This document shows, piece by piece, positions 1-52,138 of a stretch of 52,138 bases of DNA. The stretch spans positions 1 through 52,138 of the IMG/VR virus record IMGVR_UViG_3300044839_000032; one strand, written 5' to 3'. How positions within the stretch are numbered: position 1 is the stretch's first letter; every line of letters starts with the position of its first letter. The notes under the pieces are model-generated. The model saw only the letters and a list, made by a program, of their open reading frames with translations. It did not search any database and had not been told where the DNA came from. The translations under genes and the position numbers were made by a program. The stretch is from a virus.

Positions 1-219
1 CGCCAGGGAACCCAAGGGGTCACACCTTCGTTCCTCGCGCTGAACAACTACCCGCTGTTTTCCGAACCCGTCGAAACGGTTGGTGAATTCAATGGTTCGG
101 CGAACTTTCGTTCGCCGAACCTACCTCCGGCTGCGGAGCGGTTTGCGCCGCTTGCGCACGACCGGCACACCTTCGCTGCGGGCAGCACTGGTCGGGGTTC
201 TGACGGCACCTTCCTGTAA
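1..219 (+). other. Possible 3' end of a host ORF entering from the left
   Basis: Frame 1 is open from the window edge to a TAA at 217-219 (about 72 codons). It overlaps the last 32 codons of the phosphoesterase on the other strand. The peptide shows no motif I recognise, and a strong hairpin at 94-121 lies inside it, which argues against it being coding throughout. The first 90 bases hold nothing else I can identify. Confidence 0.2.
94..121 (-). terminator. Perfect 12-bp hairpin at the end of the phosphoesterase gene
   Basis: GGTTCGGCGAAC (94-105), loop TTTC, GTTCGCCGAACC (110-121). It starts within the stop codon of the minus-strand phosphoesterase, the usual place for a terminator. No T-run follows on either strand, so it could instead protect the mRNA 3' end. 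The stem itself is unambiguous; its role is inferred. Confidence 0.6.
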
Positions 220-1449
220 GCGTGGCTCGCGCACTGCCGCGATTGAGCTGTCGATCGTGATCGTCGCGTGCGGCAGAGCGTTCGCGCGCACCTTGTGATT
301 GCGCCAGTCGAGTTCCCACACGTCCGCAAGAACTGGCGGATCACTCCACGATTCCTGCGGACGCGCGACTGTGTAGTACTTCCCCTGCACGCTGTCAGCA
401 GTCACTTCGATGCGCAAAAAACCATGACGCGAATCGACGTACGATTCGAGCGTAGGCGCGCCGGTCATTCCTCCAAGTTGAACCGGCGGAACGATCTTCT
501 GACCGTTCACCTTCACCACGTGATGGAGGTTGTGATAGCCGCCCGCGCCGGCGACGATGTACGGCACGTCTCGACCATCCTGCACGCGCGTGAAGCGCTG
601 ATAGTTGTGCACGTGGCCGGCGAAGATGATGTCGGGAATCCTTCCGGATTGGTTCTCCGCCGCCGCCAGAGCATCCTCCATCGCCTTGCTGCTCGCATGA
701 TGATCGTCGCCCGAAAGAATCGGGTGGTGCATCGTGACAAATACAGGCTTGTTCTGGTCCGCTGCCTCGAGCTCGCCGACCAGCCAGTTCAACTGGTCCG
801 GATGCACAGCACCGCCCTCCGGCACGTTCGTATACAAGCCGATGATGGTGGCCAATGGCGTCAGTAGCGTCCAAAATACGTTTGGCTGCGTCATGGCGGT
901 ACGCGTACTCTCACCCGCATCTGGAGTAACGACTCCCGGCTCCTTCTGACAGAAATTTCGCACGAACGCCTGGAGTGATGATTCGGGCGCCACTGCGTCA
1001 CCGTCGTGGTTTCCCGGTACAGCAAAAATCGGCGCGAGATAATGCTCGTAGGGCTGATAGAACTGGCCGAAATACTCAGATGCCTGACCGTTGAAGTAAA
1101 CGCAGTCGCCGAGCAGATAGAAGAATGCCGGATCTGCCTCCGGATGGGCTGGGTCGCTTCGAAAATCGCGCTCCATTCCGTTCGCAACAAGCTGCTGCGG
1201 AACGGGGTCCTTGATGCCGCCGATGTCGCCGTCGATGTGAAAGACCAGCGTCTTCGCCTGTTCGATGGCGGAGATTTGATCCGCAGGCAGGATCTCGGCG
1301 AGATCTAGTCGATATGGTTTCTTACCCGTTGGCCTCGGCAGAGGTTGGAACCTGCGCGAAGAGAAACTGCTGTTATTCACCGCGACCGAGAGCGCTTCCG
1401 CTGACAGACGGCGGCGACCGAATTGGTGGCGTCCATTGGTTTCCGGCAT
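121..1449 (-). CDS. Calcineurin-like metallophosphoesterase (host)
   Basis: A 442-residue metallophosphoesterase. The binuclear-metal motifs appear in order: HIDGD (about 71-75), LLGD (112-115), GNHD (146-149), a His pair in TMHHP (241-242) and GHVH (278-281). This is the classic calcineurin-like fold that hydrolyses phosphomono- or diesters; the substrate cannot be told. The tail (about 415-442) is Arg-rich. The ORF stays open upstream to 1629, but I start at ATG 1449 because GGGAGG lies 7 nt ahead of it and because the extra 60 codons would read through the phage attachment repeat. Before integration this gene lay about 65 bp downstream of tRNA-Phe on the same strand; the prophage now separates them. 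Confidence 0.9.
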   Translation of the reverse strand: MPETNGRHQFGRRRLSAEALSVAVNNSSFSSRRFQPLPRPTGKKPYRLDLAEILPADQISAIEQAKTLVFHIDGDIGGIKDPVPQQLVANGMERDFRSDPAHPEADPAFFYLLGDCVYFNGQASEYFGQFYQPYEHYLAPIFAVPGNHDGDAVAPESSLQAFVRNFCQKEPGVVTPDAGESTRTAMTQPNVFWTLLTPLATIIGLYTNVPEGGAVHPDQLNWLVGELEAADQNKPVFVTMHHPILSGDDHHASSKAMEDALAAAENQSGRIPDIIFAGHVHNYQRFTRVQDGRDVPYIVAGAGGYHNLHHVVKVNGQKIVPPVQLGGMTGAPTLESYVDSRHGFLRIEVTADSVQGKYYTVARPQESWSDPPVLADVWELDWRNHKVRANALPHATITIDSSIAAVREPRLQEGAVRTPTSAARSEGVPVVRKRRKPLRSRR

Positions 1450-1513
1450 GTTTGCCTCCCTTTTCAGGAAGACGGACACTCTCTTGGATTCCCGCAGAAT
1501 GTTCGAAGTTTCC

Positions 1514-1537
1514 AAGTGGTGCCCAGGGACGGAATTG
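1514..1537. repeat. Left attachment repeat (attL core), 24 bp
   Basis: AAGTGGTGCCCAGGGACGG plus AATTG. It is identical to 47293-47316, where it forms the 3' end of the tRNA-Phe gene (CCA, acceptor 3' strand, part of the T arm). Bases outside the 24 differ on both sides. This copy is the tRNA fragment displaced by integration. Confidence 0.92.
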
Positions 1538-1743
1538 GATTCAGACGCGGTTCGCAGTTTGTGTAAGTTACTGAAAACACAATACCGCAGAAGCTCTCGA
1601 AACGGCAAAAAAGCCGATCGGACACCCAAATCTCACCCAAATTCAGCCCGACAGCGTACCATCTCCGGTGCCGGAAGATGCTCCGGCTAGGCCAGGATTC
1701 AGGGAGATACGGCGACGCGATCTCTCCCCAAAAGGGAGAGAAA
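1538..1743. other. Left phage end, non-coding (attP arm candidate)
   Basis: About 200 bases between the attachment core and the first phage gene. I find no convincing ORF. In the excised circle this would be one arm of attP and the leader of the excisionase-like gene, so integrase arm sites may lie here; I could not define a repeated arm motif. Confidence 0.4.
1721..1741 (+). promoter_or_regulatory. Hairpin covering the ribosome binding site of the Xis-like gene
   Basis: TCTCTCCC (1721-1728), loop CAAAA, GGGAGAGA (1734-1741): a perfect 8-bp stem. The 3' arm is the purine-rich ribosome binding site of the gene starting at 1744. The RNA would hide its own translation start, a plausible way to keep an excisionase low during lysogeny. 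The pairing is seen; the regulatory role is inferred. Confidence 0.55.
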
Positions 1744-1971
1744 ATGGAAGATGTAACCCTGAACCCCGAGTACTGTTACAGCACGAAGGAGCTAGCTTTC
1801 CGTTGGAACCTCAGTTCAGAAACCCTGCGGCGGATCTTCCTGAAGGAGCCGGGCGTCATGATCTTCCGAGAGCAGCAAGCAGGGAAACGGGTCTACCGTA
1901 CGATGAGGATTCCAGGTGCTGTCGCGATCCGGGTTAAGAACCGGATGACGGTAATCGACAAGTCCCGGTAG
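1744..1971 (+). CDS. Small HTH protein, probable excisionase
   Basis: 75 residues. The sequence around CYSTKELAFRWNLSSETLRR resembles the winged-helix/MerR-like DNA-binding unit of excisionases and 'helix-turn-helix domain' proteins that bend DNA at att sites. Start ATG 1744 has GGGAGAG in good position; an upstream in-frame start at 1678 would precede the ribosome site and is rejected. It is the first gene inside the left end. When the phage circularises, this end joins the end carrying the integrase, so the two genes become adjacent, the usual xis-int arrangement. Function rests on fold type and position only; a general regulator is the alternative. Confidence 0.6.
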   Translation: MEDVTLNPEYCYSTKELAFRWNLSSETLRRIFLKEPGVMIFREQQAGKRVYRTMRIPGAVAIRVKNRMTVIDKSR

Positions 1972-2036
1972 CAACACCCGCCCGTGGCCGGTTATCTCGG
2001 CGCGGGCAACTCCAAAGAGAGAGGGAGCCCCCCGAC

Positions 2037-2942
2037 ATGCAGGACTGTCCCAAGTGCGGATTCACCGGCGTCATGCACGACGTGAACACGGGCTGCTGGC
2101 AATGCGGCTGGAGACCCGAGCTCGGAGCTGAACTTCCCGAGACCGTCGAAGACGTCGACCGCAAGGTTCAGTTCCTACGTTCGTTCTTCGCGAACGAGGG
2201 CCGCCTTCTTCTCTTTGGGTTTGTCCTTCTAGTCCTTCTCTTCTACAGCACGGTCAAATCGATGAAAGACTTCTTGCTGCTCACCGGCCTCTTTGTCGCC
2301 GCCGCTCTCGCGATCCTCCTCATGGTTCGTTCGGTCCGAGCCAAGGCGATGCGTGTGAAGGCCGTCCCACCGGACCGCTTTTACCTTCGGAACACAGGCT
2401 CCAGTTACACCTTGCTACCGCCGGGACATCCCCGCCTTCCGCAAGCATCTGACGTTGAAGTTTCGATCCGGCCGGACCGTCAGCTTTTCCAGACCCCTGC
2501 CGGACCTCGAATGCTTCGATGGCAACCGGACCCAGAGAACTTAGAAGCGTACGTGGAGTTCTACCGCCCCCTGCGTGGGGCTGAAGCGAAGACCGAGTTC
2601 ATTCAAGGCGTCGAAGAGTTCTTCACCTTGAACCACAACCCGACCATTGGCTTTCTGCAGAACCGCTATGCCGATCACTTGGGCGTGCAAATCCTCACGC
2701 TCGACCTTCCCCCGGAACCGGCGAAGGAAAAGCCGCAACCTATCGACCGTCGTTCGAAGGCCGAGAAAGAGATCGACCGGATGTTCGCGGGCGTGAAGAC
2801 GGCCGCTGAAGCCAGGCGACGCTGGCATGCATTGAAGCAGGACCCCGACCTATCGGCCGCCCTTCAGGACCCGGAGGTTGGACCCAAGTTGAACGGCAAG
2901 TACGAGGAGCTGATCACGAGGATCGCCGAGGGCGACATCTAA
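2037..2942 (+). CDS. Zinc-ribbon protein with two membrane segments, unknown function
   Basis: 301 residues. The N-terminus has a zinc ribbon (CPKCG at 4-8, CWQCG about 21-25). Two hydrophobic stretches follow (about 58-75 and 80-97), then a soluble domain of about 200 residues rich in charged residues at its end. Start ATG 2037 has GAGGGAG upstream. I do not recognise the family. It lies just upstream of the repeat-rich segment and the first VirD4-like ATPase; membrane anchoring is what one would expect of a partner of such an ATPase, but that is inference. Confidence 0.75.
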   Translation: MQDCPKCGFTGVMHDVNTGCWQCGWRPELGAELPETVEDVDRKVQFLRSFFANEGRLLLFGFVLLVLLFYSTVKSMKDFLLLTGLFVAAALAILLMVRSVRAKAMRVKAVPPDRFYLRNTGSSYTLLPPGHPRLPQASDVEVSIRPDRQLFQTPAGPRMLRWQPDPENLEAYVEFYRPLRGAEAKTEFIQGVEEFFTLNHNPTIGFLQNRYADHLGVQILTLDLPPEPAKEKPQPIDRRSKAEKEIDRMFAGVKTAAEARRRWHALKQDPDLSAALQDPEVGPKLNGKYEELITRIAEGDI

Positions 2943-2977
2943 GGTCCATGCCCTGCCCTGTCTCTCGAAGGCACGAA

Positions 2978-2998
2978 TCGCGAAAAAATTTTTCGCGA
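2978..2998. repeat. 21-bp palindrome
   Basis: TCGCGAAAAA, central A, TTTTTCGCGA: a perfect 10-bp inverted repeat about 35 bp after the membrane-protein gene. It could be a terminator (the T-run lies inside the stem) or a protein-binding site. It opens the non-coding segment that holds the CTATCG repeats. Confidence 0.6.
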
Positions 2999-3049
2999 CC
3001 AAAGGCGTCCGAGTGGCCGCGAACATTAGCCGTATCCGGCTTTCACCTT

Positions 3050-3195
3050 TCGCCGACCGTGCCGCTCCTATCGTCGGGAGAGTCCCACTAATTTCTATCG
3101 AAATGACCCTATCGGGCTTCGCATCCGCTCGGTGTGCCTCTCCCGACGCTCCGCGCCCCTATCGGGGGTTCGCTATCGCTCCGCACGGTCGGCGA
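3050..3195. repeat. Nested inverted repeats with five CTATCG copies; origin or oriT candidate
   Basis: An outer perfect 13-bp inverted repeat (TCGCCGACCGTGC 3050-3062 and its complement 3183-3195) encloses an 11-bp inverted repeat (CGTCGGGAGAG 3072-3082, complement 3138-3148). CTATCG occurs at 3068, 3095, 3109, 3159 and 3173; two pairs are exactly 14 bp apart, and two copies sit in small hairpins (CCCCTATCGGGG type). No convincing gene occupies 2943-3216. Nested inverted repeats plus short iterations directly before a coupling-ATPase gene resemble plasmid origins or oriT regions. This is an inference from layout, not a match to a known origin. Confidence 0.5.
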
Positions 3196-3216
3196 TACCA
3201 AGGTTAGGAGGACCAA

Positions 3217-4893
3217 GTGACTAGAAAAGTCTCCGTTGAGGACATCCTTGAGTCACTGAAACAGACGCACATGCACGTGATCGGCAGTTCCGGTTACGGC
3301 AAGTCTAAGTTCCTCGAATGGCTCATGCGCCATTTGACCAAGTCCACGGACGCAGGCTTCTGCTTGTTCGACTGGCACGGGACGCTCTACCGAGACGTTC
3401 TCAGATACCTTGCCGGCACGGCCTTCAAACTCCGCCCGGTTTACATCCTTGATCCTTCGGACGGCCGTTTCGTGACCGGCTTCAACCCCTTCTCGACTAC
3501 CGACGAGGACATGAGTGCCCAGGTCTCTCGAAGGATCGATGCGACCGTCAAGCCGTGGGGAGCAACCTCGACCGACGAGACCCCCCAGCTCTCCCGCGTG
3601 CTTCGGATGCTCTACTCCTTCGCGGCCGAGGCTCACGCGACCTTGCCGAATGCCCACCTCATGCTCTATGCGGCAAACCAGAACCTTAGGACCTATGCCG
3701 CATCACTTGTGAAAGACGACTACATCCGGCAACAGCTCCGAGACTTTGCCGAGTTCTCCGATTCCTACTTGCGGCAATACGTCTCATCGACGATGAACCG
3801 ACTGGACCGGTTTCTCGCTCCTACCGCTGTGAGGAGAATGCTCGGCAGGGAATCCGGCAACATCTCTATCCGGCAGATACTCGACGAGAACGGCATCTTG
3901 CTTGTGAACCTCTCGGCATCAGGCAACCTCACCAGCGAATCCGGCAAGCTGATTGCCGCACTCCTCATGAACGAGTTTCGAGAAGCGGCACTTGCGAGAG
4001 CAGGGACGAAGAAGCGGTTCGTCCTCTTCCTCGATGAGTTCCAAGAGTACGTCACCCACGACATCGCGCAGATGTTGGACCAGGTCCGAAAAGGCGGGTT
4101 GAACCTCGTGCTATCGCACCAGCACCTGGCGCAGCTCGGCGACGATGAATCGCTCCAGTCCTCGATCGCGACGAATGCCCGGATCAAGGCTGTCTTTGGC
4201 GGGCTGGATTACGAGACTGCCGCGATGGTCGCAAACGAGATCCGCTTGAAGTCGATCAATCGCAGGCAGGTTGAACGGCAAATCTACGGCCACACGGTCC
4301 TCGGCCACTACGTCGAGACTTTCATCAACAAGAGCACGGGCTATGCATCAACCGAAAGCACCAGCGTGAACGCCAACGCGGGGCAAAGCGGCGGGTACGT
4401 GGACGACGAGCCGGAGGTTACGGGTTGGAGCGAGGCCGGCGGAACGACCACGACCTCGACCGACACGAACTCCAGCAGCGAAACCGAATCCCGGCTCCTG
4501 ATGCCGATCGACGGCAAGGAGCTGAAGTCCGAGCAGGCCGTCTCCCAGGCCGAGAAGATCGCGCACGAAGCCTTCAACATCATGACCATGAAACCCCGAG
4601 AGTTGTACCTAAAGCTCCCGGCCATGCCCCAGGCGGTTTGGCAGAGGGTTCCTGAGATCAAGAGCCGCGGCGTCTTTGCAGAGACCTTGAAAGCCTACGA
4701 AGAGAAGGCGTACGAACGTTCGCACGCCCTCCCGCCCGAAGAGGTCGATAAGGCGATGGTCCAATCCCGCGATGACTTCTTTCAAAAGGCTCTGAATTAC
4801 GGTGCGACCTTGAAGCCGAAGAAAGAAGACGGGACCGACGAGGCACCGAAAGAAGGTCGCACCAAAAAACCTCCGCGTCCGCGTTCCAATTAA
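3217..4893 (+). CDS. VirD4/TraD-like coupling ATPase (first copy)
   Basis: 558 residues. Walker A GSSGYGKS (23-30), Walker B VLFLDEFQE (about 268-276) and the later SHQHL Gln motif place it in the HerA/FtsK/VirD4 group of DNA-pumping RecA-like ATPases. In conjugation such proteins carry DNA-protein complexes to a secretion channel. No N-terminal membrane anchor is present, unlike most true VirD4 proteins, and the C-terminal third is low-complexity and charged. GTG start with AGGAGG 5 nt upstream. It follows the inverted-repeat segment and precedes the replication-relaxation gene. No relaxase or secretion-channel gene is in the window, so a role in phage replication, segregation or transfer of the excised form is open. 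Confidence 0.85.
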   Translation: MTRKVSVEDILESLKQTHMHVIGSSGYGKSKFLEWLMRHLTKSTDAGFCLFDWHGTLYRDVLRYLAGTAFKLRPVYILDPSDGRFVTGFNPFSTTDEDMSAQVSRRIDATVKPWGATSTDETPQLSRVLRMLYSFAAEAHATLPNAHLMLYAANQNLRTYAASLVKDDYIRQQLRDFAEFSDSYLRQYVSSTMNRLDRFLAPTAVRRMLGRESGNISIRQILDENGILLVNLSASGNLTSESGKLIAALLMNEFREAALARAGTKKRFVLFLDEFQEYVTHDIAQMLDQVRKGGLNLVLSHQHLAQLGDDESLQSSIATNARIKAVFGGLDYETAAMVANEIRLKSINRRQVERQIYGHTVLGHYVETFINKSTGYASTESTSVNANAGQSGGYVDDEPEVTGWSEAGGTTTTSTDTNSSSETESRLLMPIDGKELKSEQAVSQAEKIAHEAFNIMTMKPRELYLKLPAMPQAVWQRVPEIKSRGVFAETLKAYEEKAYERSHALPPEEVDKAMVQSRDDFFQKALNYGATLKPKKEDGTDEAPKEGRTKKPPRPRSN

Positions 4894-4900
4894 AGCTCCC

Positions 4901-4944
4901 AATCCACAGACCCACCTTGTCAAATTCCGCAGGGCTTGTACCGT
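4901..4944 (+). promoter_or_regulatory. Possible weak member of the phage CACAG promoter set
   Basis: AATCCACAG (4901-4909), 29 nt, then TACCGT (4939-4944), just before the ATG at 4951. The box and spacing match the four strong late promoters elsewhere in the phage, but the TCAA start-point motif is missing. If real, it would give a nearly leaderless message. Confidence 0.3.
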
Positions 4945-4950
4945 TAGGGC

Positions 4951-5775
4951 ATGCCCAAGACGGACGTTATTCTTTCCAAATGCCGCGCGGAGATTCTTCG
5001 GCTTTTTGCAAGCTATGTGAATCTGACAGGGTCGCATATTCAGCACCTGACCGGCCGCCCCGCCAAGACAATTGAGCGTGACCTTCGTTGGCTTCGCGAA
5101 AACGGCTATCTCGTTTGTAAAGATCATCCGCTCGAGAAGTTCGGTCCGCTCGTTTGGCGTCTCGCGCAACAGGGCTGGGATTGGTGTTTAGACGAGAAGC
5201 TCTTCGACAAGCGGGTCAATGCTACGGATGATAAAGGCGACGGCAACCTCCCGCACGATCTTGTGCTGACCGACCTGCATATCAAGTTCCACGACCTTTA
5301 CGGCGACGACCTCTATTGGACCCAGCTTTACCAGCACTGCTACCGTCGTTTTGACTCAGGCGTGAATGATCGCGTGAACATGGACGCGTTCACGTCGTTT
5401 CCAGTCGGCAATGAACACGTGGTGTTCTGCGTGGAGGCCGAGAAGAGCCGCGACTCGAAGAAGTTCGGTAAGTCTGCGCGCGGTTCAAAGGCCGAAGCCT
5501 ACGACAACTACGCGAAGGGCCACTTCCAGAAAGAGTACGGACCGGGCAGTGATTTCCGCGTTCTCTGGACCTTTAGCACCGCTGTTAAAGCGGCGAACTT
5601 CGCTGGCAAACTGCACGACGAAGGCGGCTCAAGACGGCATTGGATTCTCGATGAGAACCTTATCTCGACGCTCACCAGAGATAGTCAAGCCTTCCTTACG
5701 CCGAAGGATGTTGAGTACCAGCAAGCGCGTCATCGCTGGAACGCACAGCGTCTCTATTCGCTAGATGAGGCGTAG
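4951..5775 (+). CDS. Replication-relaxation family protein
   Basis: 274 residues. The N-terminal 75 residues form a winged-helix unit (LFASYVNLTGSHIQHLTG, then RDLRWLRENGYL). A domain follows with the His/Asp-rich HDLVLTDLHIKF segment typical of the replication-relaxation family (PF13814-like), found on Gram-positive and other plasmids and conjugative elements, where it sits near VirD4-like genes. The exact biochemical role of that family is not established; involvement in plasmid replication or DNA relaxation has been proposed. Here it is sandwiched between two VirD4-like ATPases, the same company it keeps on plasmids. Confidence 0.75.
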   Translation: MPKTDVILSKCRAEILRLFASYVNLTGSHIQHLTGRPAKTIERDLRWLRENGYLVCKDHPLEKFGPLVWRLAQQGWDWCLDEKLFDKRVNATDDKGDGNLPHDLVLTDLHIKFHDLYGDDLYWTQLYQHCYRRFDSGVNDRVNMDAFTSFPVGNEHVVFCVEAEKSRDSKKFGKSARGSKAEAYDNYAKGHFQKEYGPGSDFRVLWTFSTAVKAANFAGKLHDEGGSRRHWILDENLISTLTRDSQAFLTPKDVEYQQARHRWNAQRLYSLDEA

Positions 5776-5956
5776 TTGTTATGATGAAATTCGCACGTCT
5801 TACTGCTAGGAGTCAAAGCTTCCTGGCACACCCTTCACACCCGTCCCCCCGGGCGTTCCCCGCTCTGCCGGAGCTACTGAGGAATGCGTCCGGCGGCTGG
5901 CTGATTCCTCAGACTTCTTGCTGGTGCAGGTGGGGACGGGGCTGACGGATTTTTCT

Positions 5957-7321
5957 ATGCTTACTACCGTTGGACTTAATCGCACGAGCTTTGAACGCTG
6001 GAACCAGCCGGTTGAAGTCGATACCGCAAAACACACGGCGGTCATTGGCACCACAGGAGCGGGTAAGACAACCGTCCTCAAGGCCATGATCCTTGCGGAG
6101 ATCGAAGCCGGCCACGGCGTAACCGTGATGGAGCCGCACGGCTCTTTGATCGATGACCTGTTAGATGCGATTCCGCCTCATCGTCGGAATGACGTGATCC
6201 TCTACGACCCCGGCGACCCCTTGAACTCGATCGGGATGAATCCGCTCGAAGGCGAGGACAAGCCGAAGCTTCTTGCGGAGGCAGAGAAGATCGTATCGAG
6301 CGTTTGGAAAGATGCGTGGGGACCGCAGACCTCTTTCCTCTTTCGGAACTTCGGAGAAGCAATTCTCGAAGTGGAATCCGAACCTACATTTCTGCACATC
6401 TACAAGGCGTTCATGGTGAAGGAGTACCGCGACCATCTCGCCGCGAGAGTAACGAGCCCTACCCTCAAGCTCTTCTTCGACAAGTACGACGACTGGGACA
6501 AGCGGCAACAGGAACAGGCCGCGGCTCCCGGCACAAACAAGCTCGACACCTTCATGCAGGTGCCTTTGAGGTACGCAGTTACCCAACGTCACGGCCTCGA
6601 TTTTTCGAAGGTGATGGACGGCTCGCAGATACTTCTTTGCCGCTTTGCGAAGGGCCGGATCGGACCGACTGCAGGAGCCTTTCTCGGTTCGGTTGTGATC
6701 GCAAAGATTCTCTACGCCGCGCTCGCGAGAGAGAAGACGAGCCACCGGCCGCCGCATCGCGTCTTCATCGACGAAGCCGGGAACTTCATGTGCGGATCAG
6801 CGCACGAACAACTTCTCACCGAGGCTAGGAAATACAACGTCTCTCTAACCATGGGCTTTCAGACCAGGAGCCAGCTCACGCCCGAAACCCTGTCTGCTGT
6901 CTTCGGCAACATCGCGTCGCTCTTAATCGCGCGGGTTGGAGCAAAAGACGCGGAGGAGCTCGGGCTTGAGATCGGCGTGCCGGCCGAGACTCTCCAGAAC
7001 TTGCGGAACTTCTGGTGGTACGCCCGGACGGTAAAGGACGGCTTACGAATCGAACCTATCCAGATGGAAGGTTTGAGGTTGAAAGAGATCCCGAAGAACG
7101 AGGAGGTGACACGGAAGATCATCGAACGAAGCAACACGAGATACGCCACTCCCATCTCTGTCATCGAGAAGAACATCAGGACATTCCTTGAAGGAGGAAA
7201 GCGTGAAACTTCAGTCAGTGGACAAAGCCAACGACCTCAGAAAGCAGTTCGACACGGCCAGGGAGGGGGCGGTCAAAGACCTCCTCGCCCAGCGCGCCGA
7301 GATCGACGCGCAGTTGCATGA
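5957..7321 (+). CDS. VirD4/TraG-like DNA-pumping ATPase (second copy)
   Basis: About 454 residues from ATG 5957; a TTG at 5918 in the same frame would add 13 residues. Walker A GTTGAGKTT (about 31-39), Walker B HRVFIDEAGNF (about 267-277) and the GFQTRSQL Gln motif (about 300) define a type IV secretion DNA-binding ATPase. Sequence outside the motifs is quite unlike the first copy, so this is not a recent duplication. The last 40 residues are low-complexity and overlap the next gene by 119 bp. No membrane anchor is seen. Two such ATPases next to a replication-relaxation gene form a block typical of conjugative plasmids, not phages. Confidence 0.85.
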   Translation: MLTTVGLNRTSFERWNQPVEVDTAKHTAVIGTTGAGKTTVLKAMILAEIEAGHGVTVMEPHGSLIDDLLDAIPPHRRNDVILYDPGDPLNSIGMNPLEGEDKPKLLAEAEKIVSSVWKDAWGPQTSFLFRNFGEAILEVESEPTFLHIYKAFMVKEYRDHLAARVTSPTLKLFFDKYDDWDKRQQEQAAAPGTNKLDTFMQVPLRYAVTQRHGLDFSKVMDGSQILLCRFAKGRIGPTAGAFLGSVVIAKILYAALAREKTSHRPPHRVFIDEAGNFMCGSAHEQLLTEARKYNVSLTMGFQTRSQLTPETLSAVFGNIASLLIARVGAKDAEELGLEIGVPAETLQNLRNFWWYARTVKDGLRIEPIQMEGLRLKEIPKNEEVTRKIIERSNTRYATPISVIEKNIRTFLEGGKRETSVSGQSQRPQKAVRHGQGGGGQRPPRPARRDRRAVA

Positions 7322-7379
7322 GTTCGGACACGAGGTAGCTGCGAAGCGCGGCAGGAAACCGAGAGCGCAGCAGCAGTGA
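7203..7379 (+). CDS. Small AT-hook-like basic protein
   Basis: 58 residues from GTG 7203, chosen because AAGGAGG lies just upstream. A helical, coiled-coil-prone middle is followed by KRGRKPRA, which matches the AT-hook core (RGRKP) that sits in the minor groove of AT-rich DNA. It overlaps the end of the second VirD4-like gene in another frame. Function is unknown; DNA binding is likely from the tail. Confidence 0.6.
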   Translation: MKLQSVDKANDLRKQFDTAREGAVKDLLAQRAEIDAQLHEFGHEVAAKRGRKPRAQQQ

Positions 7380-7391
7380 AGTGGAAATGAA

Positions 7392-7424
7392 AAAGCCCCG
7401 GATTGGCCCCGGGGCTTTGTTTTT
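7392..7424. terminator. Terminator between the ATPase block and the primase
   Basis: AAAGCCCCGG (392-401), loop, CCGGGGCTTT (409-418), then a T-run (7418-7425 with one G). The stem also has an A-run on its left side, so it can stop the plus-strand block and the convergent minus-strand primase. Confidence 0.9.
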
Positions 7425-7442
7425 TACTGCGATGAATCGAGG

Positions 7443-8474
7443 CTATGAAACGGATGCGGCTTCTTCGTCGGCCGGTTCCCAAACCGCCATCTCGCCTTCC
7501 GGTTCCGGCGCAATTCCGAGCATCTCGCGGAGATCAGTCGTCTCGTCGGGTTGCTTGCCTTCCGGGGGAATGCGTACATCAACGTGCAGGGCTCCAGCGT
7601 TCAGAAGCCTGACCGCCAAGTCCTTCGCGCCGTCGATCCCGGCCTCGTCGCCGTCGAGCAGAAGCGTGATGTGATTGAAGCGGGTAAGCGCGATCACTTG
7701 AGCGTCCGTTGCGCGGTTGCCCATGAGAGCTACCGCGTTCATCACACCCTCTCTGACGCACGCCATAACACCCCAAAAACTTTCGCACACGATCACTGAA
7801 TCTCCCTCGACCCGGTGCAGGTTGTAGAGCACCTGGCCGCGATGAAATCCCTTCGGAAACCGCCACCGTTCCGCATGGGGAATGTCAGGATCGATGGACC
7901 GCCCGGCGTACCCGATCAACTGCCCTTCGGGGTTGTGAATGGGGAAGACAACCCGCCCGGCCATCGACCCCTTTCCTGGGAAGAATCCGACACCGAGGTA
8001 TTCGCATTCTTCCTCGTCGAAGTTGCGCCCCGTCAAGTATTCGTGCTTGTGATCGATGTCCTTCAGCTCAAACTTCAACGGCTCGTTCGTTTCGTCGGTA
8101 GGCGTTTCGGCCACTTCGACCTGAGCCACTGCCGCCGGCGAAGTGCTAGCCACTCCAAACCATTCGACCAGGCGTTCAGCCGCTTCGTACTGCGGAACGG
8201 ATTCCATGACCGAAGTGAAGTAGACAATGTCCCCGCCCTTCCTGCCCTTCCGAGCAGAGCAACAGCTTGTGGAGTTGCACTTGAAGTAGTTCTCCCTCAC
8301 GTTCACGGTGAAGTCGTCGTTCGGCTTGTCCTCATGCGTGGGGAGCGGACACTTGCCGCGCCGCCATGTGGACCCCGCCTTCAGCGCGACCCCGTACCTT
8401 CCGAGAACACTCTCGAACGTGATCCGTTGCTTGAGCCGGTCAAAATCGATGGGCTTCCTTCTCGTCTCTGGCAT
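7443..8474 (-). CDS. DnaG-like primase (CHC2 zinc finger plus TOPRIM)
   Basis: 343 residues. The N-terminal zinc-binding part is CPLPTHED (42-49) with C66 and C71, the CHC2-type element that contacts template DNA. The catalytic TOPRIM part shows VIVCESFWGVMA (about 226) and LLLDGDEAGIDGA (about 268), giving the acidic metal-binding residues. It lacks the helicase-binding C-terminal domain of full DnaG, as many phage primases do. ATG 8474 is chosen over an upstream TTG because AAGGAGG precedes it. It is the only minus-strand gene in the left half of the phage and has its own control region with nested inverted repeats. Confidence 0.88.
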   Translation of the reverse strand: MPETRRKPIDFDRLKQRITFESVLGRYGVALKAGSTWRRGKCPLPTHEDKPNDDFTVNVRENYFKCNSTSCCSARKGRKGGDIVYFTSVMESVPQYEAAERLVEWFGVASTSPAAVAQVEVAETPTDETNEPLKFELKDIDHKHEYLTGRNFDEEECEYLGVGFFPGKGSMAGRVVFPIHNPEGQLIGYAGRSIDPDIPHAERWRFPKGFHRGQVLYNLHRVEGDSVIVCESFWGVMACVREGVMNAVALMGNRATDAQVIALTRFNHITLLLDGDEAGIDGAKDLAVRLLNAGALHVDVRIPPEGKQPDETTDLREMLGIAPEPEGEMAVWEPADEEAASVS

Positions 8475-8485
8475 AGCCAGCCTCC

Positions 8486-8529
8486 TTGTCAAACGCCAGC
8501 ACAGGCATTGTGCAGGTCTGCTTTGACAA
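8486..8529. promoter_or_regulatory. Nested operator-like inverted repeats upstream of primase
   Basis: Outer TTGTCAAA (8486-8493) and TTTGACAA (8522-8529) form an inverted repeat. Inside it GCACA (499-503) and TGTGC (509-513) form a second one about the same centre. The right inner half reads TTGTGCA (8508-8514), identical to the half-site of the palindrome at 43812-43829 in the immunity region. This suggests that the phage repressor may also control the primase. It overlaps the primase leader, including its ribosome site at the left edge. Confidence 0.5.
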
Positions 8530-8968
8530 TAGGCTTCTTATAGGATTTGAGAAGGCCCGCTAATCCACAAGAAGCGCTAGAACCACAATCACGCTGGAAT
8601 CACCGTCATGCCTTCGAAGGCACCACCTGATCGCACCTAACTCTTATGTCGCGTGACAGTTAGAAAATCAGCCAAGCGTCGGGTTATCTCGCTTTTAGCG
8701 AGAGTACGTGCTTCTTCTATCGCACGTTCAGTCTGGCGTCCCAGCCAGTCCAGTCAAGGGGATCGTTCCGCGCCCAGGAGAGGTCGCGGTCATAGGTAAC
8801 CGGCAGGTCGATGCTTCGCTGATTATATCGACCCGCCACCTAAGACACGCTCCTACCTCTGCGCTCCACGACCCCTGTGACAGTCCTGGCTTGCGGGCCG
8901 CACATCCCGAACGTGCGATAGAAAAACTGTCGCCCGTGTGCTAGTCCCGCGCGGAACACACAAACGAC
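8530..8968. other. Gene-free region between divergent primase and early genes
   Basis: About 440 bases with no credible ORF. It holds a TCTCGC-TTTTA-GCGAGA hairpin (8687-8703) and the long structured segment 8715-8923 listed separately. A TAATCCACA box occurs at about 8564, but no -10 follows at the usual spacing. Position between divergent units also fits a replication origin. Confidence 0.5.
8715..8923. ncRNA. Candidate structured RNA (or cruciform origin) closed by a 15-bp helix
   Basis: TTCTATCGCACGTTC (8715-8729) is perfectly complementary to 8909-8923. Nested inside are CCAG/CTGG (741-744/886-889), GTCA+AGGGG (753-761) with CCCCT+TGAC (872-881, one bulge), and AGGT-GGC-GGTCGAT (794-812) with ATCGACC-GCC-ACCT (827-841). 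All helices are compatible, giving one rod about 209 nt long. I could not decide the strand and found no terminator. It may be a small RNA or a DNA structure used in replication. I know of no family with this layout. Confidence 0.45.
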
Positions 8969-9169
8969 ATGAACAAGTTTATTGTCATTCTGTCGGAGCC
9001 TGCCTACTACGGTTATACCGTCGAAGCAGAGGACGCACGAGCCGCGGGAGAGGAAGCCTTGCGGTTGTTCTATTCCGGGGTCAATATCAACCCATACGAC
9101 TACGGCCAATTGACCGTATCGACGGTCGAACCCGTCGAGTATTCATCCCTTCCGGCGCCTAAGCCTTGA
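8969..9169 (+). CDS. Small early protein, unknown function
   Basis: 66 residues starting FIVILSEPAYYGYTVEAEDA, a mixed alpha/beta pattern with typical phage codon use. Pro-rich end. No Shine-Dalgarno; the leader is A/C-rich (ACACAAACGAC), like most early genes here. It is the first plus-strand gene after the structured region. I do not recognise it. Confidence 0.6.
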   Translation: MNKFIVILSEPAYYGYTVEAEDARAAGEEALRLFYSGVNINPYDYGQLTVSTVEPVEYSSLPAPKP

Positions 9170-9193
9170 CCGTCCCCGCCACTTTGTTACTGT
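9166..9193 (+). promoter_or_regulatory. Sigma-70-type early promoter
   Basis: TTGACC (9166-9171), 16 nt, TACTGT (9188-9193), ahead of the methyltransferase-like gene at 9236. Two more promoters with the same TTGAC[C/G]-N16-TANNNT plan follow at 9890 and 10089. Confidence 0.6.
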
Positions 9194-9235
9194 TGTAATA
9201 ACCCTCATCATCAAACCTAATCACCTCATATTTCC

Positions 9236-9874
9236 ATGCCTCACCCCGTTGGCTCGTACAGCAACGGCTCGAAGACCATTCTCCATCTTTGTGCCGACAC
9301 TGGCTCCGATACCAAACCCTATCAAGACGCCGGTTATAACGTGATCCTCATCGGCAGCAATATCGGCGTCGAAAACTACCATCCGCCTGCCGACGTTTAC
9401 GGCATCATCGCTAATCCCGTCTGCACGGAATTCAGCGTCGCGACTGGCTACCAGCACCAGGGCGACTACGAAAAAGGGCTCCTTCTCGTCCGCGAGTGTC
9501 GCCGTGTGATCGCGGAATGTGACCCGGTGTTCTGGGCTATTGAGAACCCAGCCACAGGACGGCTCAGGCAATTCCTAGGCACGCCCGATATGACGTATGA
9601 GCCTTGGCACTTCGGTTCCCCTTGGACAAAACGGACGGCGCTCTGGGGTAAGTTCAATCGTCCCGCTCCGCTATACCGGAAGTGGGAGGACGTACCGAAG
9701 ATACCAGAACTCTACGTTCGCCCCGGCAGAACGAAACCCTCCCTAGCATTTCTTCATAAGAGCGCCGTCCAGCACATCCCGGAGTTTCAGTGCTTCGCCC
9801 CGGAGAGTGACATGGAGTTCCGATCTCTCTGCTCGCAAAAGTTCGCTCAGGCTTTCTTTGAAGCTAACCGTTGA
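9236..9874 (+). CDS. DNA cytosine-methyltransferase-like protein
   Basis: 212 residues. Short C5-cytosine methyltransferase-like protein: motif I-like HLCADTGSD (about 17-25) for S-adenosylmethionine binding, NPVCTEFS (about 62-69) carrying the Pro-x-Cys catalytic loop, and WAIENP (motif VI). It is much shorter than full enzymes and has no recognisable target-recognition domain. Such compact proteins are common in phages and may protect phage DNA from host nucleases, but specificity and even activity cannot be told. It stands alone behind its own promoter. Confidence 0.7.
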   Translation: MPHPVGSYSNGSKTILHLCADTGSDTKPYQDAGYNVILIGSNIGVENYHPPADVYGIIANPVCTEFSVATGYQHQGDYEKGLLLVRECRRVIAECDPVFWAIENPATGRLRQFLGTPDMTYEPWHFGSPWTKRTALWGKFNRPAPLYRKWEDVPKIPELYVRPGRTKPSLAFLHKSAVQHIPEFQCFAPESDMEFRSLCSQKFAQAFFEANR

Positions 9875-9889
9875 CGATACGCCCCACCC

Positions 9890-9917
9890 TTGACGCCACC
9901 GCATGAGCTGGTAGGGT
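9890..9917 (+). promoter_or_regulatory. Sigma-70-type promoter before the 47-residue basic protein
   Basis: TTGACG (9890-9895), 16 nt, TAGGGT (9912-9917). The start of transcription would fall almost at the ATG at 9924, giving a near-leaderless message. The long open frame that begins at this TTG is therefore not taken as a gene. Confidence 0.6.
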
Positions 9918-9923
9918 TAAGTT

Positions 9924-10067
9924 ATGCCGAGCCGATCACAATTCAAGACCGCCAAAGAGTACAACGCATGGTTCCGCGACTACTGGAAAACGCGCCGGAA
10001 GAAGCAACGCCACTACATGCGAGCCTATCGCCGGAAGCAGTTATCAACAGCCCCGCAGGAAGCCTGA
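9924..10067 (+). CDS. Tiny basic, aromatic-rich phage protein
   Basis: 47 residues, rich in Lys, Arg, Tyr and Trp (TAKEYNAWFRDYWKTRRKKQ). The pattern recurs in small nucleic-acid-associated phage proteins, though the exact role is unknown. Chosen over the 199-residue open frame on the same strand because a promoter ends 6 bp ahead of its ATG and the composition is protein-like. Confidence 0.6.
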   Translation: MPSRSQFKTAKEYNAWFRDYWKTRRKKQRHYMRAYRRKQLSTAPQEA

Positions 10068-10088
10068 TTTTCCAAGCCCTTTTAGCCC

Positions 10089-10116
10089 TTGACGAAGTTA
10101 TTACGCTTGCTACACT
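10089..10116 (+). promoter_or_regulatory. Sigma-70-type promoter
   Basis: TTGACG (10089-10094), 16 nt, TACACT (10111-10116). Best -35/-10 pair in the phage. It would give a leader of about 130 nt before the zinc-finger gene at 10253. Confidence 0.65.
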
Positions 10117-10252
10117 GAAGATGCTCCTTGAGGTTGATGGCGTGGCGGTCCCCAATGCAGTGCAGGACCCGCGCGAAAGGACACAGGCCACCCCTGGGTT
10201 TGCCACCAAACGCCAACCTGTCGGCATCGCTCACCAATCAATTCACCATGTC

Positions 10253-10489
10253 ATGGCAAAACAAGAAGCGACTTATCTATGCGACGTTTGCGGCAGTAGC
10301 TATGCTACCGGGGCCGACGTACGCGGTTCTGTTTCTGTCTATAGTTCTCACGGCTCTTTCATTTGCGGCGATGTCTGCGATGAGTGCGCCGACCGCGTTC
10401 TAAAGACTCTAGTCAGAGCCTTCCCAGGTATCGCCTTTAGTGAGCACTCGCACGATACGAAGGCGATGGAATCCAAAAAATCAATCTAG
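10253..10489 (+). CDS. Small zinc-binding protein
   Basis: 78 residues from ATG 10253. Two Cys pairs, CDVCG near the N-terminus and CDECAD about 33 residues later with a further Cys between them (CGDVCDEC), indicate a treble-clef or zinc-ribbon fold. The frame is open upstream to 9890, but that would cross two promoters. An overlapping frame at 10250 encodes a hydrophobic peptide and is judged a shadow. Function unknown. Confidence 0.6.
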   Translation: MAKQEATYLCDVCGSSYATGADVRGSVSVYSSHGSFICGDVCDECADRVLKTLVRAFPGIAFSEHSHDTKAMESKKSI

Positions 10490-10573
10490 TCGAACAAAAA
10501 ACGTTCTCACTCTCCGGCGCTGTGGCAGTTATCTGAGAAGGTTTCTGCCCCGCCGAAGAGTCCCACCCCTCCC

Positions 10574-11377
10574 ATGAAGTTCGAAATTAAACACCGTTTC
10601 TCTAATGAAGTTCTGTTCTCAATCGAAACTGATTCTTGGAAGCTGGCAGTAGAAGCGGCGATCAAATCCAAAGCCAACCTCCGCTTCGCCAACCTCAGCT
10701 TCGCCAACCTCAGCTCCGCCGACCTCAGCTTCGCCGACCTCAGCTCCGCCAACCTCCGCTTCGCCAACCTCAGCTTCGCCAACCTCAGCTCCGCCGACCT
10801 CAGCTCCGCCGACCTCAGCTCCGCCAACCTCCGCTCCGCCGACCTCAGCTCCGCCAACCTCCGCTCCGCCGACCTCAGCTCCGCCGACCTCAGCTTCGCC
10901 GACCTCCGCTCCGCCGACCTCAGCTCCGCCGACCTCCGCTCCGCCGACCTCAGCTCCGCCAACCTCCGCTCCGCCAAGAACATCCCGCAGTCCTACGTTA
11001 ACCTCGCTTCGAGGGACATCCTCTTTGTCCTCCTGAACCTTAAGAAGGAAGTTCCCGCGCTCAGAAAGAGCCTAATCGCGGGCAGGGTGAACGGTTCACA
11101 GTACGAGGGCGATTGCGCCTGTCTCATTGGAACGCTCGCAAATGCTGACGGCGGTCTCGACAAAGTTTGCTCCGCGATTCCGTTCTACCAAATGGGAACC
11201 GAGAATCCAGGCGAGGCATGGTTCCTAAACATCAGAGAAGGAGACACCCCGGAAACCAACCCGTTCTCAGCGCACGCCGTTGCTCTTTGCGACCTTGTCA
11301 TCAAGAACAAGATGCACGAGTGGGCTCTTCTGCCGAACCCGTTTGAAAAGGCCGCGAAGACCACTCCCGAAGCATGA
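10574..11377 (+). CDS. Pentapeptide-repeat protein
   Basis: 267 residues. Residues 34-133 are 20 perfect pentads of the form A(D/N)L(S/R)(S/F), predicted to form a right-handed square beta-helix of five coils. The first 33 residues (KHRFSNEVLFSIETDSWKLA) are typical of phage pentapeptide proteins. The C-terminal 130 residues form a separate globular domain. Some pentapeptide proteins mimic DNA and bind gyrase; here the role is unknown. The repeat DNA is almost uniform (see repeat entry), implying recent expansion. Confidence 0.85.
   Translation: MKFEIKHRFSNEVLFSIETDSWKLAVEAAIKSKANLRFANLSFANLSSADLSFADLSSANLRFANLSFANLSSADLSSADLSSANLRSADLSSANLRSADLSSADLSFADLRSADLSSADLRSADLSSANLRSAKNIPQSYVNLASRDILFVLLNLKKEVPALRKSLIAGRVNGSQYEGDCACLIGTLANADGGLDKVCSAIPFYQMGTENPGEAWFLNIREGDTPETNPFSAHAVALCDLVIKNKMHEWALLPNPFEKAAKTTPEA
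10673..10972 (+). repeat. 20 tandem 15-bp units encoding the pentapeptide helix
   Basis: Units read GCC(G/A)ACCTC(A/C)GCT(C/T)C with only three variable positions. Variation is confined to a few sites that switch Asp/Asn, Ser/Arg and Ser/Phe. Near-identity at the DNA level fits unequal exchange or slippage, so copy number may vary between relatives. Confidence 0.9.
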
Positions 11378-11529
11378 AGCCTCGCTACTTCAACCGTAAG
11401 CCAGACGAGCCGCTTCTATTCTGGAACTGGCCCATCTTCAAGAACGGCCGCTGGTCCCAATACGTCCCTGACGAAGAACCGCAGATGACCGAGAAGGAGG
11501 CGCGCGAAATAGAAACCAACAACAACTAA
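11374..11529 (+). CDS. 51-residue protein, unknown function
   Basis: Starts by ATGA overlap with the pentapeptide gene and ends one base before the ERF gene. Rich in Trp, Tyr and Phe (LLFWNWPIFKNGRWSQY) with an acidic helical tail. I do not recognise it. Position suggests translation coupled to its neighbours. Confidence 0.6.
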   Translation: MKPRYFNRKPDEPLLFWNWPIFKNGRWSQYVPDEEPQMTEKEAREIETNNN

Positions 11530-11530
11530 G

Positions 11531-12088
11531 ATGCAACAATCACCAACTACCACCGAGATCACGAAGGCCCTTATCGGCTTTCACGACGAAGTAGGGACCA
11601 TCTCGAAAGACGCGGCCAATCCCTTCTTCAAAAGCTCCTACGCCAGCCTGTCGAACATCCTTGAATCCATCAAGGAGCCGCTCACGAAGAACGGCCTCAC
11701 GTTCGTTCAGTTCCCCGAAGGTTCGAACGGCTTGACCACCCGCTTGATGCACGAATCCGGCGAGTGGCTCGAAGCGACCTACACCATGGTCCCCGCGAAG
11801 AACGACCCCCAGGGACTTGGCTCCGCGATTACCTACCAACGCCGCTATTCTCTCGGCGCGGTCCTCGGCCTGAACATCGACACCGACGACGACGGCAACG
11901 CCGCGAGCCAGCCCGCCTCGACGACGCACACTTTCACGGCGCCCGCAAAGCCGAACTACAAGAAGCTTATCGAAGAGACGAAGAACATGACCGAGTTGAA
12001 GAAGGTCTGGGCTTCTCTCCCTGTCGAATCAAAGGTCGATCTGGAGGAGGTCAAGAACGCAATCAAAGCGAAGCATGAAAACGCTTAA
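11531..12088 (+). CDS. erf: ERF-family single-strand annealing protein
   Basis: 185 residues. The ERF signature is clear: SSYASLSNILESIKEPLTKN in the first third and DPQGLGSAITYQRRYSLGAV with LNIDTDDDGN later. ERF proteins coat single-stranded DNA and anneal complementary strands during phage replication and recombination. The next gene, overlapping by 14 bp, is the matching exonuclease, so the pair forms a lambda Red-like two-part recombinase. The C-terminal 50 residues form a linker and helical tail. Confidence 0.92.
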   Translation: MQQSPTTTEITKALIGFHDEVGTISKDAANPFFKSSYASLSNILESIKEPLTKNGLTFVQFPEGSNGLTTRLMHESGEWLEATYTMVPAKNDPQGLGSAITYQRRYSLGAVLGLNIDTDDDGNAASQPASTTHTFTAPAKPNYKKLIEETKNMTELKKVWASLPVESKVDLEEVKNAIKAKHENA

Positions 12089-12707
12089 GTTCGAGACGCG
12101 CGACGAGTGGCTTTTCGGCCGCATAGGAAAGATCACCGGTACCCGCCTCAAGGACATCGTTGTGAAGCGCGGAACCGGAAAGAAGATCGGCTACTACGAG
12201 CTGATCGCCGAACGCCTGGGCGTACCGCCGGACGGCGAGAACCCCATGGAGCGCGGCGCACGTCTCGAAGCCGAAGCTATCGAACGCTTCATCGTTGAGA
12301 CCGGAAAGAACGTGGACACGAGCCTTGTGATCTGGACGCGCGATGACAACGAGAACATCGCAATATCCCCAGACGGCATCGTCTCCGAGGAGGAGGCGGT
12401 AGAGGTCAAGTGCCTCTCGTCGGCCCGCCACATCGAAGCCCTCCTCACGAACTCAATTCCCGATGAGTATGAGTACCAAGTGCTCCAGTACTTCATCGTG
12501 AACGAGAACCTGAAGACGCTGAACGTAGTTTGCTACGACCCCCGCTTCGTAGCCCTCTACGCTTCGACCGGCTCGAAGAAGCAGCTCGACTTCTTCGTCA
12601 TTGAAGTGAAGCGGGAGAGCCTTACCGAGCAGATCACCGAGTACCTGGAGTACGAACGAAAGACCCTCGCAGAAGTCGAACAGATCGTAAATCAACTCAC
12701 TTTCTAA
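12075..12707 (+). CDS. YqaJ/lambda-exonuclease-type recombinase nuclease
   Basis: 210 residues. The PD-(D/E)XK core is visible: GARLEAEA (about 56-63) supplies a Glu, SPDGIV (about 98-103) the catalytic Asp, and AVEVKC (about 108-113) the E-x-K pair; QVLQYF follows. This enzyme chews 5' ends to give single strands for the annealing protein. Start ATG 12075 lies within the end of the ERF gene. Confidence 0.9.
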   Translation: MKTLKFETRDEWLFGRIGKITGTRLKDIVVKRGTGKKIGYYELIAERLGVPPDGENPMERGARLEAEAIERFIVETGKNVDTSLVIWTRDDNENIAISPDGIVSEEEAVEVKCLSSARHIEALLTNSIPDEYEYQVLQYFIVNENLKTLNVVCYDPRFVALYASTGSKKQLDFFVIEVKRESLTEQITEYLEYERKTLAEVEQIVNQLTF

Positions 12708-12709
12708 CC

Positions 12710-12991
12710 ATGGCAGACAAGATCCTCGTCGACGGCATGATCGTCAGAAACCCCAACCCGAAAGCCCCCACTTGGGTAAAAGCCAGCATCTCGTTCAACG
12801 TCGGCAAGTTCATCGAGTTCGCCGACCAGCACCAGAAGAACGGTTGGTTAAACGTGGACATGAACCTCTCTCAGAAGGGAGAGCTGTACGCGTCGCTAAA
12901 CGAGTTCACGCCGAAGGCTCATACCGACGCGGGAACTGCCGAGCAGCCTCCCATCATCAACCTAGACGGCGACGACGAAGTTCCCTTCTAA
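12710..12991 (+). CDS. Small protein with an SSB-like acidic C-terminal tip
   Basis: 93 residues, ending in LDGDDEVPF. This copies the acidic tip of bacterial SSB (DDDIPF in E. coli), which docks replication and repair proteins. The body (about 1-70) is a compact beta-rich domain with KASISFNVGKF and YASLNEF segments. It directly follows the ERF/exonuclease pair. The phage's own OB-fold SSB at 40.4 kb has a basic end without such a tip, so this protein may carry the partner-binding function. Confidence 0.65.
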   Translation: MADKILVDGMIVRNPNPKAPTWVKASISFNVGKFIEFADQHQKNGWLNVDMNLSQKGELYASLNEFTPKAHTDAGTAEQPPIINLDGDDEVPF

Positions 12992-13004
12992 ATCCACTCA
13001 CCCC

Positions 13005-13154
13005 ATGAGCGAACTCGAAGAGATCGACATCAGCGAGCCCTGCGACCTGTGCCACCAACCCCCCATCAACTGCGAATGTGTGGAAGAGACAGTTGAAACG
13101 ATAGACGACCGCCTCGTCGAAGCGGAGATAGACGACTTCCTCGGTACGGTCTAA
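13005..13154 (+). CDS. 49-residue acidic protein with a Cys cluster
   Basis: Strongly acidic, with CDLCHQPPINCEC in the middle, a possible small zinc knuckle. Leader AATCCACTCACCCC is A/C-rich without Shine-Dalgarno. Unknown function. Confidence 0.55.
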   Translation: MSELEEIDISEPCDLCHQPPINCECVEETVETIDDRLVEAEIDDFLGTV

Positions 13155-13214
13155 CCCATCACTCACCCCACCGGGCAGGTCAGTCGGCTGCCCCTCTCAT
13201 CACCAACGAACACC

Positions 13215-13571
13215 ATGAAGTGCCCGTACTGCGGCAACGATGCGGAATGGGTAGACAACGCGACCGTGTACGGAAAGCGGTTTGGTAAGTCATACATGAT
13301 GTGGGTTTGCCGGCCGTGTGACGCTCGCGTCGGGTGTCACCAGAACACGCAGAAGCCGCTCGGGACGCTCGCGAACAAGGAACTTCGCGACGCACGCATG
13401 CGCGTCCACGCACTCATCGACCCCCTTTGGAAGTCAAAGCACTTCAGCCGCGGCAGGGTCTACAACATGCTCTCTGATGCTTTCGGTGAACCGGTCCATG
13501 TCGGCGAAAGCGACCTCTCACGTTGCGCCGAGATTCTCGAAACCGCCCCGAAACTATTTCAACTCCCATGA
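13215..13571 (+). CDS. Zinc-finger-containing phage protein (DUF3268-like)
   Basis: 118 residues. N-terminal CPYCG and later CRPCDARVGCH, with KPLGTLANKELRDAR and HALIDPLWK, match the conserved pattern I know from zinc-finger-containing DUF3268 proteins of phages and prophages. Function of the family is not established; nucleic-acid binding is likely. Start ATG 13215 after an A/C-rich leader. Confidence 0.75.
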   Translation: MKCPYCGNDAEWVDNATVYGKRFGKSYMMWVCRPCDARVGCHQNTQKPLGTLANKELRDARMRVHALIDPLWKSKHFSRGRVYNMLSDAFGEPVHVGESDLSRCAEILETAPKLFQLP

Positions 13572-13873
13572 ACGCCACAGACACTTCAACAGCCGCCTAC
13601 GACTCAATCCGTGAACTTCTGAACGAGAAGCAAAGGGTAGTCAGAAGCGCCCTCAAGAGATGCGGCCCGATGACGGATAAGCAGATCGCGGATTTTCTCG
13701 GTTGGGAAATCAACCGGGTAACACCTCGACGCGGCGAACTCGGAAAGATGGGCGCGCTCATCGACCTCGGAACCGTGCCCGGACACACCGGAAGACCTGT
13801 CCACCTCTGGAAGCTGAAGGAAGAACCTGTAGAAGCAAAGGCCGCCATCACTAACCAACCAACACTCATATGA
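13568..13873 (+). CDS. Winged-helix DNA-binding protein
   Basis: 101 residues from ATG 13568, overlapping the previous stop by ATGA. GPMTDKQIADFLGWEINRVTPRRGEL is a helix-turn-helix, followed by a wing (GRPVHLWKL). It resembles small MarR-like phage regulators. It could regulate middle genes; no target is evident. Confidence 0.65.
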   Translation: MNATDTSTAAYDSIRELLNEKQRVVRSALKRCGPMTDKQIADFLGWEINRVTPRRGELGKMGALIDLGTVPGHTGRPVHLWKLKEEPVEAKAAITNQPTLI

Positions 13874-14364
13874 CTCAATTCAAGGAAGGCGACCGCGTAC
13901 GTCTCAAACGGTCGTGTTCAGGCGGGATCGAGGGAGAGATTTACACCCTCGGTTATCTCCTCGGTCTTTCCAGTCTCTATGCTCTCATTGACAGTGGTCG
14001 CCGTGAAGTCGGCACTTCTGGCAAAGGTTGCTTGTGCGAAAGCAATTGGCTGCTCGTGGAGCGCGGCATGACCAACTATCTCGCCACCTTCGACGGAGCT
14101 GCCGGTTGCCCACTTGGAGGCTGGACGTACACCACCGTCCCATCATTAACAAACAAAACAACTCCCAAAATGAAGCTCACCAACCTCGTAAAGAAGCTCG
14201 TAGATTCAGACACCCAGACCCTCATCAAAGCCGGATTCATCAACGGCGACCTTGAACTCACCTCGACCGGAAAGGAAGAACTGTTCGCCATCATCTTTGA
14301 AGGGAACAAAGCGGCTCTCGTTACCGCCGCGCAAGCCGTCCTCGACGAACAAGCCGCGAAGTAA
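13870..14364 (+). CDS. Hypothetical protein, possibly two genes in one frame
   Basis: 164 codons in one open frame. Residues 1-90 start FKEGDRVRLKRSCSGGIEG, an SH3/KOW-like beta barrel. Residues 101-164 (from ATG 14170) are helical and unrelated. The DNA before 14170 (AACAAACAAAACAACTCCCAAA) looks exactly like the A/C-rich leaders of neighbouring genes, so a second start there is likely, giving a separate 64-residue protein. Confidence 0.6.
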   Translation: MTQFKEGDRVRLKRSCSGGIEGEIYTLGYLLGLSSLYALIDSGRREVGTSGKGCLCESNWLLVERGMTNYLATFDGAAGCPLGGWTYTTVPSLTNKTTPKMKLTNLVKKLVDSDTQTLIKAGFINGDLELTSTGKEELFAIIFEGNKAALVTAAQAVLDEQAAK

Positions 14365-14374
14365 ACCCCCTTCC

Positions 14375-14536
14375 ATGACCCGCTCTTACACCGTAGACAA
14401 CCGCCCGGACGTACCTATCCGCTGTTCCTCCTGCGATCTAGAGTTACCCATGAGAAAGGTCCGCCGGAAAACCGCCACCTGTCTCGATTGTAAAAGGGAG
14501 CAAGCGGCGAAGAGACACCAACTTAGAAAGGCATGA
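14375..14536 (+). CDS. 53-residue zinc-ribbon protein
   Basis: CSSC and CLDC pairs 21 residues apart with a basic tail (KREQAAKRHQL). A small treble-clef protein, next to and overlapping NinG by ATGA. Related zinc ribbons often accompany HNH-type genes in phages. Function unknown. Confidence 0.6.
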   Translation: MTRSYTVDNRPDVPIRCSSCDLELPMRKVRRKTATCLDCKREQAAKRHQLRKA

Positions 14537-14934
14537 AGGAACCCCTCTCACCGGCAGCCAAAGCGTTCAAGAAGGTGAAGAAGGAGTCGGTCTCGGCCTG
14601 GCTGAAGAAGGCAGATGGGGTTTTTTCCCGGTACATTCGCCAACGCGATGGCGGCCAGTGCTTCACCTGTCCGTATCGAAACGAATGGAAGAAGCTTCAG
14701 AACGGCCACTTCTGTCCGCGTCAGCACATGGCGACCCGGTTCGACGAGCGGAACAACAATGCTCAGTGCTTTGCGTGCAATATGTACTACGGCGGGCGAC
14801 CGGATGCCTACGCCGTCCGCCTCGAAGCGAAGTACGGACCCGGCATTGTGAAGGAACTCCACGATCTCGCCCGGACTACTAAGCAATGGACCGTCCCCGA
14901 ACTTCAATCACTCATCACCAAATACACACCATGA
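14533..14934 (+). CDS. ninG: NinG-like recombination protein (HNH-type)
   Basis: 133 residues. YIRQRDGGQCFTC, NGHFCPRQHMATRFDERN and QCFACN reproduce the NinG/Rap pattern: two Cys pairs for zinc and His/Asn residues of an HNH-like nuclease. Lambda NinG (Rap) is a structure-specific nuclease acting on recombination intermediates. It fits with the ERF/exonuclease pair 2 kb upstream. Confidence 0.85.
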   Translation: MKEPLSPAAKAFKKVKKESVSAWLKKADGVFSRYIRQRDGGQCFTCPYRNEWKKLQNGHFCPRQHMATRFDERNNNAQCFACNMYYGGRPDAYAVRLEAKYGPGIVKELHDLARTTKQWTVPELQSLITKYTP

Positions 14935-15086
14935 TCTCCACGAAGAAACTCAGATACGTTCGCCTGCTCCGCAAGACCTCGGTAGGTCGCATGGCTTGGT
15001 TCGAGGTCGAGGTCGGCGGAGTAACCTTCAAGGTCAAAAAGCGGATCAGCGACCTTCCGGCACACGCTCAACATTTACTTCCATGA
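14931..15086 (+). CDS. 51-residue basic protein, unknown
   Basis: ATGA overlap with NinG on the left and with the next gene on the right. Beta-rich middle (MAWFEVEVGGVTFKVKKR). No recognised motif. Confidence 0.6.
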   Translation: MISTKKLRYVRLLRKTSVGRMAWFEVEVGGVTFKVKKRISDLPAHAQHLLP

Positions 15087-15532
15087 CCACCAACCCAATC
15101 ACATCTAAGAAGCTGGAGGAGTTCTTGGAGCTCTGCGTCCGGTACAACGTCGGCGGAAAGGCGCATATCGCTACCCGAGCCTTCCTCTCCCAAGCCATAG
15201 ACGAAGCGTATGAGGCTGGAGTGGAAGTTCAAAAGGCGCATGACCGCGAACTTATCGGCCAGCTCCTATCGCCACAGTTCAACGCAGCCAAAGCTGCTCT
15301 TCTCGAAGCCCAGCAGCAAACAGCAAAGGAGATTCTGGAAGCGATACGAGCCCACCTCGCCAAGCGCGACGCCGCCTACGGTGACAAGCTCCACTTCGTA
15401 TTCTTCGAGGGCACCGAAAAGAACAACATGCTGAACACCTACCGCCAAGCCTTCACCGAAATCCTCGCCCTCATCTCCTCCAAATATCTCACCCCCAGCT
15501 CGGAAGGGGAAACCAAGAACAACGAAGCATGA
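15083..15532 (+). CDS. Hypothetical helical protein
   Basis: 149 residues from ATG 15083, in an ATGA chain. Predominantly alpha-helical, with a long amphipathic middle (about 55-95) likely to form a coiled coil. No motif recognised. Confidence 0.65.
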   Translation: MTTNPITSKKLEEFLELCVRYNVGGKAHIATRAFLSQAIDEAYEAGVEVQKAHDRELIGQLLSPQFNAAKAALLEAQQQTAKEILEAIRAHLAKRDAAYGDKLHFVFFEGTEKNNMLNTYRQAFTEILALISSKYLTPSSEGETKNNEA

Positions 15533-15726
15533 ACACCGAACTCATAAAAACCGGACTCGCCTTGGCCGACGCGGGCCTAGTGAACAACCCGACCGTTTGC
15601 ATCAAGGGAATGTCATCGTTCGCTTGCGTATGCGCCCCTTGCATGGAACATCTGCGCGCGGTCGTGGCGGTCTTCGCGGCCGAAGTCTTCTCGGACCCAT
15701 CACCAACCAATCAACTAGAAGCATGA
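15529..15726 (+). CDS. 65-residue Cys-containing protein, unknown
   Basis: ATGA-linked on both sides. Contains SSFACVCAPCMEHL, a possible metal or disulfide motif in the middle. Hydrophobic C-terminal helix. Function unknown. Confidence 0.55.
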   Translation: MNTELIKTGLALADAGLVNNPTVCIKGMSSFACVCAPCMEHLRAVVAVFAAEVFSDPSPTNQLEA

Positions 15727-15833
15727 ACGAAGACCTCTACGAGTTCCTCAAAGAAATCATCCTTTTTTTACCGACACGGGCTACGACCGGACTCGTCTCG
15801 GGCTTCTCCTCGACCACGCGCGGAACAGCATGA
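15723..15833 (+). CDS. Short ORF carrying a T_TTT_TTA slippery site; probably joined to the next gene
   Basis: In frame 0 it encodes only 36 residues. After codon 13 it reads CTT TTT TTA, a perfect -1 slippery heptamer (T TTT TTA, 15762-15768) in the right phase. A -1 shift changes a Ser/Thr-rich tail into ILFFTDTGYDRTRLGLLLDH, which looks far more protein-like, and runs without a stop into the following gene, giving one protein of about 128 residues. Either programmed frameshifting or a one-base deletion in the T-run explains this. Confidence 0.5.
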   Translation: MNEDLYEFLKEIILFLPTRATTGLVSGFSSTTRGTA

Positions 15834-16108
15834 ACAACGAAAAACCGGAACTCACCTGTCAATCCGTAGAGAAACACCTCCAGACCTGTGAGCTACATCC
15901 GATGGAGAAGGCTCGCTGGACCGGACCCGCAAGCGAGCATGAACCCCGCGAGTACCTGGACAAAATCGCGCAGGAAGCAGCAGAGACCAACCAACCAGGG
16001 GAGAGAACATCGGGCGGAGGTTATGGATACCGCGATCCGAAAACCGGTCAACAAATTCACGCGATCTTTATCGAGAGCAAGAAGACTAACCAACCAGATC
16101 AAGCATGA
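15830..16108 (+). CDS. Hypothetical protein (second half of the frameshift pair)
   Basis: 92 residues from its own ATG, overlapping the preceding stop by ATGA. Ends in a Gly-rich GGGYGYRDPKTGQQIHAIF segment. Its frame is continuous with the -1 frame of the preceding ORF, so it may be made both alone and as a longer fusion. Function unknown. Confidence 0.6.
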   Translation: MNNEKPELTCQSVEKHLQTCELHPMEKARWTGPASEHEPREYLDKIAQEAAETNQPGERTSGGGYGYRDPKTGQQIHAIFIESKKTNQPDQA

Positions 16109-16263
16109 TCATTCTCGCAGCCGTTCTCGGAGCTATCAGCGGGACAATCGCGGCCGGACTCCTGCTTTACGTTAGCGAGCGGATCGCTTGGCACCTCTGG
16201 GCGAAGAAGCGTCAAGAAGCAATCGACCGCAACCCGAACAACCGCATCAAGCACCATGCCTAA
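16105..16263 (+). CDS. Single-span small membrane protein
   Basis: 52 residues: hydrophobic residues 2-25 (AAVLGAISGTIAAGLLLYV), then a basic tail. ATG overlaps the previous stop by ATGA. Many phages carry such small inner-membrane proteins; function unknown. Confidence 0.6.
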   Translation: MIILAAVLGAISGTIAAGLLLYVSERIAWHLWAKKRQEAIDRNPNNRIKHHA

Positions 16264-16453
16264 CCTCCCTGATTTCTCGAAAAAACCGGAAGACCCTTCC
16301 CTTCAACGACACTGCAAGAGATGCCATAGAAACATCTCTGAAGAACCTTTAAGCCACAACAAGATCTGTGGAGGCTTTGCCGGACCCTGCTGGCCGTGGT
16401 GTAGTTATCCCGAAGGGAAGGACTTGCCGGAAAACAAGGGACAGGTACAGTAA
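16256..16453 (+). CDS. 65-residue Cys-rich protein
   Basis: HCKRCHRN and later CGG...CWPWC give a possible zinc site. Overlaps the preceding gene by 8 bp. Function unknown. Confidence 0.55.
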   Translation: MPNLPDFSKKPEDPSLQRHCKRCHRNISEEPLSHNKICGGFAGPCWPWCSYPEGKDLPENKGQVQ

Positions 16454-16457
16454 AGGC

Positions 16458-16652
16458 ATGGCCTCACTCGATGGAATCGCGAACGCCCGGAACTCGATCA
16501 GCGAGGCGGAAGCGAGGACCCGCGAGCGAATTCACAACCCGGCCAAGGTCTGCGGCATGTGCGGCGGACCCTATGAGTACCGGCTCGTCATCGGTCTCAG
16601 CTCCTGCGAACACGACGGCAAGCAATCAACCAACACACCCCAACCATGTTGA
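16458..16652 (+). CDS. 64-residue CxxC protein
   Basis: Helical, charged N-terminus followed by KVCGMCGGPYEY and a distal Cys-His pair. Start ATG 16458 has AAAGG upstream. Ends overlapping the 24-residue peptide gene. Function unknown. Confidence 0.55.
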   Translation: MASLDGIANARNSISEAEARTRERIHNPAKVCGMCGGPYEYRLVIGLSSCEHDGKQSTNTPQPC

Positions 16653-16720
16653 ACTTCATTCTCGGCTTTTTCACCTGCGTTCTCGTGCAGGCGATCATCA
16701 TCCGCAACGCGAACAACTGA
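16646..16720 (+). CDS. 24-residue hydrophobic peptide
   Basis: LNFILGFFTCVLVQAIII forms a single membrane helix. The ATG lies in an A/C-rich leader (CACACCCCAACC), and the stop overlaps the next ATG (TGATG), the same chain logic as its neighbours. Small but consistent with a real coupled gene. Confidence 0.4.
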   Translation: MLNFILGFFTCVLVQAIIIRNANN

Positions 16721-17136
16721 TGCCCCGTAAGCCCTCGATCAAACAAGCGAAGGCGATGGCGAACCTGTTGGAAAACGGTGGGAACGTCACGCGGGCCATG
16801 CTCGACGCGAACTTCTCTCCGGCCACTGCCAACAACCCGAAGAACCTAACCGAGAGCAAGGCGTTCAAAGAGAACTTCGCGGACCGTATCCCTGACGATC
16901 TCCTCGCCAAACGCCACCTCGAACTGCTGAACAAGCGCGAAGTCGTAAAGACCTTCAGCCACGAGACCGGAGAGACGGAAGTCGAGATAACCGACCAGCC
17001 GGACACCCAGGCAGTCTCAAAGGCTCTCGACATGGCCTACAAGCTCAAGGGCTCGTACGCTCCAGACAAGTCACTGACTCTGAGCCTCACGATCCCGGAC
17101 ATCATCAAAACTCTCGAAGAAGATGCAGGGACGTGA
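16720..17136 (+). CDS. terS: Terminase small subunit
   Basis: 138 residues from ATG 16720. SIKQAKAMANLLENGGNVTR and the following helix form the DNA-binding head; RHLELLNKREVV and SKALDMAYKLKGSYAPDK match small terminases that bind packaging sites and recruit the large subunit. It lies 180 bp before the large subunit, as expected. Confidence 0.82.
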   Translation: MPRKPSIKQAKAMANLLENGGNVTRAMLDANFSPATANNPKNLTESKAFKENFADRIPDDLLAKRHLELLNKREVVKTFSHETGETEVEITDQPDTQAVSKALDMAYKLKGSYAPDKSLTLSLTIPDIIKTLEEDAGT

Positions 17137-17323
17137 TCTAACGATTCACATTCGCGGCAACCGCGGCCCCGCCCGGTTCAAGGCCGTCATTCGTCTCCGT
17201 CGCCAAGCAGACACTCCCTACTCCCAAGCCATGATGCAGAACTTCGTCGAGCGCATGGAGCTCGTCCTCGATGACGACATTCTCGGCATCGTCGAGAAGA
17301 TCACCGTGAACACGCAGGAATGA
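17123..17323 (+). CDS. 66-residue protein between the terminase subunits
   Basis: Beta-rich N-terminus (RDLTIHIRGNRGPARFKAV), then a helix. Overlaps both terminase genes by 4-14 bp, so it is translationally coupled to packaging. Function unknown. Confidence 0.6.
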   Translation: MQGRDLTIHIRGNRGPARFKAVIRLRRQADTPYSQAMMQNFVERMELVLDDDILGIVEKITVNTQE

Positions 17324-18918
17324 CCGATGCGGAAGCAAAACTAAAGCTATCCGACCGGCTCTGGAGACTCTCCCACCTTTACAAGATCAAGACGAAGGAC
17401 ATGCGCCTTCGGACCTTCCGGCCGAACCCCGCCCAGGTTGCCTACCTCGCTGAAGAATCTGACCGGGACATCATCGTCAAAGCCCGGCAACTCGGCATGA
17501 CGACCTTGAAGGCCGTCGAGCTGCTCGACTTCTCCGTCACGACTCCGAACGCGAACGCCTGTCTGATCGCCCACGAGCGGGACAAGGTTCAGAAGCTCTT
17601 CGAGATCATCAGGCTCGCCTACGACAAGATGCCGGCAGAGCTTAGACCGGTAGCCAAGTACGACAACCGCAACGAGCTTTCCTTCCCCGCTCTCAATTCA
17701 AAGGTGTTCGTCGCGCTCGATACTAGAGGCGAAACCATCCACAACCTGCACGTCTCTGAGGTCGCCTATATCGAGCGGGCCGAAGAGAAGATGTTGGGTA
17801 TTCTGGAATCCGTCCCGAAGGACGGGATCATTTCGTTCGAGTCAACCGCGAACGGCATGAGCGGTTACTTCTACGACACCTGGGAGGACTCCCGTTCAGA
17901 GTTCCGTAAGCACTTCCTAGCGTGGTTCCTAGACCCTGAATACTCAGAACCCACCCAGAGCACGCTTTCAGACCTTGTCGCCCAGTACGAGCCACTACAG
18001 CTCCAGTACGGGCTCATACCGAAGATATGGGAGCAGTGCCATCTTTCTCCCGAACAGTTTGCCTTTTACATCGGTAAGGTCCGCCGGCACAAAGCCAAGG
18101 TCGTTCAGGAGTACCCCTCGACCGCGCTTGAAGCCTTCATCGCTTCCGGCCGGAACGTCTTTCACCCCTCGGACCTTCAGAAGCACCAGCCCCGGTTGCC
18201 CGTTGAGCGCATGTACCAGTCGCTCATGATCTACGAGAAGCCGCAACCAGGCTTCCGGTACACCATGGGGATCGACCCGGCTGAAGGAACCGGTAGGGAC
18301 AACTCGGTCATCGAGGTTTTGAATGCCTACACGGGCGAACAGGCGGCCGAGTTCGCAGACAACCAGATCCAGCCTGACCAACTGGCCGACTACGCCATCT
18401 CCATCGGCAAGATGTTCAACAACGCCTTCATGGTCCCTGAGGTGAATGCCCACGGTCTCGCGTTCGTGAACCGCGTCAAAACGAAATACGCGAACGTCTA
18501 CCGGAGGGAGCACTTCGACAAGACCAGCAACAGCTCCAGCTACTCGCTCGGTTGGAAGACAACGATGGTTACTAAACCGATTCTCGTCGATGACCTCGAA
18601 GAGGCCGTCAGAGTTGAAACGGTCCACGTCAGGTCCGAAGAGGCGCTGAAGGAGATGAAGGTATTCGTCCGTCTCGAGGAATCAGGCAGGCACGGATTTG
18701 GAGCCGAGGGCTCGAAGAAGGACGACCGGGTTATTGCCATGGGACTGGCTCTTCAGGGTGTGAAGCATCTTCCCAAGATGGCGACGCCAAAGAGCGACGC
18801 GCAGAAGCGGTTGGAGGAGTACGTCAGGGATCAGCAGGTCGCTCAGTACTTTCCGAATCGTCAGGAACCAGCAAGGGGCAGAAAGAGGTATCGAATCAGG
18901 GGTCGCGAAGCGACTTAG
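17320..18918 (+). CDS. terL: Terminase large subunit
   Basis: 532 residues. ATPase part: variant Walker A KARQLGMTT (about 54-62), Walker B region LHVSEVAYIE (about 143-152) and coupling FESTANG. Nuclease part: MGIDPAEGTGRDNS (about 315-328), PEVNAHG and the final KKDDRVIAMG (about 467), which supply the RNase H-like acidic triad. It cuts concatemeric DNA and drives it into the prohead through the portal encoded next. Confidence 0.93.
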   Translation: MTDAEAKLKLSDRLWRLSHLYKIKTKDMRLRTFRPNPAQVAYLAEESDRDIIVKARQLGMTTLKAVELLDFSVTTPNANACLIAHERDKVQKLFEIIRLAYDKMPAELRPVAKYDNRNELSFPALNSKVFVALDTRGETIHNLHVSEVAYIERAEEKMLGILESVPKDGIISFESTANGMSGYFYDTWEDSRSEFRKHFLAWFLDPEYSEPTQSTLSDLVAQYEPLQLQYGLIPKIWEQCHLSPEQFAFYIGKVRRHKAKVVQEYPSTALEAFIASGRNVFHPSDLQKHQPRLPVERMYQSLMIYEKPQPGFRYTMGIDPAEGTGRDNSVIEVLNAYTGEQAAEFADNQIQPDQLADYAISIGKMFNNAFMVPEVNAHGLAFVNRVKTKYANVYRREHFDKTSNSSSYSLGWKTTMVTKPILVDDLEEAVRVETVHVRSEEALKEMKVFVRLEESGRHGFGAEGSKKDDRVIAMGLALQGVKHLPKMATPKSDAQKRLEEYVRDQQVAQYFPNRQEPARGRKRYRIRGREAT

Positions 18919-18919
18919 G

Positions 18920-18973
18920 TAATCCACAGCTTTCGTAAGCCGCCGTTTGACGCCCATGCTATAAATAACTCAA
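18920..18973 (+). promoter_or_regulatory. Late promoter for the portal block
   Basis: TAATCCACAG (18920-18929), 30 nt, TATAAA (18960-18965), with TCAA at 18970-18973, 11 bp before the portal ATG. No TTGACA occurs at -35. The same box, spacing and TCAA recur at 23128, 38502 and (shorter spacing) 33383, so this looks like an activator-dependent phage promoter class. Confidence 0.65.
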
Positions 18974-18983
18974 CTCTCCCTCG

Positions 18984-21104
18984 ATGCCTCGCACCAAACC
19001 CTCCGCAAAAGCTTCATCGAAAGATACCGAGTCATCTGATACGGCTCCAGCCACGTCCCAGAACGTGAAGCCGTTGCCAGACGAGAAGGAAAATGGTTCG
19101 AGCTACTCCCCGACCGGGACCGAAGGCAAGGTCCAGAAGCAGTACCTCCGCAGGAAGCAGGAGATCCTCCAAAGCCGTACCAACGTCTCCGGCATCAACA
19201 TCGACCAGAAGATGCGGGAGTGGGACAAGAACTACTTCAACCGCGACGCAGACATCCCGCCGGCCGAGGTAGACGTTGACCAGAGACCTATCGCCATCAA
19301 CCGAGCGTACGGCAAGATCCAAACAGCCCTTGGAATCCTCGTAGACCGCAACCCGACGTACGTTCTAAACGAGAACATCGCGAAGTTCAGGGGAAACCGC
19401 GAGATCATCCGCGCCCTCGCTAACGCTTCATGGAAGAACTCGAACAGCCTCGGCCAGTTCAAGCTCTCCGTCTTCAACTGCGCCAAGCGCGGTTTCTTCG
19501 TCGGAAGGACCTACAACCGCATCATCGCGAACATGGGCCGGTTCCCGAAGACCATGGAGTCGAACGGCCGCATCAAGTACGAGAGCCGTCTCGTCACCCA
19601 CATGGACGACATCGGCTACGTGAACCTCGACAACCGGAACGTTTGGATCGACGAAGCCGCCCGGCCTGAAGATATGTACTCGATCAGAGACTGGATGTGG
19701 CGCGAGGTCTGGCACATCGACGACATCAAGGCCACGTTCCCGATCACTGAGTTCCCGAACATGAAGTACGTCCACTCCGGCGGCAACACCCAGGAGACGA
19801 TCTACGGCAGCTCCCAGAGCGAAGGCAACATGTCCGTGACTCAGGCCCGTGAGCACAAGAAGGGCATGACCGAGATCTTCTTCTACGAGAACTACAAGAC
19901 GGATTGGTTCATCATCGAGATCAACGGCATCATGGTGGTTTGGGAGCCGCTCCCCCAGTACCACAAGCGCATCTCGCTCGTTACCGGCCTTTGGTCCCTG
20001 CGTTCTGCTGAGGACATCTACGGCATCGGCGTTATCGAGGCGATGGAGCGATCCGAATCCCTCATTGATCGCATCAACAACATGGACCTTCGCCAGCTCC
20101 TGCTTTCGATCAACCCGCCCGGCTTTTACTCAGGAACCGAGGACTTCGAGAACGAAGAGATCAGGCTCAAAGCAGGCGTACTTCGTCGAACCCTCAACCC
20201 GAGAGATGTCAATTGGCTCATAGTCCCGAAGCCTGACGATGGCGCATCAAAGCGCATCGCACAGATCCAGCAGGACGAGGACAGGGACACAGGTATCACG
20301 AGAGCCGTTGAAGGCGACCCCTCGGCGCAGAACAGCAACGACACCGCCTTCGAACTCGGCCTCGACAAAGAAGCCGCCTTAAAGCGTCTCCGAATCCCCC
20401 TGAAGTCCTTCCAAAGCGCCCTCGAATGGGAGGCGAAGAACCGCATCGCGCTCATTCAGCAGACCTACTCTGATTTTCAGGTTGAACACATCGCTGACCA
20501 AGACGACATCTTTGATTACCTTGACGAGGTGAAGAAGGACCCGTCGTATTACTACATCGAGAACGAAGGCAAGGCAGGCGGGGAGAAGTTTTTCAAGAAG
20601 CAGTACCGCGAAGTCTCGCTCGCCGTCGAGCAGGACGAGAAGGGTAACTTCATCGAGACAGACCATGAGGCGTTCTTCAAAGTAAAACCCGAATGGCTCG
20701 CGTGGTCCGGGTCCGTGAGCGTCGATATGGACTCGCTCTTGGTTCAGTCAGATCAGGTGGAACAGGCCCAGACCATCAAGCTCACGAACCTACTCATGCC
20801 TATCTTCCAGCTCGGTCCTGAGATCGGAAAGAAGCCGGCCGAGCAGCTCCTTCAGGCGCACAACAAGGACCCGAAGAAGTGGCTCCCTGACGCGTGGCTG
20901 AACCCTCCTCAGAAAGAGGCCAAGCCAAACCTTCCGCCCGCTCTCGCGGCCCTTCAGGACCGGAATGCCGCGGCTCCAGGCGGCGGAGCAAACGCGAACC
21001 CGACCGCTCCATCTTCTTCAGCTCCCCAGTCTCAGACCCTAGTACCTCCGGGCGCAGTCGATACCGGAACACCACGCGGAATGCCGAATGCCACCGCTGC
21101 GTGA
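18984..21104 (+). CDS. Portal protein (P22-like)
   Basis: 706 residues. QRPIAINRAYGKIQTALGIL near residue 90 and a long helical core followed by a disordered Pro/Ala/Ser tail fit the large P22-type portals. Twelve copies form the DNA entry ring of the capsid and the tail attachment point. Length is in the usual P22 range (about 725). Confidence 0.85.
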   Translation: MPRTKPSAKASSKDTESSDTAPATSQNVKPLPDEKENGSSYSPTGTEGKVQKQYLRRKQEILQSRTNVSGINIDQKMREWDKNYFNRDADIPPAEVDVDQRPIAINRAYGKIQTALGILVDRNPTYVLNENIAKFRGNREIIRALANASWKNSNSLGQFKLSVFNCAKRGFFVGRTYNRIIANMGRFPKTMESNGRIKYESRLVTHMDDIGYVNLDNRNVWIDEAARPEDMYSIRDWMWREVWHIDDIKATFPITEFPNMKYVHSGGNTQETIYGSSQSEGNMSVTQAREHKKGMTEIFFYENYKTDWFIIEINGIMVVWEPLPQYHKRISLVTGLWSLRSAEDIYGIGVIEAMERSESLIDRINNMDLRQLLLSINPPGFYSGTEDFENEEIRLKAGVLRRTLNPRDVNWLIVPKPDDGASKRIAQIQQDEDRDTGITRAVEGDPSAQNSNDTAFELGLDKEAALKRLRIPLKSFQSALEWEAKNRIALIQQTYSDFQVEHIADQDDIFDYLDEVKKDPSYYYIENEGKAGGEKFFKKQYREVSLAVEQDEKGNFIETDHEAFFKVKPEWLAWSGSVSVDMDSLLVQSDQVEQAQTIKLTNLLMPIFQLGPEIGKKPAEQLLQAHNKDPKKWLPDAWLNPPQKEAKPNLPPALAALQDRNAAAPGGGANANPTAPSSSAPQSQTLVPPGAVDTGTPRGMPNATAA

Positions 21105-21324
21105 GAATCGGCACTTCCGTGCCCAGTGTGCCCTCATCGTCGAGCAGCATGAGGACACCATCAAAGCGATCCTCGAAGACGAGATGGCCACCATGTCCAA
21201 GGACGCCACGATCGGAGACAGCGAGTTCGAGATCGTGAAGTCAGCGATCTACACCGCAGGTCTCAAAGAAGGCATGAAGCGCGTACTAGCCAAACTTCAC
21301 GAATATGCCCGAAGAGAAAATTGA
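21088..21324 (+). CDS. 78-residue helical protein in head operon
   Basis: Overlaps the portal end by 17 bp and the next gene by 20 bp. Helical and charged (QHEDTIKAILEDEMATMSKD). Unknown, likely a head-assembly accessory. Confidence 0.6.
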   Translation: MPPLRENRHFRAQCALIVEQHEDTIKAILEDEMATMSKDATIGDSEFEIVKSAIYTAGLKEGMKRVLAKLHEYARREN

Positions 21325-21724
21325 ACGAACCTGGCAGATCAAGGCTCCGAACACCGGAACTATTTTTGAGTTCCGGCCCATCTTCCTTGCGAACGAGGAG
21401 AGCGGCGAAGTCGAGTGCAAAGAGATCCAGGTGAAGGTTGACGGCAAGGTCCACAAGTTCGCCTACGACAACCTCTACATGTTCATGTACTTCGTCTCGA
21501 ACGAAGAGATGCGCCGGAAGCTCATGCAGCGATACGAACAGCAAATTACGAGCATTCCCTACGACGTGACCTTCAAGCTCGACAAGCAAGAACGCGAGTC
21601 CGGCCACGCCCAGCGACGCATCACGCTCCAGGTTGGAGAGATCGCCATGGCCATGGTCCGCGCTGAAGCCGAGATGCTGCGAAGCAAGGACCCCACCATT
21701 CAAAAGATATTCAAAGGAACATAA
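21305..21724 (+). CDS. Hypothetical head-operon protein
   Basis: 139 residues with a beta-rich start (RTWQIKAPNTGTIFEFRPIF) and helical end. No family recognised. Tight overlap with neighbours indicates co-translation with portal and scaffold genes. Confidence 0.65.
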   Translation: MPEEKIERTWQIKAPNTGTIFEFRPIFLANEESGEVECKEIQVKVDGKVHKFAYDNLYMFMYFVSNEEMRRKLMQRYEQQITSIPYDVTFKLDKQERESGHAQRRITLQVGEIAMAMVRAEAEMLRSKDPTIQKIFKGT

Positions 21725-21750
21725 AGGTCGTAACCCAAAACAACACCAAC

Positions 21751-21909
21751 ATGGATGAAACCCCAAACGTCCCCGAAGTCCAGGAGGAAGCCGCCGAGCA
21801 AGCCCCTGAGGTTGTGGCTCCGACTGTTGAAGCGCCTGAAGCCGAAGAAGCGGCCGTTGAAGCTGCCGGCCCGGAAGAAGTAGCACCAGAAGAAGAAACC
21901 ACGGTCTAA
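21751..21909 (+). CDS. 52-residue Glu/Ala/Pro/Val-rich acidic peptide
   Basis: Low-complexity, strongly acidic and probably disordered. A/C-rich leader (CCCAAAACAACACCAAC) without Shine-Dalgarno. Could be a small scaffold or internal head component. Confidence 0.5.
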   Translation: MDETPNVPEVQEEAAEQAPEVVAPTVEAPEAEEAAVEAAGPEEVAPEEETTV

Positions 21910-21949
21910 AACCCGTGGTCCACGTCGCAAGTAACCCAATACAACATCA

Positions 21950-22648
21950 ATGCAGAAATGCGAAACGTGCGGCAAGGATTACAAGAACCTCGCCGCTCAT
22001 CAAAGGTCCGCGCACCCTGAACCTGTAGGCGAGATGGCTGGTACGGGCACCGTGCCAACTAGTCCCACAACTGCCCTCCCAACCGCCCCAGATCATTCTT
22101 CGACCGAAGCCATGATGGGCGAGATTCTCGGCTTGGTGCGGACCATCACGGAGAAGCAGGAAGCAGCGGACAAGCGGATTGACCGAATCGAGACCGGCGG
22201 CGCGAACGACTTCAAGCACGGCAAGAACGCTACGGACGTTGAAGCCGCGGACCGCTCGAAAGAGAACATCAACCCGCGTGTCGTCCAGATTGTCGAAGAA
22301 ACCCTCGGCGATGACTTCAAGGTGGAGCTGAAGCCCCACCGCGACCGCCCAGGCTTCGAGTTCACCGTCATCGTTCCTTCACGCCTCTCTGATCTCCCGA
22401 CCGACGACAGACCCGTGATGGACCTCACAAGCACCCACCCAAGGAAGTACAAGCTCGACCAGTACGGTGAGGTGATCTTCGAGACCTATCACCCAGAAGA
22501 CCGCAGGACCAGAGCTGTCTCCTCTACCGACAGCTACGACGTGATCCGCGAGCACTGTGAGCGTATCCGCGCCCACATCATCGCCACGTTCCAGAAGACG
22601 AACCGGCCAGTCCCCGAGTTCAAGCTCCGAGCGAGCCACCAACTCTAA
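21950..22648 (+). CDS. C2H2-finger protein of the head operon
   Basis: 232 residues. Residues 3-22 form a C2H2 finger (CETCGKDYKNLAAHQRSAH). A short coiled coil (about 65-85) follows, then a globular domain. I do not recognise the family. C2H2 fingers at the N-terminus are also seen in structural-operon proteins of some unclassified phages. Nucleic-acid binding is likely. Confidence 0.65.
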   Translation: MQKCETCGKDYKNLAAHQRSAHPEPVGEMAGTGTVPTSPTTALPTAPDHSSTEAMMGEILGLVRTITEKQEAADKRIDRIETGGANDFKHGKNATDVEAADRSKENINPRVVQIVEETLGDDFKVELKPHRDRPGFEFTVIVPSRLSDLPTDDRPVMDLTSTHPRKYKLDQYGEVIFETYHPEDRRTRAVSSTDSYDVIREHCERIRAHIIATFQKTNRPVPEFKLRASHQL

Positions 22649-23121
22649 TGGCAAGCCTTGCGATCAAGAACCGGCATCTCGTCGGCCTCTGCACCTGGCT
22701 TCAGGGCCTCGCCCTCGCCGGGAAGGAGAGCCGCGAGCGTACCCGCTTTGTAGACCTTTGCATTCCCCGAATCAGTGAGCTTGAGGGGTTGAAAGGTCAG
22801 GTTGTTGAGAAGTACTGCCTGAAGAACGAGGACGGCAGTCGGAAGACCATCGAGAAGGACGGCCGCATTCACTGGGACATTCCAGCCGACCAGGAAGCAG
22901 CGTTCCGAAAGGACCTCGAAGAGCTTGAGAACGAAGAGTTCCTCATCGATCTCCTTGACGGCAACATCTCGAAGGTGAACACCGTCCGCAATCTCGTTTT
23001 GAACACGGACTTCAAGTTCGGTCCAGCCGAGGAAGACGACGAAGCAGAGCGTGACGCGAAGGTCCGTCTGGCGCATGACTACTCCGAGTGGTGTATCGCG
23101 TTTGAGACACTCGAAGCGTAG
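22648..23121 (+). CDS. Hypothetical head-operon protein
   Basis: 157 residues, alpha-helical, ending in an acidic stretch. ATG overlaps the previous stop. No motif recognised. Last gene before the late promoter and small RNA at 23.13 kb. Confidence 0.65.
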   Translation: MASLAIKNRHLVGLCTWLQGLALAGKESRERTRFVDLCIPRISELEGLKGQVVEKYCLKNEDGSRKTIEKDGRIHWDIPADQEAAFRKDLEELENEEFLIDLLDGNISKVNTVRNLVLNTDFKFGPAEEDDEAERDAKVRLAHDYSEWCIAFETLEA

Positions 23122-23127
23122 GCCAAG

Positions 23128-23181
23128 TTATCAACAGAAACCGAAAGCGACAGTATGTGAACGGTGGTATAAATCAATCAA
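23128..23181 (+). promoter_or_regulatory. Late promoter for the small RNA and capsid block
   Basis: TTATCAACAG (23128-23137), 30 nt, TATAAA (23168-23173), TCAA at 23178-23181. Same geometry as the portal promoter. It would start the pseudoknotted RNA right at about 23178. Confidence 0.65.
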
Positions 23182-23341
23182 GTCGGTACCGTACCTTCAC
23201 AGTAGAAACCTAGATCTCCGGGGATCAGGGCTAAGTGCTGGCAGAGAGCAATCTCGGTCAGTTTGTGCTCTGGCAGTAACGGTTCCCCGGAGGTCCCGTT
23301 GCAGCCGGCACTTAGCTCTCGATCCTCACGAGAGCTTTTTC
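23178..23341 (+). ncRNA. Pseudoknotted small RNA ahead of the scaffold and capsid genes
   Basis: Flanked by a late promoter and a terminator, about 160 nt. Helix A: CTCCGGGGA (23216-23224) with TCCCCGGAG (23284-23292), 9 bp perfect. Helix B: GCTAAGTGCTGGC (23230-23242) with GCCGGCACTTAGC (23304-23316), 13 bp with one G-U. Order A-B-A'-B' makes a pseudoknot. AGAGC/GCTCT (245-249/267-271) adds a hairpin, and AACGG/CCGTT (278-282/296-300) brackets A'. Helix B overlaps the terminator's 5' arm by 3 nt, so folding could tune read-through. It could be a riboswitch-like attenuator, a packaging RNA or a free sRNA. No match to a family I know. Confidence 0.65.
23314..23341 (+). terminator. Terminator of the small RNA
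   Basis: AGCTCTCG (23314-23321), loop ATCCTCA, CGAGAGCT (23329-23336), then TTTTT. A perfect 8-bp stem with T-run, in front of the scaffold gene. The downstream genes either rely on read-through or on a start site between 23341 and 23414 that I cannot see. Confidence 0.9.
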
Positions 23342-23413
23342 TATATCGGGAGAACGCCACTCCTTGTCAGCCGGACGCACGTTGCGCGAGGCACAAATGG
23401 TTGTTAATAGAAA

Positions 23414-24103
23414 ATGCCTGAACCAATTGAGGAGAAATCTGAAGTCGTAAAACTTCAGGAACAGATCGCGAACCTTGAGAAAGGCATAGCGACTGAACGA
23501 GGACAGCGACACGAGACCGAGACGAAGTACTCAACCCTCGACACCGAGTTACGAGAACTCAAAGCGAAGGTTGGCACAGCGCTCGATCCGAAGCCCGTTG
23601 AACTCAAGCCCGACGACGAAGAGAAACTTGAAGCCTTTGCCAAGAAAAAGGGGTTCGTCACAGCCGAAGAGCTGCAAACCGAGCGAGCACGTCTCGCCGA
23701 ACAGACGATCAAATCCTACGAGACGCAAGCGGTCACAGAGTTTCTTGAGAAACACCCCGAAGCGGACGACAACGAGGTGTGGGCCAAAGTCCAGGAGGAG
23801 TTTCAGCTTTACAAGCAGCCGAACAACCTCGTGACCTACCGAGCCTTGCTCAATCGCGTCTGGGAAGACGTGAACGACAAGAAAGGCAAGGCCAGAGAGG
23901 AAGGGAAAGCCGCCGCGAAAGCCGAAGCAGCCACCAACGCACGCTTAGCCCTCGGTGGAGGAACCCAGCCATCGGATACCGATGACACGGACTCTCCCGA
24001 GAGTCTCCAGAAGAAATATCCACATCTCTCCAAAGAACAGATCGCATCGACCAAATCAGAACTGGCCGCGATCATCAAGGAGCGAAACAAAGACAAAAAA
24101 TAA
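23414..24103 (+). CDS. Scaffold-like protein
   Basis: 229 residues, highly charged, with a coiled coil at about 8-55 and helical stretches to the end (LSKEQIASTKSELAAIIKER). Composition, length and position directly before the capsid genes match phage scaffolding proteins, which guide prohead assembly and leave. No protease motif is visible. Confidence 0.7.
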   Translation: MPEPIEEKSEVVKLQEQIANLEKGIATERGQRHETETKYSTLDTELRELKAKVGTALDPKPVELKPDDEEKLEAFAKKKGFVTAEELQTERARLAEQTIKSYETQAVTEFLEKHPEADDNEVWAKVQEEFQLYKQPNNLVTYRALLNRVWEDVNDKKGKAREEGKAAAKAEAATNARLALGGGTQPSDTDDTDSPESLQKKYPHLSKEQIASTKSELAAIIKERNKDKK

Positions 24104-24532
24104 ATGGTCAAACTCTCCGACTCCCTTTATGGCAAGCTCCCGACCCTCACCGGCACGGTAGCGAGCCTTACGGCCGTCAAAGGGTCCTTGGTAGCCGCAG
24201 ACCTCACGAACGCGAAACTTGTCGCCGTGACCGGTTCTGTCGGTACTACCCAGACCTTGATGGGCGTCCTTTCAAAGGCGGTCGCAAGCACCGACACTCT
24301 TGCCGAATGGAAACCGCTGAACTCCGGCGTGTACTGCATCGTGGACTGCACGAACAACACTGCCGCGAACCAGCTTTTCAAGCGTCAAGCGATGACCGAT
24401 GCCTCGACCGTCGCAAATACCTCCACCGACATCACGACTAACCTCGGGGTGTTCATGCCGCTCAAGGTCGTGGGCGCAGCCGCAGATAAAAAGCTGTACG
24501 GGTACTTCATTACCCTCGGCCAAACTACCTAA
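24104..24532 (+). CDS. Possible capsid decoration protein
   Basis: 142 residues, small-residue and beta-rich (VASLTAVKGSLVAADLTNAK). Lies between scaffold and coat, the usual place for a head-decoration protein. No sequence signature recognised. Begins by overlap with the scaffold stop. Confidence 0.5.
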   Translation: MVKLSDSLYGKLPTLTGTVASLTAVKGSLVAADLTNAKLVAVTGSVGTTQTLMGVLSKAVASTDTLAEWKPLNSGVYCIVDCTNNTAANQLFKRQAMTDASTVANTSTDITTNLGVFMPLKVVGAAADKKLYGYFITLGQTT

Positions 24533-24539
24533 CATCTAA

Positions 24540-25544
24540 ATGAGCGCTAACCCTACAGCGGTCCCCTTCGACATCAACGCCGCGGCCGACCTGACCGACC
24601 TCTCCATTCAGGAGATCTGGATCAAGTCCCCGGCTGATGTGAAGGAGTACTTCCGCGACTACTACTACTCCGAACCGGTCTCTGACTACATCGTGAAGGA
24701 CTCGTCCCTCACCTCTGTCTCGACCTTCGGCAAGATCCCAGAGAACGGCAACATTCCGGCAGGCTCCCCGGCGCAAGGTTTCAAGCAGACCTACACTCAG
24801 AGCTTCTTCGCCGGCATGATCCGTGTCACCCGTCCGATGTGGCGCTACGGCGTCCAGGCGCGCAAATTGACTCAGCTCGTCGACGAAGAGCGGAAAGACG
24901 CCATGCGTTTCCGCGAAACCGTCTTGGCGAACGTGTTGAACAACGCGACCTCCACGTCCTACACCGAAACTTCCGGTCCGTTCGCTTACTCCGTAACGAA
25001 CACCGGTGGCGATGGTGTTGCCTTGCAGTCTGCCTCCCACACCCGTGAGGACGGCGGCACCAACTGGGCGAACGTCATCACTGACGGCACCACGAACAAC
25101 ATGAGCTTCGACTACAGCGCATGGAAAGCAGCCTTGAAGACCGCTCAGGCGATCAAAGGCGGCGTCGGCGAAATCTTGGACGTCGCACCCGATGCGATTC
25201 TCGTCAAGAAGAACTCGTCCGCTCACTTCCGCGCGCAGGAAGTTCTGAAGTCAATCGAGAAAGGCGAACGGCCTGGTACCACGAACCGCGACGGTTCGAT
25301 CAGCGCTTCGTTCGAGATCCGCGCAAATCCGTATCTGACCTCAGACACGGCATGGGGCGCGATCGACACGAACCTCATCGGTCCGAAGTTCGGCCTCCAG
25401 TACAAGGAGGGAATGCCTCTCACGATGGACCCTCAGTTCATCGACTACGACACGAAGGAGATCAAGTACTCGATCGGATGCGACTTTGCTTACGGCTTCA
25501 ACGACGTACGCAACCTCACCTGGTCAACTGGCTTGAACGCCTAG
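24540..25544 (+). CDS. Major capsid protein
   Basis: 334 residues. Mixed alpha/beta with an extended N-terminal arm, a long helix region (RKLTQLVDEERKDAMRFRET) and the terminal YSIGCDFAYGFNDVRN segment often seen in HK97-fold coats. Position after the scaffold gene and the following hairpin support it. Identification rests on context and general pattern. Confidence 0.8.
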   Translation: MSANPTAVPFDINAAADLTDLSIQEIWIKSPADVKEYFRDYYYSEPVSDYIVKDSSLTSVSTFGKIPENGNIPAGSPAQGFKQTYTQSFFAGMIRVTRPMWRYGVQARKLTQLVDEERKDAMRFRETVLANVLNNATSTSYTETSGPFAYSVTNTGGDGVALQSASHTREDGGTNWANVITDGTTNNMSFDYSAWKAALKTAQAIKGGVGEILDVAPDAILVKKNSSAHFRAQEVLKSIEKGERPGTTNRDGSISASFEIRANPYLTSDTAWGAIDTNLIGPKFGLQYKEGMPLTMDPQFIDYDTKEIKYSIGCDFAYGFNDVRNLTWSTGLNA

Positions 25545-25553
25545 TTCCGCTTT

Positions 25554-25575
25554 GAGGGTGTGCGTGAACACCCTC
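25554..25575 (+). terminator. Hairpin after the capsid gene
   Basis: GAGGGTGT, loop GCGTGA, ACACCCTC: perfect 8-bp stem starting 10 bp after the stop. No T-run, so probably a 3'-end stabiliser or processing site that favours capsid mRNA over downstream genes. Confidence 0.55.
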
Positions 25576-25621
25576 CCAACTTACGAGACCGCTCTTTCCG
25601 CCGAGCCTCTCGCCCCAGGAC

Positions 25622-25963
25622 ATGCGGAAACTCCTTAACAACAAGAACTCAACCAAAGCCGAGCGAAGATTCCATGAAAGCCTCAAGGCCCATCGGATCC
25701 CCTTCCTCTTCAGAAAGAAGGTGCTCGGCCGCGAGATCGACTTCCTCATCGGCAAGATCGCTATCGAGATCGACGGCCACGAACAGGACCGAGCCAAGAA
25801 CAAACTCCTGCTCGAAGCCGGGTACTCGCTGGTCCATCTCTCGAACCGCGAAGTCCTCGAACAAAACTACTCAAACATCATCAAACAATGTCTACAGCAC
25901 GTCCATCAGCTCAAACCTCTAACGTCAACGTTCTCGGTCTCGACGGCAACGTTGAAACCGTAG
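25622..25963 (+). CDS. DUF559/Vsr-like endonuclease-fold protein
   Basis: 113 residues. STKAERRFHESLKAHRIPF, GREIDFLIGKIAIEIDGHEQ and KNKLLLEAGY match the very-short-patch-repair-like DUF559 fold: E in the first helix, D and E-x-D in the strands. It stands between capsid and decoration-type genes and its last 76 bp overlap the next gene in another frame. Nuclease activity is predicted, target unknown. It may be a free-standing homing-type or anti-competitor nuclease. Confidence 0.7.
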   Translation: MRKLLNNKNSTKAERRFHESLKAHRIPFLFRKKVLGREIDFLIGKIAIEIDGHEQDRAKNKLLLEAGYSLVHLSNREVLEQNYSNIIKQCLQHVHQLKPLTSTFSVSTATLKP

Positions 25964-26562
25964 GAACCCCGTCCATAACTGTCCTCATGCGTGATCCGAA
26001 TAACGACGTTCTTCTTGCGAGCGGAACCACGGTCCCAACCGCCGGTGACGCCGGATACGGTCCGGGCGCAGAGTTCATCAAGACGAACGGATCGACCGGA
26101 ACCACGATCTATACGAACGAAGGAACGGCCTCGGCCGCAGCCTTCCATGCTTCGGCTCCGACCGAAACCGTAACCGTAACTTCCGCGACCATCGCGACCA
26201 CGAGCACCACGATTGGCTACGCCGTTGCCCCGAAAACAGGCGCTCTGATCTCCGTAGACTTTGCGGGCAAAGATGCTCTTACGACTTCGGACTCGAACTA
26301 CATCACCTGGACCATCACGAACCTCGGTCAGGCAGGCGCGGGTTCGACCGCGATGCTTGCTACCTCTCCGGCAGGTATCAACACCACGAAGGTAACCGGT
26401 GGAACCGCGATAACTGCAGACGGCGTTTACGCGCTCACCCTCTCAGGCACTGCCGGCAACCTCGCAGTTGCCCAAGGTGACCAGTTGAAGATCACCGCGA
26501 CCGCGACCGGCACTTTGGCGAACACCGTCACCTTCCCTCGCTACCAGCTCCGCTTCGCCTAA
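25888..26562 (+). CDS. Virion structural protein, beta-rich
   Basis: 224 residues, Thr/Ala/Gly-rich with alternating hydrophobic residues, typical of decoration or neck proteins. It overlaps the DUF559 gene by 76 bp. C-terminus ends YQLRFA, a strand. Specific role unknown. Confidence 0.6.
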   Translation: MSTARPSAQTSNVNVLGLDGNVETVGTPSITVLMRDPNNDVLLASGTTVPTAGDAGYGPGAEFIKTNGSTGTTIYTNEGTASAAAFHASAPTETVTVTSATIATTSTTIGYAVAPKTGALISVDFAGKDALTTSDSNYITWTITNLGQAGAGSTAMLATSPAGINTTKVTGGTAITADGVYALTLSGTAGNLAVAQGDQLKITATATGTLANTVTFPRYQLRFA

Positions 26563-26579
26563 ACCAATCACTTACCCGA

Positions 26580-26975
26580 ATGTTCAACCCCGACATCGAA
26601 CTTCAGCAGCCGCGCTCCGTCCGAGCCAGCGCCGTTCTCACGAGCGCCTATGTGGTGGGCACCAACACAGTGAGCTTCGGTCGCCACAATGCTCTCGGCA
26701 TCGAAGTCAGCTACACCAAAGGCGATGAAACCTCCATGCAGATGAAGGTGGAGGTCTCGAACGACGGCGGTACGACCTGGGCACAGGAGACAACCGAGAC
26801 CACGACCGCTGGAACCGTGGCGGTGGCCCTTGCCGAACGGTCCTACTCGGCAACCGGCGTTTACTCGACCTTCCTTCGACCCCTGCGCGCGGGACTTGCC
26901 CGAATCAGCGTCAAAGCCACTGGTGGAACTCCAACCGGAACCGTCGCGATCCGGGCCTACCCAAGCTGGGCTTAA
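26580..26975 (+). CDS. Virion structural protein, beta-sandwich-like
   Basis: 131 residues. MKVEVSNDGGTTWAQETTET and the following strands resemble Ig-like or carbohydrate-binding sandwiches used on phage surfaces. Leader A/C-rich. Overlaps the next ATG. Confidence 0.6.
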   Translation: MFNPDIELQQPRSVRASAVLTSAYVVGTNTVSFGRHNALGIEVSYTKGDETSMQMKVEVSNDGGTTWAQETTETTTAGTVAVALAERSYSATGVYSTFLRPLRAGLARISVKATGGTPTGTVAIRAYPSWA

Positions 26976-27697
26976 TGGTTGACCGCGAGCTACAAGCGGA
27001 AGAGAAGAACCTCGAAGCCTCGGTCGCCTTCTTACGATCTGAAAACCAGCGTGAAGCAGCTCTCCTTTCAAAGCTTCTCGCGAAGAAGAAGGCGGCTGAG
27101 ACCGGGGCCAGAGCAGCCGAGAAGAAGGCTCTCACCGCCGTAGCTCGCCTCGACGACCTAAAAGCCGCCCATGACACGGAGAAGGCCGCTAGAGCTGCTC
27201 TCAGAGGCTCTCAGAGCAGCGAACGAGCCCTCCACGCCGAGGAGCTTAACCAACTCAAGACCGACCATCAGCAAGCTCAAGGCGAGATTGCCAATCTGCA
27301 TGAGGTGATCGCAACTCTTGAGGCCAAGAAAACGGACCTTGAATCGACGGTAGAAACGCTCCAGGCGAACATCAACGCGAAAGCGGAACTGGCGCAAGGT
27401 TTCGTCGAGCTCACCCGGGAGATCGCGACTCTAGAAGATCGCCGCGATTCTCTTCTTTCTGACATTTCCCGCATTACCGAAGAAGGTGAAGCGACGAAAA
27501 GAACCACTGCAACGGACCTCGCGACGCTCGAATCCTCTGCCGCCTCAGCCCGCGCAGAACTGGCGGAAGCGGAGAGCCGCAAGAAGCTCATCGACGACGA
27601 GTGCCAGCGCAAAAGCGCGGATCTCCTCATCGCCATCGAGCGCATCGAAGCCGAATATCAAAAGGCGTTCCCCGGTCTACGCCTTCTTCTCATCTAG
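26975..27697 (+). CDS. Long coiled-coil protein
   Basis: 240 residues, nearly all heptad-patterned coiled coil, Ala/Glu/Lys-rich. Lies just before the fibre-like gene. It may be a fibre stalk or an assembly chaperone. No catalytic motif. Confidence 0.65.
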   Translation: MVDRELQAEEKNLEASVAFLRSENQREAALLSKLLAKKKAAETGARAAEKKALTAVARLDDLKAAHDTEKAARAALRGSQSSERALHAEELNQLKTDHQQAQGEIANLHEVIATLEAKKTDLESTVETLQANINAKAELAQGFVELTREIATLEDRRDSLLSDISRITEEGEATKRTTATDLATLESSAASARAELAEAESRKKLIDDECQRKSADLLIAIERIEAEYQKAFPGLRLLLI

Positions 27698-27700
27698 CCC

Positions 27701-29983
27701 ATGCTCGCACCTGACATCAACTACAGCGGACTGACCACGGCAGAGAAAGCGTTCGTTCAGAACCTCGCCGGCCTTTCCTACGCGAACGGCGACATCCTTT
27801 ATTACAACAACGGCCTTCAACGTCTGCCGAAAGGCGTTGATGGACTGTTCCTCTCGCTTGCGAGCGGTTTGCCTTCCTGGACGGCCGCTTCAGCATCAGG
27901 CATCACGACTTTAAATACTCTCACCGCTGCGACGCAGACCTTTGCAAACGCGAATGACACGAACGTCACCCTCTCGATCGGCTCCGCAACTTCGACTCAC
28001 ACCTTCACAATGGGCTGGACGGGCACACTTGCCGCCGCTCGCTTGAATGCGAACGTTGTTCAAGCCATCACGAACGATACGAACGTAACGGGCTCGATCA
28101 CGAGCCAGAACCTGACCCTCGGTTGGACCGGAACCCTCGCAGCAGGACGGTTGAACTCGAACGTAGTCCAGGCGATAACCAACGACACCAACGTTACCGG
28201 CTCCATCACCGCACAGAACCTGACCATTGCATGGTCTGGCACCCTTGCGCCATCACGCGGCGGGTTCGGAACCAGCGTCTCAGGCATCGCAAAAGGAGGC
28301 GTCGTAACCGGATCAGGCGCGGGAACCTTCGCCATCACCACAGTAGGCAGCGACGGGCAGGTTCTAAGCGCCGACTCAGCCTCTACCGGCGGCGTGAAGT
28401 GGATTGCAGCAGGTGGAACCGGCACTGTCACCACGCTCTCCGTAGTTTCTGCGAACGGTTTTGCCGGCTCTGTTGCAAACGCGACCACGACTCCGGCGAT
28501 CACGCTCACAACGACCATTACCGGCACCCTTCAAGGCAACGGCACGGCTATCTCCGCATCGAAAGTGACCCTGACCCAGCCTGCAACCGGCTCAACTCTG
28601 ACGATCCTCGACGGCAAGACCGCGACCTTCAACAACACGATGACCTTTGCGGGCACCGACGCCCAGACGTACACCTTCCCGAGCACGAGCGCGACGATCG
28701 CCCGCACCGACGCGGCAAACACCTTCACCGGCGTTCAGACGATGACCTCTCCGGCTTTAACGACCCCAGCGATCACGGGACTCGCCACAGGTTCAGGTGT
28801 TGCTTCTGCAGCCACCGTCTCAACACTCGTATCGAGGGATGCGAACGCCAACACATCACTCAACAATCTTCTCGAAGGCTACTCGACCACTACGACAGCA
28901 GCCGGAACGACCACTCTCACGGTTGGAAGCACCTACGCGCAATTCTTCACCGGCTCAACGACGCAGACCGTCACCTTGCCCGCCACGTCAACTCTCGTAC
29001 TTGGACAGCAGTTCCTCATCGTGAACAACAGCACCGGCGCGGTTACCGTGAACTCCTCTGGAGCAAACGCTGTGGTAGTTCTCGCAGGTAGCACCTCGGC
29101 CGTCATCACCTGCATTCTGACCTCCGGTACAACCGCGGCCTCGTGGAGCGTTTCCTACTACGGCGATGTTGTAACGAGCGGTAAGAAACTGAGCGTCTCG
29201 AACTCTCTGACCCTCGCGGGAACAGACGGAAAGTCTCTCACCCTGACGAACAGCCTCACGGTCACAACGAACGACGGAACGCTCGCTTTTGGCGCGGCCT
29301 CGAAGACCTTGACCGTCAACAACAGCCTCACGCTTGCAGGCACGGATTCAACAACCATGACATTCCCAGGTACCTCGGCGACCATCGCAAGAACTGACGC
29401 CGGCCAGACCTTCACTGGTACGAACATCTTCACTTCTCCGAAGCTTCTGACCTCGGTACTCGACACCAACGGCAACAACTTCATCACGCTGAACGCGACC
29501 GGTTCAGCCGTGAACTATCTCGACCTCACGAACACGGCGACAGGCACTACCGGTCCGCTTCTTCAATCCAAGGGCGAGACGAACGTTGACCTGCGCATCG
29601 GCGCAGCCGGAACCGGCAAGATCGCGATGCAGTCACGCGTGAACTTCGGCGCAAAGACTGCCTACTTCACGGAAACCGACAATGGCAACTCAGGGACTTC
29701 GAAGACGATCGACTGGACCACATCGAACAAGCAGAAGATCACTACGACCGGGAACTGCACCCTGACCTTCACGGCCCCAGACGGACCTTGCAGCCTTGTT
29801 CTCCGCATCGTTCATGAGGCTTCAGCAACCGCCTACACCTACACCTACCCGGCGACAGTGAAGTGGCCTGGAGGCGCAGCGGGGAAACTGACTACAACGA
29901 ACACTTCGGGTGCGGTTGACATCGTGAGCCTCTACTTCGACGGCACAAACTACAACGCCACGGGATTGGCGACCTTCAGCTAA
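27701..29983 (+). CDS. Tail fibre-like protein with internal repeats
   Basis: 760 residues, Thr/Ser/Ala/Gly-rich. A 36-residue unit (GWTGTLAA...NVVQAITNDTNVTGSIT) occurs twice plus a partial copy at about residues 105-185. Two copies of a TFPxTSATIARTDAxxTFTG unit occur at about 325 and 555. Such repeats build triple-stranded beta fibres that bind receptors. The first 80 residues may be the virion anchor. Likely one of two or three adhesin components with the next genes. Confidence 0.8.
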   Translation: MLAPDINYSGLTTAEKAFVQNLAGLSYANGDILYYNNGLQRLPKGVDGLFLSLASGLPSWTAASASGITTLNTLTAATQTFANANDTNVTLSIGSATSTHTFTMGWTGTLAAARLNANVVQAITNDTNVTGSITSQNLTLGWTGTLAAGRLNSNVVQAITNDTNVTGSITAQNLTIAWSGTLAPSRGGFGTSVSGIAKGGVVTGSGAGTFAITTVGSDGQVLSADSASTGGVKWIAAGGTGTVTTLSVVSANGFAGSVANATTTPAITLTTTITGTLQGNGTAISASKVTLTQPATGSTLTILDGKTATFNNTMTFAGTDAQTYTFPSTSATIARTDAANTFTGVQTMTSPALTTPAITGLATGSGVASAATVSTLVSRDANANTSLNNLLEGYSTTTTAAGTTTLTVGSTYAQFFTGSTTQTVTLPATSTLVLGQQFLIVNNSTGAVTVNSSGANAVVVLAGSTSAVITCILTSGTTAASWSVSYYGDVVTSGKKLSVSNSLTLAGTDGKSLTLTNSLTVTTNDGTLAFGAASKTLTVNNSLTLAGTDSTTMTFPGTSATIARTDAGQTFTGTNIFTSPKLLTSVLDTNGNNFITLNATGSAVNYLDLTNTATGTTGPLLQSKGETNVDLRIGAAGTGKIAMQSRVNFGAKTAYFTETDNGNSGTSKTIDWTTSNKQKITTTGNCTLTFTAPDGPCSLVLRIVHEASATAYTYTYPATVKWPGGAAGKLTTTNTSGAVDIVSLYFDGTNYNATGLATFS

Positions 29984-30819
29984 TGGCAAACACTGTTCAA
30001 GCACTCGTAGTAGCAGGTGGAGGCGGCGGAGGCCACAACCAAGCCGGAGGCGGCGGGGCTGGAGGCTATCAATACAACGCCACTTTTACAGTCACTGCCC
30101 AGGCTTACACCGTGACCGTAGGAGGTGGAGGGGCTGGAGCCACTACCGCAACGCGCGGCGTGAACGGCTCGAACAGCGTCTTCGACTCAATCACTGCAAC
30201 AGGCGGTGGTGGTGGTGGAAGCGCTGGTGATGGCACGAACAACGAGTCAGGGGCAAACGGCGGTTCTGGTGGTGGAGGTGGAGCAGGTGCAGTAAACGGC
30301 GCAGCGGGTACCGGAAGCCAAGGCAGTAACGGCGGAACAGGCTTCTCGACAGGGGCTCCATTTTCAGGAGGCGGCGGTGGAGGTTCTTCTGCCGCTGGGA
30401 CAAACGGTTCTTCTGGAGTAAACGCCGCAGGTGGCGCAGGAACTTCTAACTCGATCACAGGTGCCGCTGTCACCTACGCCGGTGGTGGTGGAGCTGGTGC
30501 CAACTCTGGAACAGGCGGTGCCGGTGGCTCCGGTGGTGGTGGAGCAGGCGGAATCTTGAACAGTGGTGGAACGGCCGGAGCAGCAAATACAGGAGGAGGC
30601 GGTGGCGGTGATGGAGGTTCGGGCGCGCCAGGCGGAGGAGCAGGAGGTTCCGGTGTGGTCATTCTCGCTTACCCGACCGCAGGCTCTGTAAGCGCAACGG
30701 GAGGAACAATCACCACGTCAGGCGGTAACACCATTCACACTTTCAACAGCTCCGGGACTTTTACGGTCTCTATCGCTTCGGCTGCGAGCAACAACATGTT
30801 CCAAGGAGCCAACTTTTAA
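29983..30819 (+). CDS. Glycine-rich fibre tip protein
   Basis: 278 residues, over 40% Gly, in GGGGG-type blocks spanning about 12-225, then a short beta-rich end with a Ser/Thr tail. This resembles the Gly-rich domain of phage adhesins, where polyglycine II helices pack in a lattice whose loops contact receptors. ATG overlaps the stop of the fibre gene, so the two probably act together. Confidence 0.75.
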   Translation: MANTVQALVVAGGGGGGHNQAGGGGAGGYQYNATFTVTAQAYTVTVGGGGAGATTATRGVNGSNSVFDSITATGGGGGGSAGDGTNNESGANGGSGGGGGAGAVNGAAGTGSQGSNGGTGFSTGAPFSGGGGGGSSAAGTNGSSGVNAAGGAGTSNSITGAAVTYAGGGGAGANSGTGGAGGSGGGGAGGILNSGGTAGAANTGGGGGGDGGSGAPGGGAGGSGVVILAYPTAGSVSATGGTITTSGGNTIHTFNSSGTFTVSIASAASNNMFQGANF

Positions 30820-30825
30820 CCGTTC

Positions 30826-31266
30826 ATGAACCCCGAGAACATCTACTACGTCCCAACACTCGTCACCCGGATCTTGCAGTACCCGTTGTTCAAACTCGCT
30901 GTTGGAATCTCGCTATTCTTCCTCCATTTCTTCTTCGATTCGCTGAACACGTCGGCCACCATCGCTGTCTTCGCACTCATCTTCATGGACAGCATCACCG
31001 GGGTCATGGCTGCCTTCCGAACCGGCACAGCCATCGAGTCGCACAAGCTTCTCCGCACCGCCATCAAGATCGCTGTTTATTCACTCATGATCTCGGCCGG
31101 CTTCCTCTCCGAAAAGGCAATTCCGATCCACGGTATCGACGAGACCATCATCGCCGCCCTTGCCGTGACCGAACTTTTCTCTATTCTCGAAAACACGGCT
31201 CGCGCCGGGTACACGGTCGCCGCGCGGCTCCTCGACAGATTCAACAAAAACCTAGAAGCCCAATGA
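30826..31266 (+). CDS. Holin, phage holin 4 family
   Basis: 146 residues with three to four hydrophobic segments (about 24-42, 47-63, 80-98 and 106-123) and MDSITGVMAAFRTGTAI, the signature of the holin_4 / toxin-secretion holin family. Holins form holes in the inner membrane to time lysis. It sits among virion genes, 7.5 kb away from the lysis-like peptidase, which also has its own small holin-like neighbour. Confidence 0.8.
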   Translation: MNPENIYYVPTLVTRILQYPLFKLAVGISLFFLHFFFDSLNTSATIAVFALIFMDSITGVMAAFRTGTAIESHKLLRTAIKIAVYSLMISAGFLSEKAIPIHGIDETIIAALAVTELFSILENTARAGYTVAARLLDRFNKNLEAQ

Positions 31267-31784
31267 TCGACGACCGCCAACAACAGAACGAGTACGACTT
31301 CCTGAACCGTCAGCCGGGCGCTCTTCAGCCTGTTCCATTCGATCCGCAGACTTTGCCCGGCCTTATCGCCGATCTGACGCCCACACCCCAGACCCAGACG
31401 AACGTCATCAGGAAGAAGTTCTCTGATTTCTCGAAGGCTGCTACCTCAAATGACGTGACCCTTTTTTCACTTCCGAAGCACTGCATCATCTTGACGATCG
31501 CCGCGAACGTGACCCAAGCCTTTGCCGGGGCAGCCATCGCCACCTATACGATCTCGGTGGGCAAGAGCGGCAGCTCAACAGGTCTCCTCACCGCTCAGAG
31601 CGTGACCACAACCGGCTTCAAGAACGCGGTCGGAACCGACTTCACTACGAACCGACCCATGTACAGCGTGACCGGGCCGACCTCGATCGTCGCAACCGCC
31701 ACTTCGACGGGAGCGAACCTCAGCGTCGCAACCGCCGGCTCCATCGACTTCTACGTCGTTTACTACTCATTCCCTCAACTCTGA
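31263..31784 (+). CDS. Virion structural protein
   Basis: 173 residues with ATGA overlap on the holin. A disordered N-terminal 50 residues precede a beta-rich domain (CIILTIAANVTQAFAGAAIA). Probably a small tail or fibre-attachment protein. Confidence 0.55.
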   Translation: MIDDRQQQNEYDFLNRQPGALQPVPFDPQTLPGLIADLTPTPQTQTNVIRKKFSDFSKAATSNDVTLFSLPKHCIILTIAANVTQAFAGAAIATYTISVGKSGSSTGLLTAQSVTTTGFKNAVGTDFTTNRPMYSVTGPTSIVATATSTGANLSVATAGSIDFYVVYYSFPQL

Positions 31785-33385
31785 TGCCGAAGATCATCTG
31801 GTCAAATTTCAGCGGAATGTCATCGACCTCGGTCTACGACAACTCCAAACTCGCACCCGACGACGCGTTCCAATCTGCCACCGCCGTGGACACGATCAAG
31901 ACTCCTGGCGTTCTTCGCGTAGGCATTGGAGCAGGAACAGACTTCACGAACATCAGCGGTATCCGAACTCCGATGATTAAGGTTGTAAACTACTTTGCGG
32001 GAGCCTCTTTCCCCGATCTGTTCGGGTTCGGCATCGAGGCAGGAACCACGGTCTACGACGCAAGGGTCCACAAGCTCGACCTCGTGACCGACACGTTCGC
32101 CAACACTGGCGGCTGGCCCTACACCATCGGCGGCAACCTCACGACCGGCCACGTCGGGCATACCCACTTCGTAGGTGAGGACGTGACCATGTTCAAAGAG
32201 AACGGCGTCACGAAGCTCATGGCCGCCTGGACTGACGGAACAGACGGCGACCTTTTCGTCTCGACCCTCGATCTCGCAACCAAGAGCGACACCTACTTCG
32301 CGGATAACTCTCCGGGCCACGTTGCCCTCGGCCGTTTCCCTCACCCGATTGTCAGAGGCGACAACGGCTACTACTACGTCGCAGACGGCCCTTCGATTCA
32401 CAAGATAGATGGCTCGACCGCCCCCGCAACCATCACCCTCTCCGCGATCGACCTCCCGACCGGCTGGATCATCTACGACATGTTGAACTTCAAGGGTCTG
32501 TGCTGGATTCTGGCCCGCCAGCAGTTCAACTACATTCCGAACGACCCGACCGGAAATGCCGCGTTTGAAACAGCAGTCTTCCAGTGGAACTATGTTTCAA
32601 ATCGAGCCGCCGACTTCTCAGGCTTCACCGCAGGCTCTCCATTTTTCCTTGAGAACTCCGCCGAGGGCAGCGCCGCGAACATCGGCAAGCTGTTCCTACT
32701 GCTGAACGTCGTCCACACGATGACCTACACGATCTCCGGCCGGACCCAGATCCGCAGGTTCTCAGGCGCGGAGTTCGTGCCGGCCGCAGAGATTGCGGGG
32801 AACTACCTCCCGGCCAGAGGCGGACTGACCGGCTACAAAGGCCAGGTCGCATGGCTTGCGATCACGACCGGAACCTTCTGCACCTACGGCAGCATCTCGC
32901 CAGACTACCCGCCCAGATACAACTTCATCGGCAAGCTCCCAAGCACCAGCAACACATCCGCAGGCTTTCTTTCGATCGACTACAGCGGCAACTACTACGG
33001 TTGCTACCAGGACACCAAGGTAGGTCTCTTAAACGGCATGGCCACTTCTGCCTCTCTCACAACCTTCGTGAAGGAGATGCCGAAGCTCTCGCGCGTCAAG
33101 AACGCCTCGATTTTGTACCGGCCCATCACTGACGTAACCGCCTCCACGCTCACCTTCACGTTCTACAAGAACTACTCTACGACTGCCGTCGCAGGAACCT
33201 TTCAGCTCACACATGCAAAGGACGGAGCCAGCGGCCTCAAGTTCTTTGAGCTAAGTGGAAAGAACTTCCAGAACGCTAATGCGATGCGTTGGACCGCGAC
33301 CTGGGCGTTGCATGCCAATGCCGTCGATGCCATCGAGCCTTACCGCATCGAGATGGAATATGACCAGCTCGTGAAAAAGAAGTAA
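31784..33385 (+). CDS. Large tail or receptor-binding protein
   Basis: 533 residues, beta-rich, aromatic-rich, with repeated D/N-G-x turns suggestive of a beta-propeller (GVLRVGIGAGTDFTNISGIR; RLIN-poor). No catalytic residues recognised. TGATG overlap with the previous gene. Tail-associated adhesin or depolymerase-like scaffold is plausible. Confidence 0.6.
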   Translation: MPKIIWSNFSGMSSTSVYDNSKLAPDDAFQSATAVDTIKTPGVLRVGIGAGTDFTNISGIRTPMIKVVNYFAGASFPDLFGFGIEAGTTVYDARVHKLDLVTDTFANTGGWPYTIGGNLTTGHVGHTHFVGEDVTMFKENGVTKLMAAWTDGTDGDLFVSTLDLATKSDTYFADNSPGHVALGRFPHPIVRGDNGYYYVADGPSIHKIDGSTAPATITLSAIDLPTGWIIYDMLNFKGLCWILARQQFNYIPNDPTGNAAFETAVFQWNYVSNRAADFSGFTAGSPFFLENSAEGSAANIGKLFLLLNVVHTMTYTISGRTQIRRFSGAEFVPAAEIAGNYLPARGGLTGYKGQVAWLAITTGTFCTYGSISPDYPPRYNFIGKLPSTSNTSAGFLSIDYSGNYYGCYQDTKVGLLNGMATSASLTTFVKEMPKLSRVKNASILYRPITDVTASTLTFTFYKNYSTTAVAGTFQLTHAKDGASGLKFFELSGKNFQNANAMRWTATWALHANAVDAIEPYRIEMEYDQLVKKK

Positions 33386-33427
33386 TGCACAGGTTCTTCA
33401 CAGTCCGACCTTCTATACTCAAATCAA
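33383..33427 (+). promoter_or_regulatory. Late promoter (shorter spacing)
   Basis: TAATGCACAG (33383-33392), 21 nt, TATACT (33414-33419), TCAA at 33424-33427, 5 bp before the next ATG. Box and start motif match the other three late promoters; spacing is 9 nt shorter, close to one helix turn. Confidence 0.55.
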
Positions 33428-33431
33428 GCCC

Positions 33432-34598
33432 ATGGCCGTAACACTAGCCGACATCAACAACCGAATAAACGATATGCGCCGCGACAACGGCAGCGCGAGC
33501 GTCGATATGACCGCTGAGGGCTTCCGGGCGATCAACGCCACCCTTCAGGTCTGGCAGCAAATGCACGACTGGGAGTTCTCAATTGAAGAGCAGACCCTGA
33601 ACTACCACTCTGGGATTGATCGGTATACCCTCGCCTCGAACTTCAAAGCTCCACTTGGAATGAAGTATTACAAGGGCTCGCAGCGGGATCCCTTCGCTCT
33701 CGTCTCTGATACGAACTTCAACCAGACGAACGAACGGCTGAAGCCCCTCCGCTACGCCATCTCAACCACCGCCCAAGGCCAGACGCTCCGGCTCAAGGCC
33801 GTTGGGACAAAGAGCGTCATCAACGCGGCAAGCGCCTACAACAACACGGGCACGTGGGTAGGAGCGAGCGGCGTGACGAACGTAGCGACTGATTCTTACG
33901 AGTACTTTGATCTCGGATCTTCGGTGAGCTTCGACTCAAGTTCCATGACGGCCGGAACCCTGACGAACAGCACATTCACCGCCGTTGACCTCTCCCGCTT
34001 CCAGAACCGCTCCGCCGTCTATTTCAATATCTACTTTGCCACCATCACGAACCTCACCTCCGTCTCCCTGAAGTGGGGAACTGACGCCTCAAACTACTGG
34101 ACCTACACCTCGACCTCTGACTACCTCGGGACCGCTTTTGTTGCGAACCTATGGACTCGCATCAAGTCGCCGTGGAACTCTGCAACGAAGGTGGGAACGC
34201 CGACGATCACAAGCATCAAATACCTTCAGGTCACGTTGAACTACGGCGGCTCTACCACCGCGACCGGCTTTCGCATCGAGAACTTCTTCGTCTCCGAAGA
34301 CACCCCCGTCACGTTCACTTACTACTCGCTGAACATGGTCAAAGCCGCATCCGGCGGCGCGAAGACGATGATCTTCTCGAACTCTGCGAACACAACCGAC
34401 ACGCCGCTCTGGTCCGGCACCTGGGATTACGTGAACGAAGCCTTCGCGAACTCCGTTCTCGAGTACATCTTCTGGATGACAGGTGAGTACGACGACCTCG
34501 GTACGACTTTGAAGCACATTCAACCAATCGTAGACAACCTGAAAAGGAGGCTTCCATCGCGTCGAAAGTACGCCGAATTAACCATCATCGATAACTAA
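33432..34598 (+). CDS. Virion protein with helical N-terminus and beta-rich body
   Basis: 388 residues. The first 80 residues (DINNRINDMRRDNG; VWQQMHDWEF) and the last 45 (VLEYIFWMTGEYDDLGTTLK) are helical and typical of head-tail adaptor proteins; the middle 230 residues are a Thr/Ser-rich beta domain, possibly an inserted adhesion module. Adaptor or tail hub is my best guess. Confidence 0.55.
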   Translation: MAVTLADINNRINDMRRDNGSASVDMTAEGFRAINATLQVWQQMHDWEFSIEEQTLNYHSGIDRYTLASNFKAPLGMKYYKGSQRDPFALVSDTNFNQTNERLKPLRYAISTTAQGQTLRLKAVGTKSVINAASAYNNTGTWVGASGVTNVATDSYEYFDLGSSVSFDSSSMTAGTLTNSTFTAVDLSRFQNRSAVYFNIYFATITNLTSVSLKWGTDASNYWTYTSTSDYLGTAFVANLWTRIKSPWNSATKVGTPTITSIKYLQVTLNYGGSTTATGFRIENFFVSEDTPVTFTYYSLNMVKAASGGAKTMIFSNSANTTDTPLWSGTWDYVNEAFANSVLEYIFWMTGEYDDLGTTLKHIQPIVDNLKRRLPSRRKYAELTIIDN

Positions 34599-34599
34599 C

Positions 34600-36255
34600 A
34601 TGGCACTCACTGACCCAACACTCACTCCTCCCGGCATGGGCGGAACAGGAACCGCCTCTCTGTCTGCCGGCATGGGAGGTTCAGGTATCGGCGGCCCCGG
34701 AAACGGCGGCCAGGCATGGACCCCAAAGAACGATGAGTACGGCAACCCGCTCAGTGTCTCCGGCTCTGCCCCAGCGGTCACACCGAGTAACGGCCTCGCG
34801 ATCGGCGCGGGCGGTTCCTCAACGAGCATCGACCCCTCAGGCGGCAACACAACCTTGAGTGGCTACCTGGGCGGGAAGCAACTGAACGCACCTGAGTCCT
34901 CGACGATCATGGACGCTTACAACCAGCGTCAGCTTCAGGCTCAAAACGCCGGCGCTGCCGAACGCTCTGGAATCACAGCCGACTACGGGCAGCAGATCGA
35001 AGACACGAAGACCGACAACCAGAGAACGCTTACGGGTCATCAGGAAGAGGCTCGAAGCCTCGGCCCCGCGTCCCTTGCTGCTGTTCTCGGACTCGAAAGC
35101 GCGAACGCCGACAAACGCGTCCGAGCTTTGGAACGGAACCGCGACATCGCTCTTGCGAACTCAAACACGAACGAAGCCGGCCGCATCGATAAGCTCATCA
35201 CCGACGAGCAAACCGCGATCACAACAGCGAGACAGAACTACCTTCAAACCATCTTCTCATCGAACGCAGAGAACCGCGCGCAAGTCGGTTTTCAGACCCC
35301 GGATCAGCAATCCGTTCGTCAGCTCATGATGCAGGCCCCTGACGCGAAGATCAGCCCAACCGACACGCTCGAAAGCGCTCTTCAGAAGTACCAAGGCTCT
35401 TCAGCTTTCCAGCGCCAGCTCAGTACTCCAGTATCGATCCCCTTCGGTGCCAGCTATCTCCAGTACAACCAGAAGACCGGCAAGTACGAACAGCAGAACG
35501 GCGTCTTCGACAACAGCAACGGAACCGGCTCCGCGGCCGCTGGCAGCAACGCGCCCTTCGATCCGACCAACACTCTCGATTCCTACACGCTCCAATATCT
35601 TCAGACCGGCGAACTGCCGTCGAAGATCGCGCAGAACCCGCAATACACAGCACCGATCATTCAGAGAGCGAACCAGCTTTCCGGCCAACTCGGTCTCGGC
35701 AACTTCGACCCTGCACAGCGAAAAGCGTCCGTCACCGCCGACACGACCTCTTTGAACGACCTTCAAGCCCGTCTCGATAATTCTCAGGCATCGCTTCCGA
35801 CCATCATCGCGAACGGGAAGTTGCTTCTCGACGGCATGAAGAAGGCCGGCATCAACGACCAGAACTCTCCGCTCATCAACCAGTATCAAAACGCGCTGAA
35901 CAAAAAGCTGATTGGCTCTGGTGACCTGGCTGCGTTCAACAACTCCCTCACGACGATCCGAAACGAGTACGCGCGCCTTCTGATGGGAAAAGGTTCACCG
36001 ACCGACAAGGCCACGAATGACGCCGACTCCGCCGTTCCAAACAACATCAGCGCCGCCGATCTCGCGAAGGTTCTCGACCGTATCAGCGGCGAGGGAAAGA
36101 ACGTCATTGGTTCTCTGACCGACCAGATTGGAACTATCAAGAAGCGTATCAGTCCGTACAACTTCAGTTCTCCGACCACTTCACGATCGCTTTCACCGTC
36201 GTCATCAAAGACCACATCAACGACATCAGCGCCAACCGGTTGGGCTGGCCTCTAA
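34600..36255 (+). CDS. Probable internal virion (ejection) protein
   Basis: 551 residues. Gly/Met/Pro-rich start, a coiled-coil region (about 105-215), and Ser/Thr-rich ends. Such disordered, Ala/Gln-rich proteins next to a lysozyme-domain protein are typical of the DNA-ejection set of short-tailed phages. No direct motif. Confidence 0.6.
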   Translation: MALTDPTLTPPGMGGTGTASLSAGMGGSGIGGPGNGGQAWTPKNDEYGNPLSVSGSAPAVTPSNGLAIGAGGSSTSIDPSGGNTTLSGYLGGKQLNAPESSTIMDAYNQRQLQAQNAGAAERSGITADYGQQIEDTKTDNQRTLTGHQEEARSLGPASLAAVLGLESANADKRVRALERNRDIALANSNTNEAGRIDKLITDEQTAITTARQNYLQTIFSSNAENRAQVGFQTPDQQSVRQLMMQAPDAKISPTDTLESALQKYQGSSAFQRQLSTPVSIPFGASYLQYNQKTGKYEQQNGVFDNSNGTGSAAAGSNAPFDPTNTLDSYTLQYLQTGELPSKIAQNPQYTAPIIQRANQLSGQLGLGNFDPAQRKASVTADTTSLNDLQARLDNSQASLPTIIANGKLLLDGMKKAGINDQNSPLINQYQNALNKKLIGSGDLAAFNNSLTTIRNEYARLLMGKGSPTDKATNDADSAVPNNISAADLAKVLDRISGEGKNVIGSLTDQIGTIKKRISPYNFSSPTTSRSLSPSSSKTTSTTSAPTGWAGL

Positions 36256-36258
36256 CCA

Positions 36259-38505
36259 ATGGACGTATCAGTCACTCCACAAGCACCAACGAGGAGCCTG
36301 ACGCCTGAACCGACTCCCCCCCCGGACGGCTCTTCGCTTCCACCTCCCACGAACCTTGATAAAGGCGTCGTTGCCTTGACGCACGCGATCCGCAACATCG
36401 AGACGGGCAACAAGGACATCAAAGGAAAGAGCGGAGAGCTTGCGAGCAGATACCAGTTCATGCCGGAAACGTGGAAGGCGTGGGCAGGAAAGTATCTCGG
36501 CGACCCGAATGCTGCACTCTCACCCGAGAATCAGAACTTCGTCGCGTACAGCCACATCAAGTCTCTTCGCGATCAGGGCTACAACCCCGACCAGATTCTC
36601 TCGATCTGGAACCACGGCAGTCCGAAGTACGACGGTCAGGTTGGAGTGAACAAAGCGGGCGTGAAGTTCGACGTTCCTGCCTATGTACAGCGAGGCATGG
36701 CCGAGTTTCAAAAGGAAGCCGCCGCCATCAAACAGGCTGGAGGTGTACCTATAGCAAATGCCGCGACTGGCGATCCTTCTCAGACCGATCCCAATGATCC
36801 CCTCGGCGGCAAATCCTTCGAGGAACTCTATGGGCAAACCGCGGGCGACCAGCCAGCACCACAACAGGGACTCGGAGAACGCGCACTTTCCTTCGCGGGA
36901 AACGTCGGCTCCAGTCTGATGACCGGGCTTGGTAATGCGGTGACACACCCGATCGACACCGCCGCAACACTCGCGAAAGACACGGCGATGCCGTTTGCTC
37001 GCGTGGGTACGTCGCTCGCCAAAGCTGACCAAGGGCTTTTTCATCTCGGAAGCGCCCTGTTTCGCAAACTGACCGGCGACCATGAAGGCTACGCCAGCGA
37101 ACTTCAGAAAGCCCTGAAAACCGTAGATCCCAGCAAGCCCACGCACCTTCCCTTTCTTGGTGACGTTCCGACGTTGGGCCAGTACGGAGACATGCGCCGC
37201 GATCTTGCGGATACCGCCGGTTCAGCGGCGAGCGCCGCAGGTACGCTCATGGGCGGCGGTGAACTCGGAGCAGCCGCGAAACTTGGCGTCGCCGGACGCG
37301 TTCTCAAAACCGCAGGCGAAGGAGCAATTGGCGGAGCCCTCGTAGGCGGGGGCCAAGGCCTCTCCTCCGGCCTCGGGGATCCCAACGCTTCCGCCGGCGA
37401 CGTAGCAACGCGCGCTCTGACAGGAACGATCGCTGGAGGAGTGATAGGAGGCGTCGCAGGAGGAGCACTCGGAACTACTTCCGCTGCGCTCAAGGGCGTC
37501 AAAGACTTCGTAAGTCCCTCGGTTGAAGCAGCACTCACGAAGGGTTTGCGACCAGGCAGGGCGGCGGAGACCTTCGGAAAAACTCTCGAAGATGCGCTGC
37601 CCTACGTGCGCGAAGCTGAAGGCACGACCGGCAAACCAATCGAATCTGTCGCCGCTCTTGATGACGCAGTAAAGAACGCCAAGCAATCGGTCTGGAAGAA
37701 GTACGAACAGGTACTCGGCCCTAATGCAAACGCAACCATCGACGGCAACGTGATCGCAGACAAGATCGAGAGTTCCATCGATCCTCGCTTCGACCGTCAG
37801 GACCCTTCCGCCGCGGCTCGTATCCGCGCTTATGCGAAGACCTACCGACGCGACATTCCCCTTTCCGAAGCTGAAGATGCGTTGCAGTCCGTGAACGCGG
37901 ACCTTCACACCTATTACGCGAAGAACAAGGTCGGCCAGCAAGTCGCCGCAAGCGACCCGTCTCAGTCCTACGTGGTGAACGAAGGCAACGCGCTTCGAGA
38001 CGCTCTAAACGAGAAGCTCGGGCAGCTCTCCGGCAAAGACGCCGCGCAGTTGAAGAAGGCTTACGGCTCCCTCTCAAAACTTCAGGAGATGACCTCGAAA
38101 CAACGCGGAAACGTGGCCAACGCCGCGCCGGTCGGCCTCGGGGAGCAGATTGGAATGGCGCGTGGTCTCGGCAAGATCGTCACCGGCCACCCACTCGAAG
38201 GCGCGGCCGACATCTTCGGCAGCCAGTACCTTCGCGACAAGAACAACCCAGATACCCTAGTCAAAGGCGCATTCGACAAGCTCCGCAAGAAGTCGTTCGA
38301 CCCTGCATCGACTGCCATTCGTTCCGTCAGCTCCGACTACCCAATTGCAAAGAACCTGAAGACACTGGCGCTACCAAGTCCTCAGCCCGGATCGCCGAAC
38401 GTGAGCGTACAACTTCCCATCAACATGCCCGCCCGCAGCTTGAGCAGCATTCAAGCTGGAGAAGGCGCGGCCGGCTCGACACTCGCGCGCAGCCTTTCCC
38501 GTTAA
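36259..38505 (+). CDS. Virion-associated lytic transglycosylase-like ejection protein
   Basis: 748 residues. The N-terminal domain (about 35-150) has AIRNIETGN with the likely catalytic Glu48, RYQFMPETWKAWA and SIWNHGSPKY, a lysozyme-like pattern that locally opens peptidoglycan during DNA entry. Ala/Gly-rich hydrophobic stretches follow (about 300-420: TAGSAASAAGTLMGGG; AGGVIGGVAGGALG), suited to membrane insertion, then a helical part. This is the architecture of an injected virion protein, not a lysis enzyme. Confidence 0.75.
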   Translation: MDVSVTPQAPTRSLTPEPTPPPDGSSLPPPTNLDKGVVALTHAIRNIETGNKDIKGKSGELASRYQFMPETWKAWAGKYLGDPNAALSPENQNFVAYSHIKSLRDQGYNPDQILSIWNHGSPKYDGQVGVNKAGVKFDVPAYVQRGMAEFQKEAAAIKQAGGVPIANAATGDPSQTDPNDPLGGKSFEELYGQTAGDQPAPQQGLGERALSFAGNVGSSLMTGLGNAVTHPIDTAATLAKDTAMPFARVGTSLAKADQGLFHLGSALFRKLTGDHEGYASELQKALKTVDPSKPTHLPFLGDVPTLGQYGDMRRDLADTAGSAASAAGTLMGGGELGAAAKLGVAGRVLKTAGEGAIGGALVGGGQGLSSGLGDPNASAGDVATRALTGTIAGGVIGGVAGGALGTTSAALKGVKDFVSPSVEAALTKGLRPGRAAETFGKTLEDALPYVREAEGTTGKPIESVAALDDAVKNAKQSVWKKYEQVLGPNANATIDGNVIADKIESSIDPRFDRQDPSAAARIRAYAKTYRRDIPLSEAEDALQSVNADLHTYYAKNKVGQQVAASDPSQSYVVNEGNALRDALNEKLGQLSGKDAAQLKKAYGSLSKLQEMTSKQRGNVANAAPVGLGEQIGMARGLGKIVTGHPLEGAADIFGSQYLRDKNNPDTLVKGAFDKLRKKSFDPASTAIRSVSSDYPIAKNLKTLALPSPQPGSPNVSVQLPINMPARSLSSIQAGEGAAGSTLARSLSR

Positions 38506-38555
38506 GCACAGCCTCTCCCTTGCGCGTTCCAGTCCGCGCGCTAGTATCAAATCAA
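38502..38555 (+). promoter_or_regulatory. Late promoter for the lysis-like block
   Basis: TTAAGCACAG (38502-38511), 30 nt, TAGTAT (38542-38547), TCAA at 38552-38555, 13 bp before the peptidase ATG. Geometry identical to the promoters at 18920 and 23128. Confidence 0.65.
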
Positions 38556-38568
38556 TCCCATATATTCA

Positions 38569-39429
38569 ATGAACCCAGAAGTAACCCTCGGCGCAGTTGA
38601 ACGACCCCTCGACCTAAGAGACATCGACCTCGGCCAGGTTCAAGCTCCCGTACCCAGACCGGCCGTTTTCATAGAGGACGTTTCACACCTTCCGACCTAC
38701 TACCAAGGCCAGCAACCAGCATGCGGGCCGCACGCCGCTTCATGGTTCAAGGCCCGAAAAGACTCTCGCGAAAACAACGCCACCTACAGCTACAACCCCT
38801 CAAGCTACAGTCCGGAGTTCGGTTGGAAAGAGGTCAAGACCTTCGACGGCTACCCGCTCGACTCTGGGACCGACATGCGCTCGCTTTTCAAGTGGCTGCA
38901 GAACATCGGCCCCTGCGACATCGGCCTCATGCCGAACAACGTAGACCAATCACTTGAGGCTTACTCAGACCCTTCTACCGTCACCCCTCAGATGCTTCAG
39001 AACGCGAGCGGAAAGAAGATCGGACCATATGCGTTCCTCACCGATCTTTCCTTTGATGGAGTGTGCGACGCCATTTGGCAGACCAAGGAGGTCATCTTGC
39101 TCATCAGGTGCGACTCCGGGTTTTTCCGGACGAACACTCCGACCTTCACCTCTCCTCTCTACGGTCACTTCGTAACCGCCTTTAACTACGACCAGACCTA
39201 CGTCTACATCAAGGACTCCACGGAAAAGGACCCGGCCCTATCCGTGAAGAAGATCCACAGAATGTACTTCCAGCCTCAGTTCATCAGGGAAGGTGGAACG
39301 GCCGTGAATCTCCACCCCCTCGTCGTCGCCGTCGCGACCAACAAGAACGCAATCATCAGACAGCTCATCGCGCTCTACACCATGCTTTTGAAGTTCGCAC
39401 CAAAGGTCGCAACACCTTCACAGACCTAA
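38569..39429 (+). CDS. Papain-like (C1-type) cysteine peptidase
   Basis: 286 residues. GQQPACGPHAASW gives oxyanion Gln48/49 and nucleophile Cys52; SPLYGHFVTAF gives His200; YIKDST supplies the third residue (Asp216). Papain-fold peptidases in phages may cut peptide cross-links or host proteins. No signal peptide; the C-terminal helix (IIRQLIALYTMLLKF) is hydrophobic and might associate with membranes. It directly precedes a small holin-like gene, suggesting a role as endolysin, but cell-wall specificity is unproven. Confidence 0.75.
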   Translation: MNPEVTLGAVERPLDLRDIDLGQVQAPVPRPAVFIEDVSHLPTYYQGQQPACGPHAASWFKARKDSRENNATYSYNPSSYSPEFGWKEVKTFDGYPLDSGTDMRSLFKWLQNIGPCDIGLMPNNVDQSLEAYSDPSTVTPQMLQNASGKKIGPYAFLTDLSFDGVCDAIWQTKEVILLIRCDSGFFRTNTPTFTSPLYGHFVTAFNYDQTYVYIKDSTEKDPALSVKKIHRMYFQPQFIREGGTAVNLHPLVVAVATNKNAIIRQLIALYTMLLKFAPKVATPSQT

Positions 39430-39630
39430 ATGCCAACAAAAGCCTGGTACCAATCAAAGACCATCTGGTTTAACGCCTTGACCATTCTCCTTGCAGTCGC
39501 TACCTACTTCGGCTGGACCCCTGACCAGCAGCTGATGACGAACGTAGCTGGCTTCCTTGTAGCCGCGTCCCCGTTCATCAACCTCGCTCTCCGCTTCTTT
39601 ACCCATCGAGCGATCGCCTCCAACAGCTAG
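39430..39630 (+). CDS. Small two-span holin-like protein
   Basis: 66 residues. W-Y-Q-S-K-T-I-W-F-N followed by two hydrophobic helices (about 13-28 and 37-56) and a short polar tail, a pattern common to small phage holins. It abuts the peptidase stop codon. It may be a second holin or a holin partner. Confidence 0.65.
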   Translation: MPTKAWYQSKTIWFNALTILLAVATYFGWTPDQQLMTNVAGFLVAASPFINLALRFFTHRAIASNS

Positions 39631-39740
39631 TTCCCTGACGGTCTGCGTCGGAACCTCACGTCTGGCGCAGCGGTCAGCGAGATAGCGCATAGCGCGCCCT
39701 CCCGACTGAAGCACCTTCACAACCTACATGAGGGACGCCC
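39631..39740. other. Short non-coding gap after the lysis pair
   Basis: 110 bases without a gene. It contains an imperfect hairpin (GCGCATAGCGC region, about 39685-39696). No T-run. Nothing else is evident. Confidence 0.3.
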
Positions 39741-40061
39741 ATGCTCTTTAAGCACTCCTCCGCACTCTCTTACACGAGAGGCATGAACGGCATTACCCAA
39801 GTTCACGGCCTCTACTGGCTCCTGGACTTCATCGAAGCCCATCAGAAACGCATCAAGAAGAACTCTCGCTTCAAGAAGGTCCAACGCTGGGTCCACCGCG
39901 TCCAGTTCCGGAGAGCAACGATCTATTGCTATGCGGGCGATTCCGACGATGACCCACTCGTCTTTCCTCAGAAGCTCTACACCGCCGTCACCGAACCAGA
40001 GATCACGCTCTATCTCATCGATGGAGTTCTCATGACGAAGGAGGAGCGCGATGCACTGTGA
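39741..40061 (+). CDS. DUF6876-like small protein
   Basis: 106 residues. YWLLDFIEAHQKR, a Trp/Arg-rich middle and EITLYLIDGVLMTKEE match the DUF6876 pattern found in plasmids and phages, function unknown. Its end overlaps the next gene. Confidence 0.6.
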   Translation: MLFKHSSALSYTRGMNGITQVHGLYWLLDFIEAHQKRIKKNSRFKKVQRWVHRVQFRRATIYCYAGDSDDDPLVFPQKLYTAVTEPEITLYLIDGVLMTKEERDAL

Positions 40062-40293
40062 GAAATGCGGCGTCCGCTTCAGTCCCCTTATTCATATCTT
40101 CCGCGTTCCATTCCTCGGCTGGTTCTGCGGCGCCTGCATCGACGAAATCGAGATCCGAAAGGAGACACGGTGTTCCGATATGAACGCTACAAGAAGACCC
40201 GCTTCTGGGCCGTGTACGAGGGCGAGACCCTCATCTGTCTCACGGTCTACCTCAAAGGCGCACTCACGCTCATCGAACGCATCACCGGCGTAA
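40051..40293 (+). CDS. Zinc-ribbon protein, tail overlapping the next gene
   Basis: 80 codons. Residues 1-35 are a clear zinc ribbon (MHCEKCG, WFCGACIDE). After about residue 37 the frame becomes Ser/Arg/Pro-rich and overlaps the next gene by 124 bp, so the original stop was probably lost and the end is read-through sequence. Confidence 0.5.
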   Translation: MHCEKCGVRFSPLIHIFRVPFLGWFCGACIDEIEIRKETRCSDMNATRRPASGPCTRARPSSVSRSTSKAHSRSSNASPA

Positions 40294-40385
40294 GACCCGA
40301 CCCGCCGCTTCGCAAACAGCGAGCTCCTCTTCCGCCGATCTACCGCCCCAAACAAGAACCGCTCTTCATCAACGACTCAAAGTGA
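40170..40385 (+). CDS. 71-residue protein, unknown
   Basis: From GTG 40170, with GGAG 7 nt upstream. FWAVYEGETLICLTVYLKGA is a beta-alpha pattern, then a basic, Pro-rich tail. ATGs are absent at the N-terminus. Ends overlapping the SSB ribosome site region. Confidence 0.6.
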   Translation: MFRYERYKKTRFWAVYEGETLICLTVYLKGALTLIERITGVRPDPPLRKQRAPLPPIYRPKQEPLFINDSK

Positions 40386-40399
40386 AAGGAGTGTCCCAA

Positions 40400-40786
40400 T
40401 TGTTCAACTACAACCGCGTCATCGTCAGTGGATACCTCGGCAAAGACCCGGAAACCGCTCCCGCCGGAGCAACTACCGCTACAAAGTTCTCCCTTGCTGT
40501 AACCGACCGCTGGAAGGACGCCGCCGGCGAGAAGCAGGAGCGGACCAACTGGCTCTCGATCGTCGTCTGGAACGGCAACGGCGAGAACGCTTCCCAGTAC
40601 CTCAGGAAGGGCTCCCACGTCCTCATCGAAGGCTCGCTCCGAACCTCCGAATGGGAAGACAAGGAATCCGGCCAGAAACGCTGGAAGACCGAAGTCCACG
40701 CCTCGCAGGTCATCTTCCTCGACAAGAAGCCGGACGAGACTCAGGCCTCTCTGCCTTCGACCTCCCGACGCAAGAAGGCCACATGA
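40400..40786 (+). CDS. ssb: Single-stranded DNA-binding protein (OB fold) without acidic tip
   Basis: 128 residues from TTG 40400 (AAAGGAG 8 nt upstream; in-frame GTGs at 40382 and 40391 are less well placed). YNRVIVSGYLGKDPE, TNWLSIVVW and GSHVLIEGSLRT are hallmarks of bacterial SSB OB folds. The C-terminus is SRRKKAT, basic, and lacks the acidic Pro-Phe tip that normally docks partner proteins. That tip occurs instead on the small protein at 12710-12991. Confidence 0.9.
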   Translation: MFNYNRVIVSGYLGKDPETAPAGATTATKFSLAVTDRWKDAAGEKQERTNWLSIVVWNGNGENASQYLRKGSHVLIEGSLRTSEWEDKESGQKRWKTEVHASQVIFLDKKPDETQASLPSTSRRKKAT

Positions 40787-40998
40787 GCTTCGAACCTCGC
40801 GTCGTTATCTGCACCTGCGAACATAACAAGCTCTTCCACCTCATCACGAAATCCGTTCCCGCCGGGCCTTGCGAGCTGTGCAACTGCAACAGTTTCACGC
40901 CCGAGAAACGCTGTCGCTGCGGCCACGGCAAGAAGGCCCACGCCAAAGGCCGCTGTCATGAAGGAGATGGTTGCAAAGAGTTCCGACCCACCACTTAA
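40783..40998 (+). CDS. Cys-rich zinc protein
   Basis: 71 residues with nine or more Cys/His positions (ICTCEHNK, CELCNC, CRCGHGKKAH, CHEGDGC). Probably two zinc sites. ATGA overlap with SSB, so it may act in DNA metabolism. Unknown family. Confidence 0.65.
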   Translation: MSFEPRVVICTCEHNKLFHLITKSVPAGPCELCNCNSFTPEKRCRCGHGKKAHAKGRCHEGDGCKEFRPTT

Positions 40999-41058
40999 CA
41001 GAAAGGAGACTGACCACACGGAGTCCCTGGGCTCGACAAGAGCCGACATGATCATTCA

Positions 41059-41083
41059 AGCCCCGCAATCTCGCGGGGCTTTT
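41059..41083 (+). terminator. Terminator ending the lysis/SSB block
   Basis: AAGCCCCGC (41059-41067), loop AATCT, GCGGGGCTT (41073-41081), then T's. It also lies at the 3' end of the minus-strand lipoprotein, so it serves both sides. Confidence 0.88.
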
Positions 41084-41705
41084 ACTTACACGGCTTCTGA
41101 ATCTTTCCCACAATTTCGCCGCTGCTCACATCGTAAAACTTAAACAGCCAAGTGCAGTCCTCAGCCGACACAACCGTCGTGGCGCTCGCAAAGTCGTACT
41201 TCTTTTTCGCTTTCTGATCCTGTGCCGCATTCTGGAAGTGCGTGTTCATGTTGTACGTGACACCCTCGCCCAGCTCGTGCAGCTTCTTTGGTACGCTCAG
41301 GCTATCCACTTGCATCGTCTCGACGCCGGTCGCCGTCACCACAAGCGCTGTAAAGGGGTACTCCCAACCCTTCTTTCCTTCATGGGTGATTGCCTTTGGC
41401 GTGTCTTTGAACATCTCGAAGACCCACTCGCCACCATCACCGTTTTCGTTCATGAGTCTGTTTGTTGCCCCGTGGATATTCATCGATACGAGCGTCTGAC
41501 TGACTCCCGTGTTCGAGATGTATGCGACCTTCCACGATCCGGCCTTCGCCACCGGTTCTATCCTCTTCCACGCGTCGATCAGCGAGAGCCTAGCCGCGTC
41601 CGTTCCGCCGCCCGTGCTCACCGTAGGAGCGGCGCTGTTGTCTGTTTCGTGCTTTCCGCAGGCCAGGACCACGAGTACCGCCGCAAGAATCGTCAGTTTT
41701 CTCAT
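41082..41705 (-). CDS. Phage-encoded lipoprotein, probable lysogeny cargo
   Basis: 207 residues. Signal sequence LTILAAVLVVLAC with lipobox Cys16, then a Ser/Thr/Gly-rich linker and a beta-rich domain. Minus strand, behind its own TAGAAT-type -10 and GGGAAGG ribosome site, opposite to all neighbours, and bounded by a terminator. This is the layout of a moron gene expressed in the lysogen. Superinfection exclusion or altered surface properties are reasonable guesses; no family recognised. Confidence 0.75.
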   Translation of the reverse strand: MRKLTILAAVLVVLACGKHETDNSAAPTVSTGGGTDAARLSLIDAWKRIEPVAKAGSWKVAYISNTGVSQTLVSMNIHGATNRLMNENGDGGEWVFEMFKDTPKAITHEGKKGWEYPFTALVVTATGVETMQVDSLSVPKKLHELGEGVTYNMNTHFQNAAQDQKAKKKYDFASATTVVSAEDCTWLFKFYDVSSGEIVGKIQKPCK

Positions 41706-41828
41706 CTACCTTCCCTCGCGGGTCATTCTACCCGCAGACACCTGTCCCCACCCTGACCCTTCCATTTTCCGGTCAGCGCGCTAGGCTTAACCTATCCGGT
41801 TCTGCCTTCCCCGTGAGCGAAGGCCTCG

Positions 41829-42257
41829 ATGAGTAACACCATCAAAACCCTCTGCGTGAGCGTGTTAGTAATCGCGGCACTCTGCCCGATGAAGACAACG
41901 ACGGCGCAGACTTCATATGAATCAAGACCAGAACAAGCAAGCAGCACAACCGTCATCGCGACGGTCACTTCGTATTCCTCTGTCGATTCTTGCCATTATC
42001 CTAGCTGTGTCATGGCTTCTGGTCGGCCCGCTTACGTTGGTGCTGTTGCCTGTCCTCGCCGGGTTCCTCTGGGTACGGTGGTGCATATCGCGGGAACGCG
42101 TCTTGTTTGCGAAGATCGCACGGCTAAACGCTTCGATGGCCGGTACGACATCTTTCAGGGATACGGCGAACCCGCTCACCAGAAAGCCCTCCGGTTTGGC
42201 AAACAAACCCTAGAAGTCCATGTCGAAGCTCAAAGTATCAATCTCCCGAAAGTTTAA
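41829..42257 (+). CDS. Secreted 3D-domain (double-psi beta-barrel) protein
   Basis: 142 residues. Signal peptide (TLCVSVLVIAALC, cut near residue 27), then VTSYSSVDSC, PLGTVVHIAG and FDGRYDIFQGYGEPAHQKAL, the Asp-containing 3D pattern of RlpA/MltA-like barrels acting on peptidoglycan. Two or three Cys pairs may form disulfides. It could aid wall degradation at lysis. A second frame inside it is also open (next entry). Confidence 0.75.
   Translation: MSNTIKTLCVSVLVIAALCPMKTTTAQTSYESRPEQASSTTVIATVTSYSSVDSCHYPSCVMASGRPAYVGAVACPRRVPLGTVVHIAGTRLVCEDRTAKRFDGRYDIFQGYGEPAHQKALRFGKQTLEVHVEAQSINLPKV
41917..42213 (+). CDS. Overprinted ORF inside the 3D-domain gene
   Basis: 98 codons in the +1 frame. 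Polar start (NQDQNKQAAQPSSRRS), then two membrane spans (IPLSILAIILAVSWLLV; PLTLVLLPVLAGFLWV), then a basic tail. It ends 6 bp before the next ATG in the same frame. Nested lysis genes such as Rz/Rz1 are known to overprint, but this may equally be a shadow of hydrophobic composition. No ribosome site. Confidence 0.35.
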   Translation: MNQDQNKQAAQPSSRRSLRIPLSILAIILAVSWLLVGPLTLVLLPVLAGFLWVRWCISRERVLFAKIARLNASMAGTTSFRDTANPLTRKPSGLANKP

Positions 42258-42348
42258 GTGCGACTCCTGCAAGCGTATGGTTTCTGTTGTCCGGTCAGGC
42301 GACGGACTCGAAGGCCAGGTCTGCGATGAGTGTGCGGGGGTCAAGTAG
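42220..42348 (+). CDS. 42-residue zinc-ribbon protein
   Basis: KCDSCKRMV and VCDECAG form a compact zinc ribbon; basic elsewhere. Overlaps the 3D-domain gene's end. Last protein gene before the RNA region. Confidence 0.55.
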   Translation: MSKLKVSISRKFKCDSCKRMVSVVRSGDGLEGQVCDECAGVK

Positions 42349-42474
42349 CCGCCAGAATGTCACTGCTCTTGCCTGAGTACGCGGAGAGACCCGACAATCC
42401 GCGACACCCAGAATCCCCTGTCTGGAGCGCAACTCGCCTTATATCGCATTTAAATCGAAGTTTTGATGAAGCCG

Positions 42475-42621
42475 GATTTAGGGGATAACTCGGCCTTGCA
42501 AGCCGCCGCCGCACAGGTACGATAGAAGAGTTCCCTTGGAAACTGCTTTCACCAGTTTCATCCTATTGTGGCGGATGGAACGCTCAGATGAGTCCGTGCC
42601 ACAATCACGGGCTCTTTTGTT
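42475..42621 (+). ncRNA. Second pseudoknotted RNA with terminator
   Basis: Helix a: GGGA-(TA)-ACTC (42482-42491) with GAGTTCCC (42528-42535), 8 bp. Helix b: CCGCC (506-510), ACA (513-515) and ATAG (522-525) with CTAT, TGT and GGCGG (563-574), 12 bp. Order a-b-a'-b' is a pseudoknot. Between a' and b' lies GAAACTG-CTTTCAC-CAGTTTC (539-559), a perfect 7-bp hairpin. A terminator closes the unit. No coding capacity. Promoter uncertain; TATATC at 42440 is a candidate -10. Confidence 0.55.
42590..42621 (+). terminator. Terminator of the second RNA
   Basis: GAGTCCGTG (42590-42598), loop, CACGGGCTC (42606-42614, one G-U), then TTTTGTTT. Strong intrinsic terminator. Confidence 0.88.
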
Positions 42622-42623
42622 TC

Positions 42624-43199
42624 TTGACTCCGGGTTTACGGTGCAACTCCAGACTCGTCGGTGAACACTCCGACGAAACCCGGCGTCAGGGCGCAAAGCT
42701 CTGAATGGTTGTGCGTTGATGGGGGAAGCGACGCGAAGATATTCGTGGAAGGCATGCCGACGAGACACCATACATGTCGGCTACCACGCGAGAGAATGGA
42801 CTAGGTGGTGTTGGAAAGTTCTCTCCTCCCCACCAGCGCACAACCGAGATCGTTCCTTGAAGCGAGAGAGATGTTTCGTGCCTCAAAAATGCGGAGGCGG
42901 GAAGCGAACCCGCCCATAACATCTAAAACACGAGGTTCCGCCGCAACTCTGACTACCTCTCTCACTTCAGCGAATTAGATCGCTGGGAACGCTCGCTAGA
43001 TAGAGCGCCGGATTTCTCCGGGAAGGTATCTAGCCCTTCGAAATACTCGACTCAACTCCGGCTCATGTCCGAGGAACACCAGTACCCTGACCTTTTCAGG
43101 GGTGGGCAACCCTCATGAGAGGAGGAAGGAGAGGAAGAAGGGGCCTGCCTTTGGTTCCAATGGGGGGAGCCGGTAGGGTGTCGCACAATATCTTTTTTA
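42624..43199 (+). ncRNA. Large ornate RNA candidate, about 575 nt
   Basis: No credible protein gene on either strand, yet dense helices: GAC-CCGGGTTT (42626-42637) with AAACCCGG-GTC (676-687) enclosing CGTCGG/CCGACG; GGTTGTGCG...GGGG (42707-42724) with CCCC...CGCACAACC (42828-42845), 17 of 18 paired; inside it CGTGG/CCACG, GCCGAC/GTCGGC and GAGAGAA/TTCTCTC; then AGATGTT/AACATCT around GGCGGG/CCCGCC; AGCGA/TCGCT; GCTAGATA/TATCTAGC (42995-43034) around CCGGA/TCCGG; CTCATG/CATGAG around CCCTGA/TCAGGG; GGTTCC/GGAGCC. A T6 run ends it. Size and phage setting recall ROOL and GOLLD RNAs, but I cannot show homology. Strand inferred from the T-run. Confidence 0.6.
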
Positions 43200-43206
43200 C
43201 GACATA

Positions 43207-43530
43207 TCAGTTCGCCGGCGAGAGGTAATCGTCGGCCGACTTCTTCTTTGTGAGGTTTTCCATAGCTTCTTCGAACATCGCCTTCTCTTCAGCCGCTCTT
43301 CGCCTCATCTTTTCTTTTCCATCCTCGAGCGCAGCTAGGAGCTCCTCTTCCCGGATCTCGCGCCGTTCCCGCTTCTCGAAGAACGGCTCCAGCGCTTCCT
43401 CGAAGTCGGCCTTGATCTGTTTCATGTTCGAGCGATACGTGAGGATCACGCTTTCAAGCTCAGCGATCCGCCCTATCATCTCGGCGGTCTCAGGGTCCTC
43501 AATCGCTTCGCTCACCTTTCGTCTCGGCAC
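43207..43530 (-). CDS. Coiled-coil protein of the immunity region
   Basis: 107 residues, highly charged heptads (AELESVILTYRSNMKQIKAD; LAALEDGKEKMRRRAAEE). Overlaps the upstream minus-strand gene by about 30 bp, so both are probably co-transcribed in the lysogen. Unknown function. Confidence 0.65.
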   Translation of the reverse strand: MPRRKVSEAIEDPETAEMIGRIAELESVILTYRSNMKQIKADFEEALEPFFEKRERREIREEELLAALEDGKEKMRRRAAEEKAMFEEAMENLTKKKSADDYLSPAN

Positions 43531-43780
43531 GCTCCGATTCTAACCGCGCGACGATCCGCTGAACCTTGATGTTCGCCATCTCTTCGGTCAACGCTCGTTC
43601 ATCTACGTCCGGGTGACCTTCGAGGTACCCGTGCCACATGCCGCCAATCTTCTTTACCGTGATCTTCATCCGAAGAGTCTGCGGGGGAACCTCTGCTTTG
43701 TTCAACTCTTCGGGAATGAACCTGAGGGTGCGCGCGGCTTGCCCGGCTTCCGGTTCTACGGAGCGAAGAGCGGAACCCAT
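43499..43780 (-). CDS. Small minus-strand immunity-region protein
   Basis: 93 residues from ATG 43780, or 56 from ATG 43669. MKITVKKIGGMWHGYLEGHP begins a beta-alpha unit like HicB-type and related small domains. A TATTTT -10 on this strand (43793-43798) would start transcription about 5 bp before ATG 43780, a leaderless start like lambda cI from PRM. Start choice is uncertain. Likely expressed in the lysogen. Confidence 0.5.
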   Translation of the reverse strand: MGSALRSVEPEAGQAARTLRFIPEELNKAEVPPQTLRMKITVKKIGGMWHGYLEGHPDVDERALTEEMANIKVQRIVARLESERAETKGERSD

Positions 43781-43811
43781 AAGAGTCACTTCAAAATAAA
43801 TCCGGCGAAAC

Positions 43812-43829
43812 TGCACAACCCCTTGTGCA
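43812..43829. promoter_or_regulatory. Palindromic repressor operator
   Basis: TGCACAA-CCCC-TTGTGCA: perfect 7-4-7 palindrome just upstream of the minus-strand promoter and 120 bp before the HTH gene on the plus strand. Typical operator size. Its half-site TTGTGCA recurs at the primase control region (8508-8514). Confidence 0.65.
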
Positions 43830-43948
43830 TCCTCCTTTGACGCGTTTCCGTTCCGAGCTACGGTCTTTTTCGCGTTCGGCCCGTGAGGATGTTTCGAGCT
43901 TAGTGGTAAGCGCGCTCCTCGCAACCCTCCGGGCCGGGCGTCTCACTC

Positions 43949-44164
43949 ATGACCAAGCTAGAAGCATTCATCAAGGCGAAGGGCATCAAGCCCGCCCACC
44001 TCGCCCTCCACGCCGATTACTCCCGCCAGCACCTTCTAAGGATTCGGAAAGGAACCATGGAACCCACCCGGAAATGCATCAAGGCCATCGTCTCAGCCTG
44101 TCGGAGACTGGCCCACGAACCTGTCACGGCGTCCGATCTCTTCGACCTGGACGACCCGGAGTAA
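43949..44164 (+). CDS. Cro/CI-like HTH protein
   Basis: 71 residues. FIKAKGIKPAHLALHADYSR followed by QHLLRIRKG is a lambda-repressor-type helix-turn-helix. Single domain, no peptidase part, so closer to Cro or an immunity regulator than to a full CI. Divergent from the minus-strand pair across the palindrome at 43812. Probable partner of that operator. Confidence 0.75.
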   Translation: MTKLEAFIKAKGIKPAHLALHADYSRQHLLRIRKGTMEPTRKCIKAIVSACRRLAHEPVTASDLFDLDDPE

Positions 44165-44175
44165 AATGCCCGGTC

Positions 44176-44349
44176 GTGAACGCCGCCCAGCTCATTCTCG
44201 ACTACGTGGACTTTTGCGACCGGCGCGGCCCGGTTCTCGAACTCTCCGAGTACGTGGTCGTCTGGAGAGTAGCGAACGAGATCGCCGAGGAGACGGCGCC
44301 GGAGGATCGCGAAATGGTCCTCGCCAGCATCCTTCCGAACCGCGAGTAG
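44176..44349 (+). CDS. 57-residue hypothetical protein
   Basis: From GTG 44176: AAQLILDYVDFCDRRGPVLE, helical and acidic. Follows the HTH gene by 11 bp. The overlapping long frame from 44166 is a non-coding extension of the methyltransferase. Function unknown. Confidence 0.5.
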   Translation: MNAAQLILDYVDFCDRRGPVLELSEYVVVWRVANEIAEETAPEDREMVLASILPNRE

Positions 44350-44402
44350 CTCTCCATCCGGTAGAATCGCCCGAACTCCATGTCTTTCGAGGGGGCGGGT
44401 GG

Positions 44403-46028
44403 ATGAAGAATCTCCTCTACTACGGGGACAATCTAGATGTTCTGCGGCGGCACATCGACGACGAAGTCGCCGACCTTGTCTATTTGGACCCGCCCTTCAA
44501 CTCCAGCCAGGACTACAACGTCCTTTTTGCAGAGCATGACGGGACCAAGGCCGCTGCCCAAATCAAAGCTTTCGGTGACACTTGGAAGTGGGACGAGTCA
44601 GCCGCCCGCGCTTACCAAGAGGTAGTCGAGTCGGGCGGTCGGGTGTCCGAGGTTCTGCAGGCCTTTCGCGCATACCTCGACCGTACGGACATGCTTGCGT
44701 ATCTTTCCATGATGGCCCCGCGCCTCATTGAGCTGCGGCGGGTCATGAAGCCAACGGCGTCCATCTACCTTCATTGTGACGCGACCGCTAGCCACTACCT
44801 CAAGGTGGTCATGGATGCGACCTTCGGCCCTGAGAACTTCCGAAACGAGATCATCTGGCAGCGGACCCTCGCGAAAGGACTTCAGACCCGCAAGCTCGCA
44901 CAGAATCACGACGTAATCCTTGTTTACCAGAAGTCCGATCAGGCGTATTTCAATCTCGACTCTACCTTCCAGCCTTACGACGAGGATGACCTATCCGAGA
45001 AGACAGCCGGAAAGTACGCTTCCCGCGATGAAGACGGCCGGCGGTTCCAGCTCACCAGCCTCCTTAATCCGAACACCGACCGGCCGAACCTGAAGTATGA
45101 ATTCCTCGGCGTCACCCGCGTCTGGCGCTGGACGCAGGAGCGCATGCAGGCAGCCTATGAAGCGGGCTTCGTGATCCAGACTCAGCCCGGCACGGTCCCA
45201 CGGTTCAAGCGGTATCTCGACGAACAGCGAGGGATGCCACTCCACGACGTTTGGACCGACATCCCGCCCATCAACGCGCGCGCGAAGGAACGCCTCGGGT
45301 ATCCCACACAGAAGCCTGTCGCTCTTCTTGAGCGCATCGTGAACATTAGTTGTCCTCCGGGCGGCGTCGTGCTCGATCCATTCTGCGGTTGCGGGACGTC
45401 GATCTCCGCAGGCCAACGACTGGACCGTCCATGGATAGGAATCGACATCACTCACCTTGCTATAGGACTGATCCGAAGCCGTCTTCGCGGCGAGTTCGGC
45501 GAAGAGATCGCGAAGACATACCGGGTCATCGGCGAACCGACAACCGTAGAAGATGCGATGGAGCTCGCGCATGAAGACCCGTACCAGTTCCAATGGTGGG
45601 CGCTCGGTTTGGTCGGAGCCCGCCGGGACGAGGAAAAGAAGGGAGCCGACCGAGGTATCGACGGCAAACTCGCCTTTCACGACGAGGGTCTTGCCGGGAA
45701 AACGAAGAACGTCGTCATCTCCGTCAAAGCCGGGAAGCTTCACGCGAACCACGTGCGGGACTTGCGCGGAGTCATCGAAAGAGACCGCGCCGAGATCGGC
45801 GTGCTTATTTCGATGGAAGAACCCACGAAGCCGATGCGGTCGGAAGCAGCGAACGCAGGTTTCTACAAGTCGCCGTATGGCACCGACCACCCCCGGCTCC
45901 AGTTCCTCACTATCCACGATCTTCTCCACGGGAAAGGCATCGACTACCCAGCTCCCAGGCAGACTAACGTCACGACCAAACGCGCACGCCGTCACGTGAA
46001 GGATGACGAAGCCCGCAAGCTTTTTTAA
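44403..46028 (+). CDS. DNA methyltransferase fused to an Mrr-like nuclease domain
   Basis: 541 residues from ATG 44403 (GGGGGCGGG upstream). Motif IV DPPF (29-32) precedes the S-adenosylmethionine motif DPFCGCGTS (about 322-330), the beta-class order of N6-adenine or N4-cytosine enzymes, similar to type III Mod. After about residue 400 comes GADRGIDGK (about 414) and VISVKAGKLHANHVRDL (about 438), the D...(S)xK pattern of Mrr-type PD-(D/E)XK nucleases. One chain may thus both mark and cut. It could protect phage DNA and attack rivals or the host. Fusion type is known in bacteria; in a phage beside the integrase it is notable. Confidence 0.85.
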   Translation: MKNLLYYGDNLDVLRRHIDDEVADLVYLDPPFNSSQDYNVLFAEHDGTKAAAQIKAFGDTWKWDESAARAYQEVVESGGRVSEVLQAFRAYLDRTDMLAYLSMMAPRLIELRRVMKPTASIYLHCDATASHYLKVVMDATFGPENFRNEIIWQRTLAKGLQTRKLAQNHDVILVYQKSDQAYFNLDSTFQPYDEDDLSEKTAGKYASRDEDGRRFQLTSLLNPNTDRPNLKYEFLGVTRVWRWTQERMQAAYEAGFVIQTQPGTVPRFKRYLDEQRGMPLHDVWTDIPPINARAKERLGYPTQKPVALLERIVNISCPPGGVVLDPFCGCGTSISAGQRLDRPWIGIDITHLAIGLIRSRLRGEFGEEIAKTYRVIGEPTTVEDAMELAHEDPYQFQWWALGLVGARRDEEKKGADRGIDGKLAFHDEGLAGKTKNVVISVKAGKLHANHVRDLRGVIERDRAEIGVLISMEEPTKPMRSEAANAGFYKSPYGTDHPRLQFLTIHDLLHGKGIDYPAPRQTNVTTKRARRHVKDDEARKLF

Positions 46029-46044
46029 AGAGAAAGGCGACGCT

Positions 46045-47199
46045 TTACGCGCCGCCCTGAATCACTTTGAACTTTTGCTGTTGCTTCGGCCACGTTGCCC
46101 GGACACGTTCCGTGAGCCGCACTTGTCTGGCCTGAACCCACGCTGAGTAGTGCTTCTCGACGATCTTCACCGAGTTGCCGAGGATCGCGGCTACGTCCTC
46201 GATAGGAACGCCGTTCGCCAAAAGGCTGGTTGCGAGGGTGTCCCTGAATCTGTGGGCGACCATCATGTTCGTTCCCTTCGAAACGCGAGCGTCCTTCAGC
46301 ACTCTCCGAAGGGTTCTCTGCCAGCTTGAAACGGCCGACAGGGGCTTGCCGTTGCCCGACCAGAAAAAGTAACGGGAGTTACTGTTCTTCGTCGCTTGGT
46401 ACCTGAGCGCATCAGCCACATCAGGCGGAAGAGGCACGAACACCGCTTGCCCCGTCTTTCCCGTCCGAAGCATCAGGTCATCGCCATGCAACCGCTCAGT
46501 TTCGAGACAGGTTGCGTCCTGAATCCTGAGTCCCGAATACCGAAGCAAGAGGACGAAGCACTTGATCCGGTCCGGCCGGTTGTGGCCGTGGTCCCCGTGA
46601 TGCGAATACTTCTCGCACGCCGTGATGATCCGGCCCATTTCCTGATCTGTGTACGGCAGGGTTGGGGGTTCGTCGATCTCAGGGGTTTTGAACTCAGCCG
46701 CCGTATTTTTCGCGATCCACTCAGCAGCGGTGCAGAAGCCCATGAACTGCTTCAGAAGCTCCAGCCGTTTCGCGGCAGTCGCCGGCATCATCTTCCATGA
46801 CGCCTTGAAGGTCGCCAGCTCCGCAAAGGTCAGCTGCTTCACGTATCTAAAGCCCCTGCCTTCGCACCAGGAGACCACCTGACGGCCGATGAACCTCCGG
46901 TAGAGGCGCATGGAGCTTTCGGCTAGGTTCCGGCTCTCAGCCTCAGCCAGGAACAGTTTCGTGGCTTCCTCGATTGTGACGAGCTTCTGATAGCCCCCGC
47001 CGATCTTGCCGGACTTGATCCACTCTCTAATCTCGTTCTGCGCGGCCTCCCACGAGGTCTGGTCCATGTTCCGGCGAACCGACTCTCCACCGAGGGAGCC
47101 TTCAACGTAGATAGGACAGGCGCAACGCCGGTAGCTTCTGCCTCGTTTCGGATTCTCTTTCTGGCATGCGGTTCCGTGCCGCCGATACAGCGTGAGCAT
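46045..47199 (-). CDS. int: Tyrosine recombinase (integrase)
   Basis: 384 residues. C-terminal catalytic residues: Arg225 (YSGLRIQDA), Lys248, His316-x-x-Arg319 (AHRFRD) and nucleophile Tyr351 (KHYSAW). The usual second His is Asn342 (ILGNS), a tolerated variant. The N-terminus (LYRRHGTACQ, RRCACPIYVEG) has a Cys-containing arm-binding region that I associate with Acidobacteriota integrases. It starts about 95 bp from the attachment repeat and tRNA-Phe, and would recombine attP with the tRNA 3' end. Confidence 0.93.
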   Translation of the reverse strand: MLTLYRRHGTACQKENPKRGRSYRRCACPIYVEGSLGGESVRRNMDQTSWEAAQNEIREWIKSGKIGGGYQKLVTIEEATKLFLAEAESRNLAESSMRLYRRFIGRQVVSWCEGRGFRYVKQLTFAELATFKASWKMMPATAAKRLELLKQFMGFCTAAEWIAKNTAAEFKTPEIDEPPTLPYTDQEMGRIITACEKYSHHGDHGHNRPDRIKCFVLLLRYSGLRIQDATCLETERLHGDDLMLRTGKTGQAVFVPLPPDVADALRYQATKNSNSRYFFWSGNGKPLSAVSSWQRTLRRVLKDARVSKGTNMMVAHRFRDTLATSLLANGVPIEDVAAILGNSVKIVEKHYSAWVQARQVRLTERVRATWPKQQQKFKVIQGGA

Positions 47200-47295
47200 G
47201 TCGCCCTCCGAACAGCATTGTTGGGCGAACCACGCAAATCACACTCAACACCGTTGCTCCAGAAGCTAAACCACTGATTCCTAAGAGGATAAAAG

Positions 47296-47371
<76 letters not shown>

Positions 47372-47400
47372 CCGAGGGGTGGGCGGGGAAACGGGCGCGG

Positions 47401-47429
47401 AAAATACCACGCGGAAGCGGGGGTGTAAA
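47401..47429 (-). promoter_or_regulatory. tRNA-Phe promoter
   Basis: On the minus strand TTTACA (47429-47424), 17 nt, TATTTT (47406-47401). The start of transcription would fall near 47394, about 23 bp before the tRNA 5' end. Good consensus fit. Confidence 0.7.
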
Positions 47430-47457
47430 TCGCCGGGGCGCGGCTTTCATTCCGATC

Positions 47458-48351
47458 TCAGCGGGTGCGGTCGCGGACGATCGTGGCGAGGTCGCGGAGC
47501 GGGGCGGCGGCAGGGCCGAGGTTGGAGATCGAGGAGAGCGACGTCTCGACGAGTTCGTCGCTGAGCTTCTTCGCGCCGTCGACGCCGGCGAGTTTGACGA
47601 ACGTCAGGCGGTCGGTGTCTTTGCCGACGTCTTTGCCGAGTTGTTCGGGACTGCCCACCACGTCGAGGATGTCGTCGGTGATCTGGAACGCCAGGCCGAG
47701 GTTCTTGGCGAAGATCTCGATGCGTCCGAGGGCGGCGGGCGAGGTGTTGGCGAGCATTGCGCCGACGGCGGCGGCGGCGACGAAGAGCGCGCCGGTTTTG
47801 CGGGAGTGGATGAATTCGAGCGTATCGAAATCGAGGCGCGACGTTTCGCTGTGCAGGTCGACCGCTTCGCCGGCGATCGTGCCGTCCCAGCCGACGGCAT
47901 CGACGACGCGTTTGATCACCTGCAGCATCGGCCACTGACGCGGCGTCAGCGCCGCGTAGTTCTTCGCCACGAGTCCATATGCGTGATTGAGAAGCGCGAC
48001 CGACGACAGAATCGCCAGGTCCTCGCCGAATTCGCGATGCAATGTCGGTTGTCCGCGGCGGAGGAGCGCGTCGTCCATCGACGGCAGGTCATCGAGGATC
48101 AGCGACGACGCGTGGATCATCTCCATCGCCGCGGCAGCGTCGGCGAGTTTCTCCGGTTTGCAGCCGGCCGCCTCCCCTGCCGCCATCAGCAGGACGCCGC
48201 GCACGCGCTTGCCGGATGAGGTCAGCGCGCGCTTGAGAGGATCGGCCAGCGGCTTCGGGGCGCCGGCGCGAAGGGCGATGTTTTTGAGCGTTTCGTCGAT
48301 CAGCGCGCGCCGCGCCGCGAAGTAGTCGTTCACTCGGGCGCATGGTAGCAT
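47458..48351 (-). CDS. Polyprenyl (farnesyl/geranylgeranyl-type) synthetase (host)
   Basis: Up to 297 residues; GTG 48333 is an alternative start. First Asp-rich motif [16 protein letters not shown] and second [11 protein letters not shown] identify a trans-prenyltransferase joining isopentenyl units head to tail. The length and DDxxxxD form of the first motif resemble bacterial farnesyl or geranylgeranyl diphosphate synthases. Product chain length cannot be fixed by eye. Confidence 0.9.
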
Positions 48352-48377
48352 CGGCCCACTTCGGCAACGGGAACTCT

Positions 48378-51300
48378 ATGAACCTGAGACACTTCGGGCG
48401 CGCGCAGCAGATGTGGCTGCTGGTCGCTGCCTGCTTCGGCATGTTCGCGTTGTTCCTGCTCCTGGTGCCGGGAATGACGTTCGCGCTTTGGTGGCCGACG
48501 ATGCTCGCGGCGCTCGTGGCCTGCGCCATCACCGTCATGGCGTTTCAGTGGTGGCTGGGCGCGGTACTGGCCCGGCGCGACTCCTCGATCCAACTTCTGA
48601 ATCGCATCACCGCGGGCGATTTATCGATCGCCGCGCGCGAAATTCAACTGACCACGCAATCGGCGCGGATGTCCGCGGCGATGCGCGCATTGGTGTCGAA
48701 TCTGGAGCGGACCATCCGCCGTTTCGCGCAGCTCGCCACCGACGTCGCAACGGCCAGTGGCCAAATCAGCGGACGTTCGCGCGTGCTCGCGCGCGGCGCC
48801 GGCGAGCAACTCGTCTCGACCGAATCGACCTCGGCGTCGGTCGGCCAGATCGACCAGACCATCAACAACGTGCGCACGTCGATGGAGGAGCTGTCCGCGA
48901 ATGCCGAGGAGACGTCGACCTCGGTGCTGGAGATGTCGGCGTCGATCGAGGAGGTCAGCCGCATCGCCGACACGCTGGCCGAGTTCGTGGAGCAAACGTC
49001 GTCCGCATTCGAAGAGATGAGCGCATCGATCTCGCAGGTCGCGGCGAACACGGAAAGCTTCTCGTCGTTCGCGACACAGACCGCCAGCTCGATGGTGGAG
49101 ATGAATGCGACCACCGAGGAGATCGGCAAGTCCGCGAAGCAATCGGCGGAGCTCGCGCGCTACGTGAAGGACGCCGCAAGCGAAGGACGCGTCGCCGTCA
49201 GCGGCACCGTCGAAGGAATGCGCAAGATTCAGGTCGCCGTCGACGAGGCGAAAGCCGCGCTCGGCGAGCTGGCCAATCGGTCGCAGGAGATCGGCGAGAT
49301 CGTGCGCGTCATCGACGAGATCGCGGGTCAGACCAATTTGCTCGCGCTGAACGCCGCGATCATTGCCGCGCAGGCTGGCGAGCGCGGAAAAGGATTCGCG
49401 GTGGTCGCCGACGAGATCCGCGATCTCTCCGAGCGCACCTCGGTATCGACTGACGAAATCCGCACGCTGATTCAGAACGTGCAGCGTGCTGTCGATCGCG
49501 CCGCCGAGCAGATGACCATCAGCAGCGATCGCGTGTTCGACGGCGTGGCGCTGACCGCGCGCGCGGAACAGACGCTCGACAAGATCCTCGACATGACCGC
49601 GCGCTCGACGAACTCGATCGCCGAGATTGCGCGTGCGACCGAGGAGCAGTCGCGCGGCAGCAAGGCGGCAACGGCGGCGATCGAAGAAGTGACGAAGATG
49701 GTGCAGCAGACGGCGAGCGCGACGCAGCAGCAGTCGCAGACGGCGCGCAAAGTCGGCGAGCAGACGTCGATGGTGCGCGACTACACCAAGCACCTCAAGC
49801 GCGCGATGTCGGAGCAGGAAACGGGTAGCCGCGCCATCAGCCGGGCCATGGAAAACATCATGGGCCTCGTGCAGAACGTTCTCGAATCAACCTCGGTGCT
49901 GGCAACCGAAAGCTCGGCCATCGTGAAGGCGATGGGCGTGATCCAGCAGGCCACGCGCGAGTCGAATGTGTCGATCGGCGATCTCAATCAGATGGCCAAC
50001 ACGCTGTCGCATGAGTCGACGCTGCTGAATTCGGAGCTGGATCGCTTCACGCTGCCGACGCCGACCGAGGGTGGCAAGCTGACGACATCCACGGTGCTGT
50101 GGCAGCAACTGACGCTCGATCCGATCCAGGTCGGAGCTGCGGCCCTCGGATACATGTCGAAGACGATTCACGCGCACCTGGTGATGTACGGCGAAGGCGC
50201 GGAGCTGATTCCCGGACTCGCCGAGCGCTGGGAAGTGCTCGAGCAAGGACACGTCTACCGATTCCATCTGCGTCATGGCGTCCGCTTCCACAACGGGCGC
50301 ACGCTCGAAGCGAAAGATGTTCACGACTCACTCGTGCGGCTGCTGCTTCCCGAACTGAATTCGCAGTCGAGCTGGATCATGCGCGAGGTGCGCGGCGCGG
50401 CGGACGTAATCGCGGGCCGCACGCGCACGCTTTCCGGAATCCAGGTTCACGATCAACACACGGTAGACATCATCCTCGATGAGCCGCTGGCGTTTTTCCT
50501 GTCGCTGCTGACGATGCACGAAGCCGCGATCATTCCGGCCGAGGAAGCGCGCGATCCGGAGCGCTTCCGGCTGCACCCCGTCGGCGCCGGTCCGTTCCGT
50601 TTGGCCGAGGCGACGGAGGGCGAACGCGTTCGCGTGCAGCGCAATCGCGACTACTACGTTCCCGGCATCCCGCATCTCGACGAGCTGGAGTTCCGGCTCG
50701 ACCTGCGCAGCTTCCGCGACGTGGCCGAGGCGTTTCTCCGCGGCGAGGTGGACGTCGCGCATGGCGTGCCGCTGAACATCGTCAGCGAGCTTCGCACCGA
50801 TCCGCGCATCGCGCCGTACATTCTGACCACGATCCAATTGCACACGTCGTACTTCGGCTACGACTGCACCGTTGCGCCGTTCAACCGCGTGGAAGTGCGG
50901 CAGGCGATCAATCACGCCATCAACCGCGACCGGATTAACGAGCGCGTCTTCGCCGGCCTCGGCGTCGTGGCGAAGTCGCTGCTGCCGCCCGGACTCCTCG
51001 GCTACGACGCGAATCTGCGCGGCATCGAACACGATCCGGAACGCGCTCGTTCACTGCTGCGCCAGGCCGGAGTCAGCGGACTCCGCGTCGAGTACCGCAC
51101 GTGGGACACGGACGAGTTCAACAACTCCGGCCAGCTTCCGCTGATCATCGAAGACCTCGCCGCAATCGGCATCGATGTAAACGTGACCATGCATTCCGCG
51201 GTCGATGCGCGCAAGCCGCTGTTCAAGCCGGGACACGGCACGTTCTACTGCGCCAACTGGTATGCCGACTTCCCCGACTCCGACAATTTCTTCTACGTCT

Positions 51301-51569
51301 TCTTCCACAGCGACGCGCGTTCCGCGCGAGGCCTCTATTTCAGTAGCGCCGCCGTCGACGCGCAGATCATCGAGGCGCGGCGGACGAATGATCCCGATCG
51401 CCGCGCGGAGATTTACCGGCAACTCAATCAAATGGTGATCCGCGAAGCACCGCTGGCGACGCTGTTCCACGAGCGCTTCTTCGTACTGCAGAAGCCGGAA
51501 GTGCGCGGACTGCGGACGTCGCTGGCGCCGCCGCCGGTGCGGTATCACGGGACGTGGATCGAGGAGTAA
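48378..51569 (+). CDS. Chemoreceptor signalling domain fused to a peptide-type solute-binding domain (host)
   Basis: 1063 residues from ATG 48378. Two membrane spans (about 12-32 and 36-56) are followed by a short HAMP-like stretch, then the long methyl-accepting coiled coil with the tip [15 protein letters not shown] (about 312) and [16 protein letters not shown]. From about 570 to the end comes an SBP_bac_5 (oligopeptide/nickel-binding) domain: [33 protein letters not shown]-like opening and [14 protein letters not shown]. In normal receptors a binding domain is outside the cell; here it follows the cytoplasmic domain, so it probably sits in the cytoplasm. An intracellular solute sensor is likely. 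Confidence 0.88.
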
Positions 51570-52138
51570 CGGCGGGTTCGTCCCGAGATGTAGACCCCTC
51601 CGACGATCATCGCTCCGGCAAGCAACGCGATTGGTCGAATTTGTTCCTGTAAAAAAATCGCCGCGAGGATCACGGCGAAGACCGGCTGCAAGTACGTGTA
51701 CGCGGCGACGACGGAGCTCTCCGCATACTTCAGCGCCCACGCGTTCATCAGGTACGCGGCGATGGTCGGTCCGGCGACTACGAACGCGAGCGACCACCAA
51801 GCGTTCGGCGGGATCGCGCGCCACGGCTCGTGCAACATTGGCCACGCGGCGATCGGGAGCATGACGATCGATGCGATCGCGAACATCCGCGCGATCACGC
51901 GGCGCGCGGACATTCGCGCCATCGCCGGTTTCGAAAAGACGAGGTAGAGCGCGTACGACAGCGAGTTGCCGACGATCATGAGATCGCCGAGGAGCGACTT
52001 CGCGGTTCCGCTGAAGCCCTCGCCGCCAATCAGCACGATCGCCCCGGCTGCGGACAGCGCGATGCCGCCAACCTTCACAACCGTCGGACGTTCGCGCCCG
52101 AGGACGATGGCGGCGGCGAGAGCGAAGATCGGAATCGT
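51545..52138 (-). CDS. EamA/DMT-family transporter, N-terminus beyond the window (host)
   Basis: The C-terminal 197 residues are visible and the frame stays open to the window edge. Five or six hydrophobic helices, [30 protein letters not shown] and [15 protein letters not shown] are typical of the second EamA repeat. Drug/metabolite transporter of unknown substrate. The gene ends 25 bp inside the end of the chemoreceptor gene (tail to tail). Confidence 0.85.

Follow-up and report, generated by a model that had tools for sequence, protein, structure and literature searches.

Does the gene-free, densely folded stretch that precedes the integrase end of this prophage encode a large structured RNA and, if so, of which kind? 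The initial annotation had placed a candidate large ornate RNA at 42624-43199. The window analyzed here, i.e., the whole stretch of 52,138 nucleotides, is a virus record holding a complete prophage (1514-47316) that is bounded by a 24-bp exact direct repeat (attL/attR, 1514-1537 and 47293-47316) matching the 3′ end of tRNA-Phe, the gene of which is the insertion site. The integrase gene (46045-47199) adjoins the 47293-47316 repeat, and the capsid and terminase genes lie between attL and attR. The phage is temperate and its host is an uncultured soil bacterium of the Acidobacteriota (Thermoanaerobaculia); the right-hand host gene is 92% identical to its counterpart in Acidobacteriota genome L004 and 64-87% identical in Thermoanaerobaculia and group 7 genomes. 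The RNA locus is found among small genes, downstream of the SSB gene (40382-40786) and before the methyltransferase-integrase end, with the integrase and attR some 3-4 kb away.

Some other genes of the window were noted. Near the integrase, one gene (44166-46028) encodes a DNA methyltransferase joined to an Mrr-like endonuclease domain. In this tailed phage, the segment 3217-7321 encodes two coupling ATPases resembling those of conjugation (phrog_5156, TrwB/TraG type), and a host gene (48342-51569) encodes a methyl-accepting chemotaxis domain and an extracellular solute-binding domain fused in one protein of 1075 aa, the solute-binding part of which is kept in Thermoanaerobaculia.

The region 42624-43199 has a minimum free energy of -234.6 kcal/mol, whereas its dinucleotide shuffles averaged -198.4 ± 7.3 kcal/mol and none of 100 folded as well (z = -5.0). 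Two helices singled out previously were recovered exactly where they had been placed, namely 42707-42724/42828-42845 (17/18 pairs) and 42995-43002/43027-43034 (GCTAGATA/TATCTAGC, 8/8 pairs), and a protein-family scan of the internal frames gave no match, in agreement with the claim that no protein frame is convincing there. Since the opposite strand gives a good fold too (z = -4.2), folding alone leaves the strand undecided, and homologues were therefore sought.

Seven further copies were identified, making eight in all; one of the seven lies in an Acidobacteriota genome, and the other six come from metagenomic phage records. Independent routes led to them, through the 3′ domain, through the 5′ linker, and through an arm hairpin. 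The closest comes from a phage (G001) with a capsid 100% identical and a terminase 95% identical to those of the window phage; the 3′ part of its RNA (42962-43191) has 97% identity, while the middle is almost wholly different. The genomic copy (G004, Thermoanaerobaculia) has only one arm and measures 370 nt, and patterns made from the conserved parts retrieved G407 (L137/L153), L149, L150, L151, and L274 from IMG/VR. Lengths from the first hairpin to the assigned 3′ end range from 370 to 920 nt, and forward-strand folding z-scores from -2.9 to -6.4 across all eight copies. A covariance model of the 5′ domain (CM R1) scores 73-84 bits on its seven source copies, by construction; for L274, which was found independently, it gives 41 bits (E 1.5e-5). 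When 396 genomes of the phylum were searched with CM R1 and with a model of a 3′ helix (CM R2, helix P-F), G004 was the only one detected, as it was when CM R1 was run on 149 genomes of the class; weaker P-F model hits (≤25 bits) were rejected. Used as a BLAST query, the RNA gave nothing beyond chance matches in 50,697 phage and 72,556 plasmid records, and protein-anchored searches from two neighboring genes found nothing. With a relaxed hairpin pattern, the matches listed were AT-rich chance hits only, the best of which (L171, 30 bits) was rejected.

The RNA gene lies by SSB-integrase or primase modules, and the coupling ATPase family noted in the window (phrog_5156) adjoins the RNA in G407 and G004. 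Homologues of the window-phage capsid and terminase were detected only in G001 and not in the other six carriers, although these records may be fragments. The RNA thus seems to travel between phage backbones and to behave as a self-contained mobile gene.

Comparison of the copies extended the element upstream. A 72-nt 5′ domain that had escaped the initial annotation is common to all eight copies and carries two hairpins at 42555-42614. The folded region delimited earlier therefore stands, and its start does not: the element begins approximately 95 nt before 42624 and spans about 42530-43200, roughly 670 nt (all features below are on the + strand). A candidate promoter, TTGCAA-16-TACGAT, is located at 42496-42523, with a putative transcript start near 42530. 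It was not called by the promoter scan because it matches only 8/12 consensus bases; a TANGAT hexamer is nevertheless present upstream of the first hairpin in most homologues, and a TTG-like -35 in several.

The first hairpin, H1 (42555-42581), has a stem GTTTCATC/GATGGAAC and a loop containing ATTGTGG (42565-42571). All 8 stem pairs form in 8/8 homologues, two of them with double changes, and the stem is covered by CM R1. The second, H2 (42590-42614, GAGTCCGTG/CACGGGCTC), bears the loop CCACAAT (42599-42605), the full complement of the H1 loop. This relation holds in every copy: all 6 or 7 nt of the H2 loop have their complement in the H1 loop, and seven different sequences occur. All six kissing pairs are changed on both sides, 100% of the cells are paired, and 0/500 shuffles reach the score; none of 5039 permutations did so in a test of loop complementarity. 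For the whole 5′ structure, the covariation score was 0.649, compared with 0.226 ± 0.036 when shuffled and at most 0.179 when slid. The extract scored contained the gap-free 5′ elements, with G001 and G407 (identical there) as one row. Its boundaries were set manually to fit the proposed pairs; this favors pairing percentages but cannot create double changes, and the sample is only eight copies, seven of them independent at the kissing loops. In most copies H1 and H2 also contain U-G pairs on the + strand that would be A-C mismatches on the opposite one; these and the upstream hexamer, which points the same way, assign the RNA to the + strand.

We regard an H1-H2 kissing interaction as highly probable. 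Which molecules it joins is less certain, and we lean towards a contact between molecules, since the H1-H2 linkers of 5-8 nt cannot easily span the approximately 23-26 stacked pairs (our own geometry estimate, not a model). The alternative that survives best is that the two hairpins kiss within one molecule, the RNA being a monomeric scaffold or a ribonucleoprotein core, like HEARO or raiA, and not an assembly unit. Adjacent hairpins are each other's nearest partners, and monomers are known among large structured RNAs, raiA being an example (PMC12286853), but the short linkers are hard to reconcile with a coaxial kissing stack that we estimate at ~65-70 Å. A bent intramolecular kiss is not excluded, and we keep the single-molecule reading as a possible, less favored one.

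H2 is followed by a linker (42615-42627, conserved TTTTGTTTCTTGA) in which TTTGTTTCTTGA is identical in 7/8 homologues; L274 has TTTTGTTT, with a tRNA next. This arrangement also raises the possibility that the 5′ domain stands alone as a small RNA or attenuator, with an intrinsic terminator formed by H2 and TTTTGTTTC, and that the long RNA arises by occasional read-through. The terminator scan does call H2 a terminator-like hairpin, and the T-rich tract is present in 8/8 copies. Against this, two terminator-like sites were found where 1.0 is expected by chance, the TTGA of the linker belongs to the arm helix and shows conservation exceeding that of a U-tract, and arms come next in all eight copies. 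We consider an attenuator improbable and retain a 5′ domain that is part of one long RNA.

The middle of the RNA consists of arms joined by linkers. Arm A (42625-42688) has the base helix TGACTCCGGGTTT/AAACCCGGCGTCA, which is rebuilt with other sequence in the homologues, and is closed by a hairpin (42687-42703, CAGGGC-GCAAA-GCTCTG) that is near-identical in most of them. Arm B (42707-42845, 139 nt) has the base helix GGTTGTGCGTTGATGGGG/CCCCACCAGCGCACAACC (17/18 pairs); a similar base occurs in G001 and L149 and is absent from G004, G407, L150, L151, and L274. A repeated linker, GTTCCTTGA (42852-42860), precedes arm C (42859-42968; base GAAGCGAGAGAG/CTCTCTCACTTC), and GTTYYTTGA stands ahead of arms in the window, G001, G407, L149, and L150. 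The equivalent of the arm C base is TTGAGTGATGGGT/ACCCATCACTCAG in G001 and is also found in G407 and L150. Arm C is followed by another hairpin (42968-42985, CAGCGA-ATTAGA-TCGCTG), the stem of which is identical in five homologues. A common layout emerges: a TTGA-type linker start, usually a TCAG end, and then either a GGGCGCAA(A)GCTC or a CAGCGA/TCGCTG hairpin. The base helices (7-14 pairs) are of new sequence in the copies compared, and the arms differ strongly even between near-identical phages, changing much faster than the capsid gene, which suggests to us either selection for novelty in the arms or a free exchange of modules.

By our reading of the sequences, G004, L151, and L274 each have a single arm, G407 and L150 have two, the window and G001 have three, and L149 has about five; on the same evidence alone, the L150 and L151 arms open with a tRNA-Leu-like D-arm carrying the class II motif TGGCGGAATAGGTAGACG or one close to it. 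In L274, arm A is replaced by a tRNA-Trp(CCA) with a CCA end and a weak D-arm (L274:3388-3460, - strand), and one G001 arm ends in a T-arm and acceptor strand. Matches to the L151 arm in two phages were rejected; the sites lie outside tRNA genes. These resemblances are what speaks for a decaying tRNA array, in which the arms would be tRNA genes and the remainder spacer hairpins. However, ARAGORN recognized a tRNA in 1/8 copies and found none in the other seven, the Rfam tRNA model misses the L150 and L151 arms, only the L274 and G001 arms are clearly tRNA-like, and covarying kissing loops and a pseudoknot are not expected of spacers. We consider such an array very unlikely and continue to treat the arms as exchangeable parts of a structured RNA.

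The 3′ domain is of more than one type. Type I is found in the window, G001, G407, G004, and L151 (four effectively independent), L150 and L274 share an alternative (type II, 80% over 80 nt), and that of L149 is neither. In type I, compensatory changes were observed in helices P-F, P-H, and P-G. Helix P-F (42996-43033), CTAGATA/TATCTAG around CCGGATTTCTCCGG, becomes CTGGCCG/CGGCCAG in G004, with four double changes. The P-H hairpin (43085-43101, CCCTGA-CCTTT-TCAGGG) is CCAGCA/TGCTGG in G004, CCCTGG/CCAGGG in L151, and CCTGA/TCAGG in G407. P-G (43058-43173) pairs CCGGCTC (43058-43064) with GAGCCGG (43167-43173), and is replaced by CGGCTCC/GGAGCCG in G004 and CCGACTC/GAATCGG (6/7) in L151; it is not clear in G407. 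P-I (43034-43143), predicted by RNAalifold, pairs CCCTTC (43034-43039) with GAAGGGG (43137-43143); it is nearly invariant and shows no covariation, and is therefore neutral evidence. Because P-G crosses P-I, a pseudoknot results in most type I copies. The palindrome CTCATGAG, within CCTCATGAGAGG at 43111-43122, is kept in 4/5 type I copies and could provide a self-complementary contact.

The 3′ edge (43178-43198) consists of the conserved GTGTCGCACAATAT, where GTCGCA[C/T]AATAT occurs in 5/5 type I copies, followed by a non-conserved T6; conservation ends at CACAATAT (43184-43191). The T6 run that had been taken as the end is indeed present (43193-43198), but it is missing in G001 and G407, and the 3′ end of the RNA is not settled. 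In G001 only, a small HNH-like gene lies directly after the conserved edge (L089, about 4200-4480, by inspection).

Covariation among homologues had been named beforehand as the test of the ornate RNA proposal, and it proved strong; with no convincing protein frame, the proposal is borne out. The comparisons establish, as a predicted structure, conserved base pairing of the + strand, with 5′ hairpins bearing complementary loops, linker-joined exchangeable arms, and a 3′ domain. That this is a real structured RNA family is, in our judgment, close to certain. An element acting at the DNA level (origin, packaging, or recombination site) can be dismissed almost entirely, for although it would fit the nearby integrase and attR (~3-4 kb) and the folding of both strands, it does not explain G-U pairs on one strand, a conserved upstream hexamer, or complementary hairpin loops.

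We next asked whether the family is already known. No Rfam model, ROOL and GOLLD included, matched the window or six of the seven homologues (permissive thresholds were used for the window, for G001 and G004, and for the arm regions of L150 and L151), the sole match being the tRNA in L274. Membership in ROOL or GOLLD is thus unsupported, and of the two options offered initially, a distant member or a new class, only the latter is supported. Group I introns, tmRNA, RNase P, and other known RNAs were excluded in the absence of an Rfam or ARAGORN match, and a cis-regulatory leader was rejected because the downstream genes vary between copies and the next gene in the window is convergent. Open-access literature searches found no description of the family.

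With some reservation, we favor the interpretation that the phage encodes a large structured noncoding RNA from a family not described before, and that this RNA assembles and displays its arms. The RNA would be transcribed from its own promoter, as inferred from a weak consensus match without transcript data. H1 of one molecule would then kiss H2 of another, and copies joined head to tail may build up a ring or a larger particle, in the way that phi29 pRNA does, although there are no oligomer data. On such an assembly, the rapidly changing arms, some of which are tRNAs or derive from tRNAs, would be presented during infection and serve as binding modules or decoys. Self-assembly in the manner of phi29 pRNA or of ROOL/GOLLD is an untested best guess by analogy, based on the short linkers that make intermolecular kissing more likely; the kissing hairpins make a cage plausible without demonstrating one. 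That the arms serve as decoys or cargo is a guess, and their action as bait or decoy remains a doubtful proposition. Only tentatively, then, do we suggest the full scheme, a new self-assembling phage RNA class in which 5′ kissing drives head-to-tail multimers that display exchangeable arms (captured tRNAs among them) either as protein-binding cargo or as decoys against a host defense that targets tRNAs.

To our knowledge, very few giant phage RNA families exist, their function is open, and the two that have been solved form RNA-only cages. The present RNA would add another, independent family. Loop swaps offer a built-in test of self-assembly, with natural versions of ~370 to 920 nt, and the natural arm-swap series, which includes a copy with a real tRNA, makes the role of the arms directly testable.

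Among known systems, phi29 pRNA carries two mutually complementary loops in one RNA, whose sequences can change while complementarity is kept and which interlock in head-to-tail ring assembly. The new RNA has this trait of two complementary loops; it differs in being much longer, in having the loops on adjacent hairpins, and in lacking an Rfam match, and there are no data on a packaging role. HEARO/omega RNA is likewise a large structured RNA, and the HNH-like gene following the RNA in G001 recalls it, but that gene adjoins one copy only, no Rfam model matched, and no IscB/IsrB-type nuclease was among the flanking proteins scanned. GOLLD is a large phage/prophage RNA, often near tRNAs, with conserved and variable regions and kissing loops (PMC12286853); these regions and loops are shared, whereas its universal conserved 3′ and variable 5′ parts are not, as the new RNA (0.37-0.92 kb) has a constant part that includes the 5′ end (8/8 copies), a variable middle, and more than one kind of 3′ domain. 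ROOL, of about 660 nt, is similar in size and is also phage-borne and pseudoknotted, with inter-subunit kissing loops, and both ROOL and GOLLD cages use intermolecular kissing loops; modular arms of the present kind are not described for ROOL in that report (PMC12286853). The likeness to these cage-building RNAs appears to be one of style only, without sequence relation. The new RNA meets the description of a large ornate phage RNA (>300 nt, intricate covarying structure, phage-borne, and noncoding, with transcription inferred), and we file it as a new family within that known kind, separate from ROOL and GOLLD.
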